This document shows, one piece after another, positions 1 to 34,535 of a stretch of 34,535 bases of DNA. The translations under genes and the position numbers were made by a program. The notes beneath the pieces were generated by a model. That model searched no databases and was not told the origin of the DNA. It worked only from the letters and a program-made list of their open reading frames with translations. Position 1 is the stretch's first letter. Each line of letters begins with the position of its first letter. Origin of the DNA: Clostridia bacterium. Its GTDB lineage: Bacteria; Bacillota; Clostridia; Christensenellales; Aristaeellaceae. The stretch is taken from positions 1 to 34,535 of the forward strand of contig JAFQQT010000061.1 in NCBI GenBank assembly GCA_017410455.1, read 5' to 3'.

Positions 1-669
1 GTCTTCCTGATGGACGAGCCCCTGTCCAACCTGGACGCCAAGCTCCGCAACCAGATGCGCGCCGAGATCATCCTGCTGCGCAAGCGTCTGGACACCACCT
101 TCATCTACGTCACCCACGACCAGACCGAGGCCATGACCCTGGGCGACCGCATCGTCATCATGAAGGACGGCTTCATCCAGCAGGTCGGCACCCCCCAGGA
201 GGTCTTCGACACCCCCAAGAACCTGTTCGTGGCCGGCTTCATCGGCGCGCCCCAGATGAACTTCATCCCCGCCAAGCTGAACGCTGGCGGCGGCAAGTAC
301 ACCGTGGACGTGCTGGGCACCAAGGTTGAAGTGACCGGTGCAAAGGGCGAGATCCTGGCCCGCAAGGGCGCTGCCTCTCAGGACGTGACCCTGGGCGTGC
401 GCCCCGAGCACACCACCGTCTGCTTCGGCAAGACCGAGGGCGCCATCGAGTCCACCATCCTGGTGAACGAGATGATGGGCTCGGAGCTCCACCTGCACGT
501 CACCACCGACGGGAAGAACAAGATCATCCTGCGCCTGCCCACCATCGACCTGACCGAGGAGCAGCGCGCCGGCCTGGTGTATGGCAATAAGCTGTACTTC
601 ACCTTCGCCAGCAAGGTCATCCACCTCTTCGATCCCCAGACCGAGGAGAGCCTGCTGTTCGAGGAGTAA
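1..669 (+). CDS. Sugar ABC transporter ATP-binding protein (MsmK/UgpC/MalK type), 5'-truncated by window edge
   Basis: Cytoplasmic ATPase subunit of a carbohydrate ABC importer; it would couple ATP hydrolysis to two permeases and a binding protein that lie outside the window. The frame is open from base 1, so the Walker A and signature motifs are upstream. Visible are the Walker B region ([16 protein letters not shown], with the D-loop) and the H-loop (VTHDQTEAM), followed by about 140 residues that fit the TOBE/regulatory domain of the MalK family (LGVRPEH motif). The visible part is 222 residues plus stop, ending TAA at 667-669. The gene closes with a hairpin terminator. Family assignment is secure. 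The substrate is not visible; shared MsmX-type ATPases often serve several importers, so the neighbouring pentose genes do not prove a pentose substrate. Confidence 0.93.
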
Positions 670-682
670 TCCGATCCCCATG

Positions 683-716
683 GGAGCCGTGCCGCGATGG
701 TGCGGCTCCTCTTTTT
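683..716 (+). terminator. Rho-independent terminator after the ABC ATPase gene
   Basis: GGAGCCG (683-689) pairs with CGGCTCC (703-709). Four further inner pairs (two of them G-T) leave a 5-nt loop. A run of CTTTTT follows. It lies 14 nt after the stop codon. Confidence 0.85.
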
Positions 717-787
717 CATGCGGGCGCGAAAGGCGGGGTGCCGGCGCGTTGCAATGGTGAATGAAATCCCGCAGAGGAGGTATGCAC

Positions 788-1564
788 ATGACGCAGACAC
801 AGCGCCGTCTGGCGCTGATTCACGCGCTGATCGGGGAGGGGAGCCGGCTGGAAACGCACCTCATCCCCGGCACGGAAAAGCAGCAGGAGAAGCTGCTCTT
901 CGACCTGATGACCGTGCGCCCAGCCGCGCCCATCCCGGAGGACGTGTTGACGCTGCAGGATGCCTGGCTGCAGGAACGGCTGGCGACGCTGCCTGTGACG
1001 GACGCCGGCGCGCTGGAGACGCTGCGCCCCGGCATGGCGCTGTATCGTGGGGATATCTCGCTTCTGCAGGCGGATGCGGTGGTCAACGCTGCCAACGGCA
1101 GGATGCAGGGCTGCTTCTCGCCCCGGCACCCCTGCGTCGACCGGGCGATCCATCTGGGCGCGGGCATGCAGCTGCGTTGGCGTCTGGACCGGGAGATGAA
1201 CGGGGCACGCGATGGCCGGGGCGGCTGCCGCGTGACCCCGGGATACAACCTCCCGGCGAAGTATGTGCTGCACACCGTGGGCCCCGCGCCCGGCAGGGGC
1301 AAGCCGCCCACGGACAGGTACCGGGCGGAGCTGATCTCCTGCTACCGCAGCTGTCTGGATGCGGCGGATGCGCTGGGGCTGCATACAGTCGGGTTCTGCT
1401 GCATCTCGGCGGGATCCTTCGGCTTCCCGGCGGAGGAGGCGGCGGGGATCGCCATCCGCACGGTGGGTGAGCACCCGGCGGTGCAGGCGGGGCGGATCCG
1501 CGCCATCTTCTGCGTTTACGGCGCGAAGGACGAGGCTCTCTACCGACAGATGCTCAGCGCATGA
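788..1564 (+). CDS. Zinc-containing macrodomain protein, probable protein-ADP-ribose hydrolase
   Basis: 258 residues. The C-terminal two thirds are a macrodomain: LYRGDISLL and VVNAAN are the ADP-ribose binding signatures (residues ~86-103). A GCF-x3-H-x-C block follows, with Cys109, His114 and Cys116 matching the zinc ligands of the Zn-macro class known from Staphylococcus and Streptococcus, whose members remove ADP-ribose from proteins. NLPAKYVLHTVGP and an SAGSFGFP loop complete the fold. The first ~80 residues match the helical lead-in of this class. The ATG at 788 is chosen because AGGAGG (775-780) lies 7 nt before it; the ATG at 782 is only 1 nt from that site. In pathogens such genes sit beside a SirTM sirtuin and lipoylation genes; none is seen here. 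It probably has its own transcript after the preceding terminator. Confidence 0.88.
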   Translation: MTQTQRRLALIHALIGEGSRLETHLIPGTEKQQEKLLFDLMTVRPAAPIPEDVLTLQDAWLQERLATLPVTDAGALETLRPGMALYRGDISLLQADAVVNAANGRMQGCFSPRHPCVDRAIHLGAGMQLRWRLDREMNGARDGRGGCRVTPGYNLPAKYVLHTVGPAPGRGKPPTDRYRAELISCYRSCLDAADALGLHTVGFCCISAGSFGFPAEEAAGIAIRTVGEHPAVQAGRIRAIFCVYGAKDEALYRQMLSA

Positions 1565-1572
1565 ATTCTTTG

Positions 1573-1601
1573 TGGACAATCGTTTCCAAACATGGTATAA
1601 T
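1573..1601 (+). promoter_or_regulatory. Sigma-A promoter of the FGGY kinase gene
   Basis: TGGACA (1573-1578), a 17-bp spacer, and a perfect TATAAT (1596-1601). It lies between the macrodomain gene and the kinase, giving a leader of about 60 nt. Confidence 0.8.
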
Positions 1602-1668
1602 ATTGCGACGGGGCGGTCTGCCGCCCGACTGACGGACATACAATGACATACATGAGGAGGAAACACCC

Positions 1669-3258
1669 ATGGATATCAGGAACTTCATTCTGGACGGCAA
1701 GGCCGTACTGGGCATCGAGCTGGGCTCCACCCGCATCAAGGCCGTGCTGATCGGCGCGGATCACAGCCCCATCGCCTCCGGCGACCACACCTGGGAGAAC
1801 CGTCTGGAAAACGGCGTGTGGACCTACCACCTCGACGACGTCTGGGCGGGCATTCAGGACGCTTATGCGGGCATGGTTGCCGACGTGAAGGCGAAGTACG
1901 ATGTCGAGCTGACGAAGCTGGCTGCCTTTGGCGTGTCCGCGATGATGCACGGCTACCTGCCCTTTGACAAGGATGGCCAGCAGCTGGCCGAGTTCCGCAC
2001 CTGGCGCAACACCATGACCGCCGAGGCCGCCGCCGAGCTGACTGACTTGCTGGGCTTCAACATCCCCCAGCGCTGGTCCATCGCCCACCTGTACCAGGCG
2101 ATGCTCAATGGTGAAGCACACGTGAAGGATATCGACCACCTGACCACTCTGGCCGGCTATGTGCACTGGCAGCTGTCCGGCAAGAAGGTGCTGGGCGTGG
2201 GCGAGGCCAGCGGCATGTTCCCCATTGACAGCGAGAAGTGCGACTACGATCAGAAGATGATCGACCTGGTCGATTCCCTCGCCGCCGTGAAGGGCTATGA
2301 GTGGAAGCTGCGTCAGATCCTGCCTGCGGTGCAGTGCGCGGGCGAGGACGCCGGCGTGATGACCGAGGCGGGCGCGAAGCTCCTCGACCCCACTGGCAAG
2401 CTGGAAGCCGGCGCGCTGATGGCTCCCCCCGAGGGCGACGCGGGCACCGGCATGGTGGCCACCAATGCGGTCGCGGCCCGCACGGGCAACGTGTCCGCCG
2501 GTACCTCCGTGTTCGCGATGATCGTGCTGGAGAAGATGCTCAGCAAGGTCTACCCCGAGATCGACATGGTCACCACCCCCACCGGCAAGCCCGTCGCCAT
2601 GGTGCACTGCAACAACTGCACCTCCGACATCAACGCCTGGGCGGGTATGCTCAAGGGCTTCGCGGACGCCTGCAAGCTGGATGTGTCCATGAATGACATC
2701 TACGTCAACCTGTTCAACGCGGCCCTGCTGGGCGACAAGGACTGCGGCGGCGTGGTGAACGTGCCCCTGTTCTCCGGCGAGCCCGTGGTGGGCTTGGACG
2801 AGGGCCGTCCGATGATGGTCCGCATGCCCGACGCGAAGCTGACCTTCCAGAACTTCGCCCGCTCCCTCGTTGCCGGCGCGATGACCAGCCTCAAGATCGG
2901 CATGGATATCCTCGTGGAGGAGAACGTGCAGATCGATTCCCTCCTGGGCCACGGCGGTTACTTCAAGACCCCCGGCGCGGGCCAGAAGGTGCTGGCGGAC
3001 GCGCTGAAGACCCCCATCTCCGTCATGGAGACCGCAGGCGAGGGCGGTCCCTGGGGCATGGCGCTGCTGGCGGCCTACCGCGTGAACGGCAAGCGCGGCG
3101 AGACCCTCGAACAGTACCTGAACGAGCATGTCTTCGCGGGTGCGGCCGGCTCCACCATCGCCCCCGATGCGGAAGACGCTGCGGGTCTGGATGCCTACAC
3201 CGCCCGCTTCCAGCAGGCACTGGCGGCGGAAGAGGCGGCCGTGGAGGAAATGAAGTAA
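1669..3258 (+). CDS. FGGY-family carbohydrate kinase, probable L-ribulokinase
   Basis: 529-residue cytoplasmic sugar kinase that would phosphorylate a ketose or pentulose with ATP. The N-terminal FGGY phosphate-1 motif is visible ([14 protein letters not shown], residues ~15-28), as is the C-terminal domain with adenine/phosphate loops (GHGGYFKT and GEGGPWGMA). The gene starts at an ATG 8 nt after AGGAGG-like bases (GAGGAGG). The next gene encodes AraD, L-ribulose-5-phosphate 4-epimerase, so the likely substrate is L-ribulose. Clostridia are known to use an FGGY ribulokinase diverged from classical AraB, and this length and context fit that. Xylulokinase or another pentulose kinase cannot be excluded. 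No isomerase (AraA) and no AraR-type repressor are in the window. Confidence 0.85.
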
Positions 3259-3324
3259 TCCCTTCAGCCCCACGCGCGCACAACCCCAAGAAATCAAAAC
3301 AACTAAATCGCGAGAATGGGTGTC

Positions 3325-3371
3325 GAGAGGGTCGAAGACCCTTCGCGGGTGCAGGGCAGAGCCCTGCCCGC
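3325..3371. repeat. Double-hairpin intergenic element between kinase and araD
   Basis: Two compact stems in tandem. AGGGTC (3328-3333) pairs with GACCCT (3337-3342) around a 3-nt loop; GCAGGGC (3351-3357) pairs with GCCCTGC (3361-3367), also with a 3-nt loop. There is no T tract. It resembles the REP-like palindromic elements common between genes of GC-rich Clostridia and may stabilise or process the kinase-araD mRNA. This role is inferred. Confidence 0.5.
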
Positions 3372-3401
3372 CGGAGGCCCACTCTGAAGGAGGTTATTCC
3401 C

Positions 3402-4109
3402 ATGCTCAAGAAGCTCAAGCAGGCCGTCTACGAGGCCAATATGGAACTGCCCAGGCGCAATCTGGTCACCTACACCTGGGGCAATGTTTCCGGCATCGAC
3501 CGGGAGAAGGGCCTGGTGGTCATCAAGCCCTCCGGCGTGGATTATGAGGATCTCACGCCTGATATGATGGTCGTGCTCGACCTGGAGGGCAATGTCGTCG
3601 AGGGCAAGCTGAACCCCTCCAGCGACACCAAGACCCACATCGAGCTGTACAAGAAGTATCCCGAGATCGGCGGTATCGTCCACACCCACAGCCCCTACGC
3701 GGTGGGCTGGGCGCAGGCCTGCGAGGACATCCCCTGCTACGGCACGACCCACGCGGACTACTTCTACGGTGCGATCCCCTGCGCCCGTCACCTCACCACC
3801 GAGGAGATCGACGAGGACTACGAGAAGAACACCGGCAAGGTCATCATCGAGGAGCTGACCAACCGCGGCATCGAGCCCCTGCACACCCCCGGCATCGTCT
3901 GTGCGAGCCACGGCCCCTTCACCTGGGGCAAGAATCCCGCGCAGGCCGTGTACCACGCGGTGGTGCTGGAGGAGGTCGCGAAGATGGCGGTCTACACCCG
4001 TCAGATCAAGGCTGACGCTGCGCCCGCCCCCCAGAATATCCAGGACAAGCACTTCCTGCGCAAGCATGGCCCGAATGCTTACTATGGCCAGCCTGGCAAG
4101 GAGCACTGA
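3402..4109 (+). CDS. araD: L-ribulose-5-phosphate 4-epimerase
   Basis: 235 residues (E. coli AraD has 231). A class II aldolase-fold, zinc-dependent epimerase that interconverts L-ribulose 5-phosphate and D-xylulose 5-phosphate, feeding pentoses into the pentose phosphate pathway. Zinc ligands are visible at the family spacing: Asp75, His94 and His96 in [10 protein letters not shown], and His170 in CASHGPFTW. The substrate-binding TWGNVSG and KPSGV loops are at residues ~25-45. A strong AAGGAGG site precedes the ATG. It lies 143 nt after the kinase with a hairpin element between, so the two may be cotranscribed. The close match to AraD at the ligand level makes this the best-supported member of the pentose block. 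Confidence 0.95.
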
Positions 4110-4116
4110 GGCAAGG

Positions 4117-4545
4117 ATGTCTGATATTTGCTATGCCCACGTGACGGACGAGGTTACGCTGCACCGTGTACTCAACCTGTGCTGCAGCGTCCTTGGCGAA
4201 CGGGTTTGCCAGCGAGCGCCCTACCGCCGGGAAGACTGGCTGGCCCGGCTGACAGAGTGTCCGGAGTTGCTGCTGTATGCAGCGGACGGCGAGCGCATCG
4301 TGTCCGCCGTGCTGGGCCGCCCGGAGAGTGAGGAGAGCCTCGTATGCGGCTTTGTGGCCTGCGATGTGGCCTACCGCAGGCAGGGGATTACCCGCAGACT
4401 GATGGGGCTGCTGTCCGACGCTGCCCGACAGAAGGGCTTCCGGTATATCACCCTTGGCTCCGATGCGGATGGATTTTACGAGAAGTGCGGTTACAGGCCC
4501 ATCTTCGAGATCCATGGGCAGACCATTTATCAGTTGCTTCTTTGA
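4117..4545 (+). CDS. GNAT-family N-acetyltransferase
   Basis: 142 residues. The GNAT acetyl-CoA site is visible as VACDVAYRRQGITRRLM (R-x-x-G-I/G-x-A type motif, residues ~76-92), followed by the C-terminal FYEKCGYRP motif. The frame is open further upstream. The ATG at 4117 is preferred because earlier ATGs (e.g. 4084) lie inside araD and this start gives the usual domain length; the ribosome site is weak (GGCAAGG). It begins 7 nt after the araD stop, so it is likely cotranscribed and perhaps translationally coupled. Substrate unknown; nothing ties it mechanistically to pentose metabolism. Confidence 0.85.
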   Translation: MSDICYAHVTDEVTLHRVLNLCCSVLGERVCQRAPYRREDWLARLTECPELLLYAADGERIVSAVLGRPESEESLVCGFVACDVAYRRQGITRRLMGLLSDAARQKGFRYITLGSDADGFYEKCGYRPIFEIHGQTIYQLLL

Positions 4546-4554
4546 TACTGAACG

Positions 4555-4596
4555 GCGCCCCCTACCCGACCTGCGAGTCGGGGAGGGGGCGCTTTA
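4555..4596 (+). terminator. Strong hairpin terminator after the araD-GNAT block
   Basis: GCGCCCCC (4555-4562) pairs with GGGGGCGC (4585-4592), with an inner CCCGAC/GTCGGG stem and a 6-nt loop, followed by TTTACT. About 14 bp of stem in total. Confidence 0.85.
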
Positions 4597-4615
4597 CTAT
4601 GCGGCGATTAGGATA

Positions 4616-4729
4616 CTATGGGGAATCAGGCTTGTGCGCGTTGCAGGGGCGGATATCAGCTGCCCGCCGTGCTGGGCAGCGGCCTTCCCGGAAAAGTGGC
4701 ATTCCAGCGGGTTCGGTTCTCCGGTTCAT
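4616..4729 (-). CDS. Possible 37-residue ORF after the XRE regulator gene
   Basis: A small open frame starts 12 nt after the stop of the XRE gene. A GGAGGA site lies 5 nt before its ATG. The product would be a basic, Arg/Pro-rich peptide (starts MNRRTEPAG) with no recognised motif. The good ribosome site and coupling argue for it; the composition and short length argue against. Listed at low confidence. Confidence 0.2.
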   Translation of the reverse strand: MNRRTEPAGMPLFREGRCPARRAADIRPCNAHKPDSP

Positions 4730-4741
4730 GAGTGTCCTCCG

Positions 4742-5269
4742 TCACCGCAGCCCATTTTCCGCCATCCGCTGCAGGGTGTAGTCCCGCGCCTTCTCGTTGT
4801 GGATGTGGCGGCGCACGTCGCTCACGTCCGCCCAGTCGCCCTGGGCGATGCATTCCAGCAGCGCCTCGCAGACATAGGCGTCCATGGCGCGCTCGTCGGC
4901 GAAGGCGGGCTCGATGCGGCTGTTCATGCGCTCGTCCAGCGCGTCCGCCATGGTGCGGTAGATGAAGTGGTTCGCGCCCAGCAGCTCCCGCAGGCGGCGG
5001 ATGCAGCCGATGGCCTGCTGCATGTCGCCCACGGTGATGCGGCGGCGGAAGCGGCCTGCGGGGCCGCCCAGCAGCATGTCCACCGAGCAGCCGAGGATGC
5101 AGGCCAGGTCGGGCAGGGTGGAGATGTCGGGGAGTGTCTCGCCGCGCTCCCAGTGGCTGACGGACTGGGCGGAGACGTTCAGCCGTTCGGCCAGCTCGGC
5201 CTGGGTGAGTCCGGCTTCGGTGCGGCGGGCGCGGATGGTCGCGCCGATGCTATTCGGGTCGAGGTTCAT
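4742..5269 (-). CDS. XRE-family helix-turn-helix regulator
   Basis: 175 residues. The N-terminal Cro/CI-type HTH spans residues ~8-62 (TIRARRTEAGLTQAELAERL, then VSAQSVSHWERGETLPDI), giving DNA binding. The remaining ~110 residues are mostly helical with no recognised ligand domain. The longer open frame upstream is discounted: the ATG at 5269 has a strong GGAGGAAT site 5 nt before it, and the product then begins in register with other short XRE proteins. It is divergent from the PadR cassette, with about 214 nt between the two starts, so it could act on that region; this is inference. Target genes unknown. Confidence 0.88.
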   Translation of the reverse strand: MNLDPNSIGATIRARRTEAGLTQAELAERLNVSAQSVSHWERGETLPDISTLPDLACILGCSVDMLLGGPAGRFRRRITVGDMQQAIGCIRRLRELLGANHFIYRTMADALDERMNSRIEPAFADERAMDAYVCEALLECIAQGDWADVSDVRRHIHNEKARDYTLQRMAENGLR

Positions 5270-5406
5270 GGGGATTCCTCCTTTCGTCGTTGCCATCAGC
5301 TTACCACGGCAGCGCATGGTTGTACAGCGGGCGGCGCTTGATTTCTGCGGCGTTTTTTCCGCGTTTTCCGCGAGCTGCGAAAGTTGAACTTTTTTTGTCA
5401 GGGGTA

Positions 5407-5453
5407 TTGACAAATGTATCGGCGACCGATATACTATATATCGACGACCGATA
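5407..5453 (+). promoter_or_regulatory. PadR promoter with two palindromic operators
   Basis: A textbook sigma-A promoter: TTGACA (5407-5412), 17 bp, TATACT (5430-5435). Two copies of a 15-bp palindrome TATCGRCGACCGATA lie at 5417-5431 and 5439-5453, centres 22 bp apart. The first overlaps the spacer and the start of the -10, the second the start point. This is the layout of an autorepressed PadR promoter; the bound protein is inferred. Confidence 0.85.
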
Positions 5454-5483
5454 TAACGGCGGACGAAGGAAAGGGGTAAGCAC

Positions 5484-5816
5484 ATGGGCGCAAACATGGG
5501 CGCATTGACCGAGGCGGTCTACTACATCCTTCTGTCACTGCTGCAGCCGCTGCACGGCTACGGCATTATGCAGAACGTAGAAAAGCTCTCCGGCGGAAGG
5601 CTGAAGCTGGCGGCGGGGACGCTGTACGGGGCCATCAGCTCCATGCTGGAAAAGGGCTGGATCGTGGCCCACGGCGCGGCGGAGGACAGCCGCAAGAAGG
5701 AATATGTCATCACTGACGCCGGCGAGGCGGTGCTGTGCGGGGAATACCGCCGTCTGCGCGAGCTGGTGGACAACGGCAGCACGCTGCTGGACGGTCATAA
5801 GGAGGACGCAGAATGA
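5484..5816 (+). CDS. PadR-family transcriptional regulator
   Basis: 110 residues. A short PadR winged-helix repressor of the two-helix-tail type: LTEAVYYILLSLLQPLHGYGIM opens the wHTH, followed by LAAGTLYGAISSMLEKGWI (recognition helix) and the wing KKEYVITDAGE. The first ATG with an AAAGGGG site is used; another Met four codons later is possible. It lies directly behind two palindromic operators and overlaps the next gene by ATGA, a coupled pair typical of PadR-DUF2812 cassettes. The inducer is unknown; in related systems PadR proteins sense phenolics, drugs or cell-envelope stress. Confidence 0.93.
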   Translation: MGANMGALTEAVYYILLSLLQPLHGYGIMQNVEKLSGGRLKLAAGTLYGAISSMLEKGWIVAHGAAEDSRKKEYVITDAGEAVLCGEYRRLRELVDNGSTLLDGHKEDAE

Positions 5817-6355
5817 GACAGGTGATCCATAAGTGGTTCTGGGCATGGGAGTTTGACAAGGAGGAGCAGTGGCTCTGCGACATGGCGGCCAGGGGCAAGG
5901 CACTGATCAGCGCGCGCTACGCCACCTACGAATTCGAGGACAGCCAGCTCGGCGAATACGCTGTCCGCCTGGAAATGCTGGAGCACAGCCCGACGAGCCC
6001 CGAGGGCCAGCAGTACATTGAGTTCGTGGAGTCCACCGGCGCGGAGTATGTCGGCCGGGTGATGAAGTGGGTGTACTTCCGCAAGAAGGCGGCGGACGGC
6101 CCCTTCGAGCTGCACGGCGACAACGCCACGCGGCTGAAGCACATCAGGGGCATCATCAACCTGCTGCGGCCGCTGATGATCTTCAACACCGGCGTGGGCC
6201 TGTACAACCTGTGCATCGGCGTCGGGCTGAATTCGGCGGTCAACGTGCTTTGCGGGTGCGCGTCCGTGGCGGTGACAGTGCTGCTGGGGCTGGGCCTGAA
6301 GAAGCTGAATGAAAAGAAAAAGCAGCTGGAGCGCGACAGCCAGCTGTTTGAGTGA
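5813..6355 (+). CDS. DUF2812-domain membrane protein
   Basis: 180 residues. The first ~110 residues fit the cytosolic DUF2812 domain (starts RQVIHKWFWAWEFDKEEQWL; ends near a YFRKKA segment). Two hydrophobic spans follow (about residues 118-165) and a basic Lys/Glu-rich tail. Start ATG overlaps the PadR stop (ATGA), so translation is coupled. DUF2812 proteins are repeatedly found directly after short PadR repressors in Bacillota and are thought to act as the membrane effector or anti-repressor partner, but the activity is not established. Confidence 0.87.
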   Translation: MRQVIHKWFWAWEFDKEEQWLCDMAARGKALISARYATYEFEDSQLGEYAVRLEMLEHSPTSPEGQQYIEFVESTGAEYVGRVMKWVYFRKKAADGPFELHGDNATRLKHIRGIINLLRPLMIFNTGVGLYNLCIGVGLNSAVNVLCGCASVAVTVLLGLGLKKLNEKKKQLERDSQLFE

Positions 6356-6368
6356 GGGAGTGATTCGG

Positions 6369-6569
6369 ATGAAGATCCTGTGGAATGCACTACGCCTGAT
6401 GCTTCCGGTGGCGGCGATTGTGCTGCTGGCGCTGCATATGGCGGGGAAGGGCGGCGACTCGAAGACGCTGCTGATGAGCGGCCTGTTCTGCTCCATGGCA
6501 GGGATGTGGCTGAATCTGTGGCTGCAGCGCAGGGAGCGGAAGGAAAAGGAAGGGCAGGAGGATAAATGA
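6369..6569 (+). CDS. Small membrane protein of the PadR-DUF2812 cassette (66 aa)
   Basis: 66 residues with two predicted membrane spans (residues ~5-25 and ~33-53) and a highly charged RRERKEKEGQEDK tail, so both ends are likely cytoplasmic. The ATG at 6369 is chosen over the upstream in-frame start inside the DUF2812 gene; a GAGGGAG site lies 9-10 nt before it. It starts 13 nt after the DUF2812 stop and overlaps the next ORF by ATGA. I do not recognise a named domain; similar small proteins appear in this position in gut Clostridia. Function unknown. Confidence 0.75.
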   Translation: MKILWNALRLMLPVAAIVLLALHMAGKGGDSKTLLMSGLFCSMAGMWLNLWLQRRERKEKEGQEDK

Positions 6570-6658
6570 TCGGGGATTTCCTGACGGCGGCCCTGCCCTG
6601 GATCATCATGGGCGTGGCTCTGGCGGCGGCGCTTGTGGCTATGCAGCAGAAAGGATGA
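6566..6658 (+). CDS. 30-residue single-span membrane peptide
   Basis: A 30-residue ORF whose ATG overlaps the stop of the previous gene (ATGA) with a GCAGGAGG site 6 nt before it. One hydrophobic helix covers nearly the whole product (MIGDFLTAALPWIIMGVALA at its start) and it ends QQKG. The coupling, strong ribosome site and clean membrane-helix composition support a real gene despite its size. It is the last member of the cassette. Function unknown; a modulator of the DUF2812 protein is one inference. Confidence 0.65.
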   Translation: MIGDFLTAALPWIIMGVALAAALVAMQQKG

Positions 6659-6714
6659 CCGCAGGGGAGGCGCCTGCCCCTCCCGACTCTACGCAGCGTA
6701 GGTAGCCAAAGCGC

Positions 6715-6736
6715 CTGTCATTGTGTATGATGACAG
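6715..6736. promoter_or_regulatory. Inverted repeat before the XRE-desulfoferrodoxin gene
   Basis: CTGTCAT (6715-6721) and ATGACAG (6730-6736) form a 7-bp dyad with an 8-bp centre, immediately before the ribosome site. Position suggests an autoregulatory operator; no matching -35 was found. Confidence 0.4.
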
Positions 6737-6750
6737 CGGAGGTGATCGGA

Positions 6751-7422
6751 ATGGATCAGTATGTGACCGGTGCGACCATCCGCGCGCTGCGGGAATCAAA
6801 GGGGCTGACCCAGGCCCAGCTGGCCGAAAGGCTCTTTGTGAGCGACAAGACGGTCAGCAAATGGGAAAACGGCAAGGGCTACCCGGATATTACGCTGCTG
6901 GAGGGCATCGCCGAGGCGCTGGGCGTCTCTGTGGCGGAGCTGCTCAGCGGGCGCGTGGCGCGCAACGGCAATGTATCGGCCAACATGCTGCGCTCGGGGT
7001 TCTATGTCTGCCCGGTGTGCGGCAATGTCATCCACAGCATGGGCGAGGCGGCCATCACCTGCTGTGGCGTGCTGCTCAGCCGCGCGGAGGCGGAGCGCTC
7101 GGACGAAGCGCACATGATCTTCATCGAGGGCGTGGAGGACGAGTACTACGTCCGCATTGATCATGAGATGACCAAGCGGCACTACATCTCCTTCATCGCC
7201 GCCCTGTCGCCGGACCGGCTGCAGCTGGTGAAGCTCTACCCCGAAGGTCCGGCGGAGGCGCGCTTCCCTGTGCGGGCGGTCAAGCGCATCCTGTACTGGT
7301 GCAACCGGGACGGGCTGTACTATGTGGACGTCCACCGGAGCTTCGACGCAAGGCCGGCTTCCCGCGATGACACGGCGGAGCGACGCTCGTTGGAGCAGAC
7401 GGCGAAGCGCATCTTCGGCTGA
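6751..7422 (+). CDS. XRE regulator fused to a desulfoferrodoxin-like domain
   Basis: 223 residues, two parts. Residues ~7-62 are a Cro/CI HTH (IRALRESKGLTQAQLAERLF, then DKTVSKWENGKGYPD). Residues ~84-195 resemble desulfoferrodoxin. First is a desulforedoxin-like FeS4 knuckle with Cys87, Cys90, Cys104 and Cys105. Then comes a superoxide-reductase-like half with His121, His138 (DHEM), His144 (RHY) and Cys184 (WCN), which align with four of the five ligands of the SOR iron centre. The fifth, normally His in CNxHG, is Asp187. A redox- or superoxide-sensing regulator is inferred; catalysis is uncertain. The ATG at 6751 has a GGAGGTGAT site. An inverted repeat CTGTCAT/ATGACAG (6715-6721, 6730-6736) just upstream may be its operator. 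Targets unknown. Confidence 0.85.
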   Translation: MDQYVTGATIRALRESKGLTQAQLAERLFVSDKTVSKWENGKGYPDITLLEGIAEALGVSVAELLSGRVARNGNVSANMLRSGFYVCPVCGNVIHSMGEAAITCCGVLLSRAEAERSDEAHMIFIEGVEDEYYVRIDHEMTKRHYISFIAALSPDRLQLVKLYPEGPAEARFPVRAVKRILYWCNRDGLYYVDVHRSFDARPASRDDTAERRSLEQTAKRIFG

Positions 7423-7430
7423 ATGAGAAA

Positions 7431-7678
7431 GGGCGCTGCCCCGTGACAGGGCGGCTCCCTCAGACCATCAAAAAAGCCCGCAACCGCAGAGAATCCGGCG
7501 CGAAGGCCGGATTCTCTGCTTCCTGCGTTGGCTGCAGCTGCAAATCCGGTCATTTACCGCGAAGTAAACTCCCGGATTTGCAGCTTTACCGCCTTGGCTT
7601 GCAGACTTATTTGAAGGTCTGCAAATCATCGACTTTGTCGATGCTTTGAGGGAGCTGCCCCGTGACAGGGCGGCTCCC
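7431..7678. repeat. Hairpin array flanked by two near-identical terminator stems
   Basis: The 29-nt sequence GGGAGCTGCCCCGTGACAGG (first 20 bases) occurs at 7650-7678 and, with one base changed, at 7431-7459. Each copy folds into an ~11-bp stem with a 7-nt loop. Between them lie four more stems: 7486-7499/7506-7519 (14 bp), 7536-7549/7572-7585 (14 bp, plus an inner TTTAC/GTAAA), 7599-7606/7617-7624 (8 bp) and 7627-7633/7637-7643 (7 bp). On the minus strand the 14-bp stem at 7486-7519 is followed within about 10 nt by a T6 run (7469-7474), so it can terminate DeoR transcription. The flanking stems may end transcription of the XRE gene. The element fills the space between two convergent genes. 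Confidence 0.75.
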
Positions 7679-7690
7679 ATTGCTGTGGTA

Positions 7691-8479
7691 TTATGCGTCG
7701 CTGCCCTCGGGCGCGGGAACAACGGTGACCTGCACGCCCAGCTCCTCCAGGCGCGTCAGCTCGTCCTCTACAGAGTTCCAGTCGGTGATGAGCGCATCGA
7801 AGGCGGCCGCGTCGCAGACCTTGACGAAGGCGTCTACGCCGATCTTGTGATGGGGCATCAGCAGCACGTTGCGGCGGCTGTTGCAGATGACCTGCCGCTG
7901 CAGGGTGGCAGTCTCGTCGGTGCCGTTGGAGAGGCCGAAGTCCGCCGTCAGCCCGCCGCCGGTGATGAAGGCCAGGTCGAAGTGGAGGTTGGCCATGAAG
8001 GCCGTGGCCATGCTGTCCACGATGGAGCCGGAGGAGCGCATGCGGCCCCCGGCGACGTAGACGTCGATGTTGGTGAAGGGGCGCAGGCGGGCGGCAAGGT
8101 CGGCATTGTTGACCACCAGGGTGCACTTGAGGTCCTGCGGCAGATGGCGCAGCATCAGGAAGCCGAAGCTGCCGCCGGTCATGTACACCATGTCGCCGGG
8201 GCGGATGAGGCTGACGGCGTGGGCGGCGATGCGGTCGTAGTTGTCGTAGATGGGCATCTCGTCGAAGTTGCGGTCCCGGGGCGGCAGGACGCTGACCTGC
8301 TGCGGGCGGATGGCGCCGCCGTGGGTGCGCTTGCACAGGCCCTGCTGCTCCAGGGCACGCAGGTCTCGGCGGGCGGATTCACTGGAGATGCTGTATCTGC
8401 GGGTCAGCTCGGCGATGGAAACCATGCCGTTCTCTTCGATCATCTGCGCGATCTCGCGCTGGCGTTCCTCGGCGTACAT
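7691..8479 (-). CDS. DeoR-family transcriptional regulator
   Basis: 262 residues. The N-terminal DeoR wHTH (residues ~1-57: ERQREIAQMIEENGMVSIAE, then SSESARRDLRALEQQGLCKR and the THGGA linker) is followed by a DeoRC sugar-phosphate sensing domain (residues ~75-235, including IRPGDMVYMTGGS and the ITGGGLTADFGLS loop). The open frame runs further upstream, but the ATG at 8479 has an AAGGAGG site and matches the usual family start. It has its own promoter with repeated CGTTTG half-sites. DeoR proteins generally repress sugar-catabolic genes and respond to a phosphorylated sugar. No obvious adjacent target operon exists, so it may act on itself and on distant genes. Confidence 0.92.
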   Translation of the reverse strand: MYAEERQREIAQMIEENGMVSIAELTRRYSISSESARRDLRALEQQGLCKRTHGGAIRPQQVSVLPPRDRNFDEMPIYDNYDRIAAHAVSLIRPGDMVYMTGGSFGFLMLRHLPQDLKCTLVVNNADLAARLRPFTNIDVYVAGGRMRSSGSIVDSMATAFMANLHFDLAFITGGGLTADFGLSNGTDETATLQRQVICNSRRNVLLMPHHKIGVDAFVKVCDAAAFDALITDWNSVEDELTRLEELGVQVTVVPAPEGSDA

Positions 8480-8491
8480 GGGCTGTCCTCC

Positions 8492-8566
8492 TTGCGTTTG
8501 GTTGGGAATGGTTGCGTTTGTGTGCGATCGCAGGACCATAATACCACACAAACGGGCATGTGTCAA
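8492..8566 (-). promoter_or_regulatory. Promoter and operator half-sites of the DeoR gene
   Basis: On the minus strand TTGACA (8566-8561), 17 bp, TATTAT (8543-8538). CGTTTGTGTG (8515-8524) and CACACAAACG (8545-8554) form a 10-bp dyad bracketing the -10. A further TTGCGTTTG (8492-8500) repeats TTGCGTTTG (8512-8520) exactly 20 bp away, two helical turns. Autoregulation by the DeoR protein is inferred. Confidence 0.8.
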
Positions 8567-8572
8567 CCCCGA

Positions 8573-8617
8573 AATCAAAACAAACCCACGCAAATCAACA
8601 TTGATGTGCGTGGGTTT
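8573..8617 (-). terminator. Terminator of the precorrin-6A reductase gene
   Basis: AAACCCACGCA (8582-8592) and TGCGTGGGTTT (8607-8617) form an 11-bp stem with further inner ATCAA/TTGAT pairing. On the minus strand it is followed by GTTTTGATTTC. It starts 5 nt after the stop of the gene. Confidence 0.85.
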
Positions 8618-8621
8618 ACGT

Positions 8622-9314
8622 TTATTTGCGGCCGTACATGACCACATGGACGCCCTTTTCCAGCGCGGGCACCACCATCTCGTGGAGGTAGCTCTTGTCC
8701 GTGGCGTCCCGGACGACGACGCCGGTGATGTTCTTCTGGTCGAAGAGGGCCATGGTCAGTTCGCGGGAGAAGGGGCCGTCCATGGCGATGATGTTGCCCT
8801 TGGGGTAGCCCAGCTGCAGGCAGGCGGCGACAGCCTCGGGCGTGGGGGTCACGCGGGGGAAGAGGCGGGTCATGTCCGTCTCCAGCGGCAGGTGCAGCAG
8901 GGGATCGCGGCCGATGCCCAGGAGCATGTTGCCCTTTTCGCGCTGGATGGCGGCGATGATGGCCTCGTGGGTGTCCACCCATTCGACGCTGTCGCGCCAG
9001 GCGTCCTCGATGTCCTCGAAGTGGACGCGCTCCCAGGGCAGCCCCAGTTCCTCGGCGGTGCGGCGGATGTTCTCCTGCGCCGTGACGGCATAGGGGTGAG
9101 TCGCGTCGACCAGGCGGTTGGGGGCCACCTCGCGCACCAGCGCCAGCATGCCCGCCGCGTCCAGCTTGCCCACATGGCACATCGTGCCGGGGGGCAACAG
9201 GCTCCGGGCGTACTCGCTGGTGACACTCATGAACACCTGCCGGCCACGCTGGCGCAGCATCCGGGCCGTGTGGCGGCTCTCAGGGGTGTTGCCGAAAATC
9301 AGGACGCGTTCCAT
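8622..9314 (-). CDS. cobK: Precorrin-6A (cobalt-precorrin-6A) reductase
   Basis: 230 residues. NADPH-dependent enzyme of cobalamin ring synthesis that reduces (cobalt-)precorrin-6A to -6B; also called CbiJ. The N-terminal nucleotide-binding start is ERVLIFGNTPESRHTA. The diagnostic VDATHPYAVTAQENI lies near residue 70. The C-terminal region has GRDPLLHLP and VVVRDATDKSY. Length is close to the usual ~250. Odd point: no other cobalamin gene is in the window and it sits alone between a DeoR gene and a translational GTPase, with its own consensus promoter and terminator. It may complement a cob cluster elsewhere in the genome, or be a remnant; the frame is intact. Confidence 0.9.
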   Translation of the reverse strand: MERVLIFGNTPESRHTARMLRQRGRQVFMSVTSEYARSLLPPGTMCHVGKLDAAGMLALVREVAPNRLVDATHPYAVTAQENIRRTAEELGLPWERVHFEDIEDAWRDSVEWVDTHEAIIAAIQREKGNMLLGIGRDPLLHLPLETDMTRLFPRVTPTPEAVAACLQLGYPKGNIIAMDGPFSRELTMALFDQKNITGVVVRDATDKSYLHEMVVPALEKGVHVVMYGRK

Positions 9315-9415
9315 ATCCGTTCACTCCATGTGCGCAAGGCGCCGGTTCTTTCATATCTGCAGCAGAACAACGCCCAGCGGAGGCTGCGCGTTGATTGAGT
9401 TACAGCGTTAACTGA

Positions 9416-9444
9416 ATTATATGTCCTGTTGCTGGAATTGTCAA
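9416..9444 (-). promoter_or_regulatory. Consensus promoter of cobK
   Basis: Minus strand TTGACA (9444-9439), 17-bp spacer, TATAAT (9421-9416): both hexamers perfect. A dyad AGTTA-n6-TAACT (9398-9413) lies across the predicted start point and could be an operator. The ~95-nt leader is too short for a full cobalamin riboswitch and I see none. Confidence 0.85.
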
Positions 9445-9483
9445 GGCTGGTGCGTGAACCGGCAGCGCTGTGACGTGAATCGG

Positions 9484-9512
9484 TTGCACGGGCAACGGGA
9501 CTGTGATATACT
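9484..9512 (+). promoter_or_regulatory. Promoter of the TetM-like GTPase gene
   Basis: TTGCAC (9484-9489), 17 bp, TATACT (9507-9512). The -35 lies in a small dyad GTTGC-ACGG-GCAAC (9483-9496). It is divergent from the cobK promoter. Confidence 0.75.
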
Positions 9513-9541
9513 GTCGGGGAGGAATCTGTGGAGGTCAAGCG

Positions 9542-11482
9542 ATGAGAAACCTGCGCAACATCGGCGTCTTTGCCCACGTGGACGCTGGAAAGACGACCCT
9601 GTCCGAGCAGCTGCTGATGCACGCGGGGGCCATCCGCCGCATCGGCAGCGTGGATGAGGGCACCGCTCACACCGACCGGCTGCCCGTGGAGCAGCGGCGG
9701 GGCATCTCCGTCAAGTCCACCTGCGTGGGGCTGACCTGGCGGGGGACGGCCATCAACCTGATCGATACCCCCGGCCATGTGGATTTCGCCGCCGAGGTGG
9801 AGAGGAGCCTGTGGGCCCTGGATGCGGCGGTTCTGGTCATCTGTGCGGTGGAGGGCGTGCAGCCCCACACGGAGACGCTCTTCCATGCGCTGCGGGAGCA
9901 GCAGATCCCGGTGGTGCTCTTTCTCAACAAGACGGACCGGGAGGGTGCGGATGTGCAGCGGGTGCTGCAGCAGGTGAGGCGTCGGCTGGCGGCCGATGCG
10001 GTGCTGATGGCGGATGGCGAAGCCCTGGCGGAGGCTGTATGCGCGGCGGATGATGCGCTGCTGGAGAGCTACCTGGCTGGCGAAACGCCGGATGCTGCCT
10101 TCCTGCAGGCGCGGGCGGCGGAAATGACCTGCCAGGCGCAGCTCTGTCCGGTCTTTTGCGGTTCGGCGCTGCGGGATGTGGGCGTGGAGGCCCTGCTGGA
10201 TGCGCTGGTGGACATGCTGCCCGCGCCGGGGGGCGAGGACTCCGCCTCGCTGTGCGGCGTGGTGTTCGCTTCCCAGCAGGATCGGCTGCTGGGCCGGGGC
10301 GTGTGGGTACGCCTGTACTCCGGCAGGCTGGAAAACCGCGCACCGGTGACCCTGCCGGCGGGCATTGACCCGCTGACGGGCGAGGAACGCCTGGTGCAGC
10401 GCAAGATCACCCAGATCCGCGGCGTGGATGGCAGCGACGCCGGGAGCCTCACCGCTGGTGAGATCGGCGTGGTGTACGGCCTGGGGGATGTGGCCATCGG
10501 CCATGTGCTGGGGGATGGCAGCCTGCTGCCCCGCCGCGTGGAGCCAGGGCGGCTGCGTACGCCGCTGCTGGCCGTGCAGGTCGTGCCGGAAAAACCGGAG
10601 GAAATGCAGGCCCTGCGTGCCGCCTGCGCCGCCTTGGCAGGGGAGGATCCGCTGCTGCAGGTGCGCTATTCGAAGGCGCTGAACGAGCTGCAGCTGCACG
10701 TCATGGGCGCCATCCAGCTGGAGATCATCGCTGAGGAGCTGAAGGAGCGCTTCGCCCTGAACGTCAGCTTCTCCAAGCCGGCGGTCATCTATAAGGAAAC
10801 CATCGCGCAGGCGGCCTCGGGCTTTGTGGCCTACACCATGCCCAAGCCCTGCTGGGCCATCATGCGCTTTGAGATCGAACCCGCCCCGCGCGGCAGCGGC
10901 GTGACGTTCCGCTCCACCGTGCCGGTGCGGGATATCCTCCTGCGCTACCAGCATCAGGTGGAGCAGGCCCTGCCCCTGGCGCTCAATCAGGGCCGCCTGG
11001 GCTGGCAGGTGACGGACGTGAACATCACCCTTGTGGAGGGCAATCACCACCAGTTCCACACCCACCCGCTGGATTTCATCGTGGCGACCCCGTGGGGCAT
11101 TCAGGACGGCCTGCGCCGGGGCGGCTCAACGCTGCTGGAACCCATCCTGGAGTGCCATTTCCTGCTGCCGCCGGATTGCGTGGGCCGGGTGATGAGCGAC
11201 GTGGCGCTGATGCGCGGCGAGGTGACGGCGACGGAGACGGACGCGGACCGCGTGCTGCTCACGGCCCTTGTCCCCGTGGCCACCAGCGTTGACTATGCCA
11301 CCACCCTGGCCAGCGCCACCAGCGGGCGCGGCAGCATGAGCGTCCGCCTGCACGGCTACCGGGAGTGCCCGCTGGAGCTGGGCGCAACGGCTCCACGCCG
11401 CAATGTGGACCCGCTGGACACGGCCAGGTACATCCTCGCGGCCCGCAGCGCCCTGGAGGGCGGGATCTTTGATCTGGAGTGA
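9542..11482 (+). CDS. TetM/EF-G-like translation factor GTPase
   Basis: 646 residues (TetM 639). All GTPase motifs are present: AHVDAGKTT (G1), RGISVK (G2), DTPGH (G3), NKTD (G4), GSAL (G5). EF-G-like domains II-V follow. It belongs to the ribosome-protection branch by length and by the domain IV/V region GGSTLLEPIL. However, the domain IV tip that in TetM reads YYSPVSTP and displaces tetracycline is here HHQFHTHP (residues 502-509): every residue before the final Pro except possibly one Ser/Thr position differs. So resistance is doubtful and a housekeeping or stress role at the ribosome is as likely. The ATG at 9542 has a GGAGG site 7 nt before it. It is followed after 7 nt by a GNAT gene, likely one operon. 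Confidence 0.88.
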   Translation: MRNLRNIGVFAHVDAGKTTLSEQLLMHAGAIRRIGSVDEGTAHTDRLPVEQRRGISVKSTCVGLTWRGTAINLIDTPGHVDFAAEVERSLWALDAAVLVICAVEGVQPHTETLFHALREQQIPVVLFLNKTDREGADVQRVLQQVRRRLAADAVLMADGEALAEAVCAADDALLESYLAGETPDAAFLQARAAEMTCQAQLCPVFCGSALRDVGVEALLDALVDMLPAPGGEDSASLCGVVFASQQDRLLGRGVWVRLYSGRLENRAPVTLPAGIDPLTGEERLVQRKITQIRGVDGSDAGSLTAGEIGVVYGLGDVAIGHVLGDGSLLPRRVEPGRLRTPLLAVQVVPEKPEEMQALRAACAALAGEDPLLQVRYSKALNELQLHVMGAIQLEIIAEELKERFALNVSFSKPAVIYKETIAQAASGFVAYTMPKPCWAIMRFEIEPAPRGSGVTFRSTVPVRDILLRYQHQVEQALPLALNQGRLGWQVTDVNITLVEGNHHQFHTHPLDFIVATPWGIQDGLRRGGSTLLEPILECHFLLPPDCVGRVMSDVALMRGEVTATETDADRVLLTALVPVATSVDYATTLASATSGRGSMSVRLHGYRECPLELGATAPRRNVDPLDTARYILAARSALEGGIFDLE

Positions 11483-11489
11483 TATCGCA

Positions 11490-11939
11490 ATGAACGACAT
11501 GGAGATCCGGCTGATGACCCCTGATGATTACGACGCCGTGCATGACCTCTGGCTGCACACCCCCGGCATGGGCCTGAACGCCACCGACGACAGCCGCGAG
11601 GGCATTGCCCGGTACCTGCGGCGCAACCCGACCACCTGCTTCGTGGCGGCGCGGGAGGGGTGCATCGTCGGGGTGATCATGGCCGGACATGACGGGCGGC
11701 GCGGGTACATCTACCACACGGCGGTGCGGCCGGAATGCCGCCGGCAGGGCATTGCTGCGCAGCTGGTGCGGCACGCGCTGGACGCGCTGGAGGCCGAGGG
11801 CATCCACAAGGTGGCGCTGGTGGCCTTCGCGCGCAATGAGCAGGGCAATGCCTTCTGGGAGCGCATGGGCTTCACACGCCGGGACGACCTGACCTACCGC
11901 AACCGGAGCATCCATGAACTGACGCGCATCGACACCTGA
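11490..11939 (+). CDS. GNAT-family N-acetyltransferase
   Basis: 149 residues. The acetyl-CoA binding motif is HTAVRPECRRQGIAAQLVRH (R-R-Q-G-I-A, residues ~73-92), preceded by the beta-strand VGVIMAGHDG and followed by NAFWERMGFTRR. The ATG at 11490 is used (GGAGTGAT just upstream, overlapping the stop of the GTPase gene); the Met three codons later (11499) is an alternative. It begins 7 nt after the TetM-like GTPase and is probably cotranscribed. A target in the translation apparatus would fit the context but is not shown; RimI-like specificity cannot be assigned. Confidence 0.87.
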   Translation: MNDMEIRLMTPDDYDAVHDLWLHTPGMGLNATDDSREGIARYLRRNPTTCFVAAREGCIVGVIMAGHDGRRGYIYHTAVRPECRRQGIAAQLVRHALDALEAEGIHKVALVAFARNEQGNAFWERMGFTRRDDLTYRNRSIHELTRIDT

Positions 11940-11946
11940 AATGCAT

Positions 11947-11986
11947 GAAAAGCCCCTCCGCACCGATGCGTTCGTGCGGAGGGGCT
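11947..11986. terminator. Bidirectional terminator between convergent genes
   Basis: AGCCCCTCCGCAC (11951-11963) pairs perfectly with GTGCGGAGGGGCT (11974-11986), 13 bp with a 10-nt loop. The T run (TTTT) is on the minus strand, so it best serves the SDR gene, and can also stop the GNAT transcript. Confidence 0.85.
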
Positions 11987-11999
11987 GCTGCGTGCCGGA

Positions 12000-12710
12000 T
12001 CATTCGCTGAGCGTCCAGCCGTGGTCGCCGTGGTAGATCATCTGCCGGGTCATGCCGCCGTCGATGACGATGTTCTCGCCTGTGATGAACCCGGCCTTCT
12101 CCGAGGCCAGGAACAGCGCCATGTGGGCGATATCCAGCGGATGGCCGACGCGCCCGGCGGGCTGCTGGGTGGCGTCGGGGCCGTCGTATACGGTGTATGC
12201 CGTGTCGATCCAGCCGGGGGAGATGGAGTTGACGCGCACCTTGCCCCGCAGGCTCACGGCCAGCGCGTGGGTCAGGGCGTGGATGCCGCCCTTGGCCGCC
12301 GTGTAGGACTCGGTGCAGGGCTGGCTCATCCGGTCGCGGCTGGAGGAGATATTCAGGATGGATGCGCCGGGCGCGAAGTGCGGCAGGAAGAGCTTTGTGA
12401 GGTAGAACGCTGCCGTCACGCCCACGTTCAGCGCGCGGGTGAAATCCTCCCAGCTGCAGTCGGGCAGACCCTTCATCAGCGGGGGCGCGTTGTTGATGAG
12501 CACATCGATGCGCCCGTGATCGGCGATGACCCGGGCGGCGAAGCGCTCCAGTGTGGCCCTGTTGCCCACATCGCCCACGAAGTACGGGTTCTCACGCACG
12601 TCGATCATGCAGACGATGGCGCCTGCCCGGGCGAACTCCTCGCAGATGCAGCGGCCGATGCCGCCTGCGCCGCCGGTCACCACGACGACCTTGTCAGAGA
12701 ATGTTCCCAT
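12000..12710 (-). CDS. SDR-family oxidoreductase
   Basis: 236 residues. Classical short-chain dehydrogenase/reductase: TGGAGGIG cofactor loop (residues ~12-19), NNAP in place of the usual NNAG, an SSS catalytic Ser region, YTAAK (catalytic Tyr and Lys), PGWIDT after the active site, and a C-terminal ENIVIDGGM. These give an NAD(P)-dependent alcohol/ketone reductase; substrate unknown. The ATG at 12710 with a GAGGTG site is preferred over the longer frame, which would put about 46 non-homologous residues before the Rossmann fold. It lies 65 nt downstream of the YitT gene on the same strand, and the two may be cotranscribed. Confidence 0.92.
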   Translation of the reverse strand: MGTFSDKVVVVTGGAGGIGRCICEEFARAGAIVCMIDVRENPYFVGDVGNRATLERFAARVIADHGRIDVLINNAPPLMKGLPDCSWEDFTRALNVGVTAAFYLTKLFLPHFAPGASILNISSSRDRMSQPCTESYTAAKGGIHALTHALAVSLRGKVRVNSISPGWIDTAYTVYDGPDATQQPAGRVGHPLDIAHMALFLASEKAGFITGENIVIDGGMTRQMIYHGDHGWTLSE

Positions 12711-12730
12711 AATGCACCTCGTTTCGTGAA

Positions 12731-12774
12731 CTCCTGAAATATACCGCAAAAGATGAGTTCCTGTAATATACCTC
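12731..12774. repeat. Two copies of a CTCCTGAAATATACC-like 17-mer
   Basis: 12731-12747 and 12758-12774 share the pattern YTCCTGWAATATACCKC, 27 bp apart, filling the gap between the YitT and SDR genes. A third, closely similar copy lies at 19671-19687. Function unknown; a protein-binding site or dispersed repeat. Confidence 0.45.
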
Positions 12775-12775
12775 G

Positions 12776-13645
12776 TTATTCGGCGTGCTTGCTGATGGAG
12801 AAACCCCGCCCGTGCACCTCCGTCACCTTGGAAACGATCATGAAGCATTCCGGGTCGATCTCGTGCACCAGGCGCTGGAGCTTGACCAGCTCGCGGCTGG
12901 AAACGACACTCATGACCACCTCGGTGGGGCTGTGCAGATAGCCGCCCTCGCCATGCAGGAGCGTCACGCCGCGGTCCACATCGTTGAGGATGGCAGCGCT
13001 GATCTGGCGGGATCGGGTGGATATGACCTTCACCTCCGTGCGGCTGGCGCCCAGCAGCAGCATCTTGTCCAGCATGACGGTGTAGATGATGGCCAGGATG
13101 ATGCCGTAGAGCACCGCTTCCACCGGCGCGCCGAAGGCCAGCTGCAGCAGCAGGATGCAGAAGTCCAGCACATACATGCTCACCGAAACCGGCACGCGCA
13201 GATACTTCTGCAATACCAGCAGGGGGATCTCCACCCCGCCGGTGGACGCGCCCGCCCGGATGACGATGCCCAGCGAAATGCCGATGCCCAGGCCAAAGAA
13301 GACCGTGTTGAGCAGCAGATCCTCCGTGAGGACAAAGTCGCCCAGCAGGCGGTCAAACAGCTCCAGGAAGATCGGGTACAGGAAGGAGCTGGCCACCGTT
13401 GCCAGCGCCACCCGCCGCCCCAGCAGCCACCAGCCCAGCAGCAGCATCAGGATGTTGAACACCAGCACGAAGGCGGATACTGGCAGGCCGGTCAGCCGCT
13501 CCACCACCATGGCCAGGCCCGTGGTGCCGCCGGTGATCAGGTGGTCGGTGGACAGGAGGAAGATGCGCACCGTCAGCGCGTAGAGGAGGTTGCCCACAAG
13601 GATCATCCCGGCGGGCAGCAGATTGTTCAGCTTCAGTTTCTTCAT
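12776..13645 (-). CDS. YitT-family membrane protein (DUF161 plus DUF2179)
   Basis: 289 residues. Five to six membrane helices in residues ~10-200, including LITGGTTGLAM and RAGASTGGVEI, the duplicated G-rich motif of the YitT family. A soluble C-terminal DUF2179 domain follows (ISAAILNDVDRGVTLLHGEG, residues ~215-285). The ATG at 13645 starts the family-typical KKL...NNLLPAGMI and is preferred to the in-frame ATG 22 codons upstream; the ribosome site is GGGGG-type and moderate. YitT proteins are inner-membrane and suspected transporters, but no substrate is established. Downstream in the same direction lies the SDR gene. Confidence 0.93.
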   Translation of the reverse strand: MKKLKLNNLLPAGMILVGNLLYALTVRIFLLSTDHLITGGTTGLAMVVERLTGLPVSAFVLVFNILMLLLGWWLLGRRVALATVASSFLYPIFLELFDRLLGDFVLTEDLLLNTVFFGLGIGISLGIVIRAGASTGGVEIPLLVLQKYLRVPVSVSMYVLDFCILLLQLAFGAPVEAVLYGIILAIIYTVMLDKMLLLGASRTEVKVISTRSRQISAAILNDVDRGVTLLHGEGGYLHSPTEVVMSVVSSRELVKLQRLVHEIDPECFMIVSKVTEVHGRGFSISKHAE

Positions 13646-13754
13646 AATGGCGTTGCCCCCTGCGTACATTGCACTGAACGCATTATACCACGCCGGGGAA
13701 GCCTTGTACATGCAATTTTCGTGGGTTTTCGCAGAAAAATCCTTTGGGAATGGG

Positions 13755-13811
13755 TTGACAAATCCGGCAGAAGGTGGTATATTATCAACGCAGTTAGGCT
13801 GAACTAACTGC
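13755..13811 (+). promoter_or_regulatory. feo operon promoter with DtxR-type operator
   Basis: TTGACA (13755-13760), 17 bp, TATATT (13778-13783). Directly after it, GCAGTTAG (13790-13797) and CTAACTGC (13804-13811) form an 8-bp dyad with a 6-bp centre. The core TTAG-n6-CTAA matches the binding sites of iron/manganese repressors of the DtxR/IdeR family. Iron-dependent repression is inferred from this and from the genes controlled. Confidence 0.85.
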
Positions 13812-13833
13812 TGGAAAGGTTCAGGTGATCAGC

Positions 13834-14046
13834 ATGAATCTGAGCAAGGCTGTCGAGGGTCAGGAGTACATCATCCGGGATATTGCTGCCGATGATGAGG
13901 AGATGGAAGCTTTCCTGTTCTCCCTGGGCTGCTACAGCGGGGAACCGATCACGGTCGTGTCCCGCCGCCGCAGCGGCTGCGTGGTGTCCATCAAGGATGC
14001 GCGCTACAACATCGACATGGATCTGGCAAGCGCCATTATCGTATAA
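13834..14046 (+). CDS. feoA: Ferrous iron transport protein A
   Basis: 70 residues, a small cytosolic SH3-fold protein that supports FeoB. Features are MNLSKAVEGQEYIIRDI, the FSLGCYSGEPITVVSRR strand pair and the C-terminal YNIDMDLASAI, which match FeoA order. Two starts are possible: GTG at 13825 (GGAAAGG site) and ATG at 13834. The ATG is chosen because AGGTGATC, a full match to the 3' part of the anti-Shine-Dalgarno complement, precedes it and because FeoA proteins normally begin with this MxL motif. It is first in the iron operon. Confidence 0.93.
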   Translation: MNLSKAVEGQEYIIRDIAADDEEMEAFLFSLGCYSGEPITVVSRRRSGCVVSIKDARYNIDMDLASAIIV

Positions 14047-14108
14047 GCCTGCACAGGCCCGCATTCCTCGGGGGACGCAAGGAACCCGGGGTTGTATTTG
14101 GCCGGATG

Positions 14109-14124
14109 GTTAGCTGAGATTAAC
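14109..14124. promoter_or_regulatory. Possible second metal-repressor site between feoA and feoB
   Basis: GTTAGCTGAGATTAAC is a near-dyad (GTTA...TAAC) resembling the operator before feoA, followed by a further GTTAG at 14129. No promoter hexamers are obvious here. Weak evidence. Confidence 0.3.
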
Positions 14125-14167
14125 TGAAGTTAGAAGTGACAAATCGATCCTGAGGAGGAGAATCCCC

Positions 14168-16183
14168 ATGAGAATCGCATTGACGGGCAACCCCAACAGC
14201 GGCAAGACGACGATGTACAACGCCCTGACCGGCCGGAGAGAAAAGGTCGGCAACTGGGCGGGCGTGACGGTGGAGCGCAAGGAGCATCCCGTGAGGAAGG
14301 CGTACCTGCCCGAGGGCTGCGGCGAGCTGATCGCCGTGGACCTGCCCGGCGCGTACTCGATGTCCCCCTTCACGAGCGAGGAGAGCATCACCAGTGCCTA
14401 TGTGCGCAACGAGAAGCCGGACGTGATCGTCAACATTGTGGACGCCACGAACCTCAGCCGCAGCCTGTTCTTCACCACGCAGCTGCTGGAGCTGGGCATT
14501 CCTGTGGTGGTGGCGCTGAACAAGGCGGATGTGAACGAGAAGAAGAAGACCGAGATCGACGAGGCCGCCCTGTCTGCGGCGCTGGGCTGCCCGGTGCTGG
14601 AGACTGTGTCCACCACCAGCGAGGGCCTGCGCGAGGTCGTGGCCCGGGCGGTGGCGGTGGCCGGCGGCGAGCAGAAGGCCCCCTACACCCAGGGCGACAT
14701 TGACCTGACCGACAAGGCCATGGTCGAGAAGGCCGACCGCGAGCGCTTCGCTTTTGTGAACGGCATCGTGAAGAAGGTCGAGAAGCGCGTCGTCCGCACG
14801 GCTGACAAGAACGTCCAGGACAAGATCGACGCGGTGGTCACGCACCCCATTGCGGGCCTGGCCATCTTTGCGGCCATCATGTTCGGCGTGTTCTGGATCT
14901 CTCAGGCTGAGGGCGGCCTGGGCATCTGGCTGGCTGGCCTGCTGGAGGGCCTGATGGAGATCGTCACCGGCTGGGTGGCTGGCCTGGTGGAGAATGCTTC
15001 CCCGATCCTGCAGTCCCTGGTGGTGGATGGCGTCGTGGGTGGCGTGGCGGCAGTGCTGGGCTTCCTGCCCCTGGTGATGGTGATGTACTTCCTCATCGCC
15101 CTGCTGGAGGACTGCGGCTACATGGCCCGTGCCTCCGTGGTGCTGGATCCCATCTTCAAGAAGGTCGGCCTGTCCGGCAAGTCCGTCATCCCCTTCGTGA
15201 TTGGCACGGGCTGCGCCATCCCTGGCGTGATGGCCTGCCGCACCATCCGCAACGAGCGTGAACGCCGCGCCACGGCCATGCTGGCGCCCTTCATGCCCTG
15301 CGGCGCCAAGCTCCCCGTTATCGCCCTGTTTGCCGGCGCGTTCTTCGCAGACGCCTCCTGGGTGGGCCCGCTGATGTACTTTGTGGGCATCCTGATCATC
15401 TTCTTCGGAGCGCTCCTGATCAACCTGATCACCGGCCACAAGGCCCGCAAGTCCTACTTCATCATCGAGCTGCCGGAGTACAAGGTTCCCTCCGTTATCC
15501 GTGCGTTCCAGTCCATGCTGAGCCGCGGCTGGGCCTACATCGTCAAGGCTGGCACCATCATCCTGCTGTGCAACACCGTCGTGCAGGTGATGCAGTCCTT
15601 CGCGTGGAACTTCCAGCCCGCTGAGACGGCGGACGCCTCCATCCTTGCTTCCATCGCCCAGCCCTTTGCGTACCTGCTGGTGCCCGTGGTGGGCGTGCTG
15701 AGCTGGCAGCTGGCGGCGGCGGCCGTGACCGGCTTCATCGCCAAGGAGAATGTCGTGGGCACGCTGGCGGTGTGCTTCGTGGGCCTGGAGAACCTGATCG
15801 ACACCGAGGAGCTGGCCCTGATGGAGGGCGCGGGCGCCGAGGTCGCGGCGGTTATGGCCATCACCAAGGTGGCGGCGCTGGCTTATCTGATGTTCAACCT
15901 GTTCACCCCCCCCTGCTTTGCGGCCATCGGCGCGATGAATTCTGAGATGAAGAGCGCCAGGTGGCTCTGGGGCGGCATCGGCCTGCAGCTGGCCACCGGC
16001 TTCACCGTGGGCTATCTGGTGTACCAGATCGGCACGCTGATCACCACCGGCTCCTTCGGCGCGGGCTTCATTCCGGGCCTGATCGCGGTGGCGGCCATCG
16101 TGGCCATCATCGTGGCGATCATCCTGAACACCCGCAGGAACATGAAGGCCGAGTACGAGCTGAAGGCCCGGGCGAAGGCCTGA
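14168..16183 (+). CDS. feoB: Ferrous iron transport protein B
   Basis: 671-residue inner-membrane Fe(II) transporter. The N-terminal G domain has GNPNSGKTT (G1, residues 7-15), VDLPG (G3) and NKAD (G4), followed by the helical spacer (~residues 160-230). About eight to ten membrane helices follow from ~235, with the two inverted Gate motifs around GTGCAIPGVMACRTI and LFTPPCFAAI. Cys residues in these gates are present. Length is near the shorter Bacillota FeoB type. A GAGGAGG site precedes the ATG. It lies 121 nt after feoA and 25 nt before a Cys-rich partner gene, one iron-uptake operon. Confidence 0.97.
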   Translation: MRIALTGNPNSGKTTMYNALTGRREKVGNWAGVTVERKEHPVRKAYLPEGCGELIAVDLPGAYSMSPFTSEESITSAYVRNEKPDVIVNIVDATNLSRSLFFTTQLLELGIPVVVALNKADVNEKKKTEIDEAALSAALGCPVLETVSTTSEGLREVVARAVAVAGGEQKAPYTQGDIDLTDKAMVEKADRERFAFVNGIVKKVEKRVVRTADKNVQDKIDAVVTHPIAGLAIFAAIMFGVFWISQAEGGLGIWLAGLLEGLMEIVTGWVAGLVENASPILQSLVVDGVVGGVAAVLGFLPLVMVMYFLIALLEDCGYMARASVVLDPIFKKVGLSGKSVIPFVIGTGCAIPGVMACRTIRNERERRATAMLAPFMPCGAKLPVIALFAGAFFADASWVGPLMYFVGILIIFFGALLINLITGHKARKSYFIIELPEYKVPSVIRAFQSMLSRGWAYIVKAGTIILLCNTVVQVMQSFAWNFQPAETADASILASIAQPFAYLLVPVVGVLSWQLAAAAVTGFIAKENVVGTLAVCFVGLENLIDTEELALMEGAGAEVAAVMAITKVAALAYLMFNLFTPPCFAAIGAMNSEMKSARWLWGGIGLQLATGFTVGYLVYQIGTLITTGSFGAGFIPGLIAVAAIVAIIVAIILNTRRNMKAEYELKARAKA

Positions 16184-16208
16184 TCTTCCTGAACAAGGAG
16201 GCTGTACC

Positions 16209-16352
16209 ATGATCGACATCATCATTATCCTTGCCGTCCTGCTGATCGTGGGCGGCGCGGGCTTCTACGTCTGGCGGGCGAAAAAGAGCGGCCAGAAGTG
16301 CATCGGCTGCCCCCATGCCGGCAAGGCGGGCTGCAGCTGCGGCAGGAAGTGA
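16209..16352 (+). CDS. FeoB-associated Cys-rich membrane protein
   Basis: 47 residues. One N-terminal membrane helix (MIDIIIILAVLLIVGGAGFY), a basic VWRAKKSGQK linker, then a Cys-rich tail with C-x2-C-PH and C-x-C. This is the pattern of the FeoB_associated family (Bacillota proteins placed directly after feoB), thought to assist or regulate Fe(II) passage; metal binding by the tail is inferred. An AAGGAGG site lies 8 nt before the ATG, 25 nt after feoB. Confidence 0.92.
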   Translation: MIDIIIILAVLLIVGGAGFYVWRAKKSGQKCIGCPHAGKAGCSCGRK

Positions 16353-16366
16353 GAGGGTATCTCTGT

Positions 16367-16416
16367 AAACAAAAGGGGCAGACCTGCGGATGTGGCGGGT
16401 CTGCCCTTTGTTTTTG
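16367..16416. terminator. Bidirectional terminator after the feo operon
   Basis: GGGCAGACC (16376-16384) pairs with GGTCTGCCC (16398-16406), extended by A-rich/T-rich arms (AAACAAAA and TTTGTTTTT). It serves feo on the plus strand and the AraC gene on the minus strand. Confidence 0.88.
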
Positions 16417-16452
16417 CGGGGGTTTTCAATGAATAATGAATAATTGATTTGG

Positions 16453-17196
16453 TTACGACCAGAGGGGGGCGGTTGTCCGGTGGAGGCGGCGGTACTCGCC
16501 GGGCGTTGTGCCGGTGGCGCGGCGGAAGACGGTGATGAAGTGGCTCTCGGAGCTGAAGGCGAGGGTGTGGGCGATGTCGGAGACGGGCTGGTCGGTGAAC
16601 TCCAGGGCCTTGCGGGCGGCGTCCACCTTCTGCAGGGTGATGTACTGCCCGATGGACAGGCCGGTCTCCCGGCGGAACAGGCGCGAGAGGTGGCTGCGGC
16701 TCAGCCCGCTGACGGCGCACAGCTCCTCCACGGTGATGCGCGCATGCAGGTGGGTGTGGATGTACTCCGTGCAGCGCAGGATGGGCCGGGGATAGGCGCT
16801 GCGGTGGGTCAGGCTGTGCATGCGGAGGGCATAGTCGCCGATCAGCTCCTGATGCAGGGCGAGGATCTCCGCCACCGTGCGGCAGCGGTCGATGCGGCGG
16901 ATGTACAGGTCGCTGAGGTTGAAGGCGGTCTCCGCGTCCATGCCCCCGGCCATGCAATAGCGGGTGATGAACGCCACGGTGATCACCAGATGATAGCGCA
17001 GGCTCTGCAGGGGATCGTCGCTGAGGCGGCCGAAACCCTCCTGATCCAGCGGGGTGGCCAGGCGCAGCGCCTCCGGGCCATCACCGGCGGCAATGGCGCG
17101 GTAGAAGGCTGTTTCCTGATCGTAGGGGAGGTGGGTGGTCTGGGTTTCGCGGTTGTCGAACTCCGTGCGGGCCAGCGCCCGGCGCATGTTTGTCAT
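16453..17196 (-). CDS. AraC-family transcriptional regulator
   Basis: 247 residues. The C-terminal ~100 residues carry two HTH units: ITVEELCAVSGLSRSHLSRL with FRRETGLSIGQYI, then VSDIAHTLAFSSESHFITVF with RRATGTTPGEYRR. The N-terminal ~140 residues are helical, without a cupin sugar-binding domain, so the effector is unclear. The ATG at 17196 is chosen with an AAGGCGGTGAG site. It is divergent from the GH16-GH5 pair (171 nt between the starts), the usual position for a local activator of glycoside hydrolase genes; that control is inferred. Confidence 0.92.
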   Translation of the reverse strand: MTNMRRALARTEFDNRETQTTHLPYDQETAFYRAIAAGDGPEALRLATPLDQEGFGRLSDDPLQSLRYHLVITVAFITRYCMAGGMDAETAFNLSDLYIRRIDRCRTVAEILALHQELIGDYALRMHSLTHRSAYPRPILRCTEYIHTHLHARITVEELCAVSGLSRSHLSRLFRRETGLSIGQYITLQKVDAARKALEFTDQPVSDIAHTLAFSSESHFITVFRRATGTTPGEYRRLHRTTAPLWS

Positions 17197-17220
17197 AGCG
17201 CTCACCGCCTTTCTGCCTTC

Positions 17221-17249
17221 AGCATAGCACATCCGCCGCCATCCTTCAA
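17221..17249 (-). promoter_or_regulatory. Promoter of the AraC gene
   Basis: Minus strand TTGAAG (17249-17244), 17 bp, TATGCT (17226-17221) with TGn extension. About 20 nt of leader. Confidence 0.6.
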
Positions 17250-17367
17250 GCACAATCACGAAATTCAGGGCACAAAAATGATATACGCATGCCTGCCGGG
17301 CGGTTTATGATGAAGGCAGAGGCGAAAGCCATAAGAACCGAATAACCATGCGAAAGGAAGCGATCCG

Positions 17368-18702
17368 ATGAAGAAGATGCTGATCCTGCTGGCTGCGCTG
17401 CTTCTGGCGCTGCCCCTGGCCGCCCTGGCGGAGGACATCCCGCAGTACGAGGGCTACACGCTCATCTGGAACGATGAGTTCGACGGGGATACCTTCACCA
17501 ATGAGGACTGGAACTGGGAGGTCCGCCGTGAAGGCTGGACCAACAACGAGCTGCAGGCCTACCGCGCCTCCCGCGAGAACATTTTCCTGCGCGATGGCAA
17601 GCTGGTGCTCAAGGCCATCAAGAGCGTCAACGAATATGGCAAGACCGTCTACACCTCCGGCAAGGTGCAGACGCTGGACAAGCACAACTTCCTTTACGGC
17701 CGCGTGGACGTGTGCGCGAAGGCGCCCGCCGGTCAGGGCCTGTGGCCGGCCATCTGGATGATGCCCGCCCGCGACAACTACGGCTCCTGGCCCCGCAGCG
17801 GCGAGGTGGACATCATGGAGTTCCTCGGCCACGATGTGCAGACCGTTTACTCCAATGTCCACTATGGCGATCCCCACGGGGAGCAGCAGGGTGTATACAC
17901 CCTCACCGGCGATGAGACCTTCGCCAACAGCTTCCATGTGTTTTCCATGGAGTGGGAGCCGGGCGAATTCCGCTTCTACGTCGATGGCGAGCTCTATCAC
18001 ACCGTCAACGACTGGTACAGCTGCGTCGGCAGCACCGAGCGCCCCTATCCTGCGCCCTTCGACAAGGAGTTCTACATCCAGCTGAACCTGGCCGTGGGCG
18101 GCAACTGGCCCGGCAACCCGGATGAAACCACCGACTTTGAGCACGCGGAGTTCGAGATCGATTATGTCCGCCTGTACCAGAAGGCGGAGTACGACACCAA
18201 TGTCACCAGGCCTGAAAAGCAGTACCGCACCGCAGGGGAGGACGGCAACTTCGTTATCAACGGCGACTTCGCTGTGGCGGAGGCCATCAACGATTCCACC
18301 GGCTGGGTCTACTACCAGTGCAGCGGCGGCAACGCGGCGGTGACCATCCGCGACGGCATGATCGTCATCGACACGAAGACCGAGGGCACGCTGGATTACT
18401 CCGTGCAGCTCTACCAGGCGGACCTGCCCATGATCAAGGGCAACACCTACCGCCTGACCTTCGACGCCTGGGCGGCGGAGCCCCGGCAGATCATCGCGGC
18501 GGTGTCCGCGCCCAATATGGGCTGGATCCGCTACTTCCCCGATACCATCGTCGACCTGACCACCGAGCGCACCACCTACACCTACGAATTCACCATGACG
18601 GGCATGGACGACAACAATGGCCGCATCGAGTTCAACATGGGCCATCGCGGCTCCACGGCGGAGATCTGCATCACCAACGTGCGCCTCGAGGCTGTCGAGT
18701 AA
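17368..18702 (+). CDS. Secreted GH16 beta-glucanase with C-terminal carbohydrate-binding module
   Basis: 444 residues. The signal peptide is residues 1-21 (KKMLILLAALLLALPLAALA, cleavage before ED). The GH16 domain (~residues 27-275) has the catalytic GEVDIMEF with Glu146, Asp148 and Glu151, and flanking WPAIWMMP. This spacing is that of laminarinase-type endo-1,3(4)-beta-glucanases, which act by retention. Residues ~290-444 resemble a CBM4/9-type module (NGDFAVAEAINDSTGW start, beta-sandwich strands, ITNVRLEAVE end). No LPXTG or lipobox, so it is probably released. It is followed after 15 nt by a GH5 gene; AGGA-type site AAAGGAAG precedes the start. Likely role: cutting cereal or yeast beta-glucan outside the cell. 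Exact linkage is not readable. Confidence 0.93.
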   Translation: MKKMLILLAALLLALPLAALAEDIPQYEGYTLIWNDEFDGDTFTNEDWNWEVRREGWTNNELQAYRASRENIFLRDGKLVLKAIKSVNEYGKTVYTSGKVQTLDKHNFLYGRVDVCAKAPAGQGLWPAIWMMPARDNYGSWPRSGEVDIMEFLGHDVQTVYSNVHYGDPHGEQQGVYTLTGDETFANSFHVFSMEWEPGEFRFYVDGELYHTVNDWYSCVGSTERPYPAPFDKEFYIQLNLAVGGNWPGNPDETTDFEHAEFEIDYVRLYQKAEYDTNVTRPEKQYRTAGEDGNFVINGDFAVAEAINDSTGWVYYQCSGGNAAVTIRDGMIVIDTKTEGTLDYSVQLYQADLPMIKGNTYRLTFDAWAAEPRQIIAAVSAPNMGWIRYFPDTIVDLTTERTTYTYEFTMTGMDDNNGRIEFNMGHRGSTAEICITNVRLEAVE

Positions 18703-18717
18703 GGAGGAAGTGAAAAG

Positions 18718-19668
18718 ATGCTGAAGGCAATGGGGATCCGCCGGGGTGTGAACCTGGGCGGCTGGCTGAGCCAGTGCGACTATTCCGCAGACCGGCTGGC
18801 GAATTTCATCAGGGCTGAGGACTTTGCGCGGATCGCCTCCTGGGGGATCGACCACGTCCGCATCCCTGTGGACTACAACGTCCTGGAGGACGGCAACGGC
18901 GGCTACGACGCCCCCGGCTGGGAGCGCCTCGACTTTGCCCTGGCGCAGTGCGACATGCATGGCCTGAAGGCCGTCATCGACCTGCACAAGACTGCGGGCT
19001 TCTCCTTCGACAAGGGCGAGATGGAGACCGGCTTCTTTGAGGACGAGGCCTATCAGCAGCGCTTCTGCCGCCTGTGGGAGCAGATCGCCTGCCGCTGGGG
19101 CCACCTGTCCGGCCGCGTGGTGTTCGAGCTCCTCAACGAGGTGACGGAGCCGCGCTTCATGGCCGTGTGGAACCGCGTGGTGAAGGAGGCCATCGGGCGC
19201 ATCCGCGTCTACGCGCCCAACACGCTGATCCTCGTGGGCGGCTATCATCACAATGCGGCCCATGCGGTTCCTGAGCTGGATCCGCCGGCGGACGACCGCG
19301 TCATCTACAACTTCCACTGCTACGATCCCCTGCACTACACCCACCAGGGCGCTTACTGGGTGGATATGCTGGACAAGTCCGCCCGCGTGGCCTTCTGCAA
19401 CAGCGGCGCGACGGAGGCGTACTTCGAGCAGCTCTTCGCCCCGGCCATCGAGGCGGCGGCGAAGAACCACACCACCCTCTACTGCGGCGAGTACGGCGTG
19501 ATCGACATCGTGCCCACGGCGGACGCGCTGGAGTGGTTCAGGGTGATCAACGCGGTGTTCGAACGCCACGGCATTGCCCGCTGCGTGTGGAGCTACCGCG
19601 CGATGGACTTCGGCATCGGTGATGAGCGCTGGGACATCCTGCGCGACGAGCTGCTGAAGGTGCTCTGA
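18718..19668 (+). CDS. Intracellular GH5 glycoside hydrolase
   Basis: 316 residues, no signal peptide. A (beta/alpha)8 GH5 enzyme: RGVNLGGWLS start, HVRIPVDYNV, VIDLHKTAG, the acid/base Glu141 in ELLNEVTEP, NFHCYDPLHYTHQG, and the nucleophile Glu258 in YCGEYGV. The NLGGW start and overall motifs resemble exo-beta-1,3-glucanase/endoglucanase-like GH5 subfamilies. It starts 15 nt after the secreted GH16 gene with an AAGGAGG site, so both form one operon: the GH16 cuts polymer outside, the GH5 would cut imported oligosaccharides inside. No dedicated importer is adjacent. Confidence 0.92.
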   Translation: MLKAMGIRRGVNLGGWLSQCDYSADRLANFIRAEDFARIASWGIDHVRIPVDYNVLEDGNGGYDAPGWERLDFALAQCDMHGLKAVIDLHKTAGFSFDKGEMETGFFEDEAYQQRFCRLWEQIACRWGHLSGRVVFELLNEVTEPRFMAVWNRVVKEAIGRIRVYAPNTLILVGGYHHNAAHAVPELDPPADDRVIYNFHCYDPLHYTHQGAYWVDMLDKSARVAFCNSGATEAYFEQLFAPAIEAAAKNHTTLYCGEYGVIDIVPTADALEWFRVINAVFERHGIARCVWSYRAMDFGIGDERWDILRDELLKVL

Positions 19669-19670
19669 TT

Positions 19671-19687
19671 CTCCTGAAACATACCTC
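19671..19687. repeat. Third copy of the CTCCTGAAATATACC-like element
   Basis: Matches the pair at 12731-12774 in 15 of 17 bases to the first copy or nearly so (CTCCTGAAACATACCTC). It lies 2 nt after the GH5 stop. Confidence 0.4.
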
Positions 19688-19700
19688 ATCACAAAATGTA

Positions 19701-19736
19701 CCCCGGTCCCTCTGCGGAGCTGCGGAGGAACCGGGG
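19701..19736 (-). terminator. Terminator of the dus gene
   Basis: CCCCGGT (19701-19707) pairs with ACCGGGG (19730-19736), with an inner CCTCTGC/GCGGAGG stem. On the minus strand it is followed by TACATTTTG. It can also stop the GH5 transcript. Confidence 0.75.
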
Positions 19737-19743
19737 GTCGATA

Positions 19744-20700
19744 TCATTTGGCGAACACGTCGGGGTCGTAGGCGGGGCATTCCGCCAGCGGCAGGGCGAA
19801 GAGCATCGCGGCGGCTGCAGGGTAGTTTCCGGGATTGGATTTGCGGATGGCCTTGAGGGCCTTGCGGCTGTCCTCAAAGCAGCAGGAGAGGTACTTCATG
19901 TGTTCCCGCATGCGGCCGTGGACGGTGTCGGCGGGGTACTCGCGGGCATATTCGGCCATGAGCGCGTCGTGGTAATGACGCAGCTCCTCGCCGGTGGCGG
20001 GTGCGCCGCCGTGCAGCTGGCGGCCCAGCGCAGGGTTGGCGATCAGGCCCCGGCCGATCATCATCGGCATGTCCGGGTAGCGTGTCTGCAGCGCCCCGCA
20101 GTCCTCCGCGCTGAAGAGGTTGCCGTTGTACACCAGCGGCAGGCCGGCATCTGCAGCCAGCTGGAAGCAGTCCTCATGCACGCCGCCCTTGTAGAACTCG
20201 TTGCGGGTGCGGGGGTGGATGGTCAGCTCCTTCACGGGATAGTCCCGGAAGATGGCCAGCAGCGCGGGCCATTCCGCCGCGTCATAGAAGCCGATTCGGG
20301 TCTTGATGGACACGGGCAGGGGGCTGGCGGCGAAGATGGCGTCCAGGAATGCGCGCAGGCCCTCCGGGTCACGCAGGGCGCCGGAACCGCGGCCCTTGGC
20401 CGTCACCGTGCCGGAGGGGCAGCCGGTGTTCAGGTTCACCTCGTCATAGCCCAGATCGGCCAGCTGCTGCGCCGCCCAGAGGAACAGCTCCGCATCCCGC
20501 GTCAGCAGCTGGGGGATGCAGGGCACGCCCGCGTTGTTCTCCGGGGCGATGGCCCGCATATCGCGGGTGGTAAAGACCTGGTGGTGGGACGGGGTGATGA
20601 AGGGGATGTAGTACTTCTCCACCCCGCCGAAAAGACGGTGGTGGACACGGCGGTGTACCGCGTCGGTGACGCCCTCCATGGGGGCAAGGCGGATGTCCAT
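19744..20700 (-). CDS. tRNA-dihydrouridine synthase
   Basis: 318 residues. FMN enzyme that reduces uridine to dihydrouridine in tRNA D-loops using NADPH. N-terminal LAPMEGVTD, the catalytic Cys94 in NLNTGCPSG, SIKTRIGF, TIHPRTRNEFYKG and MMIGRGLIANPAL (FMN phosphate site) follow in Dus order. Length fits the Dus family (300-350). The start has a CCGGAGG site. It resembles the DusB/DusC-like group; which uridine it modifies cannot be read. Single gene between two terminator/promoter units. Confidence 0.94.
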   Translation of the reverse strand: MDIRLAPMEGVTDAVHRRVHHRLFGGVEKYYIPFITPSHHQVFTTRDMRAIAPENNAGVPCIPQLLTRDAELFLWAAQQLADLGYDEVNLNTGCPSGTVTAKGRGSGALRDPEGLRAFLDAIFAASPLPVSIKTRIGFYDAAEWPALLAIFRDYPVKELTIHPRTRNEFYKGGVHEDCFQLAADAGLPLVYNGNLFSAEDCGALQTRYPDMPMMIGRGLIANPALGRQLHGGAPATGEELRHYHDALMAEYAREYPADTVHGRMREHMKYLSCCFEDSRKALKAIRKSNPGNYPAAAAMLFALPLAECPAYDPDVFAK

Positions 20701-20713
20701 AGAGCCTCCGGAA

Positions 20714-20741
20714 ATTCGTAATTCTTAATTCGTAATGCTTA
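20714..20741. repeat. 14-bp tandem repeat upstream of dus
   Basis: ATTCGTAATTCTTA (20714-20727) and ATTCGTAATGCTTA (20728-20741), AT-rich against a GC-rich background, within the leader of dus. Confidence 0.6.
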
Positions 20742-20764
20742 ATCTGGTTTGTGGGACTGGGGTT

Positions 20765-20793
20765 ATGATAGCATATCCGGCGCGGCGTTACAA
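20765..20793 (-). promoter_or_regulatory. Promoter of the dus gene
   Basis: Minus strand TTGTAA (20793-20788), 17 bp ending TGC (extended -10), TATCAT (20770-20765). The AT-rich tandem repeat lies in the resulting leader. Confidence 0.65.
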
Positions 20794-20895
20794 GAGGGAA
20801 TTGCGGGGGAGGCAGTCCGGATTTTTCGCGCGTCCGGCAGGGATGCGCTGCCCCGTGTCGAATCCTTGCAGACGAAAACAACCTCACAGGAGGCT

Positions 20896-22215
20896 ATGAA
20901 GAAGATGGAGAAGAAGATCACCATCGCCATCGCGGGCCTGGGCTCCCGGGGTCTTGATACCTACGCCCGCTGCCTGGAGAAGTACACGGATCGCGCGGAG
21001 CTGGTGGCCATTGCGGACATCCGCCCTGACCGCGTGGCCGTGGCGGCGGCGCGCTACCATATCCCGGCGGAGATGTGCTTTGACAGCGTCGAGACCCTGC
21101 TGAAGCAGCCGAAGCTGGCGGATGTGCTCTTTATCTGCACGCCGGATGACGTGCATTATCAGCCCGCCATGGATGCCCTGAACCTGGGCTATCACCTGCT
21201 GCTGGAGAAGCCTGCGGCCCGCAGCGTGGCGGAATGCCGTGACATCGCGGAGCTGGCGGAGAAGAAGGGTCTGCACGTCATCGTCTGCCATGTGCTGCGC
21301 TACACAGTCTTTTACCAGACCATCCGCGAGCTGCTGAAACGCGGCCGCATCGGCGATGTGATGACGGTGGAGGCCATCGAGCGCGTGGCCTACTGGCATC
21401 AGGCGCACTCCTTCGTGCGCGGCAACTGGCATGTGTCGGCCCAGACCACGCCCATGATCCTGGCCAAGTGCTGCCATGACATGGACATGCTCCTGTGGCT
21501 GACGGGCAAGGAGTGCCAGCGGGTCAGCTCCTTCGGTCACCTGACCCACTTCACCGCCGCGAACGCCCCTGAGGGCGCAGCCCAGCGCTGCACCGACGGC
21601 TGCCCCCATGCCGACGCCTGCCCCTACAACGCGGAGACCTACTACCTGGGCATGTTTGAAAAGCACGGCGACAGCTGGCCCTGCAACGTGGTGGCTCCCG
21701 AACCCACGAAGGAGAAGCTCCTGGCCGCCCTGCGTGCCGGGGAGAACAGCTACGGCTGCGACTACGGACGCTGCGTCTACCGCATGAACAACGACGTGGT
21801 GGATCATCAGGTGGTGCTGCTGCAGCTGGCGGACGAGGTCACCGTTTCCTTCACCATGACGGCCTTCACGGCCACGGGCGGGCGCTGCATCCGCCTGATG
21901 GGCACGAAGGGCGAGATTTATGCGGACATGGAGAAGAACATCATCCGCGTGCAGGAATATGGCCAGGTGGGCGCAAAGCCTGCGGAGGAGATCGACGTAA
22001 CGAAGCTGACGCAGGACTTCTCCGGCCATGGCGGCGGCGACGTGCGCATGGTGGCGGACTTCCTGGATCTGCTGCAGGGCCGGGGCATGAGCGAGGCCCT
22101 GACCACCATCAGCCGCAGCGTCCAGAGCCACTACGCCTGCCTTGCGGCGGAGGCAAGCCGGCTGCAGGGTGGCCGGATGATCATGCTGGATCAATTCGTA
22201 CAGGAGGCGGAATAA
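20896..22215 (+). CDS. Gfo/Idh/MocA-family oxidoreductase
   Basis: 439 residues. N-terminal NAD(P)-binding Rossmann domain with AIAGLGSRG (residues ~11-19) and the family EKP motif (LLLEKPAARS, residues ~106-115), then the C-terminal alpha/beta sugar domain with HDMDMLLWLTG. An extra Cys-rich insert CTDGCPHADACPYNAE (residues ~233-250) sits in the substrate domain; some Clostridial members carry it and it may bind metal. It acts on a sugar, inositol or amino sugar that is not identified. Start: AGGAGG (20888-20893) lies only 2 nt before ATG 20896 and 11 nt before ATG 20905, so either may be used. The next gene begins 3 nt after the stop. Confidence 0.9.
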   Translation: MKKMEKKITIAIAGLGSRGLDTYARCLEKYTDRAELVAIADIRPDRVAVAAARYHIPAEMCFDSVETLLKQPKLADVLFICTPDDVHYQPAMDALNLGYHLLLEKPAARSVAECRDIAELAEKKGLHVIVCHVLRYTVFYQTIRELLKRGRIGDVMTVEAIERVAYWHQAHSFVRGNWHVSAQTTPMILAKCCHDMDMLLWLTGKECQRVSSFGHLTHFTAANAPEGAAQRCTDGCPHADACPYNAETYYLGMFEKHGDSWPCNVVAPEPTKEKLLAALRAGENSYGCDYGRCVYRMNNDVVDHQVVLLQLADEVTVSFTMTAFTATGGRCIRLMGTKGEIYADMEKNIIRVQEYGQVGAKPAEEIDVTKLTQDFSGHGGGDVRMVADFLDLLQGRGMSEALTTISRSVQSHYACLAAEASRLQGGRMIMLDQFVQEAE

Positions 22216-22218
22216 ACG

Positions 22219-23613
22219 ATGACGCAGGCTGTGGAAGCGCTGGGCTCAAAGCAGGAGAAGCGCGCGTTCTACCGCAACGCGCTGGCGATCATGCTGCCCA
22301 TTGCGCTGCAGAACCTGATGGACACGGCGGTCAATTCCGCCGATGTGATCATGCTGTCCTATGTGTCGCAGGAGGCGCTGAGTGCATCGTCGCTGGCCTC
22401 GCAGGTGGCCTTCATCATGTCCAACCTGATTTACGGCCTGTCCTCGGCCTCGGCGGTGATGGCGGCGCAGTACTGGGGCAAGGGCGATAAGACCGCGGTG
22501 GAGCGCGTGCTGGGCATATCGGTGCGGCTGGCGCTGCTGGTGGGAACGGTCTTTGCGCTGGCGGCACTCGTGTTCCCGGCGCAGATCATGCAGCTCTTCA
22601 CCCCTGACCCGGCGCTGATTGAGCAGGGCGTGATCTACCTGCGGACGGTTGCTGTCTCCTATGTGCTGGGCTCCTTCGCGCAGGTCTACCTGAGCGTGAT
22701 GCGCAGCGTGGAGCGGGTGATGATGACGGCGGTGGTCCATGGCGGCGCGGTGCTGATGAACGTGATCCTCAACGCCTGCTTCATCTTCGGCATCGGGCCC
22801 TTCCCGCAGCTGGGCATCATGGGCGTGGCGCTGGCCACCAGCATCACCCGCGCGGTGGAGGCGGTCATCTGCATGCTGGATGGCGCGACCTGCCGGCGCA
22901 TCCGCCTGCGGCTGAAGTACCTGCTGGGGCAGGGCGGCCAGCTGCTGCGGGATTTCATGCGCCTGGCGGTGCCCGCGGCCTCCAACGACATCGTATGGGG
23001 CCTGGCCTTCAGCGTCTATTCGGCCATCCTCGGCCACCTGAGCAGCGATATCGTCGCGGCGAACTCCGTGGTGACGGTGGTGCGCAACCTGGGCACGGTC
23101 ATGTGCTTCGGCACGGCCAATGCGGCGGGCATCGTGCTGGGTAAGACCCTGGGCGAGAACCGCCTGGACGCCGCGAAGGTCTATGCGCGGCGCTTCATCG
23201 GCATGGCGGTGGTCACTGCGCTCATCGGCGGCGCGGCCATCCTGCTGCTGCGCCCGGTGGTGCTGGACTTCATGCACCTCTTCGTGCGCGACGTCACCCC
23301 CGGCGCGGTGGAGGATCTCAACCTGATGCTCTACATCAACGCCTACTACATCATGGGCATCTCCCTGAACACGATGCTCATCTGCGGCATCTTCCGCTCC
23401 GGCGGCGACGTGCGCTACGGGCTGATCTGCGATGCGGTGGCCATGTGGCTCTACGCGGTGCCGGTGGGGCTGTTCTGCGCATTTGTGCTCAAGCTCCCGG
23501 AGATGTGGGTGTACTTCATTCTCTGCCTGGATGAGTTCGTCAAGCTCCCGGTCAACATCTGGTATTACCGCCGGCAGAAGTGGGTGCGCAACATCACCCG
23601 CGACAAGGCCTGA
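22219..23613 (+). CDS. MATE-family efflux transporter
   Basis: 464 residues with about 12 membrane helices in two homologous halves. N-terminal ALAIMLPIALQNLMDTAVNS (MATE helix 1) is followed by SADVIMLSYV and QYWGKGD; the second half begins FMRLAVPAASNDIVW and has GKTLGENR. MATE proteins export drugs or metabolites in exchange for Na+ or H+. It starts 3 nt after the oxidoreductase stop with a CAGGAGG site, so the two are one operon; export of a product related to the oxidoreductase is possible but not shown. Confidence 0.94.
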   Translation: MTQAVEALGSKQEKRAFYRNALAIMLPIALQNLMDTAVNSADVIMLSYVSQEALSASSLASQVAFIMSNLIYGLSSASAVMAAQYWGKGDKTAVERVLGISVRLALLVGTVFALAALVFPAQIMQLFTPDPALIEQGVIYLRTVAVSYVLGSFAQVYLSVMRSVERVMMTAVVHGGAVLMNVILNACFIFGIGPFPQLGIMGVALATSITRAVEAVICMLDGATCRRIRLRLKYLLGQGGQLLRDFMRLAVPAASNDIVWGLAFSVYSAILGHLSSDIVAANSVVTVVRNLGTVMCFGTANAAGIVLGKTLGENRLDAAKVYARRFIGMAVVTALIGGAAILLLRPVVLDFMHLFVRDVTPGAVEDLNLMLYINAYYIMGISLNTMLICGIFRSGGDVRYGLICDAVAMWLYAVPVGLFCAFVLKLPEMWVYFILCLDEFVKLPVNIWYYRRQKWVRNITRDKA

Positions 23614-23633
23614 GCGGGTTCGGCAACAGCATA

Positions 23634-23674
23634 AAGGGGCCGTGCTTCCGTTGGGATCGGAGGCACGGCCCCTT
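23634..23674. terminator. Bidirectional terminator between MATE and the giant gene
   Basis: AAGGGGCCGTGC (23634-23645) pairs with GCACGGCCCCTT (23663-23674), plus inner TCC/GGA. It lies between two convergent genes and serves both. Confidence 0.85.
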
Positions 23675-23706
23675 GCCATATGGGTCTGTGTGGGTTTGGT
23701 GGGCGC

Positions 23707-26700
23707 TTACTCCAGCGTGGAGACGGACACGGAGACGTAAGCCACATTGCCCTTGTAGAGCACCTTGTACCAGCTGTTCTCGCGGCCCAGGAATTCGAAG
23801 GACTCGCCCTTGTGGGCGGTGTAGACATACCCGGACTGGGCGTCGGGGCCGGTGCGCAGGATGCCCTGCGCGCTGGTGATGACGACGGTGTCGAGGGTCT
23901 CCTTCTCCACCTGGTACTGGCCGTACATCGTGTACAGCGCGGCGTTCTCGGTCACGCGGCAGTTGATGTGGCTGTCGATGGTGGACATGTACCGGTCGAG
24001 GTCGTTGATGTTGAACTCGGAAACGGACAGGCCGCGGGCGTCCTCATAGTCCTGGAGGAAGTCCTTGGTCTGGTTCAGGCCCTCGATCTGCAGGATGATG
24101 TAGAGTTCCGCCAGATAGCGGCCGTTCTCGGGGTCATCCTGGAGCACCTGCTGCACTTCCAGGCCAAGCTTGTTGTCCATGTCGCGCAGGAGCATCAGCG
24201 TCTGGGCGCTCTCGTAGGAGTCGCCCCAGCCCAGCATGAAGTCGGCAACGCTGCCCACCGCGCCGACGATCTTCAGCGGCGGGGCGGCGTTGTTCAGCAC
24301 CGTGTTGAGGAGCTCGGAGGCGGAATCCACCACATAGCCGGTGCCGATCTGAAGGGCGGTGTCCACGGCGATGTTGGCGTTCATCTGCTCCAGGGTCATG
24401 TTGGCCTGCTCGGTCAGGGTGGCCTTGAGGTTCTGGGCGGCGACGACGATGTCGTAGTTGCCGATGGCCTGGGCGGAGGTGATGATGCTGTTCAGCTTGG
24501 CCATGTTGGCGTCGTAGAGGATGCTCAGCTCGTAGTAGTCATTGTAGAGCTGGCGGGTGTTCTCGTAGGTCAGGAAGCCCTCCACGGCGAAGCTGAGCAT
24601 CTCGGCCGTCTCGCCCACGACGCTGCCGGTCTCGCTCATTCCGGCAAGGGTCGTGCGGGTCTCGGACATGGAGTCGATCTGCGCGGTAACCTGATTCCAC
24701 TGGCGCACCTGCTCCTCGGTGGCATTGCCGGCATCGATGGCGGCTTCCAGCACGTCCTGATTCTTCATCAGGCTGGTGATGACGTTGTCATACTGCTCGA
24801 TCCAGTCGTCCACGGTCTTGATGAGCGCAGCGTCGCCCATCTTCTCGTACAGCTCCATGGCGTCGTCGACGGTGTTGGCCGCGTTCTGCACATTGTAGGC
24901 GGCTTCCAGGTCGCGGATCTCGCCGGAGTAGCCGTACTCGGGATTGCGAACGAGCATCTGCGTGATGAGGTACTCCCACTTGAGGACCTGCTGCTCATCA
25001 TAATCGGCCTCGAAGAGCCCGACGACTGCGCCGGTCATGGCTGCGCCGGGGTCCTTGGTGGCGTCGATGGTCTCGGAGATGTACACATAGCCGCCTTCGG
25101 TCAGCTTGCCGATGGCTTCGCCGCCGATGATGCGGAAGGGGTCGCTCTCCCACAGGGTGGTGTCGGCCTGGATGAAGAACTCGCCCATGCGCTCCGCAGC
25201 GGTGCCTTCAATGCAGATGGAGTGGCCGCAGGCGCAGTAGAACCTGTAGTAGCCGCCGTCGGGCACCGCGCCGCCATAGTTGTGATGGCCGCACTGGCAG
25301 CAGTTGAGGGAAACGCCCAGGATCATCGGGGACACATCATAGGAGATGGCGCCGCACTTGCAGGCGACGTACTGGAGCGGGTGGGGGTGCTGCTCGGCGT
25401 AGACGGCGTTGGAGTAGGTGTGATTGCCGGTCACGGTGCAGTCCTGCTCCTCGGGGGCCGTCTGGGGCGTGGGGTTGCAGGTGGTGCAGGTGGCGAGGTA
25501 ACCTTCCTTGCCGGTGTAGGGGCGCGCGCCGCATTCGCAGACGATGAACTGCTTGTGGGGGTGCTTGGCTTCCGCGCTGGTGCGCGTGGCCACATGCTCC
25601 TCGTAGCGGGAGGTCTCCTCGGTGGTCACGGCGCCATCGGCGTGGGTGACCTTCCACGTTTCAACGACCCGGTGCACCTCGGTCGTTTCGTTGATCAGCC
25701 GGGTGGAGATCAGCTCGCGCCCGGGCTCCACAGCGGCCTGGTAGCCGCAGTACTTGCAGCTGCCGTTGACCATGGTGTGGCTGAAACGCACGGACTCGGT
25801 GTAGTTGGCGTCGATGACCTTGCCGCAGTCTGCGCAGGTGACGGTGTAGCTGGTCGCGGCAAAGTGCTGGTTCGCATCGGCGATCTTGTAGGTGGTGGAG
25901 CCGTTGGAGACCTTCGACTCAGTGGTGTGCTTGCAGGCCGCCTTGTAGCCGCAGGCGGTGCAGGCGTTGCCCTGGAAGGTGTGCTTCGCGTAGGTCGTTT
26001 CGGTCTTGCTGCTGCTGAGCACTTCGCCGCAGGAGGCGTTGGCACAGGTGACCTTGTAGGTCGTCACAACGGCGTGGAAGTCCGCATCGTGCTGTTTGAC
26101 GGAGCGGGAGAGCTGCGTCTTCTTCTGGGACGCGTGGTCACAGCCCTGCTCGCTGACGCGGGCGTAGCCGCACCTGGTGCATACGTCGCCGGAGAAGGTG
26201 TGGGCTTCCTTCGTGGTGGTGACGCGCGTGTTGTTCAGGAGCTGGGCGCAGGCGGAGTTGGCGCAGCGGTCCTCCCAGGTGATATCCACGATGTGCTCGG
26301 TGGCGGAGGTGGAAGCGCGGTAGCTGCGCGAGAGCTCCTTGCTGGTCTTGGAGGCGTGGGTGCAGGCCTCGGTGGGCTTGGCGCTGCCGCAGTACTTGCA
26401 GGAGCTGCCGGAGTAGGTGTGCGCGGCCTCGCTGGTGGAGTAGTAGGTCCGGACGGTGGCGTTGCACTTGGTGCACACATCAGCCCAGTTGGTGCGGATG
26501 CTGTGCTTGCTGTCGGAGATCTTGGTGTACTGCAACTCGCCATCCTGCACCTTCCTGGTGGAGGTGTGCTGGCAGGGGGCCTCCGTCACGGTGATGGTGC
26601 CAGAGGTTGCGGACTTCTGCTCCTTGGTGGTCTTGTCCTCCACGAGCACCTTGAAGGTGTAGCTGCCTGCCTGGGAGGCGGTGTAGCTGCCGCGGGTGTC

Positions 26701-27702
26701 CCAGGAGCTGGTGGAGTAGATCTCCGTGCCGTTGCGGTAGACATACCAGTAGTAGTTGTACTTGCCGGTGCCGCCGCTGGCGCTGCAGGTCGCGCCGATG
26801 GTGCTGCCCGTGTAGGCGGAGGAGCTGTTGCGGCTGATGCTCACCGACAGGGGGTCGTAGGTCTTGGCATAGCCGCAGTCCTTGCACTTGCCGTTGACCA
26901 TGTTGTGCTTGGCCTTGTAGGTGTCGATGATGCCGCGTTCAACGATCTTGCCGCAGTTGGCGTTGGCGCAGACCTCATTGCTGATGGTCTTGACCTTGTG
27001 GTAGGTCTCGTCATACTGCGTGTAGGTGCAGCTGGTCTCCTCAAGCTCGGTATCCGAGTGCTTGCAGGCGGCGCGGTAATCGCACATTTCGCAGTCGCCG
27101 TTGGCGTCAAAGGAGTGCGAACCCTTCTCGGTGCGGGTTTTGCCTTCGCTGATGACGTAGCGGCAGATCTTGCATTCCTCGTCATAGTACCAGGTGATGC
27201 GGTGCTGCGTGCTGGAGATGCTCACGCCGGTCGCACCGGTTTCAACCTGGTAGACGCCGTTGTTGTGCGGGCATTCCTCGTCGCACCAGGTACAGCAGCC
27301 CGTGCGGGAGCTCCACCTGTGATCGCACTCGGAGGCAGCGTTGACGGTGAAGTAGATCGTGCCCTGATCCAGCACGGTGCCATCGGCCGCCACAGCGCCG
27401 ACCCACGCCTTGTAGTAGCCGGCGGTCACCTTGCTGCCGGACACATAGGCGTCATAGCCGCTGCTGGAAGTGGCGCGGGAGCGCACATAAACGCCGGTGG
27501 TCTGGTTGAGGATGGTGCAGTCGTAGTGGTCAGCCCCGGCCACATCGGTATACCACATGATGGTGAGGCTCTCGCCCTCGACGTAGTCATCCATGTTGTG
27601 GAAGATGGTCATGCTGCGGGCGCTGGCGGTGCCGACCCCCACGCACAGCAGCATGAGGACTGCCAGGGAGAGGATCAGTGCACGGTGAATGAAGCGGTTC
27701 AT
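23707..27702 (-). CDS. Giant secreted Cys/His-repeat protein with SH3 domain (1331 aa)
   Basis: Not recognised as a named family. Signal peptide ~1-28. Residues ~30-122 look like an Ig/FnIII-type beta domain. A divergent Cys-rich unit (126-212) and one regular unit (213-279) precede an Ig/PKD-like domain (~283-374). Three more regular units and one with a shortened C-x2-C follow: 377-441, 447-514, 521-589, 590-657. Each unit reads C-x-H, then H ~20 later, C-x2-5-C, then H and C-x2-CG, i.e. eight possible zinc ligands. Degenerate Cys-rich sequence runs to ~835. Residues ~880-1260 are long helices without a recognised domain, including a small hydrophobic stretch near 1143-1157. The end (~1270-1331) is an SH3b-like domain (ILRTGPDAQSGYVY, SWYKVLYKGNVAYV), often cell-wall binding. 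ATG 27702 has an AGGAGG site. Monocistronic. Role unknown; surface adhesin, wall protein or toxin are guesses. Confidence 0.88.
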   Translation of the reverse strand: MNRFIHRALILSLAVLMLLCVGVGTASARSMTIFHNMDDYVEGESLTIMWYTDVAGADHYDCTILNQTTGVYVRSRATSSSGYDAYVSGSKVTAGYYKAWVGAVAADGTVLDQGTIYFTVNAASECDHRWSSRTGCCTWCDEECPHNNGVYQVETGATGVSISSTQHRITWYYDEECKICRYVISEGKTRTEKGSHSFDANGDCEMCDYRAACKHSDTELEETSCTYTQYDETYHKVKTISNEVCANANCGKIVERGIIDTYKAKHNMVNGKCKDCGYAKTYDPLSVSISRNSSSAYTGSTIGATCSASGGTGKYNYYWYVYRNGTEIYSTSSWDTRGSYTASQAGSYTFKVLVEDKTTKEQKSATSGTITVTEAPCQHTSTRKVQDGELQYTKISDSKHSIRTNWADVCTKCNATVRTYYSTSEAAHTYSGSSCKYCGSAKPTEACTHASKTSKELSRSYRASTSATEHIVDITWEDRCANSACAQLLNNTRVTTTKEAHTFSGDVCTRCGYARVSEQGCDHASQKKTQLSRSVKQHDADFHAVVTTYKVTCANASCGEVLSSSKTETTYAKHTFQGNACTACGYKAACKHTTESKVSNGSTTYKIADANQHFAATSYTVTCADCGKVIDANYTESVRFSHTMVNGSCKYCGYQAAVEPGRELISTRLINETTEVHRVVETWKVTHADGAVTTEETSRYEEHVATRTSAEAKHPHKQFIVCECGARPYTGKEGYLATCTTCNPTPQTAPEEQDCTVTGNHTYSNAVYAEQHPHPLQYVACKCGAISYDVSPMILGVSLNCCQCGHHNYGGAVPDGGYYRFYCACGHSICIEGTAAERMGEFFIQADTTLWESDPFRIIGGEAIGKLTEGGYVYISETIDATKDPGAAMTGAVVGLFEADYDEQQVLKWEYLITQMLVRNPEYGYSGEIRDLEAAYNVQNAANTVDDAMELYEKMGDAALIKTVDDWIEQYDNVITSLMKNQDVLEAAIDAGNATEEQVRQWNQVTAQIDSMSETRTTLAGMSETGSVVGETAEMLSFAVEGFLTYENTRQLYNDYYELSILYDANMAKLNSIITSAQAIGNYDIVVAAQNLKATLTEQANMTLEQMNANIAVDTALQIGTGYVVDSASELLNTVLNNAAPPLKIVGAVGSVADFMLGWGDSYESAQTLMLLRDMDNKLGLEVQQVLQDDPENGRYLAELYIILQIEGLNQTKDFLQDYEDARGLSVSEFNINDLDRYMSTIDSHINCRVTENAALYTMYGQYQVEKETLDTVVITSAQGILRTGPDAQSGYVYTAHKGESFEFLGRENSWYKVLYKGNVAYVSVSVSTLE

Positions 27703-27929
27703 ACGGGTACCTCCTTGTTTTGTCGTTTCTGTGGAACAGACGGAACTGGTGTGCCAGATTGGGCCGCAGACCACGTGGCAGGCGTCGTGCGGTCAGTGTG
27801 CAGCTGCTCTGGTTCTGTCTGCGATTTACACAACGCAACAAAAACAGGGCATTCTCACTATTTTTGGAAATAATTGTTGAATTTACATTCCCTCATCGTG
27901 CGGGAATGGGGAAAAATTCACATTGCCCC

Positions 27930-27958
27930 TTGACAAACCCAAAGGAGTTTGCTATGAT
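27930..27958 (+). promoter_or_regulatory. tRNA operon promoter
   Basis: TTGACA (27930-27935), 17 bp ending TGC, TATGAT (27953-27958). The rest of 27703-27929 holds the leader of the minus-strand giant gene; I find no convincing promoter for that gene and only a small dyad ATTCCC/GGGAAT (27887-27907). Confidence 0.85.
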
Positions 27959-27982
27959 AGTAAAGCTGATATGTCAGCGCAT

Positions 27983-28055
27983 GCCAATATGGCTCAGTAG
28001 GTAGAGCAGCTCACTCGTAATGAGCAGGTCGAGGGTTCGAGTCCCTCTATTGGCT
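27983..28055 (+). tRNA. tRNA-Thr (anticodon CGT)
   Basis: 73 nt cloverleaf. Acceptor GCCAATA/TATTGGC, discriminator T, D arm GCTC...GAGC, anticodon stem GCTCA/TGAGC around loop CTCGTAA (anticodon CGT, reads ACG), T arm with GGTTCGAGTCC. CCA is not encoded. Confidence 0.95.
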
Positions 28056-28097
28056 CTTGTCATCCTCTGTGATCCGTTCCAGGGGATGGCTTTTCAT

Positions 28098-28171
28098 CGA
28101 GGTGTAGCGCAGTTTGGTAGCGCGTTTGGTTCGGGACCAAAAGGCCGCGGGTTCGAATCCCGCCACTTCGA
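28098..28171 (+). tRNA. tRNA-Pro (anticodon CGG)
   Basis: 74 nt cloverleaf. Acceptor CGAGGTG/CACTTCG (one G-T), discriminator A, D arm GCGC...GCGC, anticodon stem TTTGG/CCAAA around loop TTCGGGA (anticodon CGG, reads CCG), T arm GCGGGTTCGAATCCCGC. CCA not encoded. Same transcript as tRNA-Thr. Confidence 0.95.
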
Positions 28172-28182
28172 CACGTCGAAAG

Positions 28183-28207
28183 CCCTTGAGAAATCAAGGG
28201 TTTTTTT
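28183..28207 (+). terminator. Terminator of the tRNA operon
   Basis: CCCTTGA (28183-28189), GAAA loop, TCAAGGG (28194-28200), then seven T. Confidence 0.92.
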
Positions 28208-28304
28208 CTTTTTGATGAAAACACCGTGTTTTCAAGGTATACGCCAGCAAACAGCTTCAGAAAAATCGGACAACAAGTTATGATATTGAAACTAACAACC
28301 GGCA

Positions 28305-28350
28305 TTCGGGACCCAAGGGCCGCGGGTTCGAATCCCGCCACTTCGACACG
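28305..28350 (+). repeat. Duplicated 3' half of tRNA-Pro (attachment-site-like remnant)
   Basis: 46 nt starting at the anticodon loop (TTCGGGACC) and running through the T arm, acceptor 3' strand and the following CACG matches 28130-28175 in 44 of 46 positions. The 5' half of a tRNA is absent upstream. This is the pattern left by an integrase that uses a tRNA 3' end as its site; decayed tRNA duplication is the alternative. Confidence 0.75.
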
Positions 28351-28433
28351 ATAGAAGCCATTCACACTGCGATTGCGGGCTTTTTTATTTTTCCAAGTAC
28401 ACACAAAAGTACACGTTTGGGTCTAAAAACACG

Positions 28434-28456
28434 AAAAACCGCCCCTTTCGGGACGG
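28434..28456 (-). terminator. Terminator of the DUF7916-like gene
   Basis: CCG-x-CCC (28439-28445) and GGG-x-CGG (28450-28456) around a 4-nt loop; the minus strand continues with TTTTT. Confidence 0.82.
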
Positions 28457-28494
28457 CTGATGATCAATCGTCATCATGTTTGGCGATATGCAAA

Positions 28495-29421
28495 TCAGCG
28501 GTTAACAGAACCCGCCATACGCCGATAGGTATGCCGAATCCCTCGGATGGCGATGGAATAAGCCTGGATATTCTCCGGCAAGGCCATGCCGCCGTAGCCT
28601 GCATCGCCCAGGTGATGTATATCCGTGCCGGTCATTTTGCACATCAGGGCAATCTGGCGGATGGTGGCCACATCCGCACCCTCCTGGGAGGTACCGATGG
28701 CCGTGATGGTCAGGCAGCCCAGACTGTGGGCGTAGCTGACCAGATGACGGATATATTCCACCGTGATGCCGGGCACCGTTCCCGGAGCAGGCAGCAGAAT
28801 GATATCCGCGCCGGCAGCAGAAAATGCGGCAATATCGTCTTTGGTGATGATGTTTTCTGCGCCCTCTGTCAGAATGCCGGAGGCATGCATTTTGCCGGCG
28901 GCCAGGATCAGCCGGTCTCCAAGCTCCTGCCTGAACAACCGCAGCGTCTGTTCAATGGCTTCATTGGTTACGCCAATGCCGGGATTGCCGGTCAGCAGGA
29001 TGAAATTGACGCCCATATCGGCGGCTTTCCGGGCATTTTCCAGGGTGGCCTTTCTGCCGCTGGTCATGGCCCACATATTTTCTTCCGGATTTTCGGAGGA
29101 AAGCACCTGTTCCACCGGCTCCAGATTGATGCCGATGGGGCGGCCTGTCAGCTCCTTCAGCTTGCGGATCACGTTCTCTGGCTCGGTTTTCGGCAGGCCG
29201 TGGATGACGGGCTTTTGCACGTCAAACATGTTCAGCAGCAGAATATCCGCGCCCATGGCAGCTGCGAATTCTGCATTGGTGATGTCCCCCAGCATGGGCA
29301 TGATGGCGCCGATGGTCTCACAAGCGATGGTGCGGCCTTCACTGGCTGTAATGGCATCCAGCAGTTCCTGACGGAACATGCGAAGGAAGTCAGAGCTTTG
29401 GCAGTCCAGAATGCGTTTCAT
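28495..29421 (-). CDS. DUF7916-like TIM-barrel protein next to PTS genes
   Basis: 308 residues. Begins KRILDCQSSDFLRMFRQELL and carries SEGRTIACETIG, GADILLLNMFDVQKP, NLEPVE, ILLTGNPGIGVTNEAIE, AGKMHASGIL and HHLGDAGYGGM, alternating strand/helix as in a TIM barrel. Homologues in Bacillota often lie in PTS sugar operons and are commonly but wrongly labelled haloacid dehalogenase-like hydrolase; no HAD DxDx(T/V) motif is present. The reaction is unknown; a phosphosugar-related lyase or aldolase is a guess. The ATG at 29421 has a GGGAGGG site. It is divergent from the PTS operon (257 nt between starts), suggesting shared control. Confidence 0.8.
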   Translation of the reverse strand: MKRILDCQSSDFLRMFRQELLDAITASEGRTIACETIGAIMPMLGDITNAEFAAAMGADILLLNMFDVQKPVIHGLPKTEPENVIRKLKELTGRPIGINLEPVEQVLSSENPEENMWAMTSGRKATLENARKAADMGVNFILLTGNPGIGVTNEAIEQTLRLFRQELGDRLILAAGKMHASGILTEGAENIITKDDIAAFSAAGADIILLPAPGTVPGITVEYIRHLVSYAHSLGCLTITAIGTSQEGADVATIRQIALMCKMTGTDIHHLGDAGYGGMALPENIQAYSIAIRGIRHTYRRMAGSVNR

Positions 29422-29443
29422 GAAAAATCCCTCCCTATATAAC

Positions 29444-29472
29444 AGTATAGCACAGAATAGTGTTCTGGTATA
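29444..29472 (-). promoter_or_regulatory. Extended -10 promoter of the DUF7916-like gene, with a dyad
   Basis: Minus strand TGCTATACT (TATACT at 29449-29444, TGn extension), no good -35. A dyad GTATA...CAGAA-n5-TTCTG..TATAC (29445-29472) lies over and upstream of it, an operator candidate. Confidence 0.55.
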
Positions 29473-29574
29473 CATAATTTATCTTACATCAAATGTATAC
29501 AGGAAATTTTTCGAAAAATGCAGGAAATTGCAAAAAAAACAGTGCGTTTTCGAGCTGATTTGCCTTGTTTGCGA

Positions 29575-29608
29575 TTGACATTGGTAGGGAAATTTGATAG
29601 TCTATAAT
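29575..29608 (+). promoter_or_regulatory. PTS operon promoter region
   Basis: A perfect TATAAT lies at 29603-29608 with TTGGTA (29581-29586) 16 bp before it. A perfect TTGACA (29575-29580) directly adjoins but is 22 bp away. The leader holds a stem TTGAATC (29624-29630)/GATTCAA (29669-29675) that encloses the ribosome site region. Confidence 0.65.
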
Positions 29609-29677
29609 TATCACGATGCTGCGTTGAATCTTCTCCGAAGGGGAGGACTGCGGCTGTATGGAAAGGTCGATTCAAAT

Positions 29678-30163
29678 ATGGGTATTTTGAAAAAGCTGTT
29701 CGGTAAGAACATGGATGAACTCTGCGCGCCCATGGCCGGCAAGGCCGTGGCAATTAGTGAAGTGCCCGACCCCACCTTCGCCGAAGGTATGCTGGGCAAT
29801 GGCATTGCCATTGATCCTGCTGAGGGCAAGGTCTATGCGCCCTGTGATGCAACAGTGGACATGATGTTTACCACCGGCCACGCGGTGAGCCTGGTGGCCG
29901 ATTGCGGTGCGGAAATCCTGATCCACGTGGGCCTGGAGACTGTCGGCCTGGAGGGCAAGCCCTTTACCGTGCATGTGAAGGACGGCGACAAGGTCAAGAA
30001 GGGCCAGCTGCTGATCGAGGCCGACCTGGAGGCCATCAAGGCCGCCGGTCTGCCCATCATCACTCCCATGGTGATCTGCAACACCGACGCTTACAGCACC
30101 TTCAACACCCATGTGGGCAAGAATGTCACCAACGCCGACGTGGTCATCGAACTGGCAAAGTAA
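29678..30163 (+). CDS. PTS glucose-type IIA protein
   Basis: 161 residues, cytosolic phosphocarrier of the IIA-Glc (Crr) family that passes phosphate from HPr to IIB. Features: APMAGKAVAISEVPDPTFAE, GNGIAIDP, TGHAVSL with His68, and the phosphorylated His83 in LIHVGLETVGL. The upstream in-frame codons overlap the promoter, so the ATG at 29678 is used; its ribosome site GAAAGG is 11 nt away. First gene of a PTS operon with enzyme I, HPr and IIBC; the IIBC has no IIA domain, so this is its partner. Confidence 0.93.
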   Translation: MGILKKLFGKNMDELCAPMAGKAVAISEVPDPTFAEGMLGNGIAIDPAEGKVYAPCDATVDMMFTTGHAVSLVADCGAEILIHVGLETVGLEGKPFTVHVKDGDKVKKGQLLIEADLEAIKAAGLPIITPMVICNTDAYSTFNTHVGKNVTNADVVIELAK

Positions 30164-30172
30164 GGAGCGCCT

Positions 30173-31786
30173 ATGAAAAAAGGTATTGGTCTGCCGGTAT
30201 TCCCCGGCGTAGCCATTGGCCCTGCGGTGGTGTACCGCAAGGCGCAGCGCACGCTGCCCATTCCTTCCGGTGATCCGGCGGTGGAGAAGGCAAAGTTCAG
30301 CGCCGCACTGGAGACCGCCCGCGCCCAGCTGACGGCCCTGTTTGAAAAGGCAAAGGTCGAAATCGGCGAGGAGCAGGCTGCCATCGTGGAAGTGCAGCTG
30401 CTGATGCTGGACGACCTGGATTACCTGGACGGCGTCAACCTGGCCATCGAAGGCGGCGCGGCCGCTGCCATCGCGGCCTTGGACACGGGCGAGGAATTCG
30501 CCCAGGTCTTCGCCGCCATGGACGATGAATACATGAACGCCCGCAGCGCCGACATCCGGGACATGTCCCACCGGCTGTACGACATTCTCTGCGGCAATAC
30601 CGGCTTCCAGCTGCCGGAGGGCTCCTTCCTGCTGGTGGCCGAGGATCTCGCCCCCAGCGAGACCATTCAGCTGCCCCGCGAGCGGATCATGGCCTTCGTT
30701 ACCCGTCAGGGTTCCTCTTCCAGCCATACCGCCATTCTGGCAAGAACGCTGAATATTCCCTCCCTGGTGCAGTCCGACATCACCTTTGATGCGGCGGAAG
30801 GCTGCCAGATTCTCGCGGTGGACGGCTTCACCGGCACCTGGTATGCCGACCCTGACGAGGAGACCCTGGCGATGCTGCGCGCCAAGCAGGCCGAGGCTGC
30901 CGCTGCCCGCGATGCCCTGGAGGCTTACCGCGGCAAGGAAAGCATCACCAAGTCCGGCAAGAAGGTGCTGCTGGTGGCCAACATCGGCTGCCCTGAGGAC
31001 GCTGTGGATGCCATCAAGGCGGATGCCGAGGGCGTCGGCCTGATGCGCAGCGAGTTCCTGTATCTGGGCAGGGATTCCCTTCCTACCGAGGACGAGCTGT
31101 ACGAAGCCTATAAGCAGGTTGCCGAAACCATGGGTGAAAAGCCCGTGGTCATCCGCACGCTGGACATCGGTGCCGACAAGCAGGTTGATTACCTGGGCCT
31201 GGAGGCCGAGGAGAATCCTGCGCTGGGCCTGCGCGGTCTGCGCATCTGCCTGACCAATGAGGAGATCTTCCGCCCTCAGCTGCGGGCGATCTACCGCGCT
31301 TCTGCTTATGGCAATCTGCACATGATGTTCCCGATGGTAGCCTCCGTCTGGGAGCTGAAGGCCGCCAAGGCGCTTTGCGCCCGTGTCCGCAAGGAGCTGG
31401 AGGACGAGGGCTATCCTACCAAGGATGTCCCCATCGGCGTGATGGTGGAAACTCCCGCCGCAGCCGTGCTGGCGAACGAGTTGGCCAAGGAGGCTGCCTT
31501 CTTCTCCGTGGGCACCAACGACCTGACCCAGTACACCCTGGCGGTGGATCGGCAGAACGCAAAACTGGGCGAGTTCTACGACCCCTACCATCCTGCGTTG
31601 ATGGCGCTGCTGGCCCATATCGCCAAGGCGGCCAACGACAATGGCATCTGGGCGGGCATCTGTGGTGAGCTGGGCGCTGATCCCAGGATGCAGGAGAAGT
31701 TCATCGAGATGGGCTATACCGAGTTGAGCATGGCCGCCGGCCGCATCCTGGAATCCAGGAAGCTGGTCTGCGAGTCCGATGTTTAA
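30173..31786 (+). CDS. ptsI: PTS enzyme I (phosphoenolpyruvate-protein phosphotransferase)
   Basis: 537 residues (E. coli 575). It transfers phosphate from PEP to HPr. N-terminal KGIGLPVFPGVAIGPAVV, HPr-binding helices ~35-140, the active His185 in GSSSSHTAILAR, and a PEP-binding barrel with GVGLMRSEFLYL, GLRGLRICL and the signature VGTNDLTQYTLAVDR. It starts 9 nt after the IIA stop with an AAGGAGCG site. The end is slightly shorter than in E. coli but has the family-typical AGRILESRKLV. Having EI inside a sugar operon suggests either the genome's general PTS or a dedicated copy. Confidence 0.96.
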   Translation: MKKGIGLPVFPGVAIGPAVVYRKAQRTLPIPSGDPAVEKAKFSAALETARAQLTALFEKAKVEIGEEQAAIVEVQLLMLDDLDYLDGVNLAIEGGAAAAIAALDTGEEFAQVFAAMDDEYMNARSADIRDMSHRLYDILCGNTGFQLPEGSFLLVAEDLAPSETIQLPRERIMAFVTRQGSSSSHTAILARTLNIPSLVQSDITFDAAEGCQILAVDGFTGTWYADPDEETLAMLRAKQAEAAAARDALEAYRGKESITKSGKKVLLVANIGCPEDAVDAIKADAEGVGLMRSEFLYLGRDSLPTEDELYEAYKQVAETMGEKPVVIRTLDIGADKQVDYLGLEAEENPALGLRGLRICLTNEEIFRPQLRAIYRASAYGNLHMMFPMVASVWELKAAKALCARVRKELEDEGYPTKDVPIGVMVETPAAAVLANELAKEAAFFSVGTNDLTQYTLAVDRQNAKLGEFYDPYHPALMALLAHIAKAANDNGIWAGICGELGADPRMQEKFIEMGYTELSMAAGRILESRKLVCESDV

Positions 31787-31822
31787 CGCATAATCAATAT
31801 CACGAAAGTGAGGTAGATTCCA

Positions 31823-32080
31823 ATGAAAGAGATCAAGCATGTCATCAATGACCCCCTGGGTATGCACGCCCGTCCCGCCGGTATGCTGGTGAAGGCGGCT
31901 GCCCCCTTCGCCTCCAAGATCACCGTGACCGCCCCCACCGGTACTGCTGACGCCAAGCGCCTGATGGCGCTGATGCGCCTGGCTGCCAAGCAGGGCATGG
32001 AGCTGACCATCACCATCGAAGGTGCTGACGAAGAGAAGGCTGCTGCCGAGCTGCAGGCTTTCCTCACTGCCAACCTGTAA
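31823..32080 (+). CDS. ptsH: HPr phosphocarrier protein with Arg at position 46
   Basis: 85 residues. The catalytic His15 is present in GMHARPAG. The segment that normally holds the regulatory Ser46 (LKSIMG in B. subtilis) reads AKRLMA: residue 46 is Arg (CGC, 31958-31960), and the nearby Ser/Thr-rich positions are also changed (MRLAAKQG). So PEP-dependent phosphorylation at His15 should work, but the ATP-dependent HPr kinase could not phosphorylate Ser46, the signal used for CcpA catabolite repression. It lies between ptsI and the IIBC gene. Confidence 0.95.
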   Translation: MKEIKHVINDPLGMHARPAGMLVKAAAPFASKITVTAPTGTADAKRLMALMRLAAKQGMELTITIEGADEEKAAAELQAFLTANL

Positions 32081-32156
32081 GCTCCACTACATTACATCCG
32101 GGATGAAGCGCGGTTGCTGTGAATCGGGCCAAATCCCACCTCAACACCGATACACG

Positions 32157-32178
32157 GCTGTCGTGGGCCGACAGCTTT
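32157..32178 (+). promoter_or_regulatory. Stem-loop between HPr and IIBC genes
   Basis: GCTGTCG (32157-32163) and CGACAGC (32169-32175) with a 5-nt loop, followed by TTTG. In a 139-nt gap without a clear promoter, it may attenuate transcription or protect the upstream mRNA. Confidence 0.5.
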
Positions 32179-32219
32179 GTATAGAGTAACACAAGAGAAT
32201 TTTTAGGAGGTTCATCACT

Positions 32220-33713
32220 ATGATGAAGTATCTGCAGAAGCTGGGCAAGGCCATGATGCTGCCCGTTGCTGCTCTCCCGATCTGCGGTATCCTGATGGGC
32301 CTGGGCTACGCGCTGGCTCCCGCTGCCATGGGCGCCGCTGGTGCTACCGAAGGCTTTGCCTATGTGCTGGGCGTGTTCCTGATCAAGGCCGGTGCGGCTC
32401 TGATCGACAACATGGCGATCCTGTTCGCCATCGGCGTTGGCGTTGGCCTGGCCAAGGACAACGACGGCACCGCCGGTCTGGCCGGTATGGTCGCCTACCT
32501 GATGATGACCACGCTGCTGGCCCCCGGCACTGTGAAGACCATCGCTCCCTTCATGATCAACGAGATCAACGAAGTGGCTTACGCCAAGACCGCCGGCAAT
32601 GCCTTCATCGGCATCCTGGGCGGCATCATCGGCGGCGTGTGCTACAACAAGTTCAAGGGCACCAAGCTGCCTGACTTCCTGGCCTTCTTCTCCGGCAAGC
32701 GCGCTGTTGCGATCGTGACCGCTGTGGTCTCCATCATCGTCTCCGCGATCCTGCTGTTCGTGTGGCCCATCATCTTCCGTGGCCTGTACGAGATCGGCCG
32801 TGCCATCGTCAGCCTGGACGCTGTGGGCGCCGGTATCTACGCTTTCCTGAACCGTCTGCTGATCCCCACCGGCTTGCATCACGCCCTGAACAACGTGTTC
32901 TGGTTCGATACCATCGGTCTGGGCGACCTGACTGCCTACTGGGGCAGCCTGGTTGAGGGCGGCACCATGGCCAACGGCACCGTCATCGACTGGTCCGTCG
33001 GTTCCTACATGGCCGGCTTCTTCCCCTGCATGATGTTCGGTATCCCCGGCGCTGCGCTGGCCATGATCCAGACCGCCAAGACCAAGAACCGCAAGATCGC
33101 GATCGGTATCGTTGGCTCCGCTGCTCTGTGTGCCTTCATCTGCGGCGTCACCGAGCCCTTCGAATTCGCCTTCATGTTCCTGGCCTTCCCCCTGTACGTG
33201 GTGTACGCTGCCCTGTACGGCATCTTCGCCGCGATCACTGTGGCCCTGGGCTTCCGTGCCGGCTTCTGCTTCTCTGCCGGTGCGACCGACCTGGTCTTCT
33301 CCGCTTCCCTGCCCGCCGCTGCCAACACCTGGCTGATCCTGCCCCTGGGCATCGCTGCCTTCGTGGTGTTCTACCTGGTGTTCCGCTTCGCCATCACCAA
33401 GTGGGATCTGAAGACCCCCGGCCGTGAGGACGATCAGGAGAGCGAGACCAAGATCGAGCTGGCCAACGATGACTACACCACCATGGCCCAGATCATTCTG
33501 GAAGGCCTGGGCGGCAAGGAGAACATTGCCTCCATCGATCACTGCATCACCCGTCTGCGCCTGGAAGTCAAGGATCGCCTGCTGGTTGACGAGAAGAAGA
33601 TCAAGTCCTCCGGCGCTTCTGGCGTCATCCGTCCCGGTAAGACTGCTGTGCAGGTTGTTATCGGCCCCAAGGTTCAGTTTGTCTTCGAAGAGTTCAAGAA
33701 GATCGCTGAGTAA
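32220..33713 (+). CDS. PTS IIBC permease, N-acetylglucosamine/glucose type
   Basis: 497 residues. Residues ~1-395 form the IIC membrane channel: KYLQKLGKAMMLPVAALP start, LNRLLIPTGLHHALNN (a stretch typical of NagE-type N-acetylglucosamine permeases), GVTEPFEFAFMFLA substrate motif. A linker rich in Asp/Glu leads to the IIB domain (~415-497) with the phosphorylated Cys442 in DHCITRLRL. No IIA domain is fused; the separate IIA gene heads the operon. Substrate is probably N-acetylglucosamine, with glucose as alternative. An AGGAGG site lies 9 nt before ATG 32220; the ATG at 32223 is also possible. Codons are strongly biased, suggesting high expression. Confidence 0.93.
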   Translation: MMKYLQKLGKAMMLPVAALPICGILMGLGYALAPAAMGAAGATEGFAYVLGVFLIKAGAALIDNMAILFAIGVGVGLAKDNDGTAGLAGMVAYLMMTTLLAPGTVKTIAPFMINEINEVAYAKTAGNAFIGILGGIIGGVCYNKFKGTKLPDFLAFFSGKRAVAIVTAVVSIIVSAILLFVWPIIFRGLYEIGRAIVSLDAVGAGIYAFLNRLLIPTGLHHALNNVFWFDTIGLGDLTAYWGSLVEGGTMANGTVIDWSVGSYMAGFFPCMMFGIPGAALAMIQTAKTKNRKIAIGIVGSAALCAFICGVTEPFEFAFMFLAFPLYVVYAALYGIFAAITVALGFRAGFCFSAGATDLVFSASLPAAANTWLILPLGIAAFVVFYLVFRFAITKWDLKTPGREDDQESETKIELANDDYTTMAQIILEGLGGKENIASIDHCITRLRLEVKDRLLVDEKKIKSSGASGVIRPGKTAVQVVIGPKVQFVFEEFKKIAE

Positions 33714-33755
33714 GACAATTCCGTGATACTGCGGCCCACGCGGTAGATAACAGCG

Positions 33756-33788
33756 CTGCCCCGGAGAGAAATCTCCGGGGCAGTTTTC
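33756..33788 (+). terminator. Terminator of the PTS operon
   Basis: CTGCCCCGGAGA (33756-33767), GAAA loop, TCTCCGGGGCAG (33772-33783), then TTTTCT. Perfect 12-bp stem. Confidence 0.95.
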
Positions 33789-33889
33789 TATTCAAAACGG
33801 TGCGTGTTTTTGCTTTGTCAAGCGTTTCTTGCTTTACTTTTCAGGCACAATCGTTTACCCTGATGTCAACAACAAGGGGAGGTGATTGG

Positions 33890-34018
33890 ATGAACGTCGG
33901 ACATACAATCCAGAAAATCCGAAAAGAGCAGAATCTGACACAGGAAGCCTTTGGCGACATTTTCCATGTAACAAGGCAGGCCGTATCCAACTGGGAAACC
34001 GGGGTTTCCCAAACTTAA
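33890..34018 (+). pseudogene. Truncated XRE-type HTH gene
   Basis: An excellent AGGGGAGGTGAT site precedes an ATG and 42 codons of a Cro/CI HTH (VGHTIQKIRKEQNLTQEAFG, then VTRQAVSNWETG). The frame ends at VSQT-stop. The expected continuation FPNLK appears in another frame at the same spot, then stops too (FPNLKIPH-stop). So a frameshift, and loss of the rest of the protein, has broken the gene. It lies just before the drop in GC content. Confidence 0.8.
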
Positions 34019-34082
34019 AGATACCACACTAAAAACCCACGCTTACATTACTTCCAAACAATATATTTTGGAGGTAAACCCC

Positions 34083-34328
34083 ATGGAACACCTTATATCC
34101 TGTGAATATAACTTCGATAACTGCTGTGTGGAGCTGAAGTTCACCGATGGCAGCATGATTGCGATTGATACTATTGCTGTTGAGAACGAGATTGCCCGTA
34201 ATATGTACGAACGCTCAGAGCTTGATTATCTTATCTACAACGCCCCTTTGGAATATGCAGACCTTATCTTGAACGGTGACCCAGAAACCTATCTAAAAAC
34301 CGTTACTGAATACAAACCGCTTGACTAA
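34083..34328 (+). CDS. DUF6061-like small protein
   Basis: 81 residues, acidic, no signal or membrane span. Starts EHLISCEYNFDNCCVELKF, with IDTIAVENEIARNMYERSEL and the ending DPETYLKTVTEYKPLD. I recall near-identical small proteins in gut Clostridia labelled DUF6061, usually with mobile elements; function unknown. ATG 34083 has a GGAGG site 8 nt before it. The gene is more AT-rich than the bulk of the window, consistent with transfer. Confidence 0.8.
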   Translation: MEHLISCEYNFDNCCVELKFTDGSMIAIDTIAVENEIARNMYERSELDYLIYNAPLEYADLILNGDPETYLKTVTEYKPLD

Positions 34329-34368
34329 AAACACACGGCTGTTGCCCTATAATGGAGCAACAGCCGTG
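34327..34368 (-). terminator. Terminator between the DUF6061-like and ABC permease genes
   Basis: CACGGCTGTTGC (34334-34345) and GCAACAGCCGTG (34357-34368), a perfect 12-bp stem with an 11-nt loop. The T5 run is on the minus strand (34331-34327), 13 nt past the stop of the minus gene; it can also stop the plus-strand gene. Confidence 0.88.
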
Positions 34369-34381
34369 AAATATTTGAAGA

Positions 34382-34534
34382 TTACAGCGGTAAATCTTTT
34401 TTCTGGAAGCGGAACTTGCCAATTGTATAGGACACTATTGCAACACCTGCAAGGACACAGAGTTTCCAAACGAAATCGTAGTTTACATCGCCACTACCAA
34501 CGGTAGCAAGGGCCTTAATATCATAAAGGCCAAC
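34382..34534 (-). CDS. C-terminal end of an ABC-2-type transporter permease (partial)
   Basis: An open minus-strand frame enters from the right edge and ends at TAA (34384-34382), giving 50 residues: VGLYDIKALATV, a short polar loop with a Tyr-Asp pair, then a final membrane helix VWKLCVLAGVAIVSYTIGKF and a basic tail RFQKKDLPL. This last-helix-plus-basic-tail pattern, especially KKDLPL at the end, is common in ABC-2 permeases of multidrug or lantibiotic-immunity type. Only the last helix is visible, so subtype and substrate cannot be told. AT-rich like the DUF6061-like gene. Confidence 0.65.
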   Translation of the reverse strand, partial: VGLYDIKALATVGSGDVNYDFVWKLCVLAGVAIVSYTIGKFRFQKKDLPL

Positions 34535-34535
34535 A

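Follow-up and report, generated by a model that had tools for sequence, protein, structure and literature searches.

Tandem eight-ligand cysteine/histidine units in an exported protein of an Aristaeellaceae bacterium: a candidate metal-stapled stalk

The gene, its flanks and the layout of the protein

The window, the whole 34,535-nucleotide stretch of DNA analyzed (contig JAFQQT010000061.1 of a Clostridia bacterium of the Aristaeellaceae, order Christensenellales), contains on its minus strand a gene (23707-27702) that encodes an exported protein of 1331 residues; all features of this protein given below lie on that strand. The reading frame proposed by the first-pass annotation is real: the ATG at 27702 follows an AGGAGG ribosome-binding site read in the sequence (27710-27715), the protein opens with a predicted signal peptide (about residues 1-28; 27619-27702; hydrophobic window 2.49), the frame stops at 23707, and partial orthologs were detected in G194 and G231, two further genomes of the family. 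A plus-strand open frame of 1397 codons (23680-27873) runs antisense to the gene and was taken as its shadow because the minus-strand protein has relatives. Genes for tRNA-Thr and tRNA-Pro lie upstream on the opposite strand and a convergent MatE gene lies downstream. An inverted repeat can be read between the repeat gene and the MatE gene and is absent from the terminator scan list. No conserved neighborhood was seen in a comparison of nine window genes with the surroundings of four relatives; PTS enzyme I gave the sole match, to a different PEP enzyme at L033 (28%).

The N-terminal domain (27328-27618) gave no Pfam match and looks Fn3-like by eye; L034 and L204 have stretches that look similar to it. 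It is followed by a four-ligand stretch, C-x-H...C-x2-C (residues 126-140; 27283-27327), which was read by eye and is also present in L032, and then by six eight-ligand units with the ligand order C-x-H, H, C-x2-5-C, H, C-x2-C(G). The repeat and its ligand order had been recognized at first pass, although only about five units were counted and unit 1 was missed. Pattern and profile matches place the units at residues 144-207 (27082-27273), 213-276 (26875-27066), 377-438 (26389-26574), 447-511 (26170-26364), 521-584 (25951-26142) and 590-652 (25747-25935), and the last two were also covered by an AlphaFold2 model. The first pattern match began at residue 126 and was trimmed to 144, which is also the start of the profile match. 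The ligand pattern gave six matches in the protein, compared to a mean of 0.007 and a maximum of one in 2000 shuffles of residues 125-700. Linkers of 5 to 9 residues connect adjoining units, and identity to unit 6 is 19-39% among the other five. Mini-repeats of the C-x-H...C-x2-C form, about 15-18 residues long, occur in L147, where they stand in tandem, in L118 and at 27283-27327 of the window; each resembles a four-ligand relative of the eight-ligand unit.

An Ig-like insert (about residues 281-376; 26575-26862) lies between units 2 and 3, as had been noted, and matched Pfam Y_Y_Y and Ig_2, both below cut-off. The region at about residues 660-838, previously described as degenerate Cys-rich sequence, is indeed rich in cysteine but holds repeats of a second type (H, CxC, CCxC, H, CxxC), which also occurs in L032 and L033, with a partial copy at residues 714-742 (25477-25563) and a full copy at 772-830 (25213-25389). 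The comparison of this repeat with the eight-ligand unit gave an hhalign value of 17.8%, so common ancestry is not claimed. The protein ends in an SH3_3 domain (PF08239; residues 1281-1325; 23728-23862; 37.1 bits against a cut-off of 27), in agreement with the SH3b-like end seen earlier. The usual role of SH3_3 domains is wall binding, which suggests that the protein binds the cell wall.

Between the second repeat type and the SH3_3 domain lies an acidic helical block (residues 839-1264; 23911-25188), described here from its composition, its matches and a low-confidence model; it is about 426 residues long, compared to the roughly 380 of the first description. The block matched three of 200 family genomes, including its own and G189, the latter only partly; G231 is a further case. 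A membrane-inserting or otherwise toxic head displayed by the repeats would fit the helical character of the low-confidence model and the rarity of the block, as expected of an accessory head. We consider this reading very unlikely: a membrane-like segment is absent, the most hydrophobic 19-residue window past residue 60 reaching a Kyte-Doolittle value of 1.28 at residue 1139, and the block is strongly acidic (68 D/E against 22 K/R). The earlier speculation on membrane insertion is thus not borne out, and structure prediction of the block, suggested at the same time, did not yield a reliable model, since the block modeled alone was helical with a pLDDT of 43.5, that is, without a reliable fold. 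Sequence matches of the block to the PDB were at chance level (best E 0.27). A PHROGs search gave two weak matches within the block (best E 0.0081) and none to the eight-ligand units.

Distribution and conservation of the unit

The spread of the unit was followed, as the first-pass annotation had advised, with a profile (A1) built from 34 units of the window protein and other proteins. In the window's genome the profile found the six units of the repeat protein and one unit in a second protein, L197. With the window's own genome counted in each search, A1 matched 60 of 200 genomes of the family, 35 of 248 genomes of the order and three of 398 genomes of the phylum. Twenty-nine of the 35 order matches came from outside the family, and 23 of these 29 genomes had second-half matches only (those beginning at profile position 26 or later). 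Genome G790, from another family of the order, is a clear exception to this pattern with 19 A1 matches. At its locus L202 (1553-10682), two frames of 1698 and of 1292 codons lie side by side and have long arrays of units and N-termini rich in histidine. The non-own matches in the phylum were two full units in G376 and one half unit in G657. A single-protein scan of genome contigs detected no relative of the repeat protein, and a scan of named genomes for a DNA motif returned at least 120 stretches; in 20 of 120 the encoded protein has full units, and two pairs among these 20 share a contig. Full-unit carriers among the matches listed include Candidatus Faecaligallichristensenella (L067) and Candidatus Pullichristensenella (L058 and L087), a genus that NCBI places in Clostridia incertae sedis. 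The number of units differs from species to species, and L087 has 19 profile matches.

By eye, the relatives end in an LPXTG-type signal (L043, for example), in Big-like repeats or in a C-terminal domain without a name, and L204 combines units with NlpC/P60-like sequence. Because the relatives share units but differ in their ends, these protein sequences fit a stalk with exchangeable ends. Six relatives (L036, L040, L041, L042, L045, and L203) appear by eye to share a C-terminal domain of about 150 residues after their arrays, in which Pfam scans of L036 and L040 found nothing named. The L039 protein (4666-7827) joins units to Big2-like repeats and a HESGH motif, read by eye as a possible metallopeptidase. 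In the second unit-bearing protein of the window's genome (L197, 822-3194, contig C30), a TIR domain that exceeds its Pfam cut-off is followed by what reads by eye as a hydrophobic stretch and one unit, with a proline/threonine-rich linker beside the unit. It is possibly a receptor with a metal-site ectodomain.

The conservation of the ligands was evaluated in units from 25 loci held out of profile building to limit circularity; 13 of these loci came from the 20 stretches with at least one full pattern match and 12 from profile searches. The held-out set gave 168 hits, of which 12 short ones and 12 duplicates were dropped, to leave 156 near-full-length and then 144 unique units. In these, the eight ligand columns were 98, 98, 99, 99, 99, 100, 100, and 100% conserved and the next best column, a glycine, 79%; all eight ligands were present in 136 of the 144. 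Conservation in a further 63 pattern-picked units is circular because the picking pattern demands the ligands. In comparison with L032, ligands were kept at 44 of 46 aligned positions and other non-C/H residues at 279 of 575; with L033, the values were 25 of 30 and 91 of 268. Paired ligand loss was considered as proof of site grouping and rejected as uninformative, because the eight of 144 units that miss a ligand include only one double loss, which sits at that unit's aligned start.

Ligand spacing was compared in the 136 complete held-out and 63 pattern-picked units, a set that keeps window unit 5 mis-measured (15/15, with an extra His counted as H2). The H1-H2, H2-C2, and C3-H3 spacings averaged 21.0, 10.0, and 16.1 in seven proteins versus 23.2, 12.1, and 18.1 in 33. 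Medians were 21, 10, and 16 where H2-C2 is 10 (18 units, seven proteins) and 23, 12, and 18 where H2-C2 is 12 (156 units, 32 proteins), and H2-C2 was neither 10 nor 12 in 25 of the 199 units. The three spacings thus differ jointly between subfamilies, each by roughly two residues (the length of one strand repeat), as a three-stranded sheet would predict, which gives an independent hint of such a sheet; these tests ignore ancestry, and within the held-out units alone, where H2-C2 hardly varies, spacing correlations were absent or slightly negative. The phase of the unit is fixed by single-unit proteins (L046 and L198-L200), which start at CxH and stop at CxxCG.

Structure model and the nature of the sites

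AlphaFold2 was applied to the stretch of units 5 and 6 with alignment A2, in which the window stretch was joined by 78 further rows (A2 comprised four window pairs and 75 of 79 listed pairs, four having been removed by hand). The model was confident (pLDDT 90.4, pTM 0.53) and contained six strands of 12-13 residues (11-22, 27-38, 46-58 and 80-92, 97-108, 114-126) and no helix, each unit forming three long antiparallel strands. Strand 1 would begin at C1-x-H1, the turn between strands 1 and 2 would bear H2, the turn between strands 2 and 3 would bear C2-x-x-C3, and strand 3 would finish at H3, followed by C4-x-x-C5. From this strand order we infer that C1, H1, C2, and C3 lie at one end of the sheet and H2, H3, C4, and C5 at the other. 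The modeling called for at first pass gave a confident two-unit model in which, by topology, the ligands would group four and four. The two zinc knuckles per unit then proposed fare well as to number, since two metal sites fit eight near-invariant ligands; they would not be adjacent knuckles, and by topology are better described as two staples, one at either end of a single three-stranded sheet.

The protein is exported and its mature chain has 51 cysteines, as expected if the units were ordinary cysteine-rich extracellular modules held by disulfides, and an excerpt of PMC12453122 places DsbA or VKOR in some clostridia. Three of the eight near-invariant positions in each unit are histidine, however, which makes a bound metal, most likely zinc, the better reading. 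Moreover, a search of the window's draft genome for VKOR, Thioredoxin_4, and DSBA (DsbB lay outside the search) gave no match to any of the three, compared to matches in three, nine, and eight of 14 control genomes, respectively, which also favors metal over disulfides. Together with an extracellular IgA protease, described below, in which none of 24 cysteines was seen in a disulfide, these results make the disulfide reading quite improbable.

Metal sites in which the protein supplies four ligands tend to be structural. This argues against the alternative that the arrays are no stalk and serve chiefly in binding, storing or scavenging zinc or a different soft metal at the cell surface. The existence of single-unit proteins and the absence of metal uptake proteins among the eight Pfam-matched frames of ten neighboring frames scanned also argue against it. 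The six units alone would have room for about 12 ions, and the 19 profile matches of L087 point the same way; a metal store is nonetheless unlikely. The structural reading is that each four-ligand end would hold one metal, most likely zinc, and that these staples would replace disulfides and a hydrophobic core in a thin sheet. Units would stack into a rod carrying the N-terminal domain and the helical block, which the SH3_3 end would tie to the cell wall. We consider it reasonably probable that the protein is an exported, probably wall-associated stalk of metal-stapled three-stranded units, a reading that builds on the observed sequence, conservation, spread and modeled strand order and in which we infer the ligand grouping, the identity of the metal, the rod and the wall binding.

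Comparison with described families and implications

None of the window protein's units matched a Pfam or NCBIfam family above its curated cut-off. Unit 6 matched 14 families, each below cut-off, and the best E-value of the other 33 A1 members against named families was 9.7e-5 (E-values only). Some units gave weak matches of rubredoxin-like and zinc-ribbon type, as would be expected of sites that bind iron for electron transfer, but both predicted sites contain histidine and all 14 matches of unit 6, the one unit with bit scores, are below cut-off; rubredoxin-like iron sites are extremely improbable. The units share two CxxC(G) motifs with zinc ribbons, against which scores were weak, and differ from them in their further ligands and long three-strand ladder. 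A profile search of the PDB matched 55 chains with E-values of up to 10 (best E 0.0017), for the most part C2H2 fingers of eukaryotes and small zinc proteins; these matches were treated as composition because they are driven by repeated CxxC and H. Among the papers listed by literature searches, one of them swamped by commoner terms, none dealt with the eight-ligand unit. The architecture is thus unnamed in Pfam and NCBIfam, as the first-pass annotation implied, but not wholly undescribed, since a 2025 report describes similar predicted domains in the IgA protease of Thomasclavelia ramosa.

Among described systems, the AI-predicted zinc-binding domains of that protease come closest, with a resemblance that lies more in their description than in their sequence. 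They are extracellular, three-stranded, up-and-down antiparallel subdomains, and the window model is likewise three-stranded and antiparallel; their predicted 2H2C and 3C1H sites have a ligand make-up that, by topology, the modeled unit would fit; and the protease lacks disulfides and has a predicted sortase motif after the zinc-binding domains. It differs in having two regions only, with three and two predicted sites at subdomain interfaces, within an enzyme. The protease chain was not among the matches of the A1 search of the PDB. A compact form of 42-49 residues from gut Clostridia (profile A4; four of 299 genomes of the phylum, the window's genome included) has the same ligand order as the unit ([CH]xH, H, CxxC, H, CxxC) and aligns to it by hhalign with a probability of 98.4% (E 6.8e-15) over 27 columns, the second half only. 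It differs in its median spacing of 12, 4, and 9 (28 pattern-picked copies) and in that the first Cys is often His. Its profile reached the protease chain at E 0.03 (single stretches 0.097 and 0.14), level with unrelated human TAX1BP1, a marginal link in sequence. One of five compact-form proteins, L130, exceeded the cut-offs for Tad3 (31.5 against 27) and for zf-DBF (28.8, cut-off 24.8), although none of its stretches did so singly; otherwise the compact form has no name.

Among known surface stalks, the staphylococcal SasG/Aap G5-E proteins, whose tandem elongated beta modules recall the layout proposed here, headed the Foldseek list without significance; an excerpt of PMC9802226 describes Aap adhesion as zinc-dependent. 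Periscope Proteins are described in an excerpt of PMC9704523 as single-chain, wall-attached rods whose repeat number varies between strains and whose tandem repeats are highly identical, unlike the divergent units of the window protein.

The repeat bears on the question of how obligate anaerobes stabilize long extracellular proteins without disulfides, and it does so as a unit with likely two metal sites per about 65 residues, matched in 60 of 200 genomes of its family and, for the units of the window protein, without a name in Pfam or NCBIfam. If this reading of the unit is right, the predicted zinc-binding domains of the IgA protease would be one example of a class of envelope modules. A tentative extension is that this family of anaerobes, whose member here gave no match to the disulfide machinery searched for, builds a class of surface fibers on metal staples, with a stiffness that would depend on zinc in the gut, and that the unit of L197 may act as an ectodomain that senses zinc or contact.
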